DNA of 64,000 nucleotides from a bacterium (GTDB lineage Bacteria; Zhuqueibacterota; QNDG01; JAFGCO01): positions 119,364-183,363 of the forward strand of contig JAFGCO010000007.1 of NCBI GenBank assembly GCA_016932575.1, written 5' to 3'. A model generated the notes under the pieces. The model worked only from the letters and a program-made list of their open reading frames with translations. It made no database searches and was not told the origin of the DNA. The position numbers and the translations under genes are program-made. This document shows, piece by piece, positions 1-64,000 of the stretch (the stretch's first letter is position 1; every line of letters begins with the position of its first letter).

Positions 1-1373
1 GCTTCTGTGATTTCTGCCCCTTTCAGGCGATTCAGCAAATTCTCATATAAATTTTCATTGGCCCGCCGGTCCCGATTTAATCGAATGAACCGTAATTCAT
101 CCTCCGGTAACTTTACCAGTTTCTTCTGCAACTCATCCATTCTTTCATCCATCATTTTTAATTTTTCATCCAACTCTTCAAGTTTATCTGAAGCCAGCTG
201 ATGGATTTTTTCTTCAGCAAGAATAATTCTATCACTTAAATCCTCAACTTCGGGATTTCTTTCCGGTAATCCCTCACTCAATAAAAGATTTTTGCGATTC
301 AACAAATTGTTTAATCCGTCCTTGGTAATATTCATCTCCGATTCATTTCTAAACACAGAATGATTCGCAATCTCTCGATAAATGAAATTGAGCGGAACTG
401 TCTGATCGAAATTGGTATTTGAAGGATCCAGTTTATTCAATAACGATGTCAGCTCTTTTTTCTGGAAATTTATATCATGAATTTGTGTCTGAAGTGCGTT
501 AACACGATTCACTGTTTCTTCTGTTTCCTGATCAAGCCCCTGTAAATAAGAACTGCGGAAAGATTTCAATTCATAGTCTGACTGATCCAGGGCCTGCTTA
601 ACCAGTGTTAGCTGTTCTTCAAGATATTGCCGATTAAATCGTGTCGCATCCCGACGAAGATCTTCACTTTTCTGAACGAAAAGTTCGGCGAGCATATTCA
701 CCGTCCTTGCAGCAATCTTTGGATTACCATCCTGCAATACAATTTTCATCAAGCTTCCATCCGGTAGCGGACGGATCTTCTCACGGCCAATTAAATTTCG
801 CACCGTTCCCTGAAAATCTTTAACCTGAAAGTGTACTCCATCTTGTTTCTTGATAATATCCGGATTCAACTTAAAATAAAGACCATTTATGGAAACCGTA
901 TCCTTAATACAATCCTGAACAGTACGAACACCAATCCGGTCCGTATTATAATAAATGTGACAGCTGCCTGATTCCATAAAACGTAATTGGTATTCCCCGT
1001 TTGCCGGATTTCGATTGGTGGCAAAATAAGAAAAAACATCTTCACGCAATAATGCCTGTTTGTTGGATCCTTGTTTGATCGTAAGTGTCAAGCCCAACTT
1101 TGCAACGGCTTCTTCAGCAAATGACCGGCTTCTAAGTTTGGCAATTCTATTTTGAATCAGATGATCTGGAATTACACCCTGAATATTGTCAAAACTAATC
1201 CATGCTTCTGACTCATATAAGGGTTTCTGACTTTTTACCTTAACATAACTTATGATGAAACCGACAACAAAGAATACGGCCACCAACCACCATCGTTTAA
1301 GCAGTCCGCGAATGTAACGCATAAAATCGATGGATGCGGTCTCCTCCATCGGTTCTTCAAAAAATTCATCCAT
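1..1373 (-). CDS. Wzz/GumC-type polysaccharide chain-length/co-polymerase protein (3' end cut by window edge)
   Basis: The minus frame is open from an ATG at 1373 to base 1, giving at least 457 codons; the C-terminus lies outside the window. Residues about 22-42 form a transmembrane helix (RWWLVAVFFVVGFIISYVKV) typical of the N-terminal Wzz domain. A long periplasmic region with predicted coiled coil follows (LEEQLTLVKQALDQSDYEL region and later KLEELDEKLKMMDERMDEL). Near the cut end the segment LPEDELRFIRLNRDRRANE followed by NLYENLLNRLK matches the conserved end of GumC/Wzz periplasmic domains. In the family this inner-membrane protein sets or assists polysaccharide chain export with a Wza-type outer-membrane channel, and a Wza-like gene lies 57 nt upstream. 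Whether a cytoplasmic tyrosine-kinase domain follows cannot be seen. An AAAGGAG sequence lies upstream, but about 12 nt from the ATG, which is longer than usual. Confidence 0.85.
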   Translation of the reverse strand, partial: MDEFFEEPMEETASIDFMRYIRGLLKRWWLVAVFFVVGFIISYVKVKSQKPLYESEAWISFDNIQGVIPDHLIQNRIAKLRSRSFAEEAVAKLGLTLTIKQGSNKQALLREDVFSYFATNRNPANGEYQLRFMESGSCHIYYNTDRIGVRTVQDCIKDTVSINGLYFKLNPDIIKKQDGVHFQVKDFQGTVRNLIGREKIRPLPDGSLMKIVLQDGNPKIAARTVNMLAELFVQKSEDLRRDATRFNRQYLEEQLTLVKQALDQSDYELKSFRSSYLQGLDQETEETVNRVNALQTQIHDINFQKKELTSLLNKLDPSNTNFDQTVPLNFIYREIANHSVFRNESEMNITKDGLNNLLNRKNLLLSEGLPERNPEVEDLSDRIILAEEKIHQLASDKLEELDEKLKMMDERMDELQKKLVKLPEDELRFIRLNRDRRANENLYENLLNRLKGAEITE

Positions 1374-1430
1374 ATGACTTAGATGCTCCTTTAAAAATTC
1401 GATTAACAGGAAACTGAACAACAATTGATA

Positions 1431-2126
1431 TTACCAGGAACCTCTTCGCAGCCTTAAATAAAGCAATACAATAGATGCCACCAGGTTTACAATACCAATA
1501 ATTACGTTCAAGTTCAGGCCTGAACGCCGAGGTGCAATAATTTGATCCCCTGTTTCTATGCCCACTTCTTCCAAAGAATATCCCTTTTCAAAACTCCGCA
1601 GTAATTCATCAATGACAACCTGACCGCCTCGTTCAACCCATATTTTCCGAAGATCACAATCGGCTCTCGGACCTCCTGCAGCCGCAACCAAATCCCATAG
1701 AGAATGGGACGGATCGACACGATATGAACCAGGCCGGTTAAATGCACCCTGCATGGTAACCCGAATCAGGGGCCGAATCATAACATACGGATTTCTTAAA
1801 TAAGCTTTGAGCTTTTCTTCCAAGAGCTTCTGCAATTCATGAACTGTCAAGCCTTTAACCATGATTTGTCCTATCAGAGGGATAATAATAGATCCGTCCT
1901 GATGGATAGGATAATCTGCCGATAGATTCGGATTCTTTTGGTCATCTTCATATAATTCCCAAACATGAATACGTATCGCATCCCCTGGCTGAAAAACCGT
2001 CAATGAACCGGCTGTTTTGGTCCATTGATATGTTTTCTTCTTCTGGGCAATGGCAGTAAAAGACATGAAAACCAATAACAAAGCAACCAATTGTTTAAAC
2101 TTAAAATAGCTCGTTTTTCTAAACAC
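1431..2126 (-). CDS. Wza-like polysaccharide export protein with SLBB domain
   Basis: 231 aa with a cleavable signal peptide (LVALLLVFMSFTAIAQ). Residues about 44-125 match the poly-export (PES) domain, seen in FQPGDAIRIHVWE, IHQDGSIIIPLIGQI and LRNPYVMIRPL. An SLBB-like domain follows (VTMQGAFNRPGSYRV, then SLWDLVAAAGGP). A C-terminal hydrophobic helix (LNVIIGIVNLVASIVLLYL) is followed by RLRRGSW. The protein is shorter than Escherichia coli Wza and lacks a lipobox, resembling short one-SLBB members found in Bacteroidota-type genomes. The start is GTG at 2126, chosen because AAAGGA lies 6 nt upstream. It probably works with the downstream Wzz/GumC-like protein in exopolysaccharide export. 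The positively charged end after the last helix suggests an inner-membrane anchor rather than the outer-membrane helix of Wza; this is inference. Confidence 0.85.
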   Translation of the reverse strand: MFRKTSYFKFKQLVALLLVFMSFTAIAQKKKTYQWTKTAGSLTVFQPGDAIRIHVWELYEDDQKNPNLSADYPIHQDGSIIIPLIGQIMVKGLTVHELQKLLEEKLKAYLRNPYVMIRPLIRVTMQGAFNRPGSYRVDPSHSLWDLVAAAGGPRADCDLRKIWVERGGQVVIDELLRSFEKGYSLEEVGIETGDQIIAPRRSGLNLNVIIGIVNLVASIVLLYLRLRRGSW

Positions 2127-2210
2127 ATCAAATCCTTTCTGCCAATCGACTGAACATCCTCAGTAAATCTTAGAGTTTATTAAAAATGCAAATGTCATAC
2201 CAGCCGATAG

Positions 2211-2237
2211 AAAAAAAGCATCCGTAGAGCGGATGCT
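2211..2237 (-). terminator. Rho-independent terminator after the STAS gene
   Basis: On the minus strand an 8-bp stem (AGCATCCG/CGGATGCT) with a 5-nt loop is followed directly by a run of seven T (2217-2211). It lies just downstream of the STAS gene stop (2273) and upstream of the Wza-like gene, so it separates the glgA-STAS unit from the polysaccharide export unit. Confidence 0.85.
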
Positions 2238-2272
2238 GCTCGTCTATAAATATCTTTTTAATACTATTCAAC

Positions 2273-2956
2273 TTAACGAGACCGATAATAGCGATAACGT
2301 TTTTCCTTCGTCTCCAGACTGAGGCTTTTAAGCACAGAATGTAATTTGAACCACCCGATATTCACTTGACCGTATTGATCCGAAGTTAATACTTTTTTAA
2401 TTTCGAAAAGACTTAAAAACGGATTTTCGAGAACGATCCGTTTGATTTTTTCAACAAGCGGAAAATCGCTCACCGACATCTGTTCATTTGAAAAAGCAAC
2501 AGCCACGCCGGGCACTGTCTCTGTAATGGCACTGGAACTCAAACTGCTTTTTTTTGTATTTGCAGGTTTGGATTCAGATTGTACAATATCCAGCCCCCTT
2601 AGCAAATCAAACTCATTAATCGCTTCTTCTACAGAATCGTAATAATTGAGAATCCGATTAAATTCCAGCATTTCAAAAACTTCAAACACTTCAGGATTCA
2701 TATGGACAACTTTTATGTCGCCTCCCTTTTCACGAATCCCCTTAATCTCTCCCATAAAAACACCCCATCCGGCGCTGCTGATATAGCTTACTCCTCCCAG
2801 GTCCGTAATAAACTGTATGTGACCTTCCTCAGTGAGTCCCTGAACAGTCTGGGTGAGCTCCTGGCAAGTCGTTGTATCGACATATCCCGAGATCGCCAGT
2901 AAAATGATATCGAATTTCGCACCAACTTTACGAACGCCAATTTTTATTCCCTGCAT
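2273..2956 (-). CDS. STAS-domain protein (anti-sigma-factor-antagonist-like) with C-terminal extension
   Basis: 227 aa. Residues 1-115 form a STAS domain of the SpoIIAA/RsbV type: ISGYVDTTTCQEL for the first strand and helix, then DLGGVSYISSAGWGVFMGE, where the SSAGWG serines occupy the position of the phosphorylated Ser/Thr in antagonists. A low-complexity linker (about 120-160) leads to a C-terminal domain of about 65 residues (VEKIKRIVLENPFLSLFEI, then YGQVNIGWFKLHSVLK) that looks like a small winged-helix fold; I do not recognise a named family. The gene starts 12 nt after glgA stops, so the two are likely co-transcribed, and a strong terminator follows. No anti-sigma kinase or phosphatase partner is in the window, so the signalling pathway is unknown. 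Confidence 0.8.
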   Translation of the reverse strand: MQGIKIGVRKVGAKFDIILLAISGYVDTTTCQELTQTVQGLTEEGHIQFITDLGGVSYISSAGWGVFMGEIKGIREKGGDIKVVHMNPEVFEVFEMLEFNRILNYYDSVEEAINEFDLLRGLDIVQSESKPANTKKSSLSSSAITETVPGVAVAFSNEQMSVSDFPLVEKIKRIVLENPFLSLFEIKKVLTSDQYGQVNIGWFKLHSVLKSLSLETKEKRYRYYRSR

Positions 2957-2968
2957 TTTATTGGCCTG

Positions 2969-4450
2969 CTATGTTTTATCGATACAAAGTTGATATAAGT
3001 TGATATATTCTTCTGCCGATTTTTCCCAGGAAAAATCAACTTTCATGCCGTTTCTGATTACACGTCTCCATATTTTGGCATCCCGGTAATGTGTAAGGCT
3101 TTGTTTTATAGCCTTCAGCAAAGCTTTAGATATCGGTTTTTGAAAGAGATAACCATTGCCCTCAGACGATCCTCCGTTAAACGGTTTAATTGTATCTGCA
3201 AGTCCTCCGGTCTCAAAAACCACGGGGACAGTCCCATATTTAAGCGCATAGAGCTGAGTTAATCCACAGGGCTCGAATAATGACGGCATTAAAAACAAAT
3301 CTGCACCGGCAATAATTCGATGAGCCAATAAATCATCAAATTTTAAATGCACCGATACTTGCTTGGGATATTTTTTCGCCATTTTTATAAAAAATTCATG
3401 AAAACGCTTTTCTCCCAATCCCAGGAGAACGAATGAGACAGGAATCGCCAACATTTCTTCAAAAATATCCTGGAGCAGATGCATTCCCTTCTGTTCAGTC
3501 AGCCTTGAAATGATGGCCACAAGGGGCCTTTCATTGTCTTTTAATCCCAACTCTTCGATTAATGCCTGCTTGCATACAGATTTTCCAGAGAAATTATCGA
3601 TCGAATACTTCTCAGCAATTAATGGATCTGTTTCAGGATTCCATACTTTTGAATCCATCCCATTCAGGACGCCTTTTAAATCATCTGAGCGATTTTTCAG
3701 CACATTCTCCATGCCAAATCCATAATCTTCTGAATGTTTCACTTCATAAGCGTATCGATTGCTTACAGTATTTACCATCGTTGCAGACAATAATCCGGCT
3801 TTCAAAAAACTGCATTGCCCGTTTAAATCCAATTCACTGTCTTCAAAAACAAAATTGTTGGGCAAATTCATTACAGACAGACATTCCCTGTTAAAATTTC
3901 CCTGGAATGCAAAATTATGCACAGTCATTAAAGTATGTACTTTTAAGAAAAATGGATTATCACGATAATGATGCTGTAATAAAAATGGAATCATTCCCGT
4001 TTGCCAATCATTGCAGTGAATGACATCGGGCTGCCACTGTAACTTTTTTAATGTTTCCAACGTGCCCTTGCAAAACAGATAATAACGTTGGGCATTATCA
4101 GAATAATCTTCATTTTTTTTGGGATTGGAATATAGTCCGTCTCTAAAAAAATAAGGCCGATAATCCATAAAATAAACCTGCACTTTCGAATTGGGTAAAA
4201 ATGCAGATTTAACATTGATGGAGACGACTTCACCGGCCATTTCAACCTTGATATCCTGTAAACGAATCACATCGCGAAGCACATATTTTCTTTCATTAAT
4301 TCTTCGGTATTGGGGTGTAATCACTCGAACGTCATGCCCCATATCTTTTAATACTTTTGGCAATGCACCGCCGACATCACCCAACCCTCCGGTTTTAGAA
4401 AAAGGAGCGACCTCAGAAAACACCATTAGAATATTTAATCGATTCTTCAT
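2969..4450 (-). CDS. glgA: Glycogen synthase (ADP-glucose type, GT5)
   Basis: 493 aa, the usual length for bacterial GlgA. It transfers glucose from ADP-glucose to the growing alpha-1,4-glucan in the cytoplasm. The N-terminal GT5 domain carries the ADP-glucose-binding KTGGLGD motif at residues 19-25 and the conserved VHNFAFQG and HCNDWQTG segments. The C-terminal Rossmann domain has ISRLTEQKG, then PSLFEPCGLTQLYALKYGT and VFETGGLADT, the usual nucleotide-sugar site. The start is supported by AAAGGA 7 nt upstream. It is followed after 12 nt by the STAS gene. No other glycogen genes (glgB, glgC, glgP) are in the window. Confidence 0.95.
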   Translation of the reverse strand: MKNRLNILMVFSEVAPFSKTGGLGDVGGALPKVLKDMGHDVRVITPQYRRINERKYVLRDVIRLQDIKVEMAGEVVSINVKSAFLPNSKVQVYFMDYRPYFFRDGLYSNPKKNEDYSDNAQRYYLFCKGTLETLKKLQWQPDVIHCNDWQTGMIPFLLQHHYRDNPFFLKVHTLMTVHNFAFQGNFNRECLSVMNLPNNFVFEDSELDLNGQCSFLKAGLLSATMVNTVSNRYAYEVKHSEDYGFGMENVLKNRSDDLKGVLNGMDSKVWNPETDPLIAEKYSIDNFSGKSVCKQALIEELGLKDNERPLVAIISRLTEQKGMHLLQDIFEEMLAIPVSFVLLGLGEKRFHEFFIKMAKKYPKQVSVHLKFDDLLAHRIIAGADLFLMPSLFEPCGLTQLYALKYGTVPVVFETGGLADTIKPFNGGSSEGNGYLFQKPISKALLKAIKQSLTHYRDAKIWRRVIRNGMKVDFSWEKSAEEYINLYQLCIDKT

Positions 4451-4687
4451 ATTGATTCCTTTCAGTGCATCAGATCACTGGCAAGGCTTTCCTCTATTTC
4501 CACATATACATTTTGAATAATAGAATCAGGAAAGATTAGATGAAAATAAAAAATATATGTATACGCCACAAAATCATGAAAGGACGACAAAATTACCCCT
4601 TACCACAGACTCGCCAAATAATATCCCCCGCACTGCTTTTCATAAAAAATGAATAAAACCTGTGGATTTCAACAAACATCTTTTGTA

Positions 4688-5482
4688 CTATTGTGAAATC
4701 TGGTTTAGAAGCCTTCTTGCCAGGCCAACCGATTCGCTACTTGGATAATTATTGATTAACTTTTGTAACTCTTCTCGGGCTTTGGCCTGATCATTTAACT
4801 TCATATAACATAGGCCCAACTTCAACTGAGCGGCATCGTCTTTATTGGAATTACTGAACGTGAAGACCTTTTCAAAAGACATAATCGCCTTTTGGTAATT
4901 CCCCAATCCATAGTATGACTCTCCGATCCAGTACTGGGCATTATCCGACAGACTGTTATGACTGTCTTGGCTTAACAAGGTTTCAAATTTTGTTATTGCT
5001 GTCCGGTACTGTCTGGATCGATAAGTCTGTAAAGCCTCCTGATATTGTTGACTGAAGGCTGATTGCGGATGCCTGGTTTGCGATTTGGGAGTATCATACT
5101 GCATATCGGCGATTCTATTTTCCTGTTCTTCAATTTTGTTTTGAAGGGTCCTTGTCTGATCGTCCAGCTGATTCTGCCTCGACTCTAATTGCTGGACCTC
5201 TGAATTCAATCCACCGGAGCCTGATTGCTCATCAATGCCCAGCTCTTCAAATTCATCCTGAATGGCAGACTCTTCGGCAATTCCCAGCATCTCCAGCACT
5301 TCATCTTCACCGATGGTGTCACTATCCGAATCACCCAAACCCAATAATTCATCAATATTGGCCATTTCATCAGAAGAAGATGCATCATAATTCTGACCTG
5401 TTGAAGCGCATCCTGCTAAAAAAAACACACCGAGGAGAGCAATAAAAATCATAATCAACGTTCTGTTCGTTATTAAATGCAT
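4688..5482 (-). CDS. TPR-containing outer-membrane lipoprotein, CpoB/YbgF-like
   Basis: 264 aa. A lipoprotein signal ends at Cys25 (FFLAGC lipobox). Residues 30-80 are acidic and low-complexity, followed by a coiled coil (about 85-120; QLESRQNQLDDQTRTLQNKI) that matches the N-terminal trimerisation segment of CpoB/YbgF. Three TPR-like repeats complete the protein (YQEALQTYRSRQYRTAITKF, YWIGESYYGLGNYQKAIMSF, LKLGLCYMKLNDQAKAREEL). In Proteobacteria this family links the Tol-Pal machine to peptidoglycan synthesis; here no tol or pal gene is adjacent, so the role is inferred from domain order only. Start is supported by AAGGAGG 5 nt upstream and by a promoter at 5525-5553. Confidence 0.8.
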   Translation of the reverse strand: MHLITNRTLIMIFIALLGVFFLAGCASTGQNYDASSSDEMANIDELLGLGDSDSDTIGEDEVLEMLGIAEESAIQDEFEELGIDEQSGSGGLNSEVQQLESRQNQLDDQTRTLQNKIEEQENRIADMQYDTPKSQTRHPQSAFSQQYQEALQTYRSRQYRTAITKFETLLSQDSHNSLSDNAQYWIGESYYGLGNYQKAIMSFEKVFTFSNSNKDDAAQLKLGLCYMKLNDQAKAREELQKLINNYPSSESVGLARRLLNQISQ

Positions 5483-5524
5483 TGCATCCTCCTTTTCCCC
5501 ATTAATACGGGCAATCCGTAACTA

Positions 5525-5553
5525 AATGTATGGAAATTCAATGTAAAAATCAA
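5525..5553 (-). promoter_or_regulatory. Predicted sigma70-type promoter for the TPR lipoprotein gene
   Basis: Minus-strand TTGATT (5553-5548), a 17-bp spacer and TACATT (5530-5525). A start of transcription near 5518 would give a leader of about 36 nt containing the AAGGAGG site of the gene that begins at 5482. Confidence 0.55.
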
Positions 5554-5861
5554 GATTTTTGTACCACCTACAAGACGATCGCTTCAATTAAATGGCTTTG
5601 AGCGACAAGCAGAAAAACAGTATTTTCCGGTTGCAAATAGAGTGCCTGAGCAAAGCTCGAAGTTCTCTTTGCGAATTTGAGCCTCGAGCTATGAATAATA
5701 ACCGGTCGTTTATTTATTTTCAACGACCGACAATAGGGCAATGCGTTACAGAAAGTATCAATAAGAAAGGTTTAATTCATGCGAAATGCAATAACTCCAT
5801 TTATCAGACGAGAACATTCCTTCCTCTATTTGGATGCATTTACTGTCTCATCCGGAGGTAA
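5554..5861. other. Gene-free spacer with inverted repeats
   Basis: About 310 bp between the ABC exporter stop and the promoter of the TPR lipoprotein. It holds an 8-bp stem with an 11-nt AT-rich loop (CGGTCGTT 5703-5710 with AACGACCG 5722-5729) and a second inverted repeat around 5657-5692 (AGCTCGA with TCGAGCT). A 89-codon plus-strand frame crosses both and shows no family resemblance, so I do not call it a gene. The hairpin could end transcription from the ABC gene, but its T-tract is poor. Confidence 0.4.
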
Positions 5862-7751
5862 TTACGACACTTCCACATTATCCATAAACTGCATTTCATA
5901 GAGCATTTTATAGAGCGGACAGGTTTTCAACAGTTCCCGATGCTTTCCTTGTCCGACCAATCGGCCCTGCTGCATAACAATGATTTTATCAGCGTTAATG
6001 ACAGTGGAAAGACGATGTGCAATAACCACGACAGTACGATTTTTCATTAAATTATCGATGGCGTCCTGCACCAGCCGTTCTGACTCAGTATCCAGAGCAG
6101 ACGTGGCCTCATCCAGAATGAGAATCGGCGGATTTTTTAAAATGGCCCGTGCAATGGATATCCTCTGTTTTTGTCCGCCCGAGAGCTTCACACCCTTCTC
6201 TCCCACCAGACTGTCCAGACCATTTTCCATTCTCTCAATAAATTCCAGGGCATTGGCTACTCTGGCCGCCTCAATAATCTCGTTTTCGCTGGCACGAATA
6301 TCTCCATAAGCAATATTGGCCCGGATAGTATCATTGAAAAGAATAGAATCCTGGGTGACCAAACCCATTTTTTCCCGTAAAGAGGTCAGTGTAAATTTCC
6401 GGATATCTGTGCCGTCGATTCGGATTTCTCCACGGTCCACATCATGAAAACGCAACAGCAAATTTACCAGAGTGGTTTTACCTGAGCCACTGGGGCCCAC
6501 CAGCGCTACCATTTGACCTTTTGGCACACAAAAATCCACATTCCTGAGCACATCCGGATTCTCGCTTGAATATCGAAAAAAGAGATTATGATAACATATC
6601 TCGTTTCGAATTGTCTCAAATTTTTTCGAATCGGGCAATTCATATACTTCGGGAGGGGCATCAATGATGCCAAAAATACGTTCAGCGGCTGCCATCCCTG
6701 TTTGTATTGTATTGTTAATACCGGAAAATTCCTTTAAGGGATGAAATGAGGCAAATAAAAAAACCAGAAAGCGGACAAATTTCTCCGCATTCAATCCCGC
6801 ATTGGCATACACCATATGCCCGCCATACCACAACAATCCGATCAACATAAATGCGGCCAGTGTTTCATTTAGGGGTGAAGTGATAAAATTCAGTTTTTTG
6901 GAACGAAAATGCAGACGAAAATAACGGTTGTTCTCTTTCTGGAACTTCTCTGTTTCTCGGGTTTCCGCAGTAAAGGCTTTAACAATACGGATTGCAGAAA
7001 CGGCTTCCTGAAATGTGGACATGACATTGGATATCTGCTGAAAAACCCGGCGGCTCTTTCGACGTATGCTCTGTCCGATTTTAACGATAATCAATCCGGA
7101 AATCGGAACAACGATAAAAGTAAACAGCGACAATTTCCAGCTGAACACAAACATCAGGGCCACATTGACCATAATCTGGACCGGCGTCAGCAGCATTTTA
7201 CCAAAACTGTCATTTAAAACAGTATTGACAGATTTGACATCGTTGAACACAATGGAAGTCAATTTCCCGGAATGATGCTTTTCAAAATAGGAAATCGGCT
7301 GATATATCAGGGCCTTCTGAAGCCGATCTCGGATATTGACGACCACATTTAATTCAATAAAACTGATCATGACCCGCCGGAAATAAAAAGTCACATTCTT
7401 CATGAAAAAAGAGAGAAAAATAACCAGGCACACCATTTTCAGAGTATCAAAACGGTCTTCCTGAATGATCAATCCCTTAATGGCCCGGTTCAGTTTCTGA
7501 TAGACGTCAAATTTGGATTTAAGATCTGTGATCTGGCCATCAGGAACCGAACGATTTACAGCAGCCGGCTTATCCGGCTTTTCCGCTTGCTGTTCAAGCA
7601 TATCAGGCGTAAAGAGCTCGCGGACAAAATCAACTGAAACCCAGAGAGAAACACTGTTGAAAATCACGTATAAAAATGTCAGCAGTGTTGAAACAATGAT
7701 TAATTTCCAAAAAGGTTTTAAAAATCCCAATATCTTCAGATATAAATTCAT
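5862..7751 (-). CDS. ABC exporter, MsbA-like (fused permease and ATPase)
   Basis: 629 aa half-transporter. The N-terminal permease domain (about 1-350) has six predicted helices, the first at residues 12-35, and an unusual insert between TM1 and TM2 (about 45-100) rich in Lys, Pro and Asp. The ATPase domain shows Walker A GPSGSGKT (about 413-420), the signature LSGGQKQR (about 522), Walker B ILILDEATSALD (about 540) and the H-loop IAHRLST. This arrangement matches the MsbA/BmrA family of lipid or drug flippases that act as homodimers in the inner membrane; the substrate cannot be read from sequence. AAGG lies 8 nt before the ATG. It sits between lgt and a Tol-associated-type lipoprotein, so an envelope role is plausible. 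Confidence 0.9.
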   Translation of the reverse strand: MNLYLKILGFLKPFWKLIIVSTLLTFLYVIFNSVSLWVSVDFVRELFTPDMLEQQAEKPDKPAAVNRSVPDGQITDLKSKFDVYQKLNRAIKGLIIQEDRFDTLKMVCLVIFLSFFMKNVTFYFRRVMISFIELNVVVNIRDRLQKALIYQPISYFEKHHSGKLTSIVFNDVKSVNTVLNDSFGKMLLTPVQIMVNVALMFVFSWKLSLFTFIVVPISGLIIVKIGQSIRRKSRRVFQQISNVMSTFQEAVSAIRIVKAFTAETRETEKFQKENNRYFRLHFRSKKLNFITSPLNETLAAFMLIGLLWYGGHMVYANAGLNAEKFVRFLVFLFASFHPLKEFSGINNTIQTGMAAAERIFGIIDAPPEVYELPDSKKFETIRNEICYHNLFFRYSSENPDVLRNVDFCVPKGQMVALVGPSGSGKTTLVNLLLRFHDVDRGEIRIDGTDIRKFTLTSLREKMGLVTQDSILFNDTIRANIAYGDIRASENEIIEAARVANALEFIERMENGLDSLVGEKGVKLSGGQKQRISIARAILKNPPILILDEATSALDTESERLVQDAIDNLMKNRTVVVIAHRLSTVINADKIIVMQQGRLVGQGKHRELLKTCPLYKMLYEMQFMDNVEVS

Positions 7752-7937
7752 GGATCTGCCTTCACAATATTATCCTGTATTTTAGGATGAAATAAAATCA
7801 TGAAAAACCTCCAGTACACAGTCGTTAAATTCTGTTTGTCCTGTATCTGAAAATAAGCATACAAGCGCCCCCTATACCGGAGGGTTTGTTATATTGATGT
7901 CAGGAATTGGAGATTGTCGTTTTATTCATTTTCCAGA

Positions 7938-8759
7938 CTATGCCTCCGCCTTTGTGAAGGTCGGTTTTCTCCTTGACAGGAAAATCAGCATCAGAAATCC
8001 TGTGAGAAACATGCCCAGAGAAATGGCTTGATTTATCGTCCAGGTTTGGCCAAAAGCAGTAAACAGAGAATCATTATAGTATCGAACAAAATCAACTGAA
8101 AACCGCGCAACGCCGTACATCATAAAAAAAACAGCCATAACAAATCCTGAAAATCGACGCTTGCGGTCCAGTAAAAGCAATGTGGCAAAAATGATCCAGC
8201 CATACAAAGAAGAGTACAATTGGGTGGGATGGATAGGTTGTCCTGCGAGTTCGGGGATGGCCGCAGGAATGCTATCCGGAGGAAAGATTACGCCCCAGGG
8301 CAGATCACAGGATTTGCCAAAGCAGCACCCGACCATAAAGCAGCCGATGCGGGTTAATCCAATGCCCAGCCCAAAAGCCGGTGTAACAATATCTCCCAGA
8401 GTCAGAATAGACAATTTTTTAATCCGTGAAAACAAAATGAGACCGATAATGGACAGCAGAACACCTCCCAGCATAGACAATCCTCCGAGTCCGACCGATC
8501 CGTCACTTTGTACGGGATTCAGCGCATCCAGCCAGTGGCCCCTGAATTCTTCCAAATGCGTTACAACATATTGGAACCTGGCACCGATAACAGCACACAA
8601 TACAACAACAATGGCCAGATCCATTATCGATTCTTTATTCACGCCCCGTTTTTCAGCCCGGTACATGGAAAGATATATACCCAGTAAAAATGATAATGAC
8701 AGCAACAAACCATACCAGTGAATCACAAATGGCCCAATTTCAACAATGTTCGGGTGCAT
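7938..8759 (-). CDS. lgt: Prolipoprotein diacylglyceryl transferase
   Basis: 273 aa integral inner-membrane enzyme that moves diacylglycerol from phosphatidylglycerol onto the lipobox cysteine of prolipoproteins, consistent with the many lipoproteins in this window. Recognisable parts are the N-terminal IGPFVIHWYGL, the central GLGGLSMLGGVL, the Lgt signature region TRIGCFMVGCCFGKSCDLPW (the Cys-rich variant rather than GRxGNFxN) and HPTQLYSSLYGW. About seven hydrophobic helices are present. CAGGAGG lies 4 nt before the ATG. It is transcribed toward the ABC exporter with a gap of 186 bp. Confidence 0.95.
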   Translation of the reverse strand: MHPNIVEIGPFVIHWYGLLLSLSFLLGIYLSMYRAEKRGVNKESIMDLAIVVVLCAVIGARFQYVVTHLEEFRGHWLDALNPVQSDGSVGLGGLSMLGGVLLSIIGLILFSRIKKLSILTLGDIVTPAFGLGIGLTRIGCFMVGCCFGKSCDLPWGVIFPPDSIPAAIPELAGQPIHPTQLYSSLYGWIIFATLLLLDRKRRFSGFVMAVFFMMYGVARFSVDFVRYYNDSLFTAFGQTWTINQAISLGMFLTGFLMLIFLSRRKPTFTKAEA

Positions 8760-8806
8760 AAATCCTCCTGAAAAATCAACCCTTTCGATATCCGTTTTAT
8801 TCTGTT

Positions 8807-8831
8807 AAAACCGGCAGGGAACCATTGCCGG
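8807..8831 (-). terminator. Rho-independent terminator after the 828-aa cargo gene
   Basis: Minus strand: stem CCGGCA/TGCCGG with a 9-nt loop, followed by TTTTAAC. It lies about 100 bp past the stop at 8929 and upstream of lgt. A second imperfect inverted repeat (8844-8871, GATTG..GCC/GGC..CAATC) lies between it and the gene. Confidence 0.6.
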
Positions 8832-8928
8832 CCTGTCATCATTGATTGCCTAAATTCCCCGGGCAACAATCAGACGTTTTGATATTGATGGGACAATATA
8901 AGGAAAAAATAGAAACATTAAAAACTTT

Positions 8929-11415
8929 TTATTGAATTAAAATGACCTTCCGTGTTAAATTATTTTTTGCTGTTTTCAGACTTAAGATATAAATTCCACT
9001 GGACAAATTACATGGTCTGAAAACAATTTCATATCTTCCCGCCAATTTGTTTTCATCAATAAGAACCAATACTTGTTTGCCTTGTATATTTTGGACAATC
9101 AAGTTGACATGGGTTGGTTCAGGCAGTTCATACGCAATCTTTGTATATGGATTGAACGGATTTGGATAATTCTGTAATAATTTAAATTGCTCGGGAACCT
9201 GATAAAGTTCAAAATGACTGACTGACAGTTCTTGAAATATTGCGGTTATAAGCAAACTGCTGTCCATAATCACAGATGTAATCGAATCTTGAGCGAGCAC
9301 AGGACCCAGCCAATGAGAAAATTGATAACCTGTATTTGGAATGGCTTTAATCATAAGTGTATCACCCCTGACGGCCAATGTATCTCCTGTGCTTGACAAA
9401 ACAATACCGGATCCCGGCGGCTCAATATCAATGGAAAGTGTCACTCTGTCCGGGATAAATTGTGCAGTAATATTCATATTCTGATTTGCCAGCAGCCATG
9501 TATTGACAGAATCAGGATCATGGACAGGACCTGTCCACCTTAAAAATTTAAAATCAGTATAAGGTAAAGCTGTAATTGATAAGGTATCACCCATCGCCAG
9601 AACCGTATCTCCCGTAACCGGCTGTATGATACCTCCTTCAGAAGGATCGGCAAATAACCGTATCGATACACTGTCAGGTGGAAGTAAAGAAAAATGCGCA
9701 GTTACAGACACATCCGATAAAATAACAACCGATGTATGCGAATTTAATGGTGATAAAACCAAACCTGACCAATGATCAAATCGATACCCTTCAGCAGGCA
9801 GAGCTGTCATCGCGAGGGTATCTCCCCAAAACATGACTGTGTCACCTGGAACAGGACATGTCGTACCGCCCGCTTCCGGTTGGCTGAAAATTGTAACTTG
9901 ATGGGATATCCGTCCAAACCATGCAATGACCTGACAGGACGAATCCATAATCGTCGTTGTCTCAGATAATAATGAATCTGCAACTGGGCCCTGCCATTTC
10001 AGAAAGGAGTAACCTGGAGCAGGCATGGCTGTCAAATCAACCTTTGTTCCCATCGGATATATATGGCTGCCTGCGTCCGGGACCACACTGCCGCTTTCTT
10101 CAGGCCGACATGATAAATCAAGCGTATGGGTAATCATTTCAAATTGGGCAGTCACCTGCTTGTCCTCATCCATGAAAATATCCGTCTGTAAACTGTCGGA
10201 ATGACTCACAGCCCCTTCCCATCCAATAAAACGGAAACGTTCATTCGGGACGGCAGTCACTGTAACCAAAGTATCTTCTACGAAAACATGGTCTCCCTTT
10301 TGTGGGAGCGTGGAACCCCCTGAATCCGGATGACACGCCATGGTCAGATGATAATAGAATTTAAACCCAGATCCTGTCAGAGAAACAGTCACAGGAGTTT
10401 CATCCGGATCATTGCTGTAAATTTCCAGACCGGCCTGTTTCACTCCTTCTTCTCCATTGGGATGAAAACATATTTCAAATACGGTCTCACTGCCAGGCAA
10501 AATCATAATAGGCAGCTCAAAACTTTCTAAAATAAAAACGTCGGGAGTGTTTCCTGCCAAAGAACATGCAGACAGAACAAGGGTATCATCGCCTGTATTG
10601 CTCACTTTAAGTGTCAGACATGTGTCTGATTGGGCATGTATAGATCCAAAATTCAGCTCTTCGGCTGAAAGCTCAATATCTGGATTTATCTCTTCAAAAT
10701 ACGCAATCACTGTTTCATCCGCACTGACTTTAATATTTGTCGAATCCATGGAAGGATCTGCCACATTGCCGGACCATTCCTTGAATCGGTAACCAGGATT
10801 GGCATCGGCCATCAAGGGAACAACAATCCCCGGATTGCACCAGTGATCACCCTCCGGAGGGATCAATACGCCCGATCCGGAGGGTTCAACCTGCATATTC
10901 AATGTATAAATGACCGCTGAAGGTGTGTATCGGATAGACAGGATACTGTCTCCGCAAAACGTCATGGATATATTTTGGCGCATATCCACACTGCCTATCC
11001 TGAAATTACCATGTTTGGGCAACTGATCCGGTATCCATTGAATTGAGATTTGCTGCTCAGATCCCAGTTGAAACGTATTTAATATCCTCAGCTGCCATTC
11101 ATTCTCATTTGAATAAGGATATGCCCAGGGCCGTATATCTCTCTGCAACTGATTGGGAAATGTTTGAATTAAAAAAGCAGTGAAAAACTGGTTGGCTCCC
11201 GATGGCGGTGGTGACATTATATCCAATCCCGCATCATATCCATCCGTCGCTGTTTGTGCACCTCCGAAGAAGCGGGTATGCAAAACAGTCTCAGACTCAC
11301 CAGTGCCAGTAATTGTAAGTTCGACCAGCCAATCCTGAGAATGAATTAGAGGTAAATATAAAAATAACAGACACAAGATTGGCAAGAATACTTTCCGTAT
11401 ATCATTTGAAAGCAT
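8929..11415 (-). CDS. Secreted multidomain protein: six InlB-like repeats, one HYDIN/SPD-2-like domain, type IX sorting domain
   Basis: 828 aa with a signal peptide (FLPILCLLFLYLPLIHS). After an N-terminal domain of about 150 residues come six repeats of about 75 residues, each with GYRFxxWxGxV and ending in xVTAxF; these match divergent InlB B-repeats. Between repeats one and two sits an ASPM/SPD-2/HYDIN-like beta domain (ELNFGSIHAQSDTCLTLKVS, then GDDTLVLSAC). The last 85 residues are a Por/type IX C-terminal sorting domain (FKLLQNYPNPFNPYT, then LSSGIYILSLK and ending RKVILIQ). The protein should cross the outer membrane by type IX secretion and stay at the surface or be released. GGGAG is 8 nt before the ATG. 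It follows the next cargo gene by 18 bp, so the two form an operon. Function unknown; adhesion is a guess. Confidence 0.8.
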   Translation of the reverse strand: MLSNDIRKVFLPILCLLFLYLPLIHSQDWLVELTITGTGESETVLHTRFFGGAQTATDGYDAGLDIMSPPPSGANQFFTAFLIQTFPNQLQRDIRPWAYPYSNENEWQLRILNTFQLGSEQQISIQWIPDQLPKHGNFRIGSVDMRQNISMTFCGDSILSIRYTPSAVIYTLNMQVEPSGSGVLIPPEGDHWCNPGIVVPLMADANPGYRFKEWSGNVADPSMDSTNIKVSADETVIAYFEEINPDIELSAEELNFGSIHAQSDTCLTLKVSNTGDDTLVLSACSLAGNTPDVFILESFELPIMILPGSETVFEICFHPNGEEGVKQAGLEIYSNDPDETPVTVSLTGSGFKFYYHLTMACHPDSGGSTLPQKGDHVFVEDTLVTVTAVPNERFRFIGWEGAVSHSDSLQTDIFMDEDKQVTAQFEMITHTLDLSCRPEESGSVVPDAGSHIYPMGTKVDLTAMPAPGYSFLKWQGPVADSLLSETTTIMDSSCQVIAWFGRISHQVTIFSQPEAGGTTCPVPGDTVMFWGDTLAMTALPAEGYRFDHWSGLVLSPLNSHTSVVILSDVSVTAHFSLLPPDSVSIRLFADPSEGGIIQPVTGDTVLAMGDTLSITALPYTDFKFLRWTGPVHDPDSVNTWLLANQNMNITAQFIPDRVTLSIDIEPPGSGIVLSSTGDTLAVRGDTLMIKAIPNTGYQFSHWLGPVLAQDSITSVIMDSSLLITAIFQELSVSHFELYQVPEQFKLLQNYPNPFNPYTKIAYELPEPTHVNLIVQNIQGKQVLVLIDENKLAGRYEIVFRPCNLSSGIYILSLKTAKNNLTRKVILIQ

Positions 11416-11433
11416 ATGATAGACTCCCGAATA

Positions 11434-14400
11434 CTATTTTAAAATTAAAGCTTTTTTGGTCTGCGTCATTCCCCCCGCCTCGAAACGAACCATATACAGT
11501 CCACTGGGCAATTGATGGCCGTCCCAGTTCAGGATATAGGCGCCCGGTTCTTTGATTTCATTGACCAAAACCTGCACTTTCTGCCCCAACACATTATAAA
11601 TTGCGATATTCACCTGACCCGACTTCTCACATTGATAAAGCAGAGTGGAACGGCTGTTAAAAGGATTGGGGTAGTTCTGGCCTAGCCTGAATTCCGGAGG
11701 CTGGTTCTTCACTTCTTTTATCAATGTCTTAATATCCGGCGGATATGGCGGCATATTACCGAATACAGCCCTGAATTGCTGCCATTGTTTTGTATCTTGC
11801 ATAACATTTGACTTCAGTAATACCGGCATTTCCTCATTTTCTTTGATATTTAAGGCACACATATCCTGAACTGCGATATAGTACCCGTTCTTCTCTTCAA
11901 TTGAATACGTCAGGACATAATCCTGGATAAAGGGATCCCACTGAAAAGCGGGGCTGAGCACCTTGCCATCTCGATTGTCATCAGGATCTGTAAAATCAGA
12001 CTTACCTCTTGGAGCCCCCACTGTATGCCACCCCTGGGTGCTGTAGTGTCTTTGTACCTGGCAAACCGGCGTTCCGAATACCTGAACGGTGTCCGTCTCC
12101 TGTACACAAATCCAGTAAGCTTCACCGGGCTCAATGGTCATTTCCAAATAACTATCCACGCGAAAACGGGTTGCTATTTCACCCCGGCTGTTAATGGCTA
12201 ACCATGTATTGGGAAATATGTCAAAAATATCTTGTCCTACCGGCTGAACTGGCACTGAAACAAGATAATATCCGACATAAGGAAATTCATAAATCACACA
12301 GGTCAGGGGCGACGGGGAACCGAGATAGAGAGCGGCATTCCTGTTGGGATGACATCCGCCATTTTGTGATCCAATGATTAAATCGTCTGCACCGTCCCCA
12401 TTGACATCCCCCGCGGAGCTCATGGAATTGATAAAACACCCTCCTGTATTTTCTGTATTCACCAAAACCATTTCATCCGCAAGCGTATCCAGCACGGATC
12501 CGCCATAATATACAGTGATATAATCCCGATCTGACTCGAAAATTTTTACAGCTTCCCAGGGATCATAACTATCATCTAATAAAGCTTCTATAAAAGATAC
12601 ATGGACGCCGAAAGCCATATCGTTAAAACCATCGCCATTTAAATCACTATGGGTTGTAAAGGAATTTGAATATTCGATTTCTCTTCTTAAATATGTATCT
12701 ACAACAGTGTCTGTCACAGGATCATAATATGTCGAATGATCTATCCAACCTGCTTCTTTCACTTTACGGAAAACTAAAGGATGTTCTTCAATGGTCCATC
12801 CGCCCCAAAACACGGACCATGTTTTTGGCCCGGAGGCCACCAGATCATTGTACCCATCCCCATTTAAATCCCCGCGGATATCTATGGCATCAAACCCTGA
12901 TCCTGTTTCGGAATAAATCACAGCATCTGCGTCAGCATTGGATTCATAAGGTCCGAAGTATATACTTACCTGGCTTTTTGCATGCTTTCCCTCCCATATA
13001 TCCCGACAAACGATAAAATCATCGAATCCGTCACCATTCAAATCACCGCCCCCTGCAATCATATCTCCGGATACTGGTGCTCCTTCGAATTCCAGATCAG
13101 ATTGATCATCCATGGGACTGCCGCCGAAATAAATATTGAATCCCTTGTTCGAAATCTCGACAGCCAGATCATCAAATGCGTCTCCATTGATGTCTCCAAC
13201 ATTAAATGCCGTACTGCCTTTCAGATCAATAATACAAAGATCTGGCTCAGTATCCATCGTACTGCCACCATAAAAAATACAGACTTCTGACCATCCTGAG
13301 TCATCATCATGTGTGTATGTAATCAGATCATCGAATCCATCGCCGTTATAATCCCCAAAATCTGTTGTTGTAATACCCCATAATTCAGGCAAATCCCCTT
13401 GGATAACAAACTCTGCTTCATCATCATGAGGATCACCGCCGTAATAGACATAAGTACGTGCCTCCCTGTCATTTTTCTTATAATAATCGAGATCTGATAT
13501 CGCATAATCATCAAATCCGTCTCCATTCAGATCGCCGCCTCCGGATACCGGATATCCAAATCCGGATTTTCCAATATCACTCCATGAGGCATCTTCTTCA
13601 ATATCGATCATTTCATCTCCCAGGTAGAAAAAGACGCCACCTGCTTCCCAGTTACAGGATTCTCCGCTCAGAACAAAATCATTATAATGATCTCCATTCA
13701 AATCATGCACTCCGAATGGTTTAAGTCTGTCTTCTTCACGATGAATCAGCTTTTTATTTTGCCGATTGAAAGGGGATCCCCCCGAATATATATAAAAATC
13801 AGTATAATATGGCCATCCGCCTTCTATGCAGAATTCATCAAATCCGTCCCCGTTGATATCATGCAAGTCCGAAACAGCGTAACCCAGATAGTAATTGGCT
13901 GATTTGCCCTGCCAGAAAGCATCGAAATAGGCATCCATCGAAGCCCCGCCGAAATAAAGATAAGCACGACCGACATAGGGTTCATACTCGCCGGCATCCC
14001 AATAAGGCGCCCCGACGATGAAATCATCAAATCCATCGCCGTTGACATCCCCGGCACCTGATACAGCGCTCCCCAGGCCGCTGAGATTGTAATAAGAAGT
14101 TTCCCCCTGCATTACCAGGTCGGCCCGGGCATCCATGTTCTGACCGCCCAGATACAGATAAACATTGCCTCGATGGAAATTACAGCCCACCAAAATATCA
14201 GAATAGCCATCACTATTTACATCTCCCGCGCAGGCCATGGACGTAGGGAATCTGACAGATCCATTTTTAAATGTCAGGCAGGGAGACTCATTGATACGCG
14301 GGCCTCCATGAAATACGTAAACATACCCTTCTAAATTTGTCGTATTATAAGCACTATTTATACATCCCTTTGCAGAAACAAGAACATCCTGATACCCATC

Positions 14401-14994
14401 GCCGTTTACGTCACCGGCAGCTTCGATATCATGCAGAAATCGTTCTTCGGAAAAATAAACGACCTGATCCGGCTGATTATCCATATCCACATCGCCAAAA
14501 TAAAACAAAATCTGATTGTAATGCTCATTGTACCAGGAGCCGTTTGCGTAATTTTTAATCGCCGAAACGCCAATGGCAATATCATCAAATCCATCTCCGT
14601 TGACATCCCCGACACCCGAAACAATGGCCGGACATTGATTTTGAGGAAATGGGATATAGATGGAAAACCCGATCGATTTTTCCAAAGCAGTATTTCCAAA
14701 ATGGATGTATACCGGTTCATCCAGATAACATCCGGCGACAACGATATCTGCATAACCGTCTCCATTGAGATCGCCTGCATCAGCAAACTGACAACCATAG
14801 TCCGAGATCTCTGGCGGGCCGCCCGGCTCTTGCAGCCAATGATGCAGCGTGAGTTCAGCCGATGCCTGAAATGGGCCCATAAAAACAAATATCAGGGAAA
14901 GTAATATCCAAAAACAGCGGATTATTAGACACCCTTTATTTTTAAATTCTGCTGTTATCATGCAATCGGCATTTTTTATCAACTGGATCTTCAT
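11434..14994 (-). CDS. Secreted FG-GAP/VCBS beta-propeller protein with 14 repeats and type IX sorting domain
   Basis: 1186 aa from the chosen ATG at 14994, which has GGAG 7 nt upstream; the frame is open to 15045 but upstream codons lack such a site. An N-terminal signal sequence (IIRCFWILLSLIFVFMG) is followed by fourteen calcium-binding FG-GAP motifs of the form GDxNGDGxxD, spaced about 55-70 residues apart. Fourteen is twice the seven blades of an integrin-alpha-type propeller, which suggests two tandem propellers. A beta domain of about 180 residues (PVQPVGQDIFDIFP region) then leads to the sorting domain (LGQNYPNPFNSRST, then LPSGLYMVRFEAGG). It should be exported by type IX secretion. 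The 828-aa cargo gene starts 18 bp downstream. Function unknown. Confidence 0.8.
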   Translation of the reverse strand: MKIQLIKNADCMITAEFKNKGCLIIRCFWILLSLIFVFMGPFQASAELTLHHWLQEPGGPPEISDYGCQFADAGDLNGDGYADIVVAGCYLDEPVYIHFGNTALEKSIGFSIYIPFPQNQCPAIVSGVGDVNGDGFDDIAIGVSAIKNYANGSWYNEHYNQILFYFGDVDMDNQPDQVVYFSEERFLHDIEAAGDVNGDGYQDVLVSAKGCINSAYNTTNLEGYVYVFHGGPRINESPCLTFKNGSVRFPTSMACAGDVNSDGYSDILVGCNFHRGNVYLYLGGQNMDARADLVMQGETSYYNLSGLGSAVSGAGDVNGDGFDDFIVGAPYWDAGEYEPYVGRAYLYFGGASMDAYFDAFWQGKSANYYLGYAVSDLHDINGDGFDEFCIEGGWPYYTDFYIYSGGSPFNRQNKKLIHREEDRLKPFGVHDLNGDHYNDFVLSGESCNWEAGGVFFYLGDEMIDIEEDASWSDIGKSGFGYPVSGGGDLNGDGFDDYAISDLDYYKKNDREARTYVYYGGDPHDDEAEFVIQGDLPELWGITTTDFGDYNGDGFDDLITYTHDDDSGWSEVCIFYGGSTMDTEPDLCIIDLKGSTAFNVGDINGDAFDDLAVEISNKGFNIYFGGSPMDDQSDLEFEGAPVSGDMIAGGGDLNGDGFDDFIVCRDIWEGKHAKSQVSIYFGPYESNADADAVIYSETGSGFDAIDIRGDLNGDGYNDLVASGPKTWSVFWGGWTIEEHPLVFRKVKEAGWIDHSTYYDPVTDTVVDTYLRREIEYSNSFTTHSDLNGDGFNDMAFGVHVSFIEALLDDSYDPWEAVKIFESDRDYITVYYGGSVLDTLADEMVLVNTENTGGCFINSMSSAGDVNGDGADDLIIGSQNGGCHPNRNAALYLGSPSPLTCVIYEFPYVGYYLVSVPVQPVGQDIFDIFPNTWLAINSRGEIATRFRVDSYLEMTIEPGEAYWICVQETDTVQVFGTPVCQVQRHYSTQGWHTVGAPRGKSDFTDPDDNRDGKVLSPAFQWDPFIQDYVLTYSIEEKNGYYIAVQDMCALNIKENEEMPVLLKSNVMQDTKQWQQFRAVFGNMPPYPPDIKTLIKEVKNQPPEFRLGQNYPNPFNSRSTLLYQCEKSGQVNIAIYNVLGQKVQVLVNEIKEPGAYILNWDGHQLPSGLYMVRFEAGGMTQTKKALILK

Positions 14995-15248
14995 CATTAT
15001 TCTCCGAGTTTCACATACTGAATAGAGATCAATACAATAACTCACTGAACTTTACACAATTTATCTTCTCCTGGTGTCTATCAGGAATAGAATAATTACA
15101 ATTTTTTAAAGTGAAGAATATTACTCTGTGTTCATAAATAATACGTAATGTATGAATGAATTAAACCATGGATACAAAACTTATCAATGTGATGATTTTA
15201 CAAAATAAACAATATGAATCACTTCATAATCGATTGAGCGTTGATTTT

Positions 15249-16088
15249 TTAACCTCGAAACCGCTTCAGATCCATCCAGTTGAAATTATACTCGGGGGTA
15301 TAAAGCAGCCGCATGCGCTGCAACTCAAACCATGGGCTGAGCTCCCTGTTTTTTGGATTCCGCAGAACATGCGCATCCTGAGCCGGCATATATCCCTGTA
15401 CCAGAAGAAAGATTTTCCGGCCCGTTTTTTCCTGAACCGCCATATCCACCACGATCATTGCATGCCCGGGAAATCCGCCTTTGATAAATACATCACCCAC
15501 CTGCATCTTGTCTGCAGGGACAATAGGTTTTAATTCTTTGGAAAGCGAATGACTGCCCGCATATAAAAAGACAGTATCCAGATATTCACGAAAGGTTTGA
15601 TATGATGAATCCAGAGAAGCCTCATTTGCCCATCGGACAATGTTGTTTTTCACTTCCGGACGCATCCCCACCATCCATGCCTTGTACCGTACTAGATCTC
15701 CATTTGAAAAATGAAAAGCGATTTTTGGATAGGCCTTGATCGAGTACAGATATTCAGCATACAACCGGATTACGGTATCCGCGCATTGCTGTAAATCTTC
15801 ATCACCAATATCCATATCCAGAATATAAGCGTGTGCACGCTGATTTCTTTTCAGCTGGCCGTTGTATAGACGCACTTTTTTCTTGCCCTGTTTGATAGGC
15901 AGGTTTTGAAGCCAATCCGGAAATGAGCCGGGCTCATAACTGGCCCGTACAAATCGCTCGGGCAATTCAATATCTTTCACCCGGAACTTGATATTTGTCT
16001 GACTTTCCAGCCAGGGATAGACATTTTCCTGTGAAAAACAGGGGAGTGCGATCAGCAATAACATGAACAATCGATAACCAATATTCAT
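15249..16088 (-). CDS. DUF4846 family exported protein
   Basis: 279 aa from ATG 16088, chosen because TTGGGAG lies about 6 nt upstream and because a clean signal peptide follows (YRLFMLLLIALPCFSQ); the open frame extends to 16133. Conserved pieces of DUF4846 are visible: FPDWLQNLPIKQGKKKVRLY, QCADTVIRLYAEYLY, FHFSNGD and, near the C-terminus, GDVFIKGGFPGHAMIVVDMA and VQGYMPAQDAHVLRNP. The conserved GH in FPGHAMIV and the charged C-terminal half suggest an enzyme or ligand-binding protein of the periplasm, but the family has no assigned reaction that I know of. It is downstream of purH on the same strand. Confidence 0.8.
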   Translation of the reverse strand: MNIGYRLFMLLLIALPCFSQENVYPWLESQTNIKFRVKDIELPERFVRASYEPGSFPDWLQNLPIKQGKKKVRLYNGQLKRNQRAHAYILDMDIGDEDLQQCADTVIRLYAEYLYSIKAYPKIAFHFSNGDLVRYKAWMVGMRPEVKNNIVRWANEASLDSSYQTFREYLDTVFLYAGSHSLSKELKPIVPADKMQVGDVFIKGGFPGHAMIVVDMAVQEKTGRKIFLLVQGYMPAQDAHVLRNPKNRELSPWFELQRMRLLYTPEYNFNWMDLKRFRG

Positions 16089-16264
16089 CTTATCTCCCAA
16101 AAAACAAGCTGTTATTTTATCAGACTTCTTCAATTTGATTGTTTATTTAGGTAAAAATGATTAGACATTTATATGGTCCTGAAAAGACAGCTTGTCATCA
16201 ATTTTATTATTCTTTCTTTGCGCGCTCTGCGTTTTGGCGGTTTTCATGAAACTGGTCAGGGATA

Positions 16265-17944
16265 TCAATGCCGGAAATGCCGCATGCCAGTCAGCGCCAT
16301 GGCCATACCCAGTTCATCACAGGCATCGATGCTGTCCTGATCTCGTTTTGATCCGCCCGGCTGCACAATATAGCCGATCCCGTATTCCGCGGCTGCCCGA
16401 ACTGTATCATCGAAGGGAAAAAAAGCGTCCGAAGCCATGACCATTCCGGCGAATGCTTGCTTTTGAAAGGTTTCAAAATTGATGCCGACATTTAAGGCGT
16501 CATATTCTATCTGTAAATTTTCCAACGCCTTGGTGACTGCCAGTTTTCGCAGGGAATCCACACGGTTCGGCTGCCCCGCACCCATGCCAATGACCTGGAA
16601 AAATCCGGGACGATACTCCCGCCCCAGAACAATGGCATTGGACTTGGTATGCTTACATGCTTTGTATGTGAATTCCGCCAGATTTTTTTTGCCTGCATCG
16701 AAATTCTTTTTTGTGACAATCTGAAAAGAGTCGAAAACACCAAAGTCGCGGTCCATCTCCAGAATGCCGCCTGTAATTTTTCGATAGGTTTTAGGCTCAC
16801 GATTCTTCAATTGAATGGGCGTTGTTTTCAGGAGACGAAGCGCTTTGGTTTTTTGCAGCAATTCCAGGGCTTCAGGCGTGTAATCCGGAGCAATAATGAC
16901 TTCGATAAACTTGGTCGGAACTTCCTGGGGGATCAGCCTGCCTTTTTCTACGACAAAACCAATATGTTTTATATCCTTACCCTTAAGAAAACGGGCGAAA
17001 TCGAGATCAACCGGTGTATTGCTGGCAATCACAGAGCCGAATGCAGAAATCGGATCACCGGCCCAGGCACGCTCCAGCGCTTCCCCTGCGGATTCTCCGA
17101 CTGCATATCCGCAGGGATTGGTATGCTTGATCACTGCGACTCCGATACCGGATAAATCCTTGACTGCTTCATAGGCCGCATCGGCATCCACATAATTATT
17201 AAATGACATGGCCTTGCCGTGCAGGATTTCAGAATGAGCAACCGAAGATTCCTTAGAGTTCCCATCCAGATAGAAAGCCGCATTTTGATGGCTGTTTTCT
17301 CCATATCGTAATGCGTGTCCGTGTCCGTACCGCATACGAATCACAGGTTCATCCAGCAGCGTTTCTGACAGGTATTGATCAATGGCACTGTCATAATCGG
17401 CCGTGCGACGGAACACTTTGGCTGCGAGCAGCTGCCGTGTCTGTTCTGAAACCGATCCGTTCTCACGGATTTCATTGAGTATCCGGGCATAGTCCGCGGG
17501 ATCTGTCACCACAGCCACAAATCGAAAATTTTTAGCCGCGCTTCTCAGCATGGTGGGTCCGCCGATATCGATATTCTCCACAGCATCTTCCAGGCTGACA
17601 TCCGGTTTTGCAATGGTTTGCTCAAACGGATACAGATTGACAACAACCAGATCAATCCAGTCAATGCCCATTTCTTTGGCCTTGGCCGCATGATCCGGAT
17701 TGTCCCGCAGACCCAACAGGCCGCCATGAATTTTAGGATGCAGTGTTTTGACACGGCCGTCCATCATTTCAGGAAATCCGGTCACCGAATCGATGGGAAT
17801 GACCGGCACCCCCTTTTCGGACAACAACTTGGCCGTGCCCCCGGTGGAAATAATTTCGACTCCCAATTCAGACAATTCTTTCGCAAAAGGAACGATTCCG
17901 GTTTTATCTGACACACTGATCAAAGCACGTTTAATTTCCGACAA
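16265..17944 (-). CDS. purH: Bifunctional AICAR formyltransferase/IMP cyclohydrolase
   Basis: 559 aa if started at TTG 17944. This start is chosen because a full AAGGAGG lies 5 nt upstream and because a promoter (17986-18013) would start transcripts only about 5 nt before the upstream ATG at 17974. It catalyses the last two steps of IMP synthesis. The IMP cyclohydrolase domain begins KRALISVSDKTGIV and carries STGGTAKLL, DGRVKTLHPKIHGG and NIDIGGPTMLRSAAKN. The transformylase domain carries LRYGENSHQNAAFY, the catalytic Lys-His in VIKHTNPCG, NAIVLG, and ends with SDAFFPFDD and GMRHFRH. The protein is somewhat longer than E. coli PurH (529 aa). purN lies upstream on the same strand and purF lies 6 kb away. 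Confidence 0.95.
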   Translation of the reverse strand: MSEIKRALISVSDKTGIVPFAKELSELGVEIISTGGTAKLLSEKGVPVIPIDSVTGFPEMMDGRVKTLHPKIHGGLLGLRDNPDHAAKAKEMGIDWIDLVVVNLYPFEQTIAKPDVSLEDAVENIDIGGPTMLRSAAKNFRFVAVVTDPADYARILNEIRENGSVSEQTRQLLAAKVFRRTADYDSAIDQYLSETLLDEPVIRMRYGHGHALRYGENSHQNAAFYLDGNSKESSVAHSEILHGKAMSFNNYVDADAAYEAVKDLSGIGVAVIKHTNPCGYAVGESAGEALERAWAGDPISAFGSVIASNTPVDLDFARFLKGKDIKHIGFVVEKGRLIPQEVPTKFIEVIIAPDYTPEALELLQKTKALRLLKTTPIQLKNREPKTYRKITGGILEMDRDFGVFDSFQIVTKKNFDAGKKNLAEFTYKACKHTKSNAIVLGREYRPGFFQVIGMGAGQPNRVDSLRKLAVTKALENLQIEYDALNVGINFETFQKQAFAGMVMASDAFFPFDDTVRAAAEYGIGYIVQPGGSKRDQDSIDACDELGMAMALTGMRHFRH

Positions 17945-17985
17945 TGCTGCCTCCTTCATTATTTTGTGATCCAAACAATGCTCTC

Positions 17986-18013
17986 AATATAATATGGATA
18001 TGTTACGATGCAA
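17986..18013 (-). promoter_or_regulatory. Predicted promoter of purH
   Basis: Minus strand TTGCAT (18013-18008), 16-bp spacer, TATATT (17991-17986). Predicted start near 17979, giving a leader of about 35 nt to the TTG start at 17944. The surrounding 150 bp are strongly AT-rich. Confidence 0.5.
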
Positions 18014-18139
18014 AATCGATTATTCGTCTCTCAGTATTGATACGAAAAATGAAATATTCTATTCTCACTTAATAAAAAGAGAAATAATATTTAATTTTTG
18101 TAGTTATAAATTTATTATTCAGGATCAATGACTCATTAT

Positions 18140-18769
18140 TCATTTTCTCTTAATCCCTACTTTCCCCTCCTTCACCTCAACCCTGCCTTCTGCAAACAGC
18201 TGCAGCGTCTCGGCATAGATCTGGTGCTCGGTCTTGAGGACGCGTGCAGCGAGTGTCCCCGGAGTGTCTCCTTCTTCCACAGACACACAGCGCTGCGCCA
18301 CAATCGGGCCCCGGTCATACACCTCATCCACCAGATGGACGGTCACACCGGAAATCCGGCATCCCTGGGCCAGCACAGCTTCGTGCACATGATGCCCGTA
18401 CATGCCTTTTCCGCCGAAACTGGGAAGAAGCGCCGGATGTATATTAAGAACCCGGTTCTTGTATTGGAGAATAATTTCGGGAGGAATTTTTTTCATATAC
18501 CCTGCCAAAACCACCAGAGTCACTTCATGTTTTTTCAAAGTAGCGAGCATCGACTGTACAAATGCCTCTCGTTGGGCAAACATCTTTTTATTGATGACAA
18601 CAGCAGGGATGCTTCGTTCCCGGGCGATATCCAGGGCTCCTGCCTGGGGATTATTGCTGATCACCACTTCCACCTCTGCAGATAGCCGGCCTGCATCTAT
18701 AGCATCTAAAATCGCAAGAAAATTAGAGCCCCGTCCGGAAGCGAACACTGCCAGTTTTAATGGATCCAA
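18140..18769 (-). CDS. purN: Phosphoribosylglycinamide formyltransferase
   Basis: 209 aa, usual length. It formylates GAR with 10-formyl-tetrahydrofolate in purine synthesis. The nucleotide-binding loop is VFASGRGSNFLAILDAI; the catalytic triad region is NIHPALLPSFGGKGMYG (Asn and His) and HLVDEVYDRGPIVAQ (Asp). The start codon is TTG with AAGGAGG 5 nt upstream; that ribosome site overlaps the TAA stop of the GWxTD gene, so the two are translationally close. purH follows about 195 bp downstream with its own promoter. Confidence 0.95.
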   Translation of the reverse strand: MDPLKLAVFASGRGSNFLAILDAIDAGRLSAEVEVVISNNPQAGALDIARERSIPAVVINKKMFAQREAFVQSMLATLKKHEVTLVVLAGYMKKIPPEIILQYKNRVLNIHPALLPSFGGKGMYGHHVHEAVLAQGCRISGVTVHLVDEVYDRGPIVAQRCVSVEEGDTPGTLAARVLKTEHQIYAETLQLFAEGRVEVKEGKVGIKRK

Positions 18770-18779
18770 CTGCCCCTCC

Positions 18780-20069
18780 TTATCGAATTTCGCTTAATAT
18801 TTCCCAAAATGGAGAAATCAACCGATAATCACCAAATCCGGTTTCATCCACAAAAATAAACTGCCTGTTATACTGATAATACGACCAAATTTCATAGGGT
18901 TTAGAATCCACCTCGAACGGATGCCGTTCAATATCATTAGGAGCACCTAAAATAATATATACCATGCCCCGATCTGAGCGCCATCCCTCGATAAAGGATG
19001 TAAATGCCGCATTGGAATAATCTACCCGCCGATAATATTCTTCCATAAGCTCGTTTTGCTCTGTACCCGGTGTCGGATCTTTCTCATTCCAGAATTCTCT
19101 GAACAATTCGCTTTTCTTTTCATCAGAAGCCTTCCTCATGGCTTTCATTTGTTTGCCTTCTGCTATATATTTAAGTTGTTCAATGGCCTTGTCCAAATCA
19201 TTGGCATAGGCCGGCATATCCATCCAATGTACGGACAAAGCCCGAACTCGTTTGACCACTGTCTTTCCCTTTCCTAACCAGACTTCAAGTTTATATTTTC
19301 CGGCACTCAGCTCTTCTCTTGGAATGTGAACCGCCACTTGTGTACGATCGCCTTCCAATCGCCTGTATTCTGAATAGGACCGAATCTCTTCATCTTTTAA
19401 ATTTAAAATTCGATAATTCACTTTTACCGAATCCAGCTCGATAAGATTGTAAACTTCAAACCAGAGAAACAGAGACTCCTGCTGATTTCCATAATTCCCC
19501 ATCACATTGGGAACCGGCTCTTGATTTCCTGATGAATCGGATACAATGCGATCAGCCAGTATGACATCACTCAACTCAAGCGGCTCATGAAAATATGCAG
19601 GTACAGTCAATTGTGTTTTTCGCCGTCCGGTCTTCCGGCTGTCAAAGTCCATAATACCCACCAACAATTCATACTTGGCCGGTTTTAAATTGATGGTCAC
19701 AGAGGCAACATCAAATTTTTTTCTTGAGTTGGTTTCTTCAAAGCTGTTAACAAAGATTTCTTTACGCACGATCCGGCCATCCGCCTGATCTCCATGCTGA
19801 TCGAATACCGTGACTGACAATTCATATTGTGCATAATATTGATTGTCTCGCTTAACAAATTGTAATTCATCATAAGCAATTTTCGAATAAAACTGAAAAG
19901 TTGTCAATCCGGTATCTTCAGAAGCCATTGTCATAATGTCATAAAATAAATTTGGAGCCTCATCTCTGGTATCGTAACGCAGTTCTGGTGTTTGCGAAAC
20001 AAGTCCTCCAGTATAAAATATCAAAAAAATACAGGTAATAATCATTACCCACAGAATGTTCTTTTTCAT
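18780..20069 (-). CDS. GWxTD domain-containing exported protein
   Basis: 429 aa with an N-terminal signal segment (MIITCIFLIFYTGGLVSQT). The central part is beta-rich (FYSKIAYDELQFVKRDNQYY). Residues from about 310 match the GWxTD domain: REFWNEKDPTPGT, then GWRSDRGMVYIILGAPNDIE with the motif in the GWRSD variant, then PYEIWSYYQYNRQFIFVDE and GDYRLISP near the end. This family is common in Calditrichota, Ignavibacteria, Acidobacteria and Gemmatimonadota; its function is not established. AAGGAG lies 6 nt before the ATG. It immediately precedes purN (11 nt). Confidence 0.9.
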   Translation of the reverse strand: MKKNILWVMIITCIFLIFYTGGLVSQTPELRYDTRDEAPNLFYDIMTMASEDTGLTTFQFYSKIAYDELQFVKRDNQYYAQYELSVTVFDQHGDQADGRIVRKEIFVNSFEETNSRKKFDVASVTINLKPAKYELLVGIMDFDSRKTGRRKTQLTVPAYFHEPLELSDVILADRIVSDSSGNQEPVPNVMGNYGNQQESLFLWFEVYNLIELDSVKVNYRILNLKDEEIRSYSEYRRLEGDRTQVAVHIPREELSAGKYKLEVWLGKGKTVVKRVRALSVHWMDMPAYANDLDKAIEQLKYIAEGKQMKAMRKASDEKKSELFREFWNEKDPTPGTEQNELMEEYYRRVDYSNAAFTSFIEGWRSDRGMVYIILGAPNDIERHPFEVDSKPYEIWSYYQYNRQFIFVDETGFGDYRLISPFWEILSEIR

Positions 20070-20157
20070 TACATTCTCCTTATATTAAATCAGCCTGAAC
20101 TTTTTATTGAGGCATTATTCATGGTTACATTAATGGCATCTGGTGGAAAGGTGATAT

Positions 20158-21489
20158 TCAAAGGATGGATCCCCATAGATCATAAGGACCGCTTTCCTGA
20201 ATACATACCTGAACAATGTCTCCTATATTTGTTTCTCCCTCAACCCATACGGCCTGGTCAATCTCCAGGCAATCACCCCTTGTGCGTCCGATATACAGGT
20301 TTTGCTGATGATCATATTCATCAATGATCACTGACTGGACAGTCCCTTCCAGCTTCAGATTCAGTGATTCCGATATCTCCTGTTGTGTTTCCATCAGTAA
20401 CGCATATCGCATTTCTGATGACCTTCGGCTGACCGGGTTTCCCATGGGAAATGCCCTTGTCCCCTCCTCTGGTGAGTAAATAAATGCGCCCATCCTTTCA
20501 AATTTTGTATTCTTAACAAAGGCCAGCAGTTCCTGAAAATATTCATCTGTCTCATTTGGAAATCCGACAATAAACGCAGAACGAAGAATAATACCGGAAA
20601 CGCGGTCACGCAATGTATTGATTAACCGTTCAATAGACGCACGGTTGCTTCCCCGGCCCATTGCCTTCAAGACCGGGTCTGCGATATGCTGCAGTGGCAT
20701 GTCCAGATAGCTGCAGATTTTTTCTTCTCCTGACATGGCCTCAATCAGCGCTTCATTGACATGATCCGGATGTGTGTACATAATACGAAGCCATTCGATA
20801 CCCTGAATATCTGACAAATGGTTCAAGAGGCTGACGAGGGTTTCCTTTCCGTTTAAATCCGATCCATAGCGCGTTGTATCCTGGGCAATCAAAATCAATT
20901 CCTTCACGCCATTCTTCGCCAGCGATTCTGCTTCTTGAAGCAGACCGGCCATAGACCGGCTGCGATAGGGCCCCTTAAATAGCGGAATCGCACAGAACGT
21001 GCATTTATGATCGCATCCATCCGCGATCTTAAGATAGGCAACATGCGGTGGTGTCGTAAGCACTCGCTTCGCATGGATATGGGGAGTGACACGGAAGGTC
21101 GGACCGAGGAAATATTTACCCATGGGTTCGAAAGCTTCGACGCCGAAATATCCGTCTACTTCCGGGATTTCATTCGCAATAGTCCCCGCATACCTCTGGG
21201 ACAGACACCCCCAGACATACACTTCTTTTTTATTGAATCTGGATTTAAATTGAATGGCTTCCAATATGGCATCGATGGATTCCTGTTTGGCATCTTCAAT
21301 AAAGCCACAGGTATTAATTAAAATCACATCTGCGTCTTTGGCATCATCCACCAGTTGAATACCATGCATAGTAAGCTGTCCTGCCAGCACTTCTGAATCC
21401 ACCTGATTCTTTGGACAACCCAAAGTAATCAAACAAAATCGTTTGTCTTGATACGGGACAGGACCGAATTGTTTTGGTTTCTCTTCCAT
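20158..21489 (-). CDS. rimO: Ribosomal protein S12 methylthiotransferase
   Basis: 443 aa from ATG 21489; the frame also allows GTG at 21525, and neither start has a strong ribosome site. This radical-SAM enzyme adds a methylthio group to an aspartate of ribosomal protein S12. The N-terminal UPF0004 domain starts with LITLGCPKNQVDSEV and includes NTCGFIEDAKQESIDAIL; the radical-SAM cluster motif is KIADGCDHKCTFCAIPLFKG (CxxxCxxC); the C-terminal TRAM domain is present (GTVQSVIIDEY, YIGRTRGDCLEID). LGCPKN and FKGPYRSRS distinguish RimO from MiaB. ftsY lies upstream by about 60 bp on the same strand. Confidence 0.95.
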   Translation of the reverse strand: MEEKPKQFGPVPYQDKRFCLITLGCPKNQVDSEVLAGQLTMHGIQLVDDAKDADVILINTCGFIEDAKQESIDAILEAIQFKSRFNKKEVYVWGCLSQRYAGTIANEIPEVDGYFGVEAFEPMGKYFLGPTFRVTPHIHAKRVLTTPPHVAYLKIADGCDHKCTFCAIPLFKGPYRSRSMAGLLQEAESLAKNGVKELILIAQDTTRYGSDLNGKETLVSLLNHLSDIQGIEWLRIMYTHPDHVNEALIEAMSGEEKICSYLDMPLQHIADPVLKAMGRGSNRASIERLINTLRDRVSGIILRSAFIVGFPNETDEYFQELLAFVKNTKFERMGAFIYSPEEGTRAFPMGNPVSRRSSEMRYALLMETQQEISESLNLKLEGTVQSVIIDEYDHQQNLYIGRTRGDCLEIDQAVWVEGETNIGDIVQVCIQESGPYDLWGSIL

Positions 21490-21552
21490 ACAAAAAAATA
21501 TTTGGCGGAGCGGATTATTCTGCACTTATCATTTTAAATTTCCTGATTCAAA

Positions 21553-22467
21553 TCATTCTTCTCCAAACAATCCTCCAACAAATGCCTCTGCATTAAATGG
21601 AACCAGATCTTCCAGCCCCTCCCCCATTCCCACCCAGCGAATTGGAAGGCCTAACTGTTGTTTAATCGCCAGGACAATCCCGCCACGAGCAGTACCGTCC
21701 AGTTTTGTCAGGGCCACTTCTGTAACACCCACACTACGGGCAAACTGATCGGCTTGTCTCAATCCATTTTGACCCGTCGTTGCATCGAGAACAAGAAGTG
21801 TGGAATGGGGTGCGCCGGGCATCCGTTTATCCAGTACTCTTCTGATTTTTTTCAGTTCTTCCATCAAATTCACTTGGGTATGCAAACGCCCGGCTGTATC
21901 CACAAAAAGCACATCTGCGCCCCGGGCGATCGCAGCATCCAGCGCATCAAATGCCACTGCGGCAGGATCTGCACCGGTTTTCTGCCGAACACAGTCCACT
22001 TTTGCCTGTTTGGCCCATAATTCCAGCTGTTCACCTGCCGCCGCCCTGAATGTGTCTGCACAAGCGAGCAGTACTTTACGGCCCTTTTTTTTATTCTGCC
22101 AGGCCAGTTTTCCGATGGTGGTTGTTTTTCCGGTTCCATTAACACCAATGACCATTTTCACATGGGGTTTGACGTTATTATGATCTGTCAACTGTTCTTC
22201 CTCAGTCAGAATTTCCTGTATTCTCCGTTTCAAAATTCGGCGGACCTGGCCGGCCACATCATCTCCCTCCAGGCATATGGACCGCAATTCATCGATCAAC
22301 TGCAAAGAAATTTCAATCCCCGCATCGCTCTCGATCAAAAGGGCTTCCAGTTCATCATACAGTTCATCGGATATATTTTTACCACTTTGAAAAATGTTTC
22401 CAATCCGTGAAAATACATTCTTTCGCGTTTTCTGAAGACCTCTGTCCCAAAGTCTGAATAATGACAT
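21553..22467 (-). CDS. ftsY: Signal recognition particle receptor FtsY
   Basis: 304 aa SRP GTPase that docks ribosome-SRP complexes at the membrane. The N domain (about 20-90; ISDELYDELEALLIESDAG) leads into the G domain with G1 GVNGTGKTTTIGKLA, the SRP-specific ADTFRAAAGEQLELWA, G3 DTAGRLHTQ, G4 TKLDGTARGG and the closing WVGMGEGLEDLVPFNA. There is no acidic A domain, so this is the short form of FtsY, which is common outside enterobacteria. It lies between pgsA-like and rimO genes on the same strand. Confidence 0.97.
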   Translation of the reverse strand: MSLFRLWDRGLQKTRKNVFSRIGNIFQSGKNISDELYDELEALLIESDAGIEISLQLIDELRSICLEGDDVAGQVRRILKRRIQEILTEEEQLTDHNNVKPHVKMVIGVNGTGKTTTIGKLAWQNKKKGRKVLLACADTFRAAAGEQLELWAKQAKVDCVRQKTGADPAAVAFDALDAAIARGADVLFVDTAGRLHTQVNLMEELKKIRRVLDKRMPGAPHSTLLVLDATTGQNGLRQADQFARSVGVTEVALTKLDGTARGGIVLAIKQQLGLPIRWVGMGEGLEDLVPFNAEAFVGGLFGEE

Positions 22468-22542
22468 TCACAACCCCATATTTTACTGAATCATTGCATG
22501 ATAACAGGAGCCAATGTATCACGAATAAATAACAATGTTCAT

Positions 22543-23094
22543 CTATTTTCTTTTTATACGTTCAATGAATAATCTCGCATACACCCACGTTGACACCAGT
22601 GTCAGTCCCAGACTGATCCATAACAGAATCCAGGCATAAAACCGCCAATCGAGAATAAACAGTATCACCATACAGCCTGTAACAAAGGCAGATCGTTTTC
22701 CCCAGACATTGGATTCCAAAATCACATGCTTTTTCTTCGTCACAATCAATCCGCCTGTCATTACGGATAATTCCCGAACAACCATAAATAAAAAATATTC
22801 GACAGGAAATCCGTAATAGGGTGATAGGACCATAAAAAATGTGACTGAAATGACATTGATCTTGTCAACCACCGGATCCATTAATCGCCCCAGATCCGAT
22901 GACTGATTGAATTTCCGGGCCACCCAGCCATCCATCAGATCTGTAATAATACCCAGTAATCCCCAAAATAATACCCACCAACGCAACTGATGGGCCAGAC
23001 ACCAGAAAATGGGAATTAAGAACAAAAGACGCATGAGCGTCATAAAATTGGGTATCGTCAGAATACGGTGCCGATGATACAATTCAGTAGTCAT
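22543..23094 (-). CDS. pgsA: CDP-alcohol phosphatidyltransferase, likely phosphatidylglycerophosphate synthase
   Basis: 183 aa membrane enzyme of phospholipid synthesis. The family signature DG(x)2AR(x)8G(x)3D(x)3D is complete in DGWVARKFNQSSDLGRLMDP followed by VVD. The N-terminus (HRILTIPNFMTLMRLLFLIP) matches PgsA proteins, as does the length. About four to five hydrophobic helices. It would make phosphatidylglycerol phosphate from CDP-diacylglycerol and glycerol-3-phosphate, feeding the lipid donor used by Lgt. The exact alcohol acceptor cannot be proved from the motif, since cardiolipin and inositol-phosphate synthases share it. Confidence 0.8.
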   Translation of the reverse strand: MTTELYHRHRILTIPNFMTLMRLLFLIPIFWCLAHQLRWWVLFWGLLGIITDLMDGWVARKFNQSSDLGRLMDPVVDKINVISVTFFMVLSPYYGFPVEYFLFMVVRELSVMTGGLIVTKKKHVILESNVWGKRSAFVTGCMVILFILDWRFYAWILLWISLGLTLVSTWVYARLFIERIKRK

Positions 23095-23206
23095 AGAAGT
23101 ATCACCTGATTTTGTCGATTCAATAACTTTTACCTGCGCTTAAGGCATGACAGACTTTTTATTGTCCGTTTTCGGATATAGCGAAAATACAATCAGACTG
23201 TCATTC

Positions 23207-24145
23207 TTAACTCTTGAAATTCGGATAATCAAATCCGAATCGTTTTTTATAATACCATTTCGAACCAAAAAATATCACAAAAACAGGAATGAGAAATAAG
23301 GGAAATACCACGCAAATTGCAATAGCCATGGAAAACACTGAATACTTGGTGGCACGGATAACATCTGATACATGCTTCTTGGATAAAGCGTATATAAAAA
23401 ACGGGATCATCACAAAACCCGGATAAAAAATAATCCATTCTTGAAAATAGCAGGCCAATGCCACGGTAATGATCTCGATAATCAAAGCCCAAACAACAGT
23501 CAAGCGAACTCCATATTTCACAGCGAATGTAATTTTACCCGTTTTTTGGTCCCCTTTAATATCAGGCATGGTTGTATTCAGCATAACCGCAGCAACTCCG
23601 CAAAAATAAACCAGGCTTCGCAAGGGAATCCATCCTGCTCCGCCCGCACTGATCCAGCCCAATGTAAAATTGACCATTCCGCCCAGACCATTGATTAAAA
23701 TACCACCAATTGGACGGTCTTTCATTCGCATTGGCGGATAGCTGTAAATATATCCACCAAAAAATAACAAACTCGTGAGCAGAAAACCAGCCCGTATATC
23801 AGCCAAAAATCCTAGAATAACACCCGCTGGCCCAAAAAGAAACGCCTCCGCATATGCCTTGCTAATGGACACATGACCGTCACAAATAAGAAAAAGCTTG
23901 CGATTAATCCGATCCGTAGCTTCATCCCGGATCTGATTCAGAATATATATGGCTGCCATAACAAGGGTTAGACCGACACCTATGAAAACTGTATCAACTC
24001 GGGAGATACTTTCGATCATCGGCCATCTCCGACCGCTCCAAAAGCCAGCCAAAAAAAATATCCAAATAGGATACATTAATGTCGGACGCATCAGGAAAAG
24101 ATAGTCAAACGCTTTAATCCATCTTGGGAACTTGGGGTCTGTCAA
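23207..24145 (-). CDS. UbiA-family prenyltransferase
   Basis: 312 aa, about eight to nine transmembrane helices. The two Asp-rich motifs that bind the prenyl diphosphate through magnesium are present: NQIRDEATDRINRK (NxxxDxxxD) and MPDIKGDQKTGK (DxxxD). The start is TTG at 24145 with GAGGAG 6 nt upstream; the next Met is 18 residues in. The family includes enzymes for menaquinone, heme O, chlorophyll and archaeal-type lipids. No quinone or heme genes flank it, so the acceptor is unknown. It lies between purF and pgsA-like genes. Confidence 0.8.
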   Translation of the reverse strand: MTDPKFPRWIKAFDYLFLMRPTLMYPIWIFFLAGFWSGRRWPMIESISRVDTVFIGVGLTLVMAAIYILNQIRDEATDRINRKLFLICDGHVSISKAYAEAFLFGPAGVILGFLADIRAGFLLTSLLFFGGYIYSYPPMRMKDRPIGGILINGLGGMVNFTLGWISAGGAGWIPLRSLVYFCGVAAVMLNTTMPDIKGDQKTGKITFAVKYGVRLTVVWALIIEIITVALACYFQEWIIFYPGFVMIPFFIYALSKKHVSDVIRATKYSVFSMAIAICVVFPLFLIPVFVIFFGSKWYYKKRFGFDYPNFKS

Positions 24146-24259
24146 GATGATCTCCTCACCGCTGATTCAAATTGTGTTTATTGATTTGTATTCATATTCA
24201 ACCGTTGATTGATCTTCATATAAATTGATGATATTCATATGCTTTTTATAAGCTCGATT

Positions 24260-25648
24260 TTACTCATACTGCGATTTTCTGATTTTTTCAACCGGTATCG
24301 GATATATTCCATTAAAACAGGCTGTGCAATAATCGCAGGGATCTCCTGGTACTGCTTCAAGGAGGCCCTCAATGGAAAGATATCCCAGTGTATCCACATC
24401 CATGTATTGTCTGATTTCCTCAACGGTTTTCCTGTTGGCTATGAGCTCCTTTTTTGTTGGAAAATCCATACCGTAAAAACAGGGAAACCGAATGGGCGGC
24501 GAGCTGACCCGGACGTGTACTTCCTTGGCTCCGGCTCGGCGTATCATTCTTGTAAGAATCCGCAGCGTGGTTCCACGAACGATGGAATCTTCCACAACCA
24601 CGACACGCCGGTTTTTCAGCACTCCTCCCACAGGATTAAACTTCACTTTAACATGAAAATCCCTGATCTTTTGATGCGGTTGAATAAATGTCCTGCCGAC
24701 ATAATGATTGCGGATCAACGCCAGCTCAAACTTCAGACCGGAACGATGCGCATATCCTAAAGCGGCCGTATTGCTTGAATCCGGCACCGAAAAAACGACG
24801 TCTGCATCAGCCGGATGTTCAAGTGCCAATTGCTTTCCCAATTTACGTCGCGTCTTGTCTACATATTCCCCGAAAATCCGGCTGTCCGGACGGGAAAAAT
24901 AAATAAATTCAAAAATGCAATGCTTTCGGCAGGGAGTCTGACCAATCGTATCGCTTCGAATACCGTGCTGATCAATCACAATAATCTCACCGGGTTCAAT
25001 ATCCCGTTGATACGTTGCATCAATCAGGTCCATCGCACAGGTTTCCGAAGCAATAATTGTCGCATCGCCAATATGCCCCAAGGCCAACGGACGAATAGCA
25101 TTGGGATCTCTGGCTGCGACCAGCATATCCGGTGTCATGATCAGCAATGAAAACGCACCCCGCACTTGGGACAGGGCATCTTTGATACGGTCCAGAAAAG
25201 TCGGTGCTTTTGACCAGCAAATCAGATGTACAATGACTTCCGTGTCCGTACTGGTTTGAAAAATCGCTCCTTTTTCCTGAAGCTCATATCGCAACGTTCT
25301 GGAATTCACGAGATTCCCATTATGCGCCAATGCCAACGGACCATCTTTGGAATTTACCAGAATTGGCTGCACATTGGCTGCACTGTTTAAACCGGTTGTC
25401 GAATATCTGTTATGCCCGATAGCCATATATCCTTTAAGTTTCTCGATGATTTCATGGGAATAGAATACATCATGGATCAGCCCCTGTCCGACATGACGAA
25501 ACACATTTTTGCCATTTGAGCTGACAATACCCGCTCCTTCCTGGCCTCTATGCTGCATGGAATAGAGGCTTAGATACGCCATCTCTGCCGCCTCAGTATG
25601 ATTATAAATACCGATCACACCACAAAATTCTTTTGGTTTATCCATCAT
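24260..25648 (-). CDS. purF: Amidophosphoribosyltransferase
   Basis: 462 aa, the first committed enzyme of purine synthesis. A propeptide of eight residues precedes the catalytic Cys9 of the glutaminase domain (EFCGVIGIYNHTEAA, then MQHRGQEGAGI). The phosphoribosyltransferase domain shows the PRPP loop RRVVVVEDSIVRGTTLR. Cysteines of the Fe-S cluster seen in the Bacillus-type enzyme are present (CRKHCIFEF near the middle and GDPCDYCTACFNGIYPIP near the C-terminus). The propeptide plus cluster marks the Bacillus-type rather than the E. coli-type enzyme. PHP-family gene lies 40 bp upstream on the same strand. Confidence 0.96.
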   Translation of the reverse strand: MMDKPKEFCGVIGIYNHTEAAEMAYLSLYSMQHRGQEGAGIVSSNGKNVFRHVGQGLIHDVFYSHEIIEKLKGYMAIGHNRYSTTGLNSAANVQPILVNSKDGPLALAHNGNLVNSRTLRYELQEKGAIFQTSTDTEVIVHLICWSKAPTFLDRIKDALSQVRGAFSLLIMTPDMLVAARDPNAIRPLALGHIGDATIIASETCAMDLIDATYQRDIEPGEIIVIDQHGIRSDTIGQTPCRKHCIFEFIYFSRPDSRIFGEYVDKTRRKLGKQLALEHPADADVVFSVPDSSNTAALGYAHRSGLKFELALIRNHYVGRTFIQPHQKIRDFHVKVKFNPVGGVLKNRRVVVVEDSIVRGTTLRILTRMIRRAGAKEVHVRVSSPPIRFPCFYGMDFPTKKELIANRKTVEEIRQYMDVDTLGYLSIEGLLEAVPGDPCDYCTACFNGIYPIPVEKIRKSQYE

Positions 25649-25688
25649 TGGTTGTCTTTCTCAGTTACAATATCTTTTTCTTTACTGG

Positions 25689-26744
25689 CTAGGGTTTCAT
25701 TAGAACGATCGGATTAGAATAGATCCAGCCCCGCCGCTTCCGAAAGACTTCAATCCGATATACACCCGGCAGGTCGGTTTTATAATCAATCTGAACTGCT
25801 TTGTCCTCCCGAATCACGGCACCGTTTCTCAATAGCCTGATGTGAGCTTTTCTGGGAATCCATGTCCGAAGCCTGATTGGTTGCTGTATTTCAATCCGGC
25901 TCCCCATTGGCATCATCATCTCTCCCTGAATGGCCTGAAACTGAAAACCACGAGCGTTTCCCAGCGCAAAATTTGAAATAAAACATCGTCCTTGTGTTAA
26001 CGCATCGAACACTCTGAATTCGGATTCATGAAAGTCCAAACCGGGAGTAACCGGCGGATAGACCAGAAAATGTGTTCGAATCGATTTGAACTGGACTTTA
26101 TAGGGATAAATTTCCACAGAGATGATTTTCCATAGACGAACACGATGAGCATGCACATCAATACCCCCGATCCCTACAACCCGGCGGCTGCGATTCAATT
26201 GATCCCAGCGATCAAGGGTTTCCCAAACCGGAAAACGGATGGACCGCAGGGGATGGAGGATTCGCCAGGCAATATTCCGTCTGGTTACGCCTTCCATCCA
26301 TTCGGAAAGCTGGTTCCATATTTCAATGCCGTCAAATTCATTGACATGCCAGGCCGTCCACGGATAGGGAGGATAGGCATCAGAAAAATTTCTTTTTTCC
26401 GCGGGATGCGCGATAATTCCGAAACCTCCCGCCTCCTTGACCTGTTTTACATAGGCTTCGGGCGACTGATTCTTGGGAATTTCCTTGTCAATACGAAATG
26501 CCAGATAATGGTTCCGTTCATCTGGATCGTTGAGTTCACATCCGATAAGAACCAGCACATGACCATACCAGCCTTCCAAACTCTCATGTTTGGGGGCCAA
26601 AGTGTTGTGATCGCTGAACATCAAAAAATCGAGCTCTTTTTCGCTGGCGATAGCAGCGATTTCTGGGATGGGAAGTGTGCCATCTGAATAATCGGAATGC
26701 AGATGGATCGCACCAATCAGTTCCTGATAATCCGTTTTATGCAT
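25689..26744 (-). CDS. PHP-domain metal-dependent phosphoesterase-like protein
   Basis: 351 aa from ATG 26744, which overlaps the TAA stop of the upstream gene as TAATG, with GGAG about 8 nt before it. The N-terminal PHP domain carries the metal ligands in GAIHLHSDYSDGT, MFSDHNT, GIIAHPAEKRNF and, later, GIGGIDVHAHR. The C-terminal 100 residues are beta-rich (RLRTWIPRKAHIRLLRNG) and may form a small Ig-like domain. Related proteins hydrolyse phosphoesters, but the substrate is not known. The tight overlap with the DUF2279-like and HD genes indicates one transcript. Confidence 0.8.
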   Translation of the reverse strand: MHKTDYQELIGAIHLHSDYSDGTLPIPEIAAIASEKELDFLMFSDHNTLAPKHESLEGWYGHVLVLIGCELNDPDERNHYLAFRIDKEIPKNQSPEAYVKQVKEAGGFGIIAHPAEKRNFSDAYPPYPWTAWHVNEFDGIEIWNQLSEWMEGVTRRNIAWRILHPLRSIRFPVWETLDRWDQLNRSRRVVGIGGIDVHAHRVRLWKIISVEIYPYKVQFKSIRTHFLVYPPVTPGLDFHESEFRVFDALTQGRCFISNFALGNARGFQFQAIQGEMMMPMGSRIEIQQPIRLRTWIPRKAHIRLLRNGAVIREDKAVQIDYKTDLPGVYRIEVFRKRRGWIYSNPIVLMKP

Positions 26745-27115
26745 TACCAGTGCTCCATGATCCAAATACCAAAAGTCATACCCAGTAAATCAGCCACCAG
26801 ATCCTTCCATGAAAAATGATTGTCGGGTTGTTTCATGTCTCGTATTTCTTTGACCAGTCCCAGTGAAAAAGAAAATCCGATCCCACAGGCCAGACTTTCA
26901 GACCGTGACTGATCCAAGGAATGAATCCCGGCGCTTCCTGCACACACCAGCAAAGCACTGGTCGCAAAATGATGAAATTTATCCAGCGCAATCCAGGTGT
27001 CCCGCTGTTTGGAATATCCACTGCACCTGATCGTTGCTGTGGAATCGGATGGGCTTCCCAGTAGGTTGGATGCAAATACCAAAATGCCCATAAAATTTAC
27101 TATTTGATGTCTCAC
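26744..27115 (-). CDS. DUF2279/YfiM-like small membrane or periplasmic protein
   Basis: 123 aa, GTG start overlapping the TGA stop of the HD gene (GTGA), itself overlapping the following PHP gene by one base. The N-terminus is hydrophobic (VNFMGILVFASNLLG). The second half has LDKFHHFATSALLVCAGSAG, GFSFSLGLVKEIRDM and NHFSWKDLVADLLGMTFGIW, a pattern (DKxxH, KExxD, SxxDLxAD) that I associate with the DUF2279/YfiM group. The function of the group is unknown. Assignment rests on motif memory only. Confidence 0.6.
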   Translation of the reverse strand: MRHQIVNFMGILVFASNLLGSPSDSTATIRCSGYSKQRDTWIALDKFHHFATSALLVCAGSAGIHSLDQSRSESLACGIGFSFSLGLVKEIRDMKQPDNHFSWKDLVADLLGMTFGIWIMEHW

Positions 27116-27657
27116 AGTCCCAATTCCCGATCAATGGACTGCATGGCCTTTAAAGAAATTCCGATAAAATCAGAAAGCGCAATACCCAGTGTTTCACAGC
27201 TTTTGATTTGATCCCGGTCCGCACCGGCAGCAAAACGTTTTTCCTTGAAACGCCTTTCAACAAAATCCGTATCCACATTTTTTAATTTCTTGGTTGGATG
27301 CATTAATGCAGCGGCCACAATCAATCCCGTTATCGGATCAGCAGCATAGAGTGCCTTATCCATTCGGCTCGTTCGTGGAAAGTGTCCCGGATGACTTTTA
27401 ATCGCCTGGATCACAGCTTCTGATATGTCATAAGATTTCAGTATTTTTTCTGTCATCAAACCATGTTTGGCAAAATCATCAACAGTCTTGTCATAATCCA
27501 AATCATGCAGCAGTCCGGCCAGCTTCCACTGGTTTTCATCTTCTCCAAGATAAAGAGCCAATTGACCCATTACGGCCTCAACAGCCAGCATATGCTTAAT
27601 TAAATTTTTATTGGAAACATGCTGCTTCACCAGATCAAGCGCTTCTTCTCTTGTCAT
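27112..27657 (-). CDS. HD-domain hydrolase
   Basis: 181 aa. The HD metal site is seen as KHMLAVEAVMGQLALYL (first His), LAGLLHDLDYDKT (HD) and FAKHGLMTEKIL, then IQAIKSHPGHFP and ALYAADPITGLIVAAAL (final Asp). The layout matches the small HDIG-type phosphohydrolases that act on nucleotides or other phosphoesters. AAGGA lies 7 nt before the ATG. It heads a three-gene overlapping unit with the DUF2279-like and PHP genes. Substrate unknown. Confidence 0.85.
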   Translation of the reverse strand: MTREEALDLVKQHVSNKNLIKHMLAVEAVMGQLALYLGEDENQWKLAGLLHDLDYDKTVDDFAKHGLMTEKILKSYDISEAVIQAIKSHPGHFPRTSRMDKALYAADPITGLIVAAALMHPTKKLKNVDTDFVERRFKEKRFAAGADRDQIKSCETLGIALSDFIGISLKAMQSIDRELGL

Positions 27658-27661
27658 GACA

Positions 27662-27818
27662 TTTTCCTTCTCAGCTGATCAAACCATTTCTTATTTTTTC
27701 TTTCTTGCTTCTTGTTTCTTGTAACACAACGACACAAATGACTCTTTTCTCTCCGTTTCTCCCGTGCTCCGTTTCTTATTTCTTGTTTATTGACTCTTGA
27801 TTCTGTTTCTTCGCACTT
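27662..27818. repeat. Intergenic mosaic of degenerate short repeats (partial copy)
   Basis: This spacer between the DUF5683 and HD genes is built from the same words as the three long mosaics at 54-58 kb: TTTCTTG-type repeats (27700-27720 and 27776-27810), a CTCCGTTTCTCCCGTGCTCC segment near 27753-27772, and ACTCTT words. On the minus strand it begins about 10 nt after the stop codon of the DUF5683 gene. Confidence 0.75.
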
Positions 27819-28316
27819 TCATCTGTTCAAATTCAAAGAGAGCATCAATGTGGCTCTAATTTGAGCGGGAGATAAAGAGTCTGCCGGACCCAATTCCGGG
27901 CTCACATCAAATTCAAACAAATGGGCGTCTACAAATGCATCCAGGATATTTAACAAGTAGACGCCTGCAAACCACCAGACAAATGTTCCCCGATGATGGC
28001 GATAAAACTCCCGCTCATCAATTGTGGTACTGTGAATCATTCTCTGGTTCATCAACATGGCATTGCCTGCCAGTCCAGCTTCAATTCCAACAACCAGAAG
28101 GGCTTTAAACCATTTGCCATTGTATAGCTGACCCCAACCCGGAAAAATCGCTGACCGAATCATGGCACCGACTGGCGATTTGTTCGAAACGGGACGGGAT
28201 TCAGTGGAATCAGCCACTGTTTGGGCATTCAGATCAATGCTCGCTGCCATATAAAATAAAATAAAAAAAATGACAATTCGATACTGTTTTAAATGTTTTA
28301 TCAGGTTGTCAACCAT
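27819..28316 (-). CDS. DUF5683 domain-containing membrane protein
   Basis: 165 aa with an N-terminal signal (IVIFFILFYMAASIDLNAQ). The conserved DUF5683 core is AMIRSAIFPGWGQLYNGKWF followed by KALLVVGIEAGL, then a helix WWFAGVYLLNILDAFVDAHL, and ends with a beta strand LMLSLNLNR. Proteins of this type are small membrane proteins of Bacteroidota and relatives with no known function. No clear ribosome site precedes the ATG. Both flanks are short-repeat mosaics. Confidence 0.8.
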   Translation of the reverse strand: MVDNLIKHLKQYRIVIFFILFYMAASIDLNAQTVADSTESRPVSNKSPVGAMIRSAIFPGWGQLYNGKWFKALLVVGIEAGLAGNAMLMNQRMIHSTTIDEREFYRHHRGTFVWWFAGVYLLNILDAFVDAHLFEFDVSPELGPADSLSPAQIRATLMLSLNLNR

Positions 28317-28600
28317 TCGGTTATATATTCATTTTTTGATTCATAAATTGTATTGTCTCTTGTCTCTGCTCCTCGCGATCAAATGACTCTTTCTATCGAC
28401 TGCAAACCACGGACAGTAAATAAACCAGTAGATGGGTAAATGAGTTGATGATTCTCCCCCCCCTTTCACCACCCAATATGCATATTGAATTTGTTTCTCA
28501 GGCGTCAGGGATGGAAGAAACTCATCTACCCATCTACTCTCAACTCAAAGACTCTACAATCCTATGACTCTAAGACCCAATGACTCTATGACTCTACGAC
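28317..28600. repeat. Intergenic mosaic of degenerate short repeats with an internal inverted repeat
   Basis: The spacer between ridA and the DUF5683 gene holds GTCTCTTG words, a CGACTGCAAACCACGGACAG segment, and a dense GACTCTATGACTCTACGACT run (28541-28600). Inside it, 19-nt arms AGTAGATGGGTAAATGAGT (28427-28445) and its complement at 28520-28538 (one mismatch) flank 74 bp that includes a run of C. The GACTCT run continues across the stop codon of ridA at 28594. Confidence 0.75.
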
Positions 28601-28983
28601 TCTGCCTCTGCAATACATTCGATTTCTATAAGTACATCTTTCGGCAGCCTGGATACTTCCACAGCCGAACGTGCCGGGGGACACTCATCAAAATACTCAG
28701 CATAAATCTGATTCATGGCTGGAAAGTCATCCATATTCTTTAAAAAAACCGTAGCTTTGACCACTCCATAGAGTCCGCTACCCGCCGCTTTCAGTACTGA
28801 TCTCAAATTTTCAAGAACCTGACGCGTCTGTACCCGGATATCTTCCTCAACAATGTTTCCGGTCTCAGGATCGATGGGAATTTGCCCGGCTGTAAATATC
28901 AATCCTTCTTTCAGTTTGACTGCCTGGCTGTAAGGACCAATGGCTTTTGGTGCGGCTTCTGCTGATATAATCTCTCTTGTCAA
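28594..28983 (-). CDS. ridA: RidA-family enamine/imine deaminase
   Basis: 129 aa, usual length. RidA hydrolyses reactive 2-aminoacrylate-type enamines made by PLP enzymes. Conserved segments are [41 protein letters not shown] and, near the C-terminus, [20 protein letters not shown] with the substrate-binding arginine in ARSAVEV. The start is TTG at 28983 with GGAGG 7 nt upstream. The last two codons and stop (Glu-Ser-TAG) fall inside the GACTCT repeat of the next spacer. Confidence 0.93.
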
Positions 28984-29102
28984 AACCCTGCCTCCAAAGA
29001 AAGATGATTCGATTTACATGCCCATCCACTTCTTACGTATTTATCAGTTGAAATAACAGGGCACAATGATAAAAAAATAGGGTATTTTTCAGAAATATCA
29101 AC

Positions 29103-29144
29103 AAAAAACTCCTGCCCCGGATAATTATATACAACCGACAGGAG
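29103..29144 (-). terminator. Rho-independent terminator of the folK-kinase-small protein operon
   Basis: Minus strand: CTCCTG/CAGGAG outer stem with an inner CGG/CCG pair and AT-rich loop (29144-29109), followed by six T (29108-29103). It lies 65 bp past the stop of the small membrane protein gene. Confidence 0.8.
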
Positions 29145-29208
29145 ATCATTAGACAATCAATCCCTCAGCATTAGAATATATTTAGGCACATCTTTAATAC
29201 GGATTCTT

Positions 29209-29391
29209 TTATTCCTCAACATCTTTAAACTTGGCGTCTTCCACATCTTCTTCTTTCAAATCAAGCGGAGGACTTTTCTGTTTCCCTTCAACAATTGTAT
29301 CTGATTGATCCTTTTTGAATAGTCCTTGAAGAAAATGATAAGCAAAATAGCCCAGCAGAATGTAAAAAATGAATGAAATTAATCCTGACAT
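29209..29391 (-). CDS. Small single-pass membrane protein, DUF4834-like
   Basis: 60 aa. One transmembrane helix at residues 4-24 (LISFIFYILLGYFAYHFLQG), then a charged tail that ends DAKFKDVEE, which resembles the acidic ends of DUF4834-type small membrane proteins in Bacteroidota. It starts 4 nt after the stop of the deoxynucleoside kinase gene and is followed by a strong terminator, so it is the last gene of a three-gene transcript. Function unknown. Confidence 0.65.
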   Translation of the reverse strand: MSGLISFIFYILLGYFAYHFLQGLFKKDQSDTIVEGKQKSPPLDLKEEDVEDAKFKDVEE

Positions 29392-29395
29392 TTGC

Positions 29396-30037
29396 TTAAC
29401 TTAATGTTCGTGGCACATAATATTTTGTGCCAGTGGGTGGATGAAGAATTTGATGATGCAAATCTTCCAGATCCGACTCATTATTCACAAAATCAATTTC
29501 TGAAGTATTTATCACCAATAAAGGTGTCGCATCATAACGGAAAAAAAACTGATTATATGCTTCATTCAACTGCCGGATATACTCCGTACTGATATTACGC
29601 TCATATTTGCGGTTCCGTTTCTTAATATTCGTTGTCAGCCTCTCTGTGCTGGATTGAAGATAAATCACCAAATCGGGCTTGGGAAGTTCCTGTTCCAAAA
29701 GCTTAACCACCCGTTCATATAATATCAGATCCCGACGTTCCAGATTCATATACGCAAAAATTTTATCTTTCGCAAACATATAATCCGCAATCAGATAAGG
29801 ATGAAACAAATCCTGTTGTGGCAGATGCAGCAACTGCCTGTACCGGCTGATTAAAAAAAACAACTGAACCTGGAAGGAATATCTCTGTGGATTGCTGTAA
29901 AAATCATCCAGATAGGGGTTCTCTTCCGGTTGCTCCATCAACAGGCTGGCATTCATCTTCTCTCCCAGCAGTCTGGCAAGACTTGTTTTACCCACACCAA
30001 TGACGCCTTCAATAGCAATGTAATAAATTTTACTCAT
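29396..30037 (-). CDS. Deoxynucleoside kinase (dGK/dAK type)
   Basis: 213 aa from ATG 30037; upstream in-frame codons would overlap folK and add a non-conserved tail. The P-loop is IAIEGVIGVGKTSLARLL. Other family marks are EQPEENPYLDDFYSNP, FQVQLFFLISRYRQL, IADYMFAKDKIFAYMNL, and PDLVIYLQSSTERL. It phosphorylates deoxynucleosides for the salvage of dNTP precursors. The lid region reads NIKKRNRKYERNI and the end FVNNESDLEDLHHQIL is typical. It follows folK by 7 nt, a pairing often seen in Bacteroidota-related genomes. Confidence 0.9.
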   Translation of the reverse strand: MSKIYYIAIEGVIGVGKTSLARLLGEKMNASLLMEQPEENPYLDDFYSNPQRYSFQVQLFFLISRYRQLLHLPQQDLFHPYLIADYMFAKDKIFAYMNLERRDLILYERVVKLLEQELPKPDLVIYLQSSTERLTTNIKKRNRKYERNISTEYIRQLNEAYNQFFFRYDATPLLVINTSEIDFVNNESDLEDLHHQILHPPTGTKYYVPRTLS

Positions 30038-30044
30038 CAGCAAT

Positions 30045-30557
30045 TCAGCATTTATTACTATAAATGGTGATTTCCTCCTTATCCTCACATTGATTGAACA
30101 ATTCCTGAACAGTCATTCCAAAACCCGGCACCCAAACATCCGGCGCAATTTCTTTCAGAGGCATCAACATAAAACGTCGGTAACTTAAATAAGGATGCGG
30201 GATAACAAGTTTTTCATCATGCATCCTTAAATCACCATATAATAATATATCAATATCCAGTGTTCGGGGACCCCATTTTTTCTGGCGCTGACGATTCGAT
30301 TGTTGTTCAATTTTCAGGATTATATCCAGAAGCATTCCCGGCGGATATTCCGTCTTAATCTCCAATACCTGATTCAGAAACCATGGCTGATCCTTCAAAC
30401 CCCAAGGTGAAGTTTCATATATTGAAGATGAACGTATCGATAAAATACCGGCTTGTTCTTTCAGACTTTTAAAAGCCAAATTCAAATAATACTCACGATC
30501 CCCCGTATTTGATCCCAATCCCAAAAATGAACGAATCATCGCATCGGTTAATCCCAT
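30045..30557 (-). CDS. folK: 2-amino-4-hydroxy-6-hydroxymethyldihydropteridine pyrophosphokinase (HPPK)
   Basis: 170 aa from ATG 30557, with AGG about 5-6 nt upstream. The open frame reaches 30644, but a strong promoter at 30583-30611 lies inside that extension, so longer starts are excluded. It transfers pyrophosphate to the pterin in folate synthesis. HPPK marks are FLGLGSNTGDREYYL, YETSPWGLKDQPWFLN, KKWGPRTLDIDILLYGD and IPHPYLSYRRFMLMPL. It is the first gene of the folK-kinase-small protein operon. Folate made here supports PurN and PurH. Confidence 0.95.
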   Translation of the reverse strand: MGLTDAMIRSFLGLGSNTGDREYYLNLAFKSLKEQAGILSIRSSSIYETSPWGLKDQPWFLNQVLEIKTEYPPGMLLDIILKIEQQSNRQRQKKWGPRTLDIDILLYGDLRMHDEKLVIPHPYLSYRRFMLMPLKEIAPDVWVPGFGMTVQELFNQCEDKEEITIYSNKC

Positions 30558-30582
30558 GAAACGCCTGAATTTTGAACAAATC

Positions 30583-30611
30583 AATATATCAATTCTGAGT
30601 ATTATTGTCAA
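30583..30611 (-). promoter_or_regulatory. Promoter of folK operon
   Basis: Minus strand TTGACA (30611-30606), 17-bp spacer, TATATT (30588-30583). Predicted start near 30576, giving a leader of about 19 nt. It is divergent from the tRNA-Asn promoter, with about 50 bp between the two -35 boxes. Confidence 0.8.
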
Positions 30612-30659
30612 CTCAAAAAGCAAGTTCAGCCCGATCCCGTTCAATCAAAAAGAAACAGC

Positions 30660-30687
30660 TTGACATTCTTTTATTATTTATTATATT
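30660..30687 (+). promoter_or_regulatory. Promoter of tRNA-Asn
   Basis: TTGACA (30660-30665), 16-bp AT-rich spacer, TATATT (30682-30687). Predicted start near 30694, about 26 nt before the tRNA 5' end. Confidence 0.75.
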
Positions 30688-30719
30688 AGCATTTTGAACT
30701 TTTGTATTAGAGATGATCA

Positions 30720-30791
30720 TCCGGAGTAGCTCAATGGTAGAGCGGGTGGCTGTTAACCACTAGGTTGGGGGTTCAAGTCCCTCCTCCGGAG
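30720..30791 (+). tRNA. tRNA-Asn (anticodon GTT)
   Basis: A complete cloverleaf can be drawn. Acceptor TCCGGAG (30720-30726) pairs with CTCCGGA (30784-30790); D arm GCTC/GAGC; anticodon stem GGTGG/CCACT with loop CTGTTAA and anticodon GTT at 30752-30754; T arm GGGGG/CCCTC with loop TTCAAGT. Discriminator G at 30791. The CCA end is not encoded (GCA T follows), so it would be added after transcription. It has its own promoter and is followed by two hairpins. Confidence 0.95.
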
Positions 30792-30794
30792 CAT

Positions 30795-30822
30795 AAAAAA
30801 CGGCTCATAAACATGAGCCGTT
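30795..30822. terminator. Hairpin downstream of tRNA-Asn
   Basis: Ten-bp stem AACGGCTCAT/ATGAGCCGTT with a 4-nt loop. The plus-strand 3' side is only weakly T-rich (TTCATATTCT), while on the minus strand six T follow the stem. It probably ends or processes the tRNA transcript and blocks antisense transcription. Confidence 0.6.
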
Positions 30823-30890
30823 CATATTCTGAATTGAAATATCCTTGTTTTATCAAATTCAACAATCTGATCCATTAAAAGCATACGCCA

Positions 30891-30924
30891 AAAAAAAGGC
30901 TGTTGTGGAAGTCAACAGCCTTTT
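30891..30924. terminator. Bidirectional terminator hairpin
   Basis: Twelve-bp stem AAAAGGCTGTTG (30894-30905) with CAACAGCCTTTT (30913-30924) and a 7-nt loop. T-runs flank both sides: four T on plus, seven T on minus. It lies about 100 bp after tRNA-Asn. Confidence 0.75.
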
Positions 30925-31605
30925 AAAGAAGGGAATGAAAAATGTTACCATTGTGCAATGGTATAAAAACCCCTTAAACGCCCAATGTGGCACATGTTTT
31001 TTTGTTTGCATGCTGCATTACTGCAACAGACGTACCAAACTTACAAGCCATATTTATAAGTCTTTATATTTCAATGGGATATATTATCAAGAAACAGATC
31101 GAATCATCCACCAAATCCTCTTCCTATTCATTGATTCTTAACCATGTGACTGGATTTTGACCACATGCAATCGCCATTTACAATCTGAAATAAAATCTTC
31201 AAGATGAAATTTTACGATTCGCTTAAAAAATAATATCGAGTCTTTGACAACCTCAAATATTAATTTCTTGCAATATTCACCATACGGGTATTTCATTTGC
31301 ACGTGGGGCATTAAGATTTTTCAAAGAAACAAGACTCCTAAACCCGATCATCCTCTATCCAATATATTTTAAAGTATTTGTTGTTATTCCATTTTTTGCT
31401 GTATCTGACTGATTGAATGTTTCTATGAATAAGAACATATTGCAGGCTGTGTATGAAGCCTCAAATACATAATAACTGCACTACATACTTCAAGAAGTAT
31501 TTACAAATTTCTTTTCATTTTTTTTAATCTTGTATATAAGAATATAATACGACAACCTTCGAAACCTTCTAAACAATATATTAACAAAAAATTATGAGGT
31601 AAATA
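30925..31605. other. Long gene-free, AT-rich spacer before the seven-FG-GAP gene
   Basis: About 680 bp. It holds a perfect short hairpin (TACCATTG 30946-30953 with CAATGGTA 30956-30963), and nearer the gene a TATAAT box (31543-31548) without a good -35 sequence, which may be the promoter of the gene at 31606. A 98-codon plus frame at 30845-31141 crosses the terminator hairpin and has no recognisable features, so I do not call it. Confidence 0.45.
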
Positions 31606-34062
31606 ATGAAAAGAGAGCGTTTTAATCAAGTCGTAATAATACTCAATCTCCATTTTCTTGTTGGATTAAATTCACAGACGATTATCGACCTTTCCGGTTC
31701 AGAAGAGAATATTCGTTTTATCGGGGCCAATTCTAATGATGAATTTGGCTATTATGTAGCATCGGGTGACGTGAATGGGGATGGGTTTTCTGATGCTATT
31801 ATTGGAGCCTCAGCCACCAATCCCGAAGAAAGAAATTTAGCAGGAATGGTATATGTTATTTTTGGCAGTGCTGAACCAGACAACCTATTTGACGCGTCAT
31901 CAGACGATGCTGATATGATAATTTATGGTGCAAAAAATAATGATCACCTGGGAAAGGTGGCATCAGGAGATATCAATAATGATGGTTATGATGATATCAT
32001 TGCAGGCGCATATGTTGCTGATCCCGAGGGTAGGAACTCAGCTGGAGAAGTCTATATTATCTACGGCAGGGATGATGGTTATAACGAATACCCCTCAATA
32101 ATCAATTTAGCAGAAAACGAAGAAGACGTTCGAATTTTGGGGGCAAATGTCAAAGATTGCCTTGGTATGAGTCTGGCCACAGGAGATATCAATGGTGATG
32201 GGACGGACGATGTGATTATGGGTGCATATTCTGCTAGTCAGGGAGGATATATTAATGTAGGACAAGTTCATGTAATCTATGGTGAAACCAATTTAAATCC
32301 GATCATCAATTTGCATGAAATTCCTTCGGATGTCACAGTCTTGGGAGATGACGAAAGAGATATTGCTGGCGCTCATATTACAAGTGGTGATATGAATAAT
32401 GATCAGTATGACGAAATTATTATTGGTGCTCAGTACGCTGATCCTAAAAATCGGGACCGCGCCGGAGAGGTGTATGTCATCTTTGGCTGTTCAGCATTAG
32501 CGGATACCATAGATCTTTCATCTCAGGAAGAAGACATTCGGATTTTGGGTGAGGCTCCGGGATATTGCACAGGGCTTGCACTTGCATGTAAGGATATCAA
32601 TAAAGACAATTTTGATGATTTATTTGCCGGAGCACCTATGAATTATGCCTCAGGTCCAGGCTATACCTACATCATTTATGGAAGCTCTGATCTCGAGGAA
32701 ATCACCGAAATTGATTTGGCTGGCGACTTTAATGGTATAACAATCAAAGGGAAAAAGGCGGGTGACAACTGTGGTTATACACTCACATCCGGAGATATGA
32801 ATAAGGACAATATCAACGACATCTGTGTTGGTGCTTATCTGGCTGATCCTGACGGCCGTAGTAATGCTGGAGAAACTTATGTAATATTTGGCAGCAAACA
32901 GAATCCTTCCATCATTGATTTGTCACTTATAAATCCTGACATAGAGATCCATGGAGATGATTCCGGCGACTGGTTAAGCCATGCTGCACTATCCACAGGC
33001 GATTTTAATAATGATAAAGTCGATGACATCTTTGTCGGTGCGGTCTTCGCAGAGCCGCAGGGAAAAACCAATACTGGCGAAGCATATATCATTTATGGCG
33101 TGAAAAATAATAAGCCGCCCATTGCCAATGCAGGTCCTGATTCTGTTTGCGATGCCACCTCCTGCGAAGGCGCTCTGGTAACACTCAGCGGATGCAAATC
33201 CTCTGATCCGGACGAAGATACTCTCACTTATTCCTGGTATGAAGAAGATAAAATCATTGCCGGTCCAACGGAAGTGTGTGAATCAGAAGTGCCTCTTCCT
33301 CTTGGAGAACATTTCATCACTCTGGTTGTGGATGACGGAAATGGAGAAACCAATTCTGACGTGGTTGTTATTACTGTCCAGGATACAACCAAACCCAACC
33401 TCTCTATTTCCCTTTCCACCAACCAGCTCTGGCCGCCTGATCACAAGATGGTGGACATCACAGTTGATGTTGAGGTCAGTGACCTCTGCACTGATTGGGT
33501 CGATTTTGTATTGGATACAATCATCAGCAATGAACCGGATGATGCAAAAGGCATGGGTGACGGCAATACGGTCGATGATATTCAGGATGCGGATTATGGT
33601 ACCTCGGATACAGAGTTTTCTCTGCGGGTCGAACGGGATGGCAAGGGTGAAGGCCGTTTTTATGAAGTTGTGTATATTGCAAAAGACGGATCGGATAATA
33701 TCACGACCGTTTCTGACACAGTTTGGATCATGCAATCTCAGAAGAAACTCAAAAAGAATCAAACCCAAATTGCAGCCATACCCGATAAATTCACCCTTCA
33801 TCAAAACCATCCAAACCCATTCAACCCGGCCACAGAGATTCAGTTCTCTTTGCCGGAGTCAAGGCAGGTGACACTGACCATTTATAACAATTTTGGTCAG
33901 GAAGTGCATCAACTGACCAATCAGCATTTTCAGGCAGGCCATCATACAATCACATGGGAAGGAACGGACACACACGGCACCCCTGTTTCATCCGGTATCT
34001 ACATCTACCAAATCCGCGCGGGTGAATTCATAGATGTGAAAAAGATGATGCTGATGAGGTAA
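31606..34062 (+). CDS. Secreted seven-FG-GAP propeller protein with PKD-like domain and type IX sorting domain
   Basis: 818 aa. A short hydrophobic N-terminus (QVVIILNLHFLVGLNSQT) acts as the signal. Exactly seven FG-GAP motifs (for example GDVNGDGFSD, GDINNDGYDD, GDFNNDKVDD) and seven VYVIFG/YIIYG strands make one integrin-alpha-type propeller (about 25-500). A PKD-like domain follows (PPIANAGPDSVCDATSC, then LTYSWYEEDKIIAGPTE), then another beta domain that begins KPNLSISLSTNQLWPPDHKM. The sorting domain is at about 735-818 (LHQNHPNPFNPATEIQFSLP). GAGG lies 6 nt before the ATG. Single-gene transcript; hairpins follow the stop. Function unknown, likely calcium-stabilised surface protein. Confidence 0.82.
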   Translation: MKRERFNQVVIILNLHFLVGLNSQTIIDLSGSEENIRFIGANSNDEFGYYVASGDVNGDGFSDAIIGASATNPEERNLAGMVYVIFGSAEPDNLFDASSDDADMIIYGAKNNDHLGKVASGDINNDGYDDIIAGAYVADPEGRNSAGEVYIIYGRDDGYNEYPSIINLAENEEDVRILGANVKDCLGMSLATGDINGDGTDDVIMGAYSASQGGYINVGQVHVIYGETNLNPIINLHEIPSDVTVLGDDERDIAGAHITSGDMNNDQYDEIIIGAQYADPKNRDRAGEVYVIFGCSALADTIDLSSQEEDIRILGEAPGYCTGLALACKDINKDNFDDLFAGAPMNYASGPGYTYIIYGSSDLEEITEIDLAGDFNGITIKGKKAGDNCGYTLTSGDMNKDNINDICVGAYLADPDGRSNAGETYVIFGSKQNPSIIDLSLINPDIEIHGDDSGDWLSHAALSTGDFNNDKVDDIFVGAVFAEPQGKTNTGEAYIIYGVKNNKPPIANAGPDSVCDATSCEGALVTLSGCKSSDPDEDTLTYSWYEEDKIIAGPTEVCESEVPLPLGEHFITLVVDDGNGETNSDVVVITVQDTTKPNLSISLSTNQLWPPDHKMVDITVDVEVSDLCTDWVDFVLDTIISNEPDDAKGMGDGNTVDDIQDADYGTSDTEFSLRVERDGKGEGRFYEVVYIAKDGSDNITTVSDTVWIMQSQKKLKKNQTQIAAIPDKFTLHQNHPNPFNPATEIQFSLPESRQVTLTIYNNFGQEVHQLTNQHFQAGHHTITWEGTDTHGTPVSSGIYIYQIRAGEFIDVKKMMLMR

Positions 34063-34075
34063 TTTTATTTAATAT

Positions 34076-34108
34076 AATTCCCCGGCACATCTGAGGTGCA
34101 CGGGAATT
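34076..34108 (+). terminator. Stem-loop after the seven-FG-GAP gene
   Basis: AATTCCC/GGGAATT outer and GCAC/GTGC inner stems with a 2x2 internal loop, 14 nt after the stop codon. No T-run follows, so it may be a transcript-end stabiliser rather than a simple terminator. Confidence 0.5.
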
Positions 34109-34162
34109 GGTGAGCCAAGGTTGTGTGAATCCAGGTGACCACAAACCGAGTCAATTATTTAA

Positions 34163-34201
34163 ATGAAACCTACGAGGTCTCAAAGACCTTGTAGGTTTCA
34201 T
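34163..34201. repeat. Long palindromic hairpin between convergent genes
   Basis: Eighteen-bp stem beginning ATGAAACCTAC with a 3-nt loop CAA and one G-U pair. It lies between the convergent FG-GAP and MFS genes. Its AACCT..AGGTT ends resemble the palindromes at 61425-61439 and 61478-61492. Confidence 0.7.
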
Positions 34202-34271
34202 CATTCACTACTGTCCTCATCTAACAAACCAATATAATTTCAATATCCGCAACATCTGCGGTTTCGAAAAA

Positions 34272-35420
34272 TCACGTCCCCGGTTCCCGCACTAAACCGA
34301 TTAATACAATGCTTGCCAAAAAAGCCAGAACCCCCGATGTGCCGAAAAGCGCCCCGTATCCCCAGTGACTGCTTAAGAATCCACCCAGGAAACTGCCCAG
34401 CATGGCCCCAACATTCAATACAAACATGCCATAAAAAGCCTGGGCCGAAAACCGAATCACTGCCGGGCTTTCCATTTCCATAAACATGGCCGCCCCTAAA
34501 TAACCAAATGTCAGTGTAAACGCATGCAGCGTTTGAAACGGAATTAAATGCCACCATGCATTAATAAAAAGCAGAGGCGTCCACCTAAAAACAGTAAAAA
34601 TCATGGCAATCGCCAATATTTTTTTGATTCCATACTTTTGAGCCGTTTTCAGAAAAGCCAGCATTGTGGCCAATTCCGCGATGGTTGCAATGGCCCAGAT
34701 CCATCCGATTTGCACATTATTGGCACCCAAAAATCTTGCGTATACACTGAGAAATTGATAGGCCATATGATTTCCGGTTTCAAACAACAGTACAGCCAGA
34801 ATAAAAAACTGTACGTTCTTCTTCATCATCAGCTGCTTTACAGTTCGCCATGACTGTTTTACTCCCGCGGAGGATTCACGGGGAACCCGGCTGGAGGCTA
34901 TCGCTGAGATAAATACACCGACTGGAAAAATTATAAAAATAAGTTTAAGGCCCCAGAGATCGTATATCTTTCCAACCATGGTCAGGGCAAAAATCCAGCC
35001 GAATGAGGCAAAAATACGCAAAAATGCAAGACGCATTCTCTGATGGTGACCCAGATAATCAAACGAGAGCGCATCTGCCAAAGAAAAAAGCGGGGCATAA
35101 AAAAATGACCATAAACCAAATAAAAAAGCCAGAGAAAGCAAGGACCTCCCCAATAAAAAAAATGGGGTCACACAAGCCGAGCAAACACACAAAACAGTTG
35201 CCCAAAGCCCGCGATGGCCGTGACTGTCGATGATTGCGCCCCAGAAAATTTGAGAGATCAGGGCTGTCATCGGGCGCACCAGAAGCAATAATCCCAATTG
35301 CATATTAGAAATACCCAAACTCTCTTTAAAAAAGGGTGCAATATATGGATTAAATGCGGCCAGAGAAAACGAAAGAAAAAAATAATTCACCCGAATAGAA
35401 TTTTTGATCTTATCCTTCAT
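34272..35420 (-). CDS. Major facilitator superfamily transporter
   Basis: 382 aa from ATG 35420 with AGGA about 7 nt upstream; the frame is open to 35510 but that extension is not membrane-like. About twelve transmembrane helices. The first half begins RVNYFFLSFSLAAFNPYIAP, then LGISNMQLGLLLLVRPMTAL and FWGAIIDSHGHRG, which replaces the usual GxxxDRxGRR loop. This pattern is close to the PucC/nucleoside-proton-symporter-like or 3-phenylpropionate-type MFS group. Substrate unknown. It is alone on the minus strand between two plus-strand units. Confidence 0.85.
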   Translation of the reverse strand: MKDKIKNSIRVNYFFLSFSLAAFNPYIAPFFKESLGISNMQLGLLLLVRPMTALISQIFWGAIIDSHGHRGLWATVLCVCSACVTPFFLLGRSLLSLAFLFGLWSFFYAPLFSLADALSFDYLGHHQRMRLAFLRIFASFGWIFALTMVGKIYDLWGLKLIFIIFPVGVFISAIASSRVPRESSAGVKQSWRTVKQLMMKKNVQFFILAVLLFETGNHMAYQFLSVYARFLGANNVQIGWIWAIATIAELATMLAFLKTAQKYGIKKILAIAMIFTVFRWTPLLFINAWWHLIPFQTLHAFTLTFGYLGAAMFMEMESPAVIRFSAQAFYGMFVLNVGAMLGSFLGGFLSSHWGYGALFGTSGVLAFLASIVLIGLVREPGT

Positions 35421-35611
35421 TGTAATTCCTGTATGAAATAGTATCGGTTCACATAACAGACCCTTAACAACCAATATATTTGAAAAAACCGAATATTCTA
35501 TCTCTTCCACGGATAACTTTACGGATACCCTCAGGCTTTTTCAACCTGTTCTATTTAATCATTTCACAAAATAGAACAATTTAAAAACGATTACAACCAA
35601 AATCATCAGGC

Positions 35612-35640
35612 TTGACATTCAAAATGAAATCTTCTATATT
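35612..35640 (+). promoter_or_regulatory. Promoter of the histidine kinase operon
   Basis: TTGACA (35612-35617), 17-bp spacer, TATATT (35635-35640). Predicted start near 35647 and a leader of about 16 nt to the ATG at 35663. Confidence 0.75.
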
Positions 35641-35662
35641 GATTCGACTTATCTAGTGAGAC

Positions 35663-37084
35663 ATGATCATGATTTTTCATCGTCTTCATCACCGATTGAT
35701 TGCAGCGACAACCGGATTGATGATACTGTTTATCATTGCCCTCGGTGTAACGCTTCATTGGTCGATTCGCCAAAGCCTGGAAAAAGCGCTGGGTGAAAAA
35801 CTTCAATCTGTGGCTGCAACGCTCGCTTCACAATATACGAATGAAGAAGTGTCTTTTATTCTGCAGAATAAGGGCCCCCGCCTGCATGCCTATTTTATGC
35901 GTCCGTTAAGTGAAATGCTGCGCTCAACTGACTTGAAACGTATCTATTTTTTCACTTTGGATCATCGAATCCTGCTGGATACAGATTCAACAATGCTTCA
36001 GGCACATGTTTATCATTATCTTCAATGGTTTCCCGAAGAAATGCTTCGGCTTCAGTCAGGAGAATCCTCGCATACACTGCTGTTTACAGGGATTGACGGT
36101 AATCCGGCCATGAACGGATTTGCACCATTGAAAATGGGAAATAACGTGGTCGGCGGAATCGGGGTCGAGGGAAATGTCCGGTTTTTAAATACTGTAAACC
36201 GATTTAAAAAGCAAATACTGATCTATGGCATTGCGGGGACCACATTCGCTATCATTCTTTCTGTCGTTCTGGCTCGTTCTGTCACCCGGCCTGTCGCCAG
36301 CCTGGCACATGTGTCTCATCAAATTGGTGCTGGTAATTATAAAGCACTCATTCCCCGGAAAGGTGCGAAAGAAATAGAACAACTGGCGCATACCATGGAA
36401 TTGATGCGGAAAAACGTCATCCAACGGGAAAATGAATTGAAATCCATGGTTGCAGCTGTGGCCCATGAAATTCGGAACCCTCTCGGGGGCATCGAACTGT
36501 TTGCCGGTTTGCTTTCCGATGAAATCAAATCCCGAAGTCAGGCTGAAATTCATCTGAAGCGGATTCGATCAGAAGTGCATTATCTTAACAATATTGTACA
36601 CCGTTTCCTGGATTATGCCCGACCGGAAATGCCTCATCAGGAGCTGTGCTGCCTCCCGGATATCCTGGAGGATATCAAGGGGAATGTTATTGCTGAACTT
36701 GAATCAAAAAACATTAAATTAAACTTAACCGGATCAACAACATCCGCCCAGCTCTTCGCTGATCCCACACATATTCGGCGCATACTTTTAAATTTGATAC
36801 AAAACAGCCTACATGCGATATCTGAAAAAGGGACAATCAACATAGAGATTACAATGCATCAACGGAAATTGAAAATGCAAATTCATGATTCCGGCTCTGG
36901 TATCCCTGAGGAGATTCAATCACAAATCTTTGATCCTTTTTTCACAACGCGTGAAAAGGGAACCGGGCTGGGTCTGGCGATTGTCAAACAACTGACCCTG
37001 GCGAATGGCGGAGAGGTTGAGCTGATTCGATCGGATTCCAATGGAACAGTATTTGAACTGATTTTTCCGATGGTTAAACATTAA
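35663..37084 (+). CDS. Membrane sensor histidine kinase (NtrB/AtoS-like)
   Basis: 473 aa. TM1 at about 15-33 (ATTGLMILFIIALGVTLHW), a periplasmic sensor of about 140 residues (FFTLDHRILLDTDSTML) of the Cache-like type, TM2 at about 186-205 (ILIYGIAGTTFAIILSVVL), HAMP (RPVASLAHVSHQIGAGNYKA), HisKA H-box with His268 in AAVAHEIRNPLGGIELFAGL, and HATPase N-box LNLIQNSLHAI, G-box DSGSGIPEEI and GTGLGLAIVKQL. It should phosphorylate the sigma54-type regulator encoded next (50 bp downstream). The stimulus is unknown. Confidence 0.92.
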   Translation: MIMIFHRLHHRLIAATTGLMILFIIALGVTLHWSIRQSLEKALGEKLQSVAATLASQYTNEEVSFILQNKGPRLHAYFMRPLSEMLRSTDLKRIYFFTLDHRILLDTDSTMLQAHVYHYLQWFPEEMLRLQSGESSHTLLFTGIDGNPAMNGFAPLKMGNNVVGGIGVEGNVRFLNTVNRFKKQILIYGIAGTTFAIILSVVLARSVTRPVASLAHVSHQIGAGNYKALIPRKGAKEIEQLAHTMELMRKNVIQRENELKSMVAAVAHEIRNPLGGIELFAGLLSDEIKSRSQAEIHLKRIRSEVHYLNNIVHRFLDYARPEMPHQELCCLPDILEDIKGNVIAELESKNIKLNLTGSTTSAQLFADPTHIRRILLNLIQNSLHAISEKGTINIEITMHQRKLKMQIHDSGSGIPEEIQSQIFDPFFTTREKGTGLGLAIVKQLTLANGGEVELIRSDSNGTVFELIFPMVKH

Positions 37085-37134
37085 ATCAGGATGCTTGATA
37101 CAGTTGCCGCGAAAAGCATATTGGAGAAAAGCCG

Positions 37135-38523
37135 ATGAATAAAAAACCAACCATTCTGATTGCTGAAGATACGGATTCCATGCGCGAAGCCATGGTTCAG
37201 ATCCTGAAAAAAGAAGGATACCAGCTCATTGCCGTTTCAAATGGGGAGAATGCTTTATCTGTACTTAAAACTCAGTGTTTTGATATTGTTATCACCGATT
37301 ATAAAATGGGGAAGGTGGACGGCCTGGATGTATTGAAAGCTGCCAAAGATATCAATCCTGATAATGAGGTGTTGATCATCACGGCCTATGGGTCCATTGA
37401 ACTGGCTGTAAAGTTGATGAAAGCAGGCGCATGGGATTTTATTACAAAACCCTTCTCCAAAGAAACCTTGATTCATAAAGTGGACCGTACGCTGAAACAT
37501 ATCCGGGAACGTGAACAGGCCAAAAAACTGATAGAAGAGAATGCCTACTTAAAAAATGAAATCAATCAGTTATTTAACACCGGCGAAATGATCGGTAAAA
37601 CGCCTGAAATGCTCAACGTTTTTAAATCGATTAAAAAAATTGCATCCAGTGACAGTGCTGTGCTGATTTTCGGTGAAAGCGGAACAGGGAAAGAATTGGT
37701 CGCCAGGGCCATCCATCAGAACAGCCCTCGAAAAGAAGCGACTTTTGTCCGCGTGAACTGCGGCGCACTGGCTGAAGGAGTTTTGGAAAGCGAACTTTTC
37801 GGTCATGAAAAAGGGGCCTTTACAGGCGCATTTAAACAGAAAAAAGGCCGCTTTGAACTGGCCCATCAAGGAACCCTGTTTCTGGATGAGATCGGAGACA
37901 TCCCACTAAACACCCAAATCAAACTATTGCGCGTAATTCAAGAAAAAGAATTTGAACGTGTGGGGGGTGAAGAAACACTGCAGGTCAATGTCCGTATCAT
38001 CGCCGCTACCCACCGCAATCTTCCGGAAGAGGTAAAAGCCGGTCGTTTTCGGGAAGACCTTTATTATCGGTTGCATATTTTGCCTGTCACCCTGCCGCCG
38101 CTTAGGCAGCGCAAGGAAGACATTCCGCTTCTTGCTCCTTATTTTTTAAATAAAATGACATCAGAACGGGGACTTGCTCCTCACAAGTTTACAAAGGAGG
38201 CATTGGATATGTTGATGGGGTATCCATGGCCCGGGAATGTGCGTGAATTAGAAAACGCCATTGAGCGTGCGTTGGTTCTAAACGAATCGGACACCATTGA
38301 TTCAGAAGAGCTCTCATTTCTCAATGCAAAAAAATTCGGCACAGAGATTGCACAAACCTCATGGAACCTGGAAGCCAGTCTCGCCGAAACGGAACGTGTG
38401 CTGCTCCAGAAAGCCATGAAAAGAAGTCATGGTGTAAAAGCAAGAGCCGCAAGGCTTTTGGGAATCAAAGAAGGCGCCCTCTACTACAAGCTGGAAAAAT
38501 ATGGTCTAATGCAGAAGGAGTAA
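37135..38523 (+). CDS. Sigma54-dependent response regulator (NtrC family)
   Basis: 462 aa. Receiver domain with acidic pocket IAEDTDSM and phospho-acceptor Asp55 in IVITDYKMGKVDG. AAA+ domain with Walker A GESGTGKE (about 180-187), the sigma54-contact loop ESELFGHEKGAFTGA, Walker B GTLFLDEIGD, and the arginine-finger region FREDLYYRL. C-terminal Fis-type helix-turn-helix (AARLLGIKEGALYYKLEK). It binds DNA and opens sigma54 promoters when phosphorylated by the adjacent kinase. GGAG precedes the ATG by about 8 nt. The next gene starts 6 nt after its stop, with the ribosome site overlapping the stop region. Confidence 0.95.
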   Translation: MNKKPTILIAEDTDSMREAMVQILKKEGYQLIAVSNGENALSVLKTQCFDIVITDYKMGKVDGLDVLKAAKDINPDNEVLIITAYGSIELAVKLMKAGAWDFITKPFSKETLIHKVDRTLKHIREREQAKKLIEENAYLKNEINQLFNTGEMIGKTPEMLNVFKSIKKIASSDSAVLIFGESGTGKELVARAIHQNSPRKEATFVRVNCGALAEGVLESELFGHEKGAFTGAFKQKKGRFELAHQGTLFLDEIGDIPLNTQIKLLRVIQEKEFERVGGEETLQVNVRIIAATHRNLPEEVKAGRFREDLYYRLHILPVTLPPLRQRKEDIPLLAPYFLNKMTSERGLAPHKFTKEALDMLMGYPWPGNVRELENAIERALVLNESDTIDSEELSFLNAKKFGTEIAQTSWNLEASLAETERVLLQKAMKRSHGVKARAARLLGIKEGALYYKLEKYGLMQKE

Positions 38524-38529
38524 AACATC

Positions 38530-39543
38530 ATGAAAATAAGACCCTCTGGCATGTGGATAATTTTGTGCATCGGGTTTGCCTTGCTGGGCCAGACCAAGCT
38601 GGAAAAGAAGGAGCAATTTCTGTTTAATATAGAAAAACAAATGGATTCATTGCAGGTGCTTCGGGATCACCAGGTCAATCAGAATACCATTCTGGCCTCT
38701 CAGATCCAGCAGATGCAAACCGGTATGCAAAGAAGTTACAGAGAACATCGCAAGCTGGAAAAACAGCTTCGTGAGGCCCAATCTTTAAATCTTCGAATTA
38801 AGCAGACAGAGATGCAAATAAAAAAGCTGAATCTTCTTTATCAGGATTCACTAAAGGCTCTGATCAATGCATATGAAGACCGATTGAATGAACTAATAAT
38901 CCTGACCGAGAATGCCCGCTCCAATCAGGAACGCGAGCAATATTTAAGAAAATCTCAGACAATCCTGATGAAAAAAACGCGTTGGGCTCAACGTCATACA
39001 GCATCCTCCGCCCCCCTTTTATCCGAAATACCGATTCATATACAGCCGTGGGACAATCCGGCATCACTTGAGTTAAAACGAAACGCCCTGCTGGATCAGG
39101 AGGAAGCAATCCGCCGGGAAATGAAAACCCTGGACAATAAGATTGATCGTTTGCAGGAAGAAAATAACCTGCGCAAAAAAATGGCTGAACTGAATCATGA
39201 TTTAAATCTTTTTTCAGAAAATGAAGAAACCATGGACCGCCTCGCTTTTGGCGGACATACAGGGAATGAACAATCTCTTTATGATACCAAAACCTGGGAA
39301 ACTGTTGATACAAATACGAAACCTTTTTTTAATGAACGCGAAGATGATACACAATTCACTCCTTTTCTCCAGAAGGATTTTGCGGCAGATACCGATCATG
39401 GGATTGCCCTGGACATTGAGGATCGCATTTTAATATTAAAGCAGTATCGGGAAAAACTGGCCGCCCGATCGGACAGTTTAAAACTAAGGGCTCGCTGGTT
39501 TGAAAAACAGACAGAAAAATTGTTGAAGTCAGACTCAATGTAG
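38530..39543 (+). CDS. Exported coiled-coil protein of unknown family
   Basis: 337 aa. N-terminal signal or anchor helix (MWIILCIGFALLGQT). Strong heptad-rich coiled coils at about 30-135 (EKQMDSLQVLRDHQVNQNTI, RKLEKQLREAQSLNLRIKQT) and 185-235 (LDQEEAIRREMKTLDNKIDR), plus a C-terminal helical stretch (ILILKQYREKLAARSDSLKL). I recognise no family. It starts 6 nt after the regulator gene and precedes the barrel-like gene by 36 bp, so it is likely a periplasmic or envelope element made with the two-component system. Confidence 0.6.
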   Translation: MKIRPSGMWIILCIGFALLGQTKLEKKEQFLFNIEKQMDSLQVLRDHQVNQNTILASQIQQMQTGMQRSYREHRKLEKQLREAQSLNLRIKQTEMQIKKLNLLYQDSLKALINAYEDRLNELIILTENARSNQEREQYLRKSQTILMKKTRWAQRHTASSAPLLSEIPIHIQPWDNPASLELKRNALLDQEEAIRREMKTLDNKIDRLQEENNLRKKMAELNHDLNLFSENEETMDRLAFGGHTGNEQSLYDTKTWETVDTNTKPFFNEREDDTQFTPFLQKDFAADTDHGIALDIEDRILILKQYREKLAARSDSLKLRARWFEKQTEKLLKSDSM

Positions 39544-39579
39544 CAACAAATAAATAATTAATCATTAAAATGTTAATAC

Positions 39580-40698
39580 ATGGGCCGGATGAAAGAATTT
39601 ATTTCTTCAATCCCCTTTATTGGTTTTAGTTACGTCAGGTTATGCCTCATTCTGCTTTTGCTGGAAGGCTGTATCGGATATGGACAGGCCTTCAAATGGC
39701 AGGGTCGTTTTGACATATCGCTTGTACAGGACAACAATGTATTTGAAACCACTGGATCATCCCAAGCCGACTCTCTCGGTTCGAAAACCGACAACAGCGT
39801 TCGAATGGGCGTGTACCTGACCACCGTTGTGACATCTTCCAAACATCACAAATTTCATATCAGCTATAATGGAGGCATCGAGGGATATCGACGGTTTAAT
39901 AGCGAAAACCGCATAATTCAACACGGCTCCTTCATTTACTGCTGGAGGGCTTTCAAACATATTGCCCTGGGTGCAGAGGCCCATGCACGCGATCGTTTAT
40001 TCTTCCAGACAACACGTGGATATCAGTGGATGAAGGGGGCCTTGTTTACTATGATAACACTGCCCTGCGGTTTCCGGGTCAGAGGATATTCCTCACTGTC
40101 AAACATGAATTACAAAGGCACCGATTTGTTTGATTTTCAAAGCCGTACCGATGGCGTGAAATTCATCTGGCAATGCTCTCCAGGATTCCAGGTATTCTCA
40201 AATTATCAAACCGAACTTATGAAATTTAACCGGCCTGCCTATGGATGGGATTATCCTACAGTTGATGGCCGCTTTCTCCCAAAGGATGAACGCCAGAAAA
40301 ACCTGATCCGCAACTTATCCTTTGGTATAGAAGGTATGTGCTGGATGCTATTCCGGATTGAGGCAGACTATCAGTGGCAATTTTCCAATAGTTACGGTTA
40401 CGATTACGAGAGGCCCTGTATTGAATTTATTGCCGCCAAATCATTACCATGGACATTGACACTGCGTGCCTACGCCAAGTATCAGAACAAGAAATATGCG
40501 GATTCTCTGGAACCTTTTCAAATCAGCCCGTACACCGAGAATGAAGAAAATACCCGGGTTCTGTGTGATCTGATTAAGGATTTGGCTGTCGGCTGTTCTC
40601 TGCGACTCCGTATTGGCTGGTATCTCAACGAATCTCCTTTTCGAAATCTCTACTATGAGAAAACCCTGATTTCCATCGGATTTTCACGGACCTTCTGA
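39580..40698 (+). CDS. Putative outer-membrane beta-barrel protein
   Basis: 372 aa from ATG 39580 (ATG 39589 is an alternative; neither has a strong ribosome site). A signal peptide ends about LLLLEGCIGYGQA. The mature part is rich in alternating aromatic strands (FKWQGRFDISLVQDNNVF, KFHISYNGGIEGYRRF, WTLTLRAYAKYQNKKYADSL) and ends ISIGFSRTF, a C-terminal Phe typical of outer-membrane barrels. No specific family recognised; strands look like those of barrel proteins of unknown porin-like type. It is the last gene of the kinase operon. Confidence 0.6.
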   Translation: MGRMKEFISSIPFIGFSYVRLCLILLLLEGCIGYGQAFKWQGRFDISLVQDNNVFETTGSSQADSLGSKTDNSVRMGVYLTTVVTSSKHHKFHISYNGGIEGYRRFNSENRIIQHGSFIYCWRAFKHIALGAEAHARDRLFFQTTRGYQWMKGALFTMITLPCGFRVRGYSSLSNMNYKGTDLFDFQSRTDGVKFIWQCSPGFQVFSNYQTELMKFNRPAYGWDYPTVDGRFLPKDERQKNLIRNLSFGIEGMCWMLFRIEADYQWQFSNSYGYDYERPCIEFIAAKSLPWTLTLRAYAKYQNKKYADSLEPFQISPYTENEENTRVLCDLIKDLAVGCSLRLRIGWYLNESPFRNLYYEKTLISIGFSRTF

Positions 40699-40715
40699 CC
40701 CTCAGAAATCTGTGA

Positions 40716-40737
40716 AATCCTCAGAAATCTGAGGATT
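40716..40737 (+). terminator. Stem-loop after the barrel gene
   Basis: Nine-bp perfect stem AATCCTCAG/CTGAGGATT with loop AAAT. The left part is a 13-nt direct repeat, CCTCAGAAATCTG at 40700-40712 and 40719-40731. No T-run follows. Confidence 0.5.
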
Positions 40738-40939
40738 GATGCGTCCCAAATCCGAATATTTCTGACTCGTTCTTCGACTCATGAAAAAATTTATTATTTA
40801 AAATTCCTCTTAAATATACGATCGTCCGGAAAGTGAAGCTTTAATACTCTGTAAAACCGGAAATGATTAAGTTTGAAAACAATAGTGATATATCTCGTAA
40901 AGGAATATAGAGATCGTTTATCAAATTAAAAATGCGGGT

Positions 40940-40956
40940 TTGGCACATTCCTTGAT
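40940..40956 (+). promoter_or_regulatory. Possible sigma54-type promoter
   Basis: TTGGCACATTCCTTGAT resembles TGGCAC-N5-TTGCW, but the -12 GC is GA. It lies about 80-95 bp upstream of the cargo gene at 41035, and a sigma54 activator is encoded 2.5 kb away. The rest of the 336-bp spacer (40699-41034) is AT-rich with no other signal except the ribosome site of that gene. Confidence 0.3.
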
Positions 40957-41034
40957 GAAATAAAAGAAAGCGCTGTAGAGGGCGCGAATAACAGAATCAT
41001 AGTATGACTGTTTTTTAAAATTGAAGGAGATGGT

Positions 41035-44000
41035 ATGCGAAGACATATCGGGATTCTATCCACTGCCTGGTTGATGTGTATCACATCCACGCTGCTCATT
41101 GCTTCAACAAAAGATCTTTTCAGATACGCATCTCCGGAAACACGCAGAGCAATCTCAAAAAACTATCAGATGGCCACCAGCATGATCTCTTCTGGCGGAA
41201 CGATCACAGGAATGCTTGTCAATCTGTCACCGGAAGCTTGCGAATCGGCCGTGGTATACGCCTGGACCAACGAACCATCAGAGGTGTTTTATGAGGATTC
41301 TCTGACAGGAAAAGGAGTGAGCCCCGTCAGCGGCGATGGTATCTATTCGATTTCAGGACTGGCTCCCGGAAATTATTACATCCAGGCCACTGCGGATGGC
41401 TATTTGGACATGTATTACGATGGCCAACAGGGGACCATCAAGCTCGATGATGCACAAATATTATCTGTAGAAGGGGATGCAGTGATCGAGAATATCAATA
41501 TCTGCATGACTGCCAATCCTTCTCAAAACGGCAGGATTTCCGGCTGTGTTGTCGATGCCCTGACACTCGAGCCTGTACAAAATGCCCAAGTCTCTGTGTT
41601 TTGTACCCATTTTTACTGCTTTAATTTCACAACGACTGATGAAAATGGCGAATATACGATTGGGAATCTGACCAATGATACCTCTTATGTTCAGGTGACG
41701 GCCAAGGGCTATATCATGCAATATTATCATAATGCACAGACAATAGACGATGCAACCCTGATTTCTGTAACAGATTCAGCGGAAGTCACAAACATCGATT
41801 TTAAACTGAGCCGGGGAAATTCCATTACCGGTACGATCACCGACAGCAGCGGAATGCCTCTGGAAGATGTCTTTGTGCAAGCCATAAGCGAACCGAATGA
41901 TTCTATCGACTGGATTGAGCCTGTCTATGACCGTTCCGCCTATTACGTCGCCAACACGGATACGAACGGAATTTATACAATAACAGGCTTGCCGGATGGT
42001 GAATATTTTATCAAGGGTGACTACTATACCATGTGGGGCAGCCACTCGGCCTATTATCCAGGAGTAACGGATCCGGATGAAGCAATCCCGATATCCGTGA
42101 GTGAAAATATCGACATGATGGATATCAACTTTCAAATCTATATCCACTCACCCGTTGGTGTTATTGAAGGGCAGGTGGTCGACACAAAAGGCCGTCCTGT
42201 GATTGGTGCCGTCATCTCTCTGGGTGCATATCCACCCTGGCGGTCCTGCCGATGTTACTGGGAAAGTGCGTTAACCGACAGTCTCGGCCGCTACCGTCTG
42301 GAAAAGATCCCCAATGATCAATATACGGTCGAGTGCAATTATAACAGTCACTGGGGATCCGTTTACTATTTCTGGCCGGGAACAACAAATCTGGAAGAAG
42401 CCCAGCCCATTGAAATTTCACCTGAAAATTCGTTATGGAGTGATATTGATTTTCAATTGCCCGTTACCCTGTCACAGGCAAGCATCTCGGGCCAGGTACG
42501 GGCAACAGACGGACACCCTCTGGCCAATGCACAGCTCCGGTTACTGCCCACAGAAGATGCAACGAATGATGCATTGAATACTGGCATCCGGATATGGGAC
42601 AATACTGACAGCAATGGCGATTATAAAATCAACCACATACCCACAGGCACTTATGTCCTTCAATGTCAATTTATGGAAGCACAACAATATGGGGAACAAT
42701 GGTATGATCACGCTGAAAATAATGATAACGCCACAGTCATCCTGATCCATGAGGACACGCGGCTGACCCGTATTGATTTTGATCTTGATATCAAGCCCGT
42801 TTACGGATTTCTTGACGGTGTGGTATCGGATCAGGAAAATCATCCCATTCAGAATGCATATGTCGAGGTGATCCCCAATTACACATTCATCACTATAGCA
42901 TCTGACTATGACAGGACGAATGTTCCCTTGCACACCACGACTGATGAAAACGGCCGATATATCTTTCCCAGGCTCTATCATAACAATTACCGGCTGGTGG
43001 CATACGCCAATGGCGGATACGCTTATTATCCCAACGCCATTGTATTGGAGCAATCTCAACCTGTTGCCATTAGCGGCGGCGATTCAGTAACAGCGGATTT
43101 CAAAGTGCGTATTTCAGAATATTGTGCATCGATCAGCGGCCATATTATATCAAACTGGACAGGATGGACAGTTCCCTGTGAGGATTCGGCCGAAGCATCC
43201 TTAGGAAAAGTCACCGAAGTCGGTCTTGAAACTTTCGTGGTCACTGCGAAACCCGTAATTACCATCCAGTCCTGGCCCGAGTCTGAAAGAGTCTATTCGG
43301 CACTCACCTCGTGGGGCGGACATTATCTATTGACATGCCCTCCGGGAGAATATATAGTCCAGGCTTTTTCATCCGACTGTTTTCCCAGTTATTATGAGAA
43401 TGTGTTTGAATTCTCCAAGGCAAAAATCGTAAGAACCTCCGAAGAGGATCCGGCTGAAGACATAAACATCATACTGACACCCAAACTTTACTGGCTGTTT
43501 GAGGACTCGGCTTATTATCGAGGAGATGACCGTCGCATCTACGGCAGCATTGAGGATGAAAACGGGGATCCTGTCGCAGGTGCGACTGTTTTTCTGTATA
43601 ACATAAGCGGAAATCCCATTTTCTCCGCCACTACAAATGATCAGGGCTGTTATGACATTTCCGGTCTGCAAAACGGAGATTATTATATTCAGGCACTAAA
43701 GGCAGGCGTAGGTTCTGTATTCAATGGAAATGTCGGTTCTATTGCGGAAGCCGCTCCTGTAAATTTGGATCAAACCGAACAGGAAGTGAATCTGGTATTC
43801 AGCGTTGTCGCGGATATATCCTCAGACAAGACCGCACTTCCCAGATCCATTCAATTGATCGGCAATTGCCCCAATCCGTTCAATCCGCAAACCAGTATTC
43901 GGTTTGCTCTGCCAAAACAAATGCATATCAGATTAACAATTTACAACGCACTGGGGCAGGAAATCATGCAAATAACGGATGAAAATTTCAAAGCCGGAGA

Positions 44001-44121
44001 GCACCAGTTGCTCTGGACAGGCGAAGACAGGAATGGCAATCTGATGCCCAGTGGTCTGTATTTTTATCGATTGCAGGCCGGCAGCCAGATTCAAACCTGT
44101 AAAATGATTTTAATGCGATAG
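41035..44121 (+). CDS. Secreted CarboxypepD-like repeat protein with type IX sorting domain
   Basis: 1028 aa. Signal peptide (LSTAWLMCITSTLLIAS). About eight carboxypeptidase regulatory-like beta-sandwich repeats of 90-130 residues, each opening with GxVxDxxGxPVxxAxVxL (for example NSITGTITDSSGMPLEDVFV, GVIEGQVVDTKGRPVIGAVI, RRIYGSIEDENGDPVAGATV) and containing NGxYxIxGLPxGxYxI. The final 85 residues are a sorting domain (IGNCPNPFNPQTSIRFALP, then MPSGLYFYRLQAG). AAGGAG lies 5 nt before the ATG. It opens the 41-52.8 kb island. Function unknown; such repeats usually form rigid surface stalks. Confidence 0.85.
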   Translation: MRRHIGILSTAWLMCITSTLLIASTKDLFRYASPETRRAISKNYQMATSMISSGGTITGMLVNLSPEACESAVVYAWTNEPSEVFYEDSLTGKGVSPVSGDGIYSISGLAPGNYYIQATADGYLDMYYDGQQGTIKLDDAQILSVEGDAVIENINICMTANPSQNGRISGCVVDALTLEPVQNAQVSVFCTHFYCFNFTTTDENGEYTIGNLTNDTSYVQVTAKGYIMQYYHNAQTIDDATLISVTDSAEVTNIDFKLSRGNSITGTITDSSGMPLEDVFVQAISEPNDSIDWIEPVYDRSAYYVANTDTNGIYTITGLPDGEYFIKGDYYTMWGSHSAYYPGVTDPDEAIPISVSENIDMMDINFQIYIHSPVGVIEGQVVDTKGRPVIGAVISLGAYPPWRSCRCYWESALTDSLGRYRLEKIPNDQYTVECNYNSHWGSVYYFWPGTTNLEEAQPIEISPENSLWSDIDFQLPVTLSQASISGQVRATDGHPLANAQLRLLPTEDATNDALNTGIRIWDNTDSNGDYKINHIPTGTYVLQCQFMEAQQYGEQWYDHAENNDNATVILIHEDTRLTRIDFDLDIKPVYGFLDGVVSDQENHPIQNAYVEVIPNYTFITIASDYDRTNVPLHTTTDENGRYIFPRLYHNNYRLVAYANGGYAYYPNAIVLEQSQPVAISGGDSVTADFKVRISEYCASISGHIISNWTGWTVPCEDSAEASLGKVTEVGLETFVVTAKPVITIQSWPESERVYSALTSWGGHYLLTCPPGEYIVQAFSSDCFPSYYENVFEFSKAKIVRTSEEDPAEDINIILTPKLYWLFEDSAYYRGDDRRIYGSIEDENGDPVAGATVFLYNISGNPIFSATTNDQGCYDISGLQNGDYYIQALKAGVGSVFNGNVGSIAEAAPVNLDQTEQEVNLVFSVVADISSDKTALPRSIQLIGNCPNPFNPQTSIRFALPKQMHIRLTIYNALGQEIMQITDENFKAGEHQLLWTGEDRNGNLMPSGLYFYRLQAGSQIQTCKMILMR

Positions 44122-44138
44122 ATCCCTTCAAACGGAAA

Positions 44139-44186
44139 GAATCCCGGCTGGAGTCAAAACTCTCTCCCCAGCCCCGGCCGGGATTC
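44139..44186 (+). terminator. Stem-loop after the CarboxypepD-repeat gene
   Basis: GAATCCCGGC (44139-44148) pairs with GCCGGGATTC (44177-44186), with an alternative inner GGCTGG/CCAGCC pairing. No T-run follows. Confidence 0.55.
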
Positions 44187-44217
44187 AATATTCTTAAAAT
44201 ATATAAACCTTGTCTCT

Positions 44218-44239
44218 CCGGGAGCCCTAAACCTCCCGG
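44218..44239 (+). promoter_or_regulatory. Stem-loop in the leader of the Ig-like lipoprotein gene
   Basis: CCGGGAG/CTCCCGG, seven bp with an 8-nt loop, ending 23 nt before the ATG at 44263. The CGGAGG ribosome site lies just outside the stem. Confidence 0.45.
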
Positions 44240-44262
44240 GTAAGGATAAAGCGGAGGATTCT

Positions 44263-45636
44263 ATGAAACAGATTGTATGGATTTTAACTTTGCTGCTTTT
44301 AGGAACAAGCTGCACCAAAGAAATCGAAAAAATTATCACGCCTCCACTGGCTCAGGGATCTCTGGTCGGTATTGTGGAACAAAATGAGAGCGGAGCAATG
44401 GTATATGTGCGCCAGACTGATGTAGTAGACTCTACAGAAATCGATCCTGCAGACGGTGCATTTCGCATCGATGATTTGTCTGTGGGCAATTATGACGTGC
44501 TGGTCAAAGCCAATCATTACGGCTCATACTGGATACGGCATGTGGACATCCAGGCCGGCGGTGTGACCTATTTAGGTGAAATATCCCTGTCTGATGTACC
44601 GGATCTGGTGGCAAGTCACTATCCGGAAGATCAATCCGAGGTTGTATTTGACCGCCGATGGTCGCGCCTTTCTGTGTCGGTCAGTTTTACCACCCCCATG
44701 GACAGGGAAAGCGTTGAGGCTGCCTTTTCTACGGATCCGCCTTCGGAAGGCACCTTCAGCTGGGGATCTTTCGCCAGTGATCCGACGCCAGTATATTTTG
44801 CAGAAGACACCTGGGGAAGCGCAGAAAGGAATACAGGAGCGGAAATCACCACCTATACAAAAATACAGTCTTTCACTTACAGAATGGCGCGGCGAGATTG
44901 TTACACAGATACAACCTACACAGTAACCCTCTCTACAGCGGCCATGGATACGGCCGGAAACACGCTGGAATTTCCACTGAACTTCGAATTCAGCACAGTC
45001 CAGTCTTCCTCGTCCCAGAACACCATCCTGACACAGCCGGAACACGGTGATATTTTTGTGGATCCCTTAAGCAACGCTTCGATTTATATCACTTTTCCGC
45101 GTCGTATGGAAGCATCTTCTGTGGAAAATGCAATAACCATCAGCCCGGATACGGACGCAATCTATGTCTGGCCGGAAATGAATCAACTGCGCATCTACAC
45201 AGGCGGACCCCTGCGATGCAATCAACTTTATGAGTTTTTCATTGATTCAACAGCTGAGGATATGGATGGCATAAGGATGGGCGAACCTTTCACATTTTCA
45301 TTCGAAACCGCGCCTGTGGAAATAGAAAGCACATCGCCTCAAAATGGTGAAGTATTTGTAAATACCGATGAAGAAGTGGCTTTCCGGTTCAACACCTATA
45401 TGATCATTTCATCCATACAAGAGGCGTTTACTATCACGCCTGCAGTCAGCGGGACATTTCAACGCGGTTACGGGCGATACAGCAATGACTCAAAAGATGC
45501 AGTCACATTCTTTCCTTCCGGTGCATTCAAAGTCAACACAAAGTATACTGTCACCCTAACGACCGATGCAGAGGATCTGCATGGCACGCATTTGCCGGAA
45601 GATTACACGTTTTCATTTGTGACTGAGCCTGAGTAA
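44263..45636 (+). CDS. Lipoprotein with SbsA/Big_5-type Ig-like domains
   Basis: 457 aa. Lipoprotein-type signal ending near Cys17 (LLLLGTSC). Residues 25-115 form a carboxypeptidase-regulatory-like fold (GSLVGIVEQNESGAMVYVRQ, IDDLSVGNYDVLVKANHYG). Three Ig-like domains of the SbsA (Big_5) type follow, each with a VxFxxxMDxxSVExAFxIxP pattern (VSFTTPMDRESVEAAFSTDP; FPRRMEASSVENAITISPDT; FNTYMIISSIQEAFTITP) and ending YTVTLTT or LxFxF. CGGAGG lies 5 nt before the ATG. It is likely displayed on the outer membrane. Function unknown. Confidence 0.8.
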   Translation: MKQIVWILTLLLLGTSCTKEIEKIITPPLAQGSLVGIVEQNESGAMVYVRQTDVVDSTEIDPADGAFRIDDLSVGNYDVLVKANHYGSYWIRHVDIQAGGVTYLGEISLSDVPDLVASHYPEDQSEVVFDRRWSRLSVSVSFTTPMDRESVEAAFSTDPPSEGTFSWGSFASDPTPVYFAEDTWGSAERNTGAEITTYTKIQSFTYRMARRDCYTDTTYTVTLSTAAMDTAGNTLEFPLNFEFSTVQSSSSQNTILTQPEHGDIFVDPLSNASIYITFPRRMEASSVENAITISPDTDAIYVWPEMNQLRIYTGGPLRCNQLYEFFIDSTAEDMDGIRMGEPFTFSFETAPVEIESTSPQNGEVFVNTDEEVAFRFNTYMIISSIQEAFTITPAVSGTFQRGYGRYSNDSKDAVTFFPSGAFKVNTKYTVTLTTDAEDLHGTHLPEDYTFSFVTEPE

Positions 45637-45642
45637 TAAATC

Positions 45643-45671
45643 CTGCCCGGGAACCTGACACTCCCCGGCAG
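45643..45671 (+). terminator. Stem-loop between the Ig-like lipoprotein and VIT-VWA genes
   Basis: CTGCC/GGCAG outer and GGGA/TCCC inner pairs with one C-C mismatch, 7 nt after the stop and about 20 nt before the next start. Confidence 0.45.
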
Positions 45672-45690
45672 ATCCTAAAGGAGAAATCCC

Positions 45691-48048
45691 ATGAAAAAAC
45701 AGATATTTATCCTGCTGATCGGTTTCATATTGCCGGTCTGCCTGATAGCCGACGGCTTCATTGTTCCCGAACCGGGAATGAACATGGCCGTGAAATACCA
45801 TCATGTCACCGTGACCATTCAAAATCAGGTGGCGCATACACAGATCGATCAGGTTTTCTTAAATGATACGGATATGGACGATATCGAAGCCATCTATGTT
45901 TTTCCCCTGCCCGTAGGGGCGACTTTCACCAATTTCATCATGTATGTGGATGGAGAGCCCATGGAAGCAGAGGTGCTGGACGCGGACTCGGCACGCAATT
46001 ACTATGAAAGCATCGTGCGCGCCAATCTTGATCCGGCGCTGCTTGAATATATCGGCACCAATACATTCCGCGCACGTCTCTGGCCAATTGGGGCGCATGG
46101 GGAACGGCGTGTTCAGATATCTTATGATGAAATTCTGGATTACGACAATGGATTCATACGCTATCTATATCCTCTGAATACGGAGAAATTTTCTTCAAAA
46201 CCGCTGGAAAGCGTTAAAATAGAAGTGGATCTTTCTTCTCCGGATCCGCTGAAATCCGTCTACTCTCCTTCACATACAATTACCACGCAGAAAACCGATG
46301 ACTATCATGCACAAATCACCTATCAGGATGAAAATGTGACCCCTGACTCGGACTTCCTGCTTTACTATACTGTTTCTCCGGATGAAGTCGGTATGCATAT
46401 GCTGACTTACCGGGAAGCAGGAAATGATGGATTCTACCTGCTGCTCGCTGCACCCCGGGTGGAAATTGACTCTGAAGAAATCATCAACAAACGGATGATT
46501 TTCGTCATCGACCGGTCAGGAAGCATGGCCGGTGAAAAAATCGTGCAGGCCCGTGAAGCCCTGAAATTTTGCGTTCACAATCTGAATGAGGGTGATCTGT
46601 TCAATATCATCGATTTTGACGATCAGATCACTGTATTCGAATCATCCCCTGTGGAAGTCGAAACCGGCATTATCTCAACTGCGCTTGCCTATATTGAAAC
46701 GCTGAATGCACGGGGCGGTACGAACATCAATGAGGCCCTGCTGACAGGTCTGAATAATATGCAGGAAGACACTTATTCAAATATGATTATATTCCTGACA
46801 GATGGTCAGCCTACAGCCGGCGAAGTGGATGAATCACGGATTCTGGCCAATATTCTTTCCGCCAACAATAAAAACAGCCGGATCTTTGTATTCGGTGTGG
46901 GATACAATGTGAACACACATTTGCTGGATCAGTTGTCTGAACAAAACAATGGCGTCTCAGTCTATGTCAGCCCGGATGAGAATATTGAAATTGCCGTCTC
47001 CAGTTTTTACGAAAAAATCAGCACGCCTGTGCTCTCTGACTGCAAGCTCGATTTCGGATCCATCGAAGTGGACGAACAATTTCCTGAAACGGTTCCGGAT
47101 TTGTTTAAAGGATCCCAGCTGGTACAATTGGGCCGGTATTTAAACACAGGTCAGGAAACCGTCACCCTGTCAGGAACAGCGGGAGGAAATAGCCAATCGT
47201 TCACCTGCTCAGGCAGCTTTACTGATGAAGACCTCACTTATGATTTCATCCCCCGCTTGTGGGCGATTCGAAAAGTGGGCGAATTATTAAACATTATCCG
47301 CCTGGAAGGAGAAAATGAAGCGCTCGTGGAAAAACTCATCGCCCTGGCCAAACGATACGGCATTATCACACCCTACACATCTTTCCTGATTACTGAGGAT
47401 GTGGCGCCCTCTGATAATTTCTACGGCATCGAAGATAAAAGCGGCGGTGTGGCTTTTGACAATGCAGTGAATATCGGCAACTGGCGCAATGCGGACAATA
47501 CACAAAACACCAGCGCCACAGGCGTGGAATATGTGGGAAATAAAACCTTTTATATGCGCGACAGCACATGGATCGACGCCCAGTACGACAGCACGCTGGC
47601 AACCAACATGATTGTATTCGGAAGCGCAGACTATTTTACACTGATGAAAGAAAATCCGGAACTGGGAGACTATTTTGCTCTGGGCAACAATGTGCAGGTC
47701 ACTGTGCAGGGAACGAACTATCAGGTCACATCCGGGACCGCAGGCTTACAGCCGCCCCAACCTGTACCAAATGACTATTACCTTTATCAGAACACACCGA
47801 ATCCGTTCAATCCGTCCACACAGATTCGATTTGTCTTGCCCGAGCGCTCAAAAATTACAGTCAAAGTATGCAATACCCTCGGTCAGCAAATACGCAAATT
47901 GTACAGAGGAGAAAAACCCAAGGGCCGTTATTATGTCACCTGGAATGGATTGGACGACCGTGGCATTCAAGCCGGCAGCGGTGTCTATTTTGTCACATTG
48001 ATCACTAAAAATCAGGTTTTCACAAGGAAAATGATACTGTTAAGATAG
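45691..48048 (+). CDS. VIT and von Willebrand factor A domain protein with type IX sorting domain
   Basis: 785 aa. Signal peptide (KKQIFILLIGFILPVCLIAD). VIT domain at about 22-150 (KYHHVTVTIQNQVAHTQIDQ, IEAIYVFPLPVGATF, ANLDPALLEYIGTNTFRAR). VWA domain from about 265 with a complete MIDAS: Asp274, Ser276 and Ser278 in DRSGSMAG, the Thr in RGGTNINEAL, and the Asp in FLTDGQPTAG. The sorting domain is at about 703-785 (LYQNTPNPFNPSTQIRFVLP). The VIT-VWA order is that of inter-alpha-trypsin inhibitor heavy chains. AAGGAG lies 7 nt before the ATG. It is separated from the META and serpin genes by a perfect palindrome. Confidence 0.88.
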   Translation: MKKQIFILLIGFILPVCLIADGFIVPEPGMNMAVKYHHVTVTIQNQVAHTQIDQVFLNDTDMDDIEAIYVFPLPVGATFTNFIMYVDGEPMEAEVLDADSARNYYESIVRANLDPALLEYIGTNTFRARLWPIGAHGERRVQISYDEILDYDNGFIRYLYPLNTEKFSSKPLESVKIEVDLSSPDPLKSVYSPSHTITTQKTDDYHAQITYQDENVTPDSDFLLYYTVSPDEVGMHMLTYREAGNDGFYLLLAAPRVEIDSEEIINKRMIFVIDRSGSMAGEKIVQAREALKFCVHNLNEGDLFNIIDFDDQITVFESSPVEVETGIISTALAYIETLNARGGTNINEALLTGLNNMQEDTYSNMIIFLTDGQPTAGEVDESRILANILSANNKNSRIFVFGVGYNVNTHLLDQLSEQNNGVSVYVSPDENIEIAVSSFYEKISTPVLSDCKLDFGSIEVDEQFPETVPDLFKGSQLVQLGRYLNTGQETVTLSGTAGGNSQSFTCSGSFTDEDLTYDFIPRLWAIRKVGELLNIIRLEGENEALVEKLIALAKRYGIITPYTSFLITEDVAPSDNFYGIEDKSGGVAFDNAVNIGNWRNADNTQNTSATGVEYVGNKTFYMRDSTWIDAQYDSTLATNMIVFGSADYFTLMKENPELGDYFALGNNVQVTVQGTNYQVTSGTAGLQPPQPVPNDYYLYQNTPNPFNPSTQIRFVLPERSKITVKVCNTLGQQIRKLYRGEKPKGRYYVTWNGLDDRGIQAGSGVYFVTLITKNQVFTRKMILLR

Positions 48049-48050
48049 GA

Positions 48051-48097
48051 TGTGAATTCCTCTCTGTGAGCTGTGCACTCACAGAGAGGAATTCACA
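48051..48097 (+). repeat. Perfect 20-bp inverted repeat between VIT-VWA and META genes
   Basis: Arms TGTGAATTCC..TGTGAG (48051-48070) and its exact complement (48078-48097) around a 7-nt loop CTGTGCA. It starts 3 nt after the VIT-VWA stop and ends 20 nt before the META start. No T-run follows, so it is more likely an RNA-stability or processing element than a terminator. Confidence 0.9.
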
Positions 48098-48116
48098 CAT
48101 ATGCTTGGAGAAAATA

Positions 48117-48560
48117 ATGAACATCAAAGCATTATTACTTGTCACTGCCGTCATCATGATAACCGGACAGATGGGGTGTCAGCGTTTTTTTTCTGTGAAC
48201 AACGATCATCACGGTCCCGATACAATATATCACCGCGTCTGGAATCTGGAATCTATAAAAAATGAGGACGGGGATACGCTGTTCATCTCTGATGGAAATT
48301 CGGAGCATTCCATTAAATTCAGTGTTGATGGCTCCCTGTCGGCTGTCGCCGCCTGCAATACAGGTGAGGGAAATTTTTGGATTCAGCCCGGCGATTCTAT
48401 TCATATCCAACTCGCCTGCACAGAAATCGCCTGTAATACGGGCTATCCAGGCTATTGTGATGATTTAAATCATGCAACCCGGTTTGATTTATCAGACAAT
48501 ACATTGTCGATTTATTTTACAAACCGCAATAAAGAGAAACTGGTTTTAATCCACAAATAA
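48117..48560 (+). CDS. META (HslJ-like) domain lipoprotein
   Basis: 147 aa from ATG 48117, chosen for GGAG 6 nt upstream and for the lipoprotein signal ending at Cys21 (MITGQMGC). The remainder matches the META domain: RVWNLESIKNEDGD, IKFSVDGSLSAVAACNTGEG, SIHIQLACTEIACNTG, and a C-terminal FDLSDNTLSIYFTN. META proteins such as HslJ are linked to stress or heat-shock responses in the envelope. It stops 10 nt before the serpin gene, so the two are probably translationally linked. Confidence 0.8.
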   Translation: MNIKALLLVTAVIMITGQMGCQRFFSVNNDHHGPDTIYHRVWNLESIKNEDGDTLFISDGNSEHSIKFSVDGSLSAVAACNTGEGNFWIQPGDSIHIQLACTEIACNTGYPGYCDDLNHATRFDLSDNTLSIYFTNRNKEKLVLIHK

Positions 48561-48570
48561 GGAGATAATC

Positions 48571-49803
48571 ATGAAAAAAATGCTCTCTTGGATAATCCTT
48601 GCCGCCCTCATTATCCTGACAGGCTGTGAAAGGGATTTTTCGATAGATGCCGATGATCCTGTGATCATTGATCGCGGTGCCACATCCTTGGAAAAAATCC
48701 TCGCCCAGTCCGATAATGTGTTTGGATTCAAACTCTTCCGGCAGCTCAATACGGAAACCTCAGACTCCAATTTGTTTATCTCGCCGTTCAGCGTGTCCAT
48801 GGCCCTGGGTATGACATTAAACGGCGCAGCAGGAGAGACCGAACAGGCCATGCAGCAAACTCTTGAACTGACGGAATTGACACAGCAGGAAATCAATGAA
48901 ACGTATCAAAGCCTGATGGAACTGTTGTCTTATCAGGACAGCAAGGTGCTTTTCGAAATTGCCAACTCGATCTGGATTCGCGAAGGGTATCCGGTGCTGC
49001 CTGCCTTTATCGAGGCGAATCAGACATATTTCGATGCGTTGATTCGGGAAATGGATTTCTCGAGATCGGATGCTCTGGAGATTATCAACGGCTGGATTTA
49101 TGATAAAACCCACGGAAAAATTAAAGACGCGCTGGATGTCATACCTCCGAATATCGTGATGTACCTCATCAATGCCATCTATTTTAAGGGTGCCTGGAAA
49201 TTTGAATTTGATCCGAAAAACACCTATGATGCAGCATTCGAAACACCCTACGGTTCCAGGGCATGTCAAATGATGGTTCATCCGGAAATCACATTGCTGT
49301 ACTTAAGAAATAAAGATTTTCAGGCCGTGGATCTCCCTTATGGCGGTGGCAAATTCAGCATGTCTCTCTTGCTGCCTCATTCTAATAAGTCCGTGGATGA
49401 TCTGATAGATCAAATGACCGATGAAAACTGGAAACTTTGGGTTGCTCAGTTCGATTCGGCAACACTGGAGCTGGGTCTGCCCAGGTTCAAAGTGGAATAC
49501 GGTACGCTGTTAAATGATGCCCTGATCAGCCTGGGAATGGGGATTGCCTTCGGCAGCGGGGCCGATTTTTCCCGTATCAATCCAAATGGCGGTCTGTTTA
49601 TCAACCGTGTGATTCATAAAACCTTTGTTGAAGTGAATGAAGAAGGTACTGAAGCCGCGGCCGTGACCATTGTGGAAATGCTGGAGAGCAGTATCGGCAT
49701 GAGTATGATTGTGAACCGGCCCTTCGCGTTTGTCATTTGGGATCACACAACAGGCGCGATAATGTTTATGGGAAAAATCGTGGAACCGGTATGGGCCCTG
49801 TAA
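48571..49803 (+). CDS. Serpin-family protease inhibitor lipoprotein
   Basis: 410 aa. Lipoprotein signal to Cys19 (IILTGCERD). The serpin fold is complete: NLFISPFSVSMALGMTLNGA, NAIYFKGAWKFEFDPKNT, SLLLPHS, then the inhibitory hinge EEGTEAAAVTIVE (about 357-369) followed by the reactive loop and VNRPFAFVIWDHTTGAIMFM. The small-residue hinge GTEAAA (359-364) marks an inhibitor rather than a non-inhibitory serpin. The scissile bond falls near Leu-Glu-Ser-Ser, but loop length makes P1 uncertain. AAGGAG lies 6 nt before the ATG. It should sit on the outer or inner membrane and trap serine or cysteine proteases. A terminator follows. Confidence 0.93.
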   Translation: MKKMLSWIILAALIILTGCERDFSIDADDPVIIDRGATSLEKILAQSDNVFGFKLFRQLNTETSDSNLFISPFSVSMALGMTLNGAAGETEQAMQQTLELTELTQQEINETYQSLMELLSYQDSKVLFEIANSIWIREGYPVLPAFIEANQTYFDALIREMDFSRSDALEIINGWIYDKTHGKIKDALDVIPPNIVMYLINAIYFKGAWKFEFDPKNTYDAAFETPYGSRACQMMVHPEITLLYLRNKDFQAVDLPYGGGKFSMSLLLPHSNKSVDDLIDQMTDENWKLWVAQFDSATLELGLPRFKVEYGTLLNDALISLGMGIAFGSGADFSRINPNGGLFINRVIHKTFVEVNEEGTEAAAVTIVEMLESSIGMSMIVNRPFAFVIWDHTTGAIMFMGKIVEPVWAL

Positions 49804-49835
49804 AAAGGTAACCTTCTTGAAGAAGGTTACCTTTT
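49803..49835 (+). terminator. Terminator after the serpin gene
   Basis: Perfect stem AAAAGGTAACCTTCTT/AAGAAGGTTACCTTTT of 16 bp with a 1-nt centre (effectively 14 bp plus a small loop), ending in TTTTAATC. It begins within the stop codon. Confidence 0.85.
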
Positions 49836-49914
49836 AATCTGGGCTGGACAGCATGAATGAGGCGCCTGAATGATTCTTTCCAGTGATTACAAAAAAATTG
49901 GCACATAATATTAT

Positions 49915-49943
49915 TTGACAATGTTCTATGAGATCGTTACTAT
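49915..49943 (+). promoter_or_regulatory. Predicted promoter of the DUF3160 gene
   Basis: TTGACA (49915-49920), 17-bp spacer, TACTAT (49938-49943). It lies past the serpin terminator and would give a leader of about 43 nt. Confidence 0.65.
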
Positions 49944-49992
49944 TCAGTAAATATCCGAATAATGTCAACCGACAATTGCCGAGGAGGAAATC

Positions 49993-52761
49993 ATGAAATG
50001 GCAGTTTTATTTGCCAGTACTTTTTACGGTCTCTCTTGCGGGCCGGACCATGCTGGCAACCATCGATGCGCCGGTCGAAACAGAATTCGGCACCTATGTG
50101 CCGCTGCCGGTCACCATCGAGCCCCATGCATTGCAGGTCGATCTGGAGGAAGACCTCTCGAATGTGCTCAATCTGTCAAATTTCAACCTGACCGAGGACC
50201 AGATTTCGAAACTGAAGGCCAACCATTTTGTGGTCACTCCGGCTACACAATCCAATAAACAAATCCATTTCAACGAAATGTTCGATCTTTATTGTGAAGC
50301 CCGGGAACTGGGCATTCCTGTTTTTGTCACCACAGACGCCATGCTGCACAGTTTTCATCTCTGTTTTGATCATATTTTAAAAACCTGTGAAGAAGAACGG
50401 TTCTTTTCGCAATTGAATGAATTGCTGGATGCATTGTGGGGCAAAACATGGGAACAATACAACACAGCCACAGAGGCTGCCGTCCGGAAAGCGCTTTTTC
50501 GCAATCTTGATTATCTGCTTGTCTCATCCCAGCTTCTGGTTGAAAAAAAATTTGTTGCGGATCCCCTGCCAGGCGGTCATTACTTTGAAGAAATTACGTT
50601 GATCCAGGAAGCCGCCGGATTTAACACCTCCCCGATTTTTTCATCAGGGGATTTCAATTATCAGGAAGATTACTCCCAGTACAAACCCCGCGGTCATTAC
50701 ACAAAAAGTGACTCGCTCGAGGATTATTTCAGATCCATGATGTGGCTGGGCCGGATGACTTTCGGTTGTACAAATTCAGATACATACAGCCAAACCATGA
50801 CCCTGAGTGCCATTCTGCTTACTCAGGCCATCAGCAGTCTGGAAATCAACGGCAGACCGGCTGCGGATATCTGGGATGACATTTATCAGCCCACGGTTTT
50901 CTTTGTGGGCAAAAGTGATGACATTAACTTTACTCAGTATCTGAATATCGCTTATGACGTTTACGGCAAGAGCTTTCCGATTGATGAACCGGATATGTTC
51001 GGAGATCAGGATAAACTCATGGATTTCCTGCAAGCCACTGAAAACCTGGATGCCGCGGCCATTACCTATCCCGGACAGCCGGACAAGGGATTCCGTTTCA
51101 TGGGCCAGCGGTTCATCCCGGATTCATGGATTCTGGACGAGCTGGTATATAATAAAATTCCGGATCGCTATATGCCCACAGGACTGGACATCATGACGGT
51201 CCTGGGCCCGGAAAAGGAGGCCGGTCAGGAATGGGCCTATCAATATGTGCCGGAGGACGACAAAGCCAATCCTTATTACGTGGCAAAGCTTGATACACTG
51301 AAAAAGGCGTTTCAAGAATATCCGGCTGAAACATGGGCCCAGAATGCCTACTGGAACTGGCTTTACTGTTTAATGCCGCTGCTTACTGAATTCGGAGAAG
51401 GCTATCCTTATTTCATGCAGACAGACGCCTGGCGGGATAAAGATCTGTTCGCCGCTTTGGCAAGCTGGGCGGAACTCAGGCATGATACCATTCTCTATGC
51501 GAAACAAAGCGGCACAGAAACAACGGGAATGCAATACCCGTTAAGCGCAGCTTTAGTCCAGGGCTATGTCGAGCCCAATCCATATGCATTTGCACGGCTG
51601 GCCGCCCTGGCTGATTTTATGATCGAGGGATTAAGAAGTAAAAATTTGCTGTTTGAAGAATTCAGGATGACGCTTGAAAGCTTCTCGGACCTTGCCGCAG
51701 GTTTTAAAACCATTGCCGAAAAAGAGCTGACCAGTGAACCTTTAACGCAATATGAATATCAAATGATTTTCAATGTTGGAAACCGGCTGTATAAAATTGT
51801 AACGTTCAATTTCGAAGCTTCAGGCCCCACACCCTGGGATGTGGATAATGATCCTATGCCCGTCATTGCCGATGTGCACACAGATCTCAGTACCTACCCC
51901 GGTGTTATCCTGGAAGAGGGTGTAGGGTATCCCTATGCCGTTTATGTGCTGTGCAATATAGCCGGACGGATTGTACTGACAAAAGGTGCGGGATATTCCT
52001 ATTATGAACTTACACGTCCCGTTCCGGAAGGCCGTTTGAATGACGAGGAGTGGCGGGACATGCTCGACAATGGCAGTGCGCCCGATATGCCTGAATGGTC
52101 TTGTCATTTTATATGCGGGCAGGACGATGAATCCAAAGCGGGAACATTTTATCAATGGGAATCGCAGGCAACCGCCTATATTGACATCACCTTAAATAAA
52201 ACAACGTTGACTACAACAGATACCTTGAAAATTGATTTGATCAGTAACGCATGGAATCCGGTTCCACCCGATTTATTGATCATCTTCTCTGACGGGCACG
52301 TTCAGTCTGTTCCGTTAATCGAAGTTGCCAATGGATATTGGCGGGCCAGTAAAACACTGGATCAATGGGAAGAAGATAATTATATATTGAAAGCCACACA
52401 GCAAAACGGCAATCAACTTCTCGAATTTTACCGGCTTTTTACCATCGTTTCCGGTTCGGCCGTTCATCAAGACATTCAGCCGGCCGGGTGGCGGCTCGAG
52501 CCAGCCTTCCCCAATCCGTTCAATCCGAGCACAACAATCCGGTACTCTGTACCCGAACAGGCACACGTCCGGTTAAATGTACTAAATATCCGGGGAGAGC
52601 TTGTGAAGAAAATCCGGAGCGGATCACAGTCCCCGGGAGAATATTCCGCAAACTGGGACGGATTGAATAATCATAATTTTCCGGTGCGGGGGGGTGTTTA
52701 CCTGATCCGGCTGGAATCCGAAAACACTGCATTCACACGGAAGATAACACTGATACGCTAA
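49993..52761 (+). CDS. DUF3160 domain protein with type IX sorting domain
   Basis: 922 aa. Signal peptide (FYLPVLFTVSLAGRTML). Most of the protein (about 60-700) is a DUF3160 domain: FVTTDAMLHSFHLCFDHILK near residue 110-130, then helical segments and YVEPNPYAFARLAALADFMI, and the late GVGYPYAVYVLCNIAGRI. A beta domain (ITLNKTTLTTTDTLKIDLIS) and a sorting domain (LEPAFPNPFNPSTTIRYSVP) close the protein. GAGGAGG lies 5 nt before the ATG. The family has no known activity to my knowledge. It is transcribed from its own promoter after the serpin terminator. Confidence 0.85.
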   Translation: MKWQFYLPVLFTVSLAGRTMLATIDAPVETEFGTYVPLPVTIEPHALQVDLEEDLSNVLNLSNFNLTEDQISKLKANHFVVTPATQSNKQIHFNEMFDLYCEARELGIPVFVTTDAMLHSFHLCFDHILKTCEEERFFSQLNELLDALWGKTWEQYNTATEAAVRKALFRNLDYLLVSSQLLVEKKFVADPLPGGHYFEEITLIQEAAGFNTSPIFSSGDFNYQEDYSQYKPRGHYTKSDSLEDYFRSMMWLGRMTFGCTNSDTYSQTMTLSAILLTQAISSLEINGRPAADIWDDIYQPTVFFVGKSDDINFTQYLNIAYDVYGKSFPIDEPDMFGDQDKLMDFLQATENLDAAAITYPGQPDKGFRFMGQRFIPDSWILDELVYNKIPDRYMPTGLDIMTVLGPEKEAGQEWAYQYVPEDDKANPYYVAKLDTLKKAFQEYPAETWAQNAYWNWLYCLMPLLTEFGEGYPYFMQTDAWRDKDLFAALASWAELRHDTILYAKQSGTETTGMQYPLSAALVQGYVEPNPYAFARLAALADFMIEGLRSKNLLFEEFRMTLESFSDLAAGFKTIAEKELTSEPLTQYEYQMIFNVGNRLYKIVTFNFEASGPTPWDVDNDPMPVIADVHTDLSTYPGVILEEGVGYPYAVYVLCNIAGRIVLTKGAGYSYYELTRPVPEGRLNDEEWRDMLDNGSAPDMPEWSCHFICGQDDESKAGTFYQWESQATAYIDITLNKTTLTTTDTLKIDLISNAWNPVPPDLLIIFSDGHVQSVPLIEVANGYWRASKTLDQWEEDNYILKATQQNGNQLLEFYRLFTIVSGSAVHQDIQPAGWRLEPAFPNPFNPSTTIRYSVPEQAHVRLNVLNIRGELVKKIRSGSQSPGEYSANWDGLNNHNFPVRGGVYLIRLESENTAFTRKITLIR

Positions 52762-52778
52762 GCGGACTTCACATATAG

Positions 52779-52813
52779 AAAAAATAAAGCCGACGCTCTC
52801 CAATGAGGGCGGC
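52779..52813 (-). terminator. Terminator-like hairpin between DUF3160 and lysE genes
   Basis: GCCG/CGGC and CTC/GAG pairs with a small internal loop, followed on the minus strand by TTTATTTTTTC. It lies between converging genes, and the T-rich side serves the lysE-like transcript. Confidence 0.5.
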
Positions 52814-52828
52814 GTATGAAATAGAGAT

Positions 52829-53452
52829 TTAATCCTTATCAATCAGAGCCAGCCTTAATCCCAATCCAACAAGTACACTGCCTGTGAGCACATTGAGCCT
52901 TCTGCACAGCTTTTGTTTTGTCAAAAGCCATCCTCCCACCTGTCCCGAAAAATAACCCAATGCCACCAGAAAAATAACACCGAACAGGGCAAAAAGACTG
53001 CCCAATATCAGCATTTGCAGTGCGGAATTGCCTGCATCACGAGAAACAAACTGTGGTAAAAATGCCAGAAAAAACAACGCGACTTTCGGATTGAGGACAT
53101 TGGATAACATTCCCTGGATAAAAATGGACCGATACCGCATGGTCCGGGATTTGCCGGCAAATGAAAAACCGGCCTTGTCCTTGAATGACTTGATTCCTAA
53201 AAAAATAAGATAGCAGGCACCGCCAAACTTCACAATGGTAAATGCCAGAGACGATGTCATTAAGATCATGGCCAATCCCATAGAAGCAAAAAGAGTATGG
53301 ACAAGAATCCCGATGGTCACACCAAGCGCTGAGACCACACCCGCCTTCCGGCCCTGAGCGATCCCCCGCGTCATTACATAAATCATATCCGGACCCGGCG
53401 TGATAATTAAAAGCCAGGACGCTGCTGTAAAAATCATCAATTGATCAAACAT
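52829..53452 (-). CDS. LysE/RhtB-family amino-acid exporter
   Basis: 207 aa from ATG 53452 with GGGAG about 5 nt upstream. The frame is open to a TTG at 53488 without a ribosome site. Six hydrophobic helices; family marks are WLLIITPGPDMIYVMTRGIA and GVTIGILVHTLFASMGLAMI, then FGGACYLIFLGIKSFKDK. These inner-membrane proteins export amino acids or their derivatives; substrate unknown. It is downstream of panC with a gap of about 32 nt. Confidence 0.9.
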   Translation of the reverse strand: MFDQLMIFTAASWLLIITPGPDMIYVMTRGIAQGRKAGVVSALGVTIGILVHTLFASMGLAMILMTSSLAFTIVKFGGACYLIFLGIKSFKDKAGFSFAGKSRTMRYRSIFIQGMLSNVLNPKVALFFLAFLPQFVSRDAGNSALQMLILGSLFALFGVIFLVALGYFSGQVGGWLLTKQKLCRRLNVLTGSVLVGLGLRLALIDKD

Positions 53453-53484
53453 CATCACTCCCGATTCATATTTCTCTTTATTTC

Positions 53485-54330
53485 TCAAACCTCTAAAATG
53501 ACATTGTCGATCAGCCGGGTTTTACCTGCAAACACGGCCAAAACAGCCACGGCCCGGTCTTCAATCACATCCAGATTGTGTAAATCTTCCGGATGCACAA
53601 TTTGAATATAATCAATCTTTGTATGGGTTTTGGAACGGATCAATTCTGTCATTTCCCGGATCAGGTCAGCAGACTTCCGATGACCCTGCCGGACCTTGTC
53701 TTCGGCCAGCTTCAATGCTGCATGAAGTGAAAGGGCATCTTTTCTTTCTTCAGCAGAGAGATACGCATTCCGCGAACTCATGGCCAATCCGTCCTCCTCC
53801 CTGACAATCGGGGCAACAATAATATTCATATCAAAATTCAGATCCTTCACCATGCGCCGGATCACCACGCTCTGCTGATAGTCCTTCTGTCCAAAAACGG
53901 CAAAATGCGGGTTTATCACATGAAAAAGTTTGGCACAGATCGTGGTCACTCCTCGAAAATGTGTAGGACGCGATGCGCCGCACAGAATTCCGGTAATATC
54001 ATCCACTGTCACATAAGTCAAATGCTCTTTTGAATACATCTCCGTATCAGATGGAAAAAAAATGATGTCAGCTCCTTCCCGGGTTGCGAGCCTTGCATCC
54101 CGTTCAATATCCCGCGGATATTGTTCAAAATCCTCATTCGGGCCAAACTGAGCGGGATTCACATAAATCGAAATGACAACCACATCCGCCTGCCGGCAGG
54201 CCGTCCGAATAAGGCTGAGATGCCCCTCATGCAAATATCCCATGGTAGGCACAAATGCGATCTTTTTTCCATCCATGCGCAGATGGCCCGACAGGGTTTG
54301 CATTTCCTGAACTGTCCTGATAATTTTCAT
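53485..54330 (-). CDS. panC: Pantothenate synthetase
   Basis: 281 aa, usual length. It joins pantoate and beta-alanine with ATP in vitamin B5 synthesis. Motifs are VPTMGYLHEGHLSLI (HxGH adenylate site), YVNPAQFGPNEDFEQYPR, HFRGVTTICAKLFHVINPHF, FGQKDYQQSVVIRRM and AMSSRNAYLSAEER (SSRN loop). No strong ribosome site is seen before the ATG. panB and panD are not in the window. lysE-like gene follows on the same strand. Confidence 0.96.
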   Translation of the reverse strand: MKIIRTVQEMQTLSGHLRMDGKKIAFVPTMGYLHEGHLSLIRTACRQADVVVISIYVNPAQFGPNEDFEQYPRDIERDARLATREGADIIFFPSDTEMYSKEHLTYVTVDDITGILCGASRPTHFRGVTTICAKLFHVINPHFAVFGQKDYQQSVVIRRMVKDLNFDMNIIVAPIVREEDGLAMSSRNAYLSAEERKDALSLHAALKLAEDKVRQGHRKSADLIREMTELIRSKTHTKIDYIQIVHPEDLHNLDVIEDRAVAVLAVFAGKTRLIDNVILEV

Positions 54331-54380
54331 TTAAGGTGTCCCATCTGTTCCTTCATTCTGACAATACACAGTCTCTGATT

Positions 54381-54983
54381 ACACACGATCCATCAAGGAT
54401 ATGTTTTGTTTCTTTTGATCCTATGACTTGATGCCAAAATGATTCAAAGACTCAAGGACTCTATGATCCTATGACGCATCCTAAAGACCGCAGACGGCTG
54501 ACCGCGGACAGCAGACCATCGGAAAATCACAAATTCCAAACACACTTTTCTTTGTTTGGGATTTTGATCATTGGAATTTGGAATTTATTTGTCATTTGGA
54601 TTTTATTATTTGGAATTCTTTCACCACCAATTCACAGGTTCTCTTTGTCTTTTATCTGTGTTATTCTTCCCTCTCCGTTTCTCCCATGCTCCGTTTCATC
54701 GATCCAGTCTCTCTCAACCAACGACTCTACGACTCAACATTTCCTCTATATCCCTTATATCCCCTATTTCCCCTTGTGTGCTTTTTATTTCTTGTATTCC
54801 TGTTTCTTGTGACTCTACTACCCAATGACTCTTTCTCCCTTATTTCCCCTATATCCCGTTACTGGCTGCTTCTTACTTTTTGCATTATTTTTTAACTAAA
54901 CGACCCAATGACACATACCCTATTTTATTACCATATTACCCAATTACCCTATTACCATTTTTTATTTCTTGCTTCTTGACCCA
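54381..54983. repeat. Intergenic mosaic of degenerate short repeats (copy 1 of 3 long copies)
   Basis: This 650-bp spacer before panC has no supported gene. On the plus strand the modules run in the order GACTCTATGATCCTATGAC; ACCGCGGACAGCAGACC; a core with CACACTTTTCTTTGTTTGGG and a TGGAATTTGGAATTTATTTG run (54523-54600); TTCTCTTTGTCTT; CTCCGTTTCTCCCATGC; CGACTCTACGACTC; CCTTATATCCCCTATTTCCC; TTTCTTG words; TATTACCCAATTACCC. Small plus frames here are by-products of low complexity. Confidence 0.85.
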
Positions 54984-55388
54984 TTACTCTTCCTTCACAT
55001 CCGTTGCAACCACCATTTTCTTAATTCCGCTTTGCTTAATCATATCCATCACTTCCACGACCAACCCGTAATGAACCTTCTCATCTGCATGCAGTACAAG
55101 ACCCTCTTCTTCAATCTCATTCGCAATTTCCTTAAGCCGGGCTCCAAGATTCTTGAACTCAACTGCTTCTTCATTGAGAAATAATTTTTCATCCGGTGTC
55201 ACGAAAAGCGTGTATCCCTCCATTCGCACAGTCTCTTTCTGCCGTGTTCGCGGTAAATCCAGTTTCATGCCCGGCCGTTCTAAGAATGTTGATGACACCA
55301 TAAAAAATATTAGCAGCAGAAACAGCACATCGATTAACGAAGTAATATTAATCATCACACGTTTTCTTGATTTTTCACGAAACTGCAT
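54984..55388 (-). CDS. ExbD/TolR biopolymer transport protein
   Basis: 134 aa with one N-terminal transmembrane helix (MINITSLIDVLFLLLIFFMV) containing the conserved Asp20 used for proton coupling. A periplasmic domain (about 50-134) ends VVATDVKEE. It partners with ExbB/TolQ to energise TonB or Tol systems; no ExbB/TolQ gene is in the window, so its partner lies elsewhere. AGGA is about 6 nt before the ATG. It sits alone between two short-repeat mosaics. Confidence 0.9.
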   Translation of the reverse strand: MQFREKSRKRVMINITSLIDVLFLLLIFFMVSSTFLERPGMKLDLPRTRQKETVRMEGYTLFVTPDEKLFLNEEAVEFKNLGARLKEIANEIEEEGLVLHADEKVHYGLVVEVMDMIKQSGIKKMVVATDVKEE

Positions 55389-55439
55389 GGACTGTCCTAA
55401 ATTAAGTGATCAGATTTACCGGGCTTCTAAAGTTGCCGA

Positions 55440-55919
55440 CTCATTGGGATATCCGGTATTGTGTCTTTTTATTGTTTCTTGTTTCCTTGTTTCTTTTAAT
55501 CCATTTCTCCGTTTCTCCCTTTCTCTGGTTCAACGTTTCTGTTTCCAGACCGTGGACAGCAGACCGAAGACCGTAATAAAATCACAAATAACAAAACACA
55601 AATATCAAACACACTTTTCTTTGTTTGTGATTTTGGTCATTGGAATTTGAAATTTATTTGTCATTTAAATTTTGTCATTTGTAATTTTAAATTTATTTAC
55701 CACCAATCTATATGTTTTCTTTGTCTTTAATACTACCCTCTCAACTTGTATTTCTTGATTCATTCAACAACCATTCAACATTTTATTACCATATTACCCA
55801 ATTACCATATTACCATCAGTTTTCTGTTTCTTACTTCCTGTTCCTTGTTTCTTGTCTCTTATTTCTTTTCTCATGCGACTCTAAAACTCTGCGACTCAAC
55901 AACAATCCTGCCTCCCGCT
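55440..55919. repeat. Intergenic mosaic of degenerate short repeats (copy 2 of 3 long copies)
   Basis: Spacer between rtcB and exbD. Contains TTGTTTCTTGTTTCCTTG words, a GACCGTGGACAGCAGACC module, the conserved core (55578-55650), and TATTACCATATTACCC and CGACTCT words near rtcB. The core has inverted arms AAAATCACAAA (55578-55588) and TTTGTGATTTT (55624-55634). No supported gene. The first 50 bp after exbD (55389-55439) are not repetitive. Confidence 0.85.
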
Positions 55920-57377
55920 TCATCCCTTCACCACCCCAAGAGGCCGCATCCGGGCCACCTTACGGGAAAGGCCGGCATTGTGTACAATATTGACCACATG
56001 GGTGATATCTTTGTAAGCTTCCGAAACCTCTTCCTGCAGGGTTCGCTTTCCACGGCTGCGCACCACAATCCCTTGATCTTCCAATTCCCGGATGAGCATT
56101 CGACCCTGGGTCAATCGAACAGCGGCATGACGGCTCATCACCCGTCCTGCACCATGACAGGTTGATCCCAGACTTTTCTCCATGGCCTGATCTGTGCCCA
56201 CCAGTACATAAGAAGATGTCCCCATATCTCCGGGAATAAGCACTGGCTGACCCGTTAGAAGGTATTTCTGTGGCACGCCCGGCTGCCCGGGGCCGAAGGC
56301 CCGTGTGGCTCCTTTGCGGTGTACCATCAGGCTCTTTTTTTCTCCATGGATCTGATGCGTCTCGGGCTTGGCAATGTTATGGGCCACATCATAAACCAGA
56401 TGCATTCCCATCTGCTCCGGAGACCGGCCCATCACTTTGCAAAATGTTTCTCTTACCCAGTGCATGATCAGCTGCCGGTTGGTCCAGGCATAATTGGCCG
56501 CAGCAGCCATGGCTGCAAAATAGGCTTCTCCTTCCGTCGACTGAACCGGTGCACAGGCCAGCTGTCTATCCGGCACCCGGATCTTATATTTTTGCATGGC
56601 TTTTTCCATCAAATCAAGATAATCATCACAGACCTGGTACCCCAGTCCTCGGGATCCGGTATGAATCATAACGGTAATTTGTCCCTTGCTTAATCCGAAA
56701 ACTTGGGCTGCAGAGGGATTAAAAATCTCTACAACCTCCTGGATTTCCAGAAAATGGTTTCCTGATCCCAGCGTGCCTAACTGCGGACGCCCCCGCTCCA
56801 TGGCCCGTGAGGAAAGTGCTTTGGCGTTGGCTCCAGCAAAACAGCCCTCTTCTTCAGTAAATATTACATCTTCATTCCATCCGAATCCCTGTTCCACCGC
56901 CCATGCCGCTCCTCGTTCCAAAACATTCTTAAGGTCTTTTTGTGATAATTGCATTCGCCCGCTGGATCCCACGCCGCACGGAACATTCTGAAACAATCCG
57001 TCAACCAGCTCCTTAATTTTGGGCTGGATATCGCATAGTTTCAACTGCGTCCTTACAAGACGCACCCCGCAGTTGATATCATACCCAACACCACCCGGAG
57101 AAATCACGCCTTCTTCCACATCCAGACCGGCGACCCCGCCTATAGGAAATCCATATCCCCAGTGAATGTCCGGCATGGCCATCGAATGTTCTACAATTCC
57201 CGGAAGATGGGCCACATTCACTACCTGCTGTGGCGCCTGGTCCCCCCGAACCTGTTTCAGCATCTCCTCGTCAGCGAAAATCAATCCCGGGACTTTCATG
57301 CCCCGTGCAAAATCTGTAGGGATACGCCATCGGTAATCATCAATTTTTTCCAGCAGTCCATTCCAGGGCTGCGCCAT
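55920..57377 (-). CDS. rtcB: RtcB-type RNA ligase
   Basis: 485 aa, usual length. It joins RNA 2',3'-cyclic phosphate and 5'-OH ends with GTP and manganese. Conserved segments: GGVAGLDVEEGVISPGGVGY then DINCGVRLVRT (metal Cys), GTLGSGNHFLEIQ, IHTGSRGLGYQVCDDYL, GDMGTSSYVLVGT and the guanylylated His in CHGAGRVMSR; ends RPLGVVKG. AAGGAG lies 5 nt before the ATG. No archease or rtcA/rtcR gene is nearby. Both flanks are repeat mosaics. Confidence 0.96.
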   Translation of the reverse strand: MAQPWNGLLEKIDDYRWRIPTDFARGMKVPGLIFADEEMLKQVRGDQAPQQVVNVAHLPGIVEHSMAMPDIHWGYGFPIGGVAGLDVEEGVISPGGVGYDINCGVRLVRTQLKLCDIQPKIKELVDGLFQNVPCGVGSSGRMQLSQKDLKNVLERGAAWAVEQGFGWNEDVIFTEEEGCFAGANAKALSSRAMERGRPQLGTLGSGNHFLEIQEVVEIFNPSAAQVFGLSKGQITVMIHTGSRGLGYQVCDDYLDLMEKAMQKYKIRVPDRQLACAPVQSTEGEAYFAAMAAAANYAWTNRQLIMHWVRETFCKVMGRSPEQMGMHLVYDVAHNIAKPETHQIHGEKKSLMVHRKGATRAFGPGQPGVPQKYLLTGQPVLIPGDMGTSSYVLVGTDQAMEKSLGSTCHGAGRVMSRHAAVRLTQGRMLIRELEDQGIVVRSRGKRTLQEEVSEAYKDITHVVNIVHNAGLSRKVARMRPLGVVKG

Positions 57378-57415
57378 CGCTACTCCTTTTTATTCATCAT
57401 GATTATGATTTTCCT

Positions 57416-57808
57416 GCAGACTGCAGATCACGCATTGAAACTCACTAAAAAATTTAAATCACAAATAACAAGACACAAATATCAAACACACTTTTCTTTG
57501 TTTGCGATTTTGGTCATTGGAATTTGTACTTTTATTTTGTCATTTGGATTCTGTCATCTGGAATTTTAAATTTATTCACCACCAATCCATGCGTTCTCTT
57601 TGTCTTCTGTCTATCTTTATCTTTCCTCTCCGTCTCTCCCATGCTCCGTTTCAGCATTTCAATGAACGACTCTATGGCCCTGCGACACAATGACTCAAAG
57701 ACTCTACGACCCGGGGACTCTATGACTCAACAACGACAACATTTCCTCTGTATTCCTTATATCCCCTATTTCCCCTTGGTTCTTATTTCTTGTTTCTTGT
57801 CTCTTGAT
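57416..57808. repeat. Intergenic mosaic of degenerate short repeats (copy 3 of 3 long copies)
   Basis: Spacer between the nitrilase and rtcB genes. Modules in order: CTGCAGACTGCAGATCACG; conserved core (57457-57528) nearly identical to copy 2; TTGTCATTTGG words; CTCCGTCTCTCCCATGC; GACTCTATGACTC words; CCTTATATCCCCTATTTCCC; TTTCTTGTTTCTTG. The last module continues into the 3' end of the nitrilase gene. Confidence 0.85.
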
Positions 57809-58589
57809 ATAACTCTTCTCTCCGGTCTTCCCACAAATCATTACGGCTGGTGATGTGCTTGTTTCTTGCCAGGGTCACATCAATCCTGACGGTCTTCACG
57901 CCCTCTTCTTCAGAACCAAATTGAATCATCCGGTTGCCGCTCGGATCCGTCACCTGACTAAGGCCGGTAAAATTCAATGGTGATTTTCCTCCCCTGGCCT
58001 CACAGCCGATCCTGTTGGCAGTGGCCGTGAATACCCGGTTTTCAACAGATCGGGTAATCATGGCATCCGGACAAAAAGGGAGCACCAGATTGCTTGGATG
58101 GCATATTAAATCAGCACCGGCAAGGGCCAGAGACCGGGCTGACTCCGGAAAAATCCAGTCAAAACAAATCATCATGCCTACTTTTGCAGGTCCAAGATCC
58201 CAAACCTGGAAGCCTTCTGTGCCTGGTTGAAACCATAATTTCTCTTCATCGAACAGATGTATCTTGCGATACGTGCCGATATACCCCTCCGGGCCAAGAA
58301 GTACGGATGTATTATAACAGTCATCGCCGTTCCGTTCACTAACACCCGCTGCAATATGCATCTTTTTTCTCCGGCAGATGGCCATTAATCGCCGTGTCGA
58401 CTCACCGTCCGGTATGGATTCGGATAAATCATGCACTTCTTTCCTGCTGATGAATTGATATCCGGTAGTGCATAACTCAGGAAGCACCAAGAGATCCGCA
58501 TCAACATGAGTAAGGACGTTTTCGATACGGTTTAGGTTGTATTCTTTTTCCCCGAATTTTGAAAAAAACTGAAAAATCCCGATTTTCAT
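57783..58589 (-). CDS. Carbon-nitrogen hydrolase (nitrilase superfamily)
   Basis: 268 aa from ATG 58589 with AGAG 6 nt upstream; the frame is open to 58616. The catalytic Glu-Lys-Cys triad is present: Glu in VLPELCTTGY, Lys in GTYRKIHLFDEE, Cys in MICFDWIFPESAR. The fold and length match omega-amidases, N-carbamoyl-putrescine amidases and related amidases; the substrate is not clear. The last codons (Gln-Glu-Thr-Arg-Asn-Lys-Lys-stop) are written by the AAGAAACAAG repeat of the adjacent mosaic. Confidence 0.88.
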   Translation of the reverse strand: MKIGIFQFFSKFGEKEYNLNRIENVLTHVDADLLVLPELCTTGYQFISRKEVHDLSESIPDGESTRRLMAICRRKKMHIAAGVSERNGDDCYNTSVLLGPEGYIGTYRKIHLFDEEKLWFQPGTEGFQVWDLGPAKVGMMICFDWIFPESARSLALAGADLICHPSNLVLPFCPDAMITRSVENRVFTATANRIGCEARGGKSPLNFTGLSQVTDPSGNRMIQFGSEEEGVKTVRIDVTLARNKHITSRNDLWEDRREELYQETRNKK

Positions 58590-58665
58590 TGAATACTCTT
58601 TCAGATTGAAGCTCATCCCGGATTCAAATGGAATCTTTCCCGATTTTCATAAAAGGATTAAAGCC

Positions 58666-59550
58666 TCAGCTCCAGCTGGCAAGATCATTTACAGTATACT
58701 TCGGCACGGCCCCTTTTTTAGTGGCAGTAAAAGCGCCGACACGATTGGCGAATTCTCCGGTCTCCTTCAGAGATGCGCCGCTTAAAAGTTTTATGATCAT
58801 TCCACTCACAAATGCATCACCGCACCCGGTCATGTCAACCGCTTGCACTGCTTCACCGGCAATCCGAACACATTCGTTGGCATCGACCAGCACGCATCCT
58901 TCTGATCCCAGAGTCAAAGCGGCAACCTGAATCTGATATTCCTGAAGCAGCCATGATAAAAAGGCTTCCTGCGAAAGAGATTCCTGACCAAATGCCCGGC
59001 GGATCTGATTCAGCTCTTCATCATTCATCTTCACAACATCGATTGTCTTTAATGTGTCCCGGATGATGGATTCAATCCCCTCATGCCATCCCCGGAAATT
59101 TACATCGAACACTTTAAGAGCAGATGTCGCCATGTTCAAAAAATGCTGAATGGTGGTTCTGGATTCTTTCTGTCGCTGTGCCAATGTGCCTACTGCCACG
59201 GCGTCACAGGTTGCCGCCAGATTCTCAAGGCCGCTCTGCCAGACCAGATGATCGAATGCTGTATCTTCACTGCATTCAAAATGGGGGCAACCGTCTGCAT
59301 CCAGATTGATTTTCACTTTTCCGGTGCCATACATAATATTCTTCTGAATATACCGGACATCCCCGCCCATTGTCTGAACCTGAAGAATCAATTCGTCCCC
59401 GTCTCTGTCAAATCCCACAGCGCTGACAATCACACCACATGCGCCCATTTGCGCAGCGTGCAGAGCCGCATTGGCGGGTGCGCCGCCGACTGTTCTGCTG
59501 TCCGGATAGATATCCCACAATACTTCACCCAGACCAACCACGGTTTTCAT
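58666..59550 (-). CDS. PfkB-family sugar kinase, fructokinase-like
   Basis: 294 aa from ATG 59550, which overlaps the stop of the M50 gene as ATGA. N-terminal VGLGEVLWDIYPD and GGAPANAALHAAQMG bind the sugar; the C-terminal DMTGCGDAFVSGMI holds the catalytic Asp and anion hole; VKMNDEELNQIRR is also typical. The GEVLWD start is common in bacterial fructokinases and 2-keto-3-deoxygluconate-type kinases; substrate unproven. The nitrilase gene follows on the same strand after about 75 bp. Confidence 0.88.
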   Translation of the reverse strand: MKTVVGLGEVLWDIYPDSRTVGGAPANAALHAAQMGACGVIVSAVGFDRDGDELILQVQTMGGDVRYIQKNIMYGTGKVKINLDADGCPHFECSEDTAFDHLVWQSGLENLAATCDAVAVGTLAQRQKESRTTIQHFLNMATSALKVFDVNFRGWHEGIESIIRDTLKTIDVVKMNDEELNQIRRAFGQESLSQEAFLSWLLQEYQIQVAALTLGSEGCVLVDANECVRIAGEAVQAVDMTGCGDAFVSGMIIKLLSGASLKETGEFANRVGAFTATKKGAVPKYTVNDLASWS

Positions 59551-60392
59551 GTAAAACCCCATTTTATCTTCAACAGCAATGGAACAAGACCTTCAACTTC
59601 AACAAAGGGAGCGGGTGTAAATGTAATAATAAAAACAAGAAGTGTAAAAACACCGATATATGTCCGCTTGGGATCCAACGGCATGGAATCGTTGAGTGTG
59701 GGGGGATGCCGGTGAAAGATGGCCAGTAAAATAAGCCAGAGGAACCACATGGCCGAATGAAACAATAAAACATAAACCATGACACTGTATACAACCAGAG
59801 AAAAATACCTGCTCCGCTTATGAAACAGTGCATAGACAATATGTCCGCCGTCCAGCTGGCCGACCGGCATCAGATTCATGGCCGTGACCAGCAGGCCCAC
59901 CCAGCCTGCATAGGCCAGCGGATGAAGTACGAGTACTTGACCTTGTTTTATATTTTCTATGGATAACTGGGTAATCCAGGAGAAGAGCAGTGAATCTCCC
60001 AGAAGGCCGATCGTGCTTTCCTGTAATTCGACGGTTCTGGAAAGTTTAACCCCGATAAAAATGACAGGAATACTGACGATCAATCCGGCCAGGGGACCCG
60101 CTGCGCCAATGTCCAGCAATGCCCGCCGATTGGGAATATTGCCCTTCATTTTAATGATCGCACCCAATGTTCCAAAAGGTGGAAGCGGGACGGGGATAAA
60201 AAACGGCAGTGTGGCCGGCACACCGTACTTCCGCGCTGTCAAATAATGCCCCATCTCATGGCAGAGCAGAATACTCATCAATGCGCCGGAATACATCGCA
60301 GCTGCAGCAACACCCTCGCCCAGACCGATCAGAAATGTGGTGCCAATGGTCAATATAAATAACAGGATATGTTTGTTCAGTTTTTGATTCAT
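59547..60392 (-). CDS. Site-2 protease family (M50) membrane metalloprotease
   Basis: 281 aa, about six transmembrane helices. The zinc site is HEMGH at residues 45-49 (LLCHEMGHYLTARKYGV) and the third ligand is in NLMPVGQLDGGHIVYALF (xDG). Intramembrane protease of the S2P group; there is no PDZ domain, unlike RseP. AAGGA lies 6 nt before the ATG. Its stop overlaps the start of the sugar kinase gene by 4 nt (ATGA). Substrate unknown. Confidence 0.9.
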   Translation of the reverse strand: MNQKLNKHILLFILTIGTTFLIGLGEGVAAAAMYSGALMSILLCHEMGHYLTARKYGVPATLPFFIPVPLPPFGTLGAIIKMKGNIPNRRALLDIGAAGPLAGLIVSIPVIFIGVKLSRTVELQESTIGLLGDSLLFSWITQLSIENIKQGQVLVLHPLAYAGWVGLLVTAMNLMPVGQLDGGHIVYALFHKRSRYFSLVVYSVMVYVLLFHSAMWFLWLILLAIFHRHPPTLNDSMPLDPKRTYIGVFTLLVFIITFTPAPFVEVEGLVPLLLKIKWGFT

Positions 60393-60433
60393 TAAAAATC
60401 CTTATCTTCAAGCTTTTGATCATTTATAACCGC

Positions 60434-61204
60434 CTAAAACAATACTGTAATTTTATCTCCGTATTTCAAAGGGATTTGCTCTCTCGCACTTCCCTCTCTG
60501 ACCGCGATCTCCAAATTTTCAAAACTGCCGATAATCGCCAAAGGTTCCCCGGGCTTCACCTGGCTGTATGCAGATACCAGTCCCTGAATTGTATGATGCC
60601 GGATGTCGATTCGAATATTTCCGAGACCTTTCAGCATGGTTCGAGAAATATTCGTTACCGCGTTCCCGAACCGGTCAAAATAAATAATTTCTCCTGTAAT
60701 CCGGCCTTTTTGAAGTTCAGGTTCACGGATCTCTCCCCGGACATATTGATCAAGCGGCTCGCCGATCTGTTCCGGTTTCACACCATTGGCCAAATGGGCC
60801 GCCAATGGCGCAAAAATATCCCGTCCGTGAAATGTTGCACTGATTTTTTTTAAAAAAAATTCTGCCCGGTCGGCATGAAACACTTCGTGCGCTTGAGCCG
60901 TGTTAATAATCCGTTTCAAAACGCCATTATCAGGCGCCACAAAAAGATGGCCCTTCACCCGGGCGATCAGCACTTTTCTGCTAGTTCCCACACCGGGATC
61001 AACAACCACACAGTGAATTGTGTCCGTTGGAAAATACGGAACCGATTTTTCCAGGATAAATGCGGCCATCTCAATATTCTGGGGCGTTATATCATGGCTG
61101 ATATCCACCAGACGGGCTTCCGGACAAATCCCCAGAATTACGCCCTTCATCACTCCGGCATACGGATCGGAAAGTCCGAAATCTGTCAATAATGTGATAA
61201 TCAT
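60434..61204 (-). CDS. SAM hydroxide adenosyltransferase (DUF62 family)
   Basis: 256 aa from ATG 61204 with AGGGA about 7 nt upstream; an in-frame TTG at 61225 lacks this. Family marks: ITLLTDFGLSDPYAGVMKGV at the start, VDISHDITPQNIEMAAFIL, VVVDPGVGTSRKVLIARV, FVAPDNGVL, then ISATFHGRDIFAPLAAHLA and YFDRFGNAVTNI. These enzymes convert S-adenosyl-methionine and water to adenosine and methionine and are relatives of fluorinase and chlorinase. It precedes the M50 gene by 41 nt, so four genes to 57783 may be one transcript. Confidence 0.9.
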   Translation of the reverse strand: MIITLLTDFGLSDPYAGVMKGVILGICPEARLVDISHDITPQNIEMAAFILEKSVPYFPTDTIHCVVVDPGVGTSRKVLIARVKGHLFVAPDNGVLKRIINTAQAHEVFHADRAEFFLKKISATFHGRDIFAPLAAHLANGVKPEQIGEPLDQYVRGEIREPELQKGRITGEIIYFDRFGNAVTNISRTMLKGLGNIRIDIRHHTIQGLVSAYSQVKPGEPLAIIGSFENLEIAVREGSAREQIPLKYGDKITVLF

Positions 61205-61584
61205 CAGTGATTCCCTGTTGATCAATCTTTAATGTATAAAACTATATGGGAAAATAAAAGGAGGAAAATCGAATTCAATGATGTCTGCACTTCAGCAGAT
61301 TTTAACCCGGTCAGGAAATTGCTCAATGCTTGTTATCTCCCTGATAAGGGGGATAACGTTCATCATTTCAGACAGGTGAAGGGATTCTGTTCCCCTGATT
61401 TGACTTTTAAAAAAGATTCAGGGAAACCTCCGGGAGGTTGTTTGAAAAAATACGGACATTTAAGATGTCGGATAAAAAACCTCCCGGAGGTTGATATTCT
61501 CTCATCCAAAGTTGATCAACAGTCTTGATAAGGGAGGCTTCGATCTTTTTTCAAGACCGGGAAGGGCGTTCATCCTTGAAAATT
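61205..61584. repeat. Gene-free spacer with paired palindromes
   Basis: 380 bp between the SAM hydroxide adenosyltransferase and the FG-GAP/ASPIC gene. It holds a 10-bp hairpin with one T-G pair (GTTATCTCCC 61332-61341 with GGGGGATAAC 61348-61357) and two mutually complementary palindromes, AACCTCCGGGAGGTT (61425-61439) and AACCTCCCGGAGGTT (61478-61492). Each palindrome can fold on itself or pair with the other. No gene is supported here. Confidence 0.7.
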
Positions 61585-64000
61585 TTACTCCCGAACGACC
61601 CAGCGCCCTTCGTCCCTTCCGTCCATTTCAACGGTCTGATCGACTGAAGAAAAGGTTCGTGTCTGCTGTGTGCCATCCTGATATATGACCACCACATCCG
61701 CTGCCGTGTAATCACCCAGCCCAAAATGCACCACAGGATCGTCCTGTCCGCAAAATCCGTTGTTACTGCGAATTTCCCGGAATCCCAGCAGCTGGCCGCC
61801 GGCCTGGTTGGCCGGATAAAGATACACTTTCGCACCAAATCCGCCGGCCTGCCCGTTTGGCGCAATGACCTTCACCTTCAGATAATGATTGCCGTTACTG
61901 AAGTCATTCCGAATGAGACGGGCACGGCTGACAATGTCTGTCACCACAAAGTCCGGATCCCCGTCATTGTCGATATCCGCAAATGCAATGCTTCGGGCGT
62001 CACCGGGCGACGGATAGGAATAGGGGATAATCGATCCGGGATCAAACGAACCGTTTCCATTGTTCAGCAGGCTGTATAAATAACCCGCAAATATCAAATC
62101 CAAATCCATATCGTTGTCCAGGTCCGCAAATCCGCCCATGTATCCGTTGATATCGTTCCAGGATTGCGGACCGATCGAGAAGGTCCCGTCTCCGTCATTA
62201 AAATACAGAGCCGCTTTGCTGGCCGGACTGTCAGAGACCAGCAGCATGTCCAGATCACCGTCATTGTCAACATCGCCCATGGTAATTCCTGTGCCTGCCT
62301 GCGGTATCGCTGAGGTTATACCGATGCTCGTAATATCTGCGATTCTCGTAAAACTTCCATAACCATCGTTGATCAGAACATTCAAGTCCCCGGTCTGATT
62401 TGCCGCAAAAATATCCAGATCGCCGTCATTATCAAAGTCCGTTGCCGTACCTCCGTGACAGGCGGGCGCATCTTCCAGATCACCGCAGTCCGCCGCACCC
62501 AGCTTGGAAAAAGCAAAGGCCATTTCGTTATGATAAACTTCGTTGGGATGGCTCCAGGGCGGGGCGCCGTTTGTTCCCTGAAATCCCGGAATTGAAAATA
62601 TATCCAGATATTGATCGTTGTCCATATCAAAGACCAGAACGGAACGGGTTTTCATGGGTGTTGAAGCAATGCAGGGGGCGGTCACATCCGAAAAATATCC
62701 GTTCCCGTCATTTCTGTAAACGTCATTGTGATCTCCCTCATTTTCCGGCAATTTGAGAGTGGTTCCATTCACCAGATCGAAGTTCCCGTCATTGTCCAGA
62801 TCTCCCCAGCAGGCCCCTTGAGAACCGTCATCCAAATCTGCAACGCCCCGGGCGGTGCCCTCTTCCGAAAACTGGCTGCCGTCCACATTGATATAACACA
62901 GATCCGTTGAACCCTCCCCGCAGTACCGGGACAGATACAAATCCGGCCGGCCGTCATTGTTGATATCCGCAAAACAGCAGGCGCTTGTCCCTTCCTGTGT
63001 GTCACCCAGGGTGGAGGAAGTAATATCCGTGAGCATCGCTGTCGATCCGACGCTGCCCAGGCTGTCCTCCTCTTCAGGCGTCATTCCGCGCACAAACTCA
63101 AATTTGATGGCGTCTGCCATGACATAGCCGTTTGCATGATTGCTCACCTGCACCCGGCCGGACAGGCCTGTTAAAAAGGGGAATATGCCCAGAGAATTCC
63201 ATTGGGCCATATTCACCGACTGGTCGACATTGACGGTCGTATCACGACCGCCCGCATACTGAATGTTCACAGGCACATTGGTCGCATTGGCATAGGAAGA
63301 ACCGAGTTGCCCGTGCCACTCTGAGACTTCATAATAACCGTTTAATCCAATGGTCGGAATATATAATGCCACATTTTCTCCGCTTCCGGCATTCGACCAG
63401 GCATGGCCATAGGGCTGAAAGGGACCGTAATTTCGGTTATTGTAAAAGGCGTAATATTTTCCTCCGGCCGAAGTCAGGTTCCAGGCGCCGAGATGTTGAA
63501 TCGGCTCTGAACCGGGCGATGTCTGATTGTTTACATTGTTGTCCACAATGATCGGGGTCACCAGCGTGTCCGGCTCTCTGAACAGCATGGTGCCGTCTCC
63601 GAATACTTCCTGATTGGTTACCCAGCTGGACCAGGCAATATCGCCCCATAAAATCAGGGGATCGGCGTCTGTCACTTCTTCACCGTTGTTGAACACCGGA
63701 TCCTGGCCGCCGCGGAAACGGTAATAGGACGATCCGCTCACCGGATCATGGGCCGCCAGTTCGGAAGCACTCACCGTCTGCTCCAGGCCGGTGGCATTAA
63801 CCACGCTGACGCCGTGATCGAAATACCGCACCCAGAGGCTGTCGGCAAAGTCGGTAGACGGGTTGATCGTCTTACCCGGCAGTCTGATCATATCACTGAC
63901 CGGATATCCCAGTTTGCCCTTGGCCTCAAATTCATCGTAAAAATGCTGATTTCCGTGATGCCCGGGTCCGCCCGGTCCGTAATCCTCGTTCCCTTCATCC
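61585..64000 (-). CDS. Secreted FG-GAP/ASPIC protein with golvesin-like domain (5' end cut by window edge)
   Basis: The minus frame is open from the stop at 61585 to base 64000 without interruption (at least 804 codons), so the true start lies beyond the edge; the Met at 63891 is internal. The visible N-terminal part includes a KLGYPVSDMIRLPG stretch, then a golvesin-like carbohydrate-binding domain (NGYYEVSEWHGQLG, NVPVNIQYAGG, GYVMADAIKFEFV). Seven FG-GAP motifs with DxDNDGDxD follow (for example DINNDGRPD, DFDNDGDLD, DVDNDGDLD), and an ASPIC/UnbV domain closes the protein (NGQAGGFGAKVYLYPAN then VVVIYQDGTQQTRTFSS). It ends GRDEGRWVVRE with no type IX sorting domain. Function unknown. Confidence 0.8.
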   Translation of the reverse strand, partial: DEGNEDYGPGGPGHHGNQHFYDEFEAKGKLGYPVSDMIRLPGKTINPSTDFADSLWVRYFDHGVSVVNATGLEQTVSASELAAHDPVSGSSYYRFRGGQDPVFNNGEEVTDADPLILWGDIAWSSWVTNQEVFGDGTMLFREPDTLVTPIIVDNNVNNQTSPGSEPIQHLGAWNLTSAGGKYYAFYNNRNYGPFQPYGHAWSNAGSGENVALYIPTIGLNGYYEVSEWHGQLGSSYANATNVPVNIQYAGGRDTTVNVDQSVNMAQWNSLGIFPFLTGLSGRVQVSNHANGYVMADAIKFEFVRGMTPEEEDSLGSVGSTAMLTDITSSTLGDTQEGTSACCFADINNDGRPDLYLSRYCGEGSTDLCYINVDGSQFSEEGTARGVADLDDGSQGACWGDLDNDGNFDLVNGTTLKLPENEGDHNDVYRNDGNGYFSDVTAPCIASTPMKTRSVLVFDMDNDQYLDIFSIPGFQGTNGAPPWSHPNEVYHNEMAFAFSKLGAADCGDLEDAPACHGGTATDFDNDGDLDIFAANQTGDLNVLINDGYGSFTRIADITSIGITSAIPQAGTGITMGDVDNDGDLDMLLVSDSPASKAALYFNDGDGTFSIGPQSWNDINGYMGGFADLDNDMDLDLIFAGYLYSLLNNGNGSFDPGSIIPYSYPSPGDARSIAFADIDNDGDPDFVVTDIVSRARLIRNDFSNGNHYLKVKVIAPNGQAGGFGAKVYLYPANQAGGQLLGFREIRSNNGFCGQDDPVVHFGLGDYTAADVVVIYQDGTQQTRTFSSVDQTVEMDGRDEGRWVVRE

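Follow-up and report, generated by a model that had tools for sequence, protein, structure and literature searches.

The window, the 64,000-nucleotide stretch of contig JAFGCO010000007.1 analysed here, carries a group of minus-strand genes whose spacers are filled by arrays of short words. Three of these spacers hold copies of one composite repeat, and two further spacers in the window carry related word arrays. The features are as follows.

27658-27818, plus strand: spacer with TTTCTTG, GAC and CTCCGTTTCTCCC words (from the sequence, by word scan).
28317-28603, plus strand: spacer with ATCTAC words and an array of the 8-mer GACTCTAY (tandem periods 8/16/24).
53485-54330, minus strand: flanking gene PanC, pantoate-beta-alanine ligase (PF02569, E = 3.1e-107).
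54381-54983, plus strand: copy 1 of the composite repeat, filling the panC-exbD spacer.
54434-54809, plus strand: best profile span of copy 1 (288.9 bits), with an extra 3' piece at 54895-54984 (24.1 bits).
54523-54620, plus strand: quasi-palindromic heptamer core of copy 1, matched by the profile on both strands.
54984-55388, minus strand: flanking gene ExbD/TolR (PF02472, E = 1.8e-31).
55440-55919, plus strand: copy 2, in the exbD-rtcB spacer (best span 55526-55865, 199.1 bits).
55574-55720, plus strand: core of copy 2, used as the search query; it includes GATTTTGGTCATTGGAATTTG, known from about ten phyla.
55920-57377, minus strand: flanking gene RtcB RNA ligase (PF01139, E = 2.5e-181).
57416-57808, plus strand: copy 3, in the spacer between rtcB and the carbon-nitrogen hydrolase gene.
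57414-57714 and 57703-57810, plus strand: profile spans of copy 3 (198.8 and 64.6 bits).
57455-57580, plus strand: core of copy 3, 88% identical to the copy-2 core.
57783-57808, minus strand: TTTCTTG-word array entering the coding end of the carbon-nitrogen hydrolase (C-terminus ...ELYQETRNKK*).
57783-58616, minus strand: flanking gene carbon-nitrogen hydrolase (PF00795, E = 1.9e-43).

Pairwise local alignment gave scores of 152 (copies 1 and 2), 225 (copies 1 and 3) and 218 (copies 2 and 3), against maxima of 39, 32 and 36 among 200 dinucleotide shuffles per copy pair. This agrees with the original prediction that the three spaces share ordered modules. The GACC-GC module, held to be common to all copies, is strong in copies 1 and 2 but weak in copy 3, and the spaces are intergenic as described except that copy 3 enters the hydrolase C-terminus by a few bases. 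Copy 3 also contains a duplicated four-word block (57668-57730, period 32).

The repeat is dispersed through the host genome (4.41 Mb, 72 contigs). The 147-base copy-2 core, used as a query, returned 75 matching stretches, with copy 3 recovered at E = 2e-46 and copy 1 at E = 2e-28. We then considered 822 kb of host sequence sampled around matches, with genes called by dicodon score. An iterated profile search seeded with one copy converged on a consensus of about 500 bp that matches 78 non-overlapping places in these 822 kb, 48 of them at 60 bits or more; as the stretches were picked around matches, these counts give no genome density. Read on the plus strand of the window, the consensus runs from TTTCTTG words through GACTC words, AGACCGC words, CAAATnnC words, the sequence CACTTTTCTTTG and then TTTGnnATTTGG words, and continues with CACCACCAATCCATACG, TTCTCTTTGTCTT, CTCCGTTTCTCCCATGC, GACTC words again, TATCCCCTATTTCCCC and a closing set of TTTCTTG words. 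Its modules follow a fixed order: in a test spanning 33 spaces, concordance held for 474 of 574 module pairs, compared with 361.6±10.1 (maximum 404) in 500 shuffles of the runs inside each space. Collinear alignments of 300-540 bp at 60-78% identity join otherwise unrelated host spaces. The dispersed non-coding element first proposed from three copies is therefore borne out by the 75 core stretches and the consensus; further copies and their module order, on which that proposal had been made to depend, proved abundant and concordant. The outer GACTC word is lineage-specific. Its form GACTCWAYGACYCWAYGACTC, with up to two mismatches, has 155 matches in the host and 0 for the reversed control; 68 further genomes from the phylum, none of the same genus or family, yield only 4 between them.

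Within this order, word length is strict for each module. It had been described as a loose degenerate word of 5-13 nt, which does not hold: the period is 7 for TTTCTTG, AGACCG and the core, 8 for GACTCTAT, TTACCATA and CTCCGTTT, and 9 for TATCCCCTA. Successive TTTCTTG words are spaced by 7, 14 or 21 bases and AGACCG words by 7, while GACTC words are spaced by 8, 16 or 24 in 95 of 100 cases; TATCCC has a spacing of 9, CTCCGT of 8/16/24 and TTACC of 8. Core words show spacings of 7 and 14 together with a second class of 11, 18 and 25 (i.e., 7k+4). When genes were searched for a similar concentration of word registers, none was found apart from a few GACTC words.

The orientation of the repeat is tied to the flanking genes. 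Of 42 spaces where these are co-directional, 39 hold the words antisense to them and 3 sense (P = 6e-9), which answers the earlier call for a check of orientation against flanking genes. Scored by profile, the ratio is 53:10, with the strand of fragments ambiguous because the core is palindromic. Seven spaces have flanking genes that run against the direction of the surrounding 20 kb, and there the repeat goes with its immediate neighbours every time (7/7), which links orientation to genes and gives no support to the replication strand as a cause. The element strand contains 22.0% C and 12.7% G. The repeat begins close to where the upstream gene ends: the median distance from the stop codon is 26 bases, with starts frequently lying within the gene (-56 to 0), and the median distance from the end of the repeat to the downstream start is 164 bases. 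Several upstream proteins carry C-terminal tails encoded by the words (e.g., ...YQETRNKK*). The orientation bias is not general, since copies in Elusimicrobia are 5:0 sense, and over the named and the phylum loci together the ratio is 17:9.

At the centre of the repeat lies the core, TTTTGGTCATTGGAATTTG set within heptamer arms, which is quasi-palindromic, its profile hitting both strands at one place. At the level of the family, palindromy is modest, with a mean z of -1.5 in the host and also across phyla, and near 0 in Elusimicrobia. In the three genomes where arm covariation within copies was compared (G000, G082 and G085), the arms of a copy paired no better with each other than swapped arms did, and between genomes there was a weak excess (17 of 25). 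Folding of the cores as single-stranded DNA was ordinary (best z -1.95). A selected hairpin, in DNA or RNA, is not supported, given arms lacking per-copy covariation in three genomes. Rfam 15 covariance models run over 53000-59000 gave a best match of E = 0.24, far under its gathering score.

These observations bear on whether the repeat is a functional RNA element, in which purine-rich arrays past the stop codon would offer multivalent sites to RNA-binding proteins (of the Hfq, S1, cold-shock or CsrA type) and orientation would be selected for function. An orientation that tracks the flanking genes even against the direction of the neighbourhood, the placement at the 3' end of the upstream gene and the strict word registers would all be expected under such a role, and the same idea has been put forward for TAACTGA repeats (PMC4679880). 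Nevertheless, we consider it unlikely: compensatory pairing per copy was not found, Rfam offered no match, related genomes lack the outer word, word sets change between sister species, and in other genomes the core occurs in the opposite orientation.

The core extends well beyond the host. The exact 21-mer GATTTTGGTCATTGGAATTTG is present in 36 contigs of GTDB genomes from about ten phyla, its carriers including Desulfobacterales and other Deltaproteobacteria, KSB1, Chloroflexi, Latescibacterota, Aminicenantes, Elusimicrobia, Acidobacteria, Tritonobacter and several Patescibacteria. In 23 of these carrier genomes, a 19-mer allowed up to two mismatches gave 568 matches (240 of them in the Aminicenantes genome) and the backward pattern 2, an excess that speaks against composition only, because the reversed control preserves base composition and not word content. 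In less selected samples, the core was found in 21 of 69 genomes from the host's own phylum. The phylum to which a Yanofskybacteria genome with 25 matches (vs 0) belongs gave 16 carriers among 286 genomes, and that of a Deltaproteobacteria genome with 89 (vs 3) gave 21 among 148. The distribution of the core is patchy, yet it is multi-copy in many carriers.

Resemblance among the cores continues past the 21-mer. When one copy per genome was compared across 22 genomes, TTT recurred at offsets 22-23, 29-30, 36-37, 43-44 and 50-51 (82-100% T), so that the conserved arm register extends about four heptamers further. Upstream of the 21-mer, the left-arm motif CAAATGTTCAAAAC or a near form occurs in 8 of the 22 genomes and its reversed form in none. 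A four-base jump follows GGAATTTG (TTTGTTT) in other phyla and appears as TTTATTT in host copies 1 and 2, in agreement with the 7k+4 spacing class. We take the shared arm registers and the left-arm motif as evidence that these sequences belong to one core family, although homology is hard to prove because the words are of low complexity. The rival reading is convergent drift, in which slippage produces T/G-rich and purine-rich words separately in each lineage and the phyla resemble one another without homology. Short, low-complexity words and an outer word private to the host lineage fit this reading, and heptamers are the commonest long simple repeats of prokaryotes (Mrazek et al. 2007, as reported in PMC4679880). 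Set against an identical 21-mer in about ten phyla, the excess of matches over the backward pattern in 23 genomes, an arm register kept for some four more heptamers, the one-sided occurrence of CAAATGTTCAAAAC and the fixed module order in the host, however, convergence appears quite improbable.

Phages, plasmids and E. coli yielded only short matches to the core (best E 0.5 to 6). In IMG/VR the 21-mer had 0 matches and a 17-mer matched 5 contigs, estimated to be about the number expected by chance. No paper holding the core sequence emerged from a literature search confined largely to papers outside subscription journals. The occurrence in other phyla, like the palindromic core and the gene-linked orientation, had no part in the original prediction.

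Comparison of close relatives shows that word arrays and core come and go between sister species. In one orthologous spacer, a genome (G041) carries the core in a 187-base gap where its sister (G033) has 81 bases with a TATCTTC heptamer run, and in the tRNA-thrS spacer of the same pair the word array is 29 bases (about four heptamers) shorter in G033. When a further genome pair (G015 and G019) was compared in search of an empty site, synteny proved to break at the repeat. Expansion by slippage, as originally proposed, gains from the strict whole-word registers and this 29-bp difference, but these fall short of proof. Spread as a unit is directly visible in an Elusimicrobia genome, where six copies with unrelated flanks are alike over at least 200 bases and five of the six have identical palindromes inserted in the left arm, absent from the remaining one; because copies at unrelated sites share the insertion, the unit was copied there together with its insert. 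For the host, the same claim rests on the collinear alignments and would follow from them by inference.

In Desulfobacterales, the core lies within a near-identical multi-copy MITE-like unit with the ends TAGTGC...GTGTCTC and GAGACGGGGCACTA, several copies of which are flanked by CTAG. This unit, the Elusimicrobia unit copied along with its insert and the 9 Y1_Tnp matches in the host genome would fit a non-autonomous element of the MITE or REP-like kind that is mobilised in trans by a transposase of the Y1/RAYT or DDE type. Against this, no terminal inverted repeats, target duplications or sharp ends were seen in the host copies, the combination of inverted repeats and target duplication that marks a MITE being confined to the Desulfobacterales unit that carries the core. 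Even in that group, the core is also present at a locus that lacks these ends (L075) and thus looks like a passenger of the unit. Moreover, core number did not correlate with the number of Y1 transposases across 69 genomes (Spearman 0.08, P = 0.52), which lends no support to a RAYT/Y1 transposase as the driver. We regard transposition of this kind as rather improbable.

Among known repeats, the nearest kind is the heptamer repeats of cyanobacteria. STRR heptamer repeats of heterocystous cyanobacteria were reportedly described by Mazel and colleagues in 1990, and small dispersed repeats inside STRR arrays are said to have been reported by Elhai and colleagues in 2008. To our knowledge, and by eye, cyanobacterial STRR words do not match those of the host. 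The likeness lies in degenerate tandem 7-nt arrays in spacers, several word types per genome and the insertion of other small repeats. The period is 7 for the T, E and core words of the host, whereas modules D, P and U have 8 and V has 9, and the host repeat further differs from STRR in that its 7-, 8- and 9-nt modules follow a fixed order, its core is quasi-palindromic, its orientation is tied to genes and it occurs in other phyla.

TAACTGA repeats are likewise heptamer arrays in spacers, sporadic in distant lineages (MacGregor 2015, PMC4679880), with 7-nt indels among close strains and relatives whose spacers lack the repeats (PMC4679880). They consist of a single exact direct word in arrays of 2-6, mostly directly upstream of start codons (PMC4679880), whereas the host repeat is composite, spans hundreds of bases, uses other words and begins at gene 3' ends, its median distance of 26 nt being to the upstream stop. 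According to Mrazek et al. 2007, as cited in PMC4679880, 7-nt words favour polymerase slippage. Geobacter metallireducens has dispersed multicopy elements in which 7- or 8-nt words stand four or five in a row, some of the elements forming pairs on opposite strands; they resemble the host repeat in these respects but have other words, are short and single-module, and occur within genes too (PMC2700814). REP/BIME and ERIC share with it a palindromic character and dispersal between genes; they are, however, 20-40 or about 127 nt long, G+C-rich and defined by stem-loops (with a GTAG-type tetranucleotide in REP/BIME), in contrast to A+T-rich, word-structured stretches of 100-500 nt with a consensus of about 500 bp. 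The view that the element is unlike known families thus stands for REP, ERIC and BIME but overlooked heptamer repeats (STRR, PMC4679880, PMC2700814). None of the STRR, TAACTGA or Geobacter descriptions has a fixed-order composite, an equally strong gene-linked orientation, or the core.

We tentatively read the host unit, with slightly less than even confidence, as a dispersed, non-coding and non-autonomous composite repeat of about 500 bp, shaped by slippage, spread and an orientation filter. The number of words would grow and shrink by whole-word slippage during replication, and either replicative template switching at the quasi-palindrome or a transposase acting in trans might copy the unit into new spacers. 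Of the resulting copies, selection would then mostly retain those with the C-rich, G-poor strand lying antisense to the genes around them. C-rich, G-poor untranslated RNA, as in rut sites, is the kind of sequence on which Rho loads; we propose that antisense copies are retained because such a strand in untranslated mRNA would load Rho and cut off downstream genes. Tolerated copies would settle at gene 3' ends as neutral purine-rich mRNA spacers, and may also stop antisense transcription. With somewhat more reserve still, the core could be an undescribed quasi-palindromic heptamer family of intergenic sequences of many phyla, multi-copy wherever it is found and not recognisable in phages, plasmids or E. 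coli, which would be generated and spread by a copying system, have lineage-specific outer arrays grown around it and take its orientation from transcription.

Word mosaics fill the spacers of uncultured bacteria and are usually written off as low complexity. Here they stand out as a definable class: the modules keep one order and strict word lengths, the orientation is tied to genes, and the core recurs in about ten phyla. The repeat gives rise to spurious short ORFs and C-terminal protein tails, and is probably a cause of broken contigs when metagenomes are assembled. Should the core be a single family, an agent is needed that copies it within and between distant genomes, and the orientation bias would constitute a natural experiment on how the composition of the untranslated strand (e.g., through Rho loading) shapes the spacers.

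Word arrays extend into the 3' ends of genes in the host, namely the carbon-nitrogen hydrolase gene (array at window 57783-57808, -) and the upstream genes at host loci L011 and L013, where the words encode C-terminal protein tails (QETRNKK, NKETGIKK and SQETRDKKQEIGIKGK). At the tRNA-thrS spacer of the two sister species (L141:1380-1500; L222), the word array begins directly after the tRNA gene in both.

Within its word mosaics, the host genome also carries another dispersed repeat, CTCCCTTATCTCCCCTTGAGGGGAGACCC...GTCAGCCGAGGAAGAGGGGTGTAAATTT, which adjoins TAAATGAGTTGATG and ATCTACTC words:

L004:100-220, second dispersed repeat of the host
L010:1690-1830, second dispersed repeat of the host

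The contig end at L004:1-90 is a tandem array with a 10-base unit, (GAGTAGAAGA)n. Many repeat copies lie at contig ends, which means that word arrays probably break the assembly.

In three Desulfobacterales MAGs, the word core is enclosed in a MITE-like unit of ~400 bp with near-identical copies, whose ends (TAGTGC...GTGTCTC and GAGACGGGGCACTA) stand on either side of the core; CTAG flanks several copies. The loci comprise the core match +/- 300 bases:

L040, L041, L042, L048, L050, L051, L056, L059, L066, L071, Desulfobacterales MITE-like unit

In Elusimicrobia, a G+C-rich palindrome pair, CAGCCCATCTCCAGATGGGCTG and GCCCTTTTGAAAAAGGGC, is inserted at an identical point of the core's left arm across five copies (L190, L191, L194, L195, L196), and in these the palindromes are copied along with the core.
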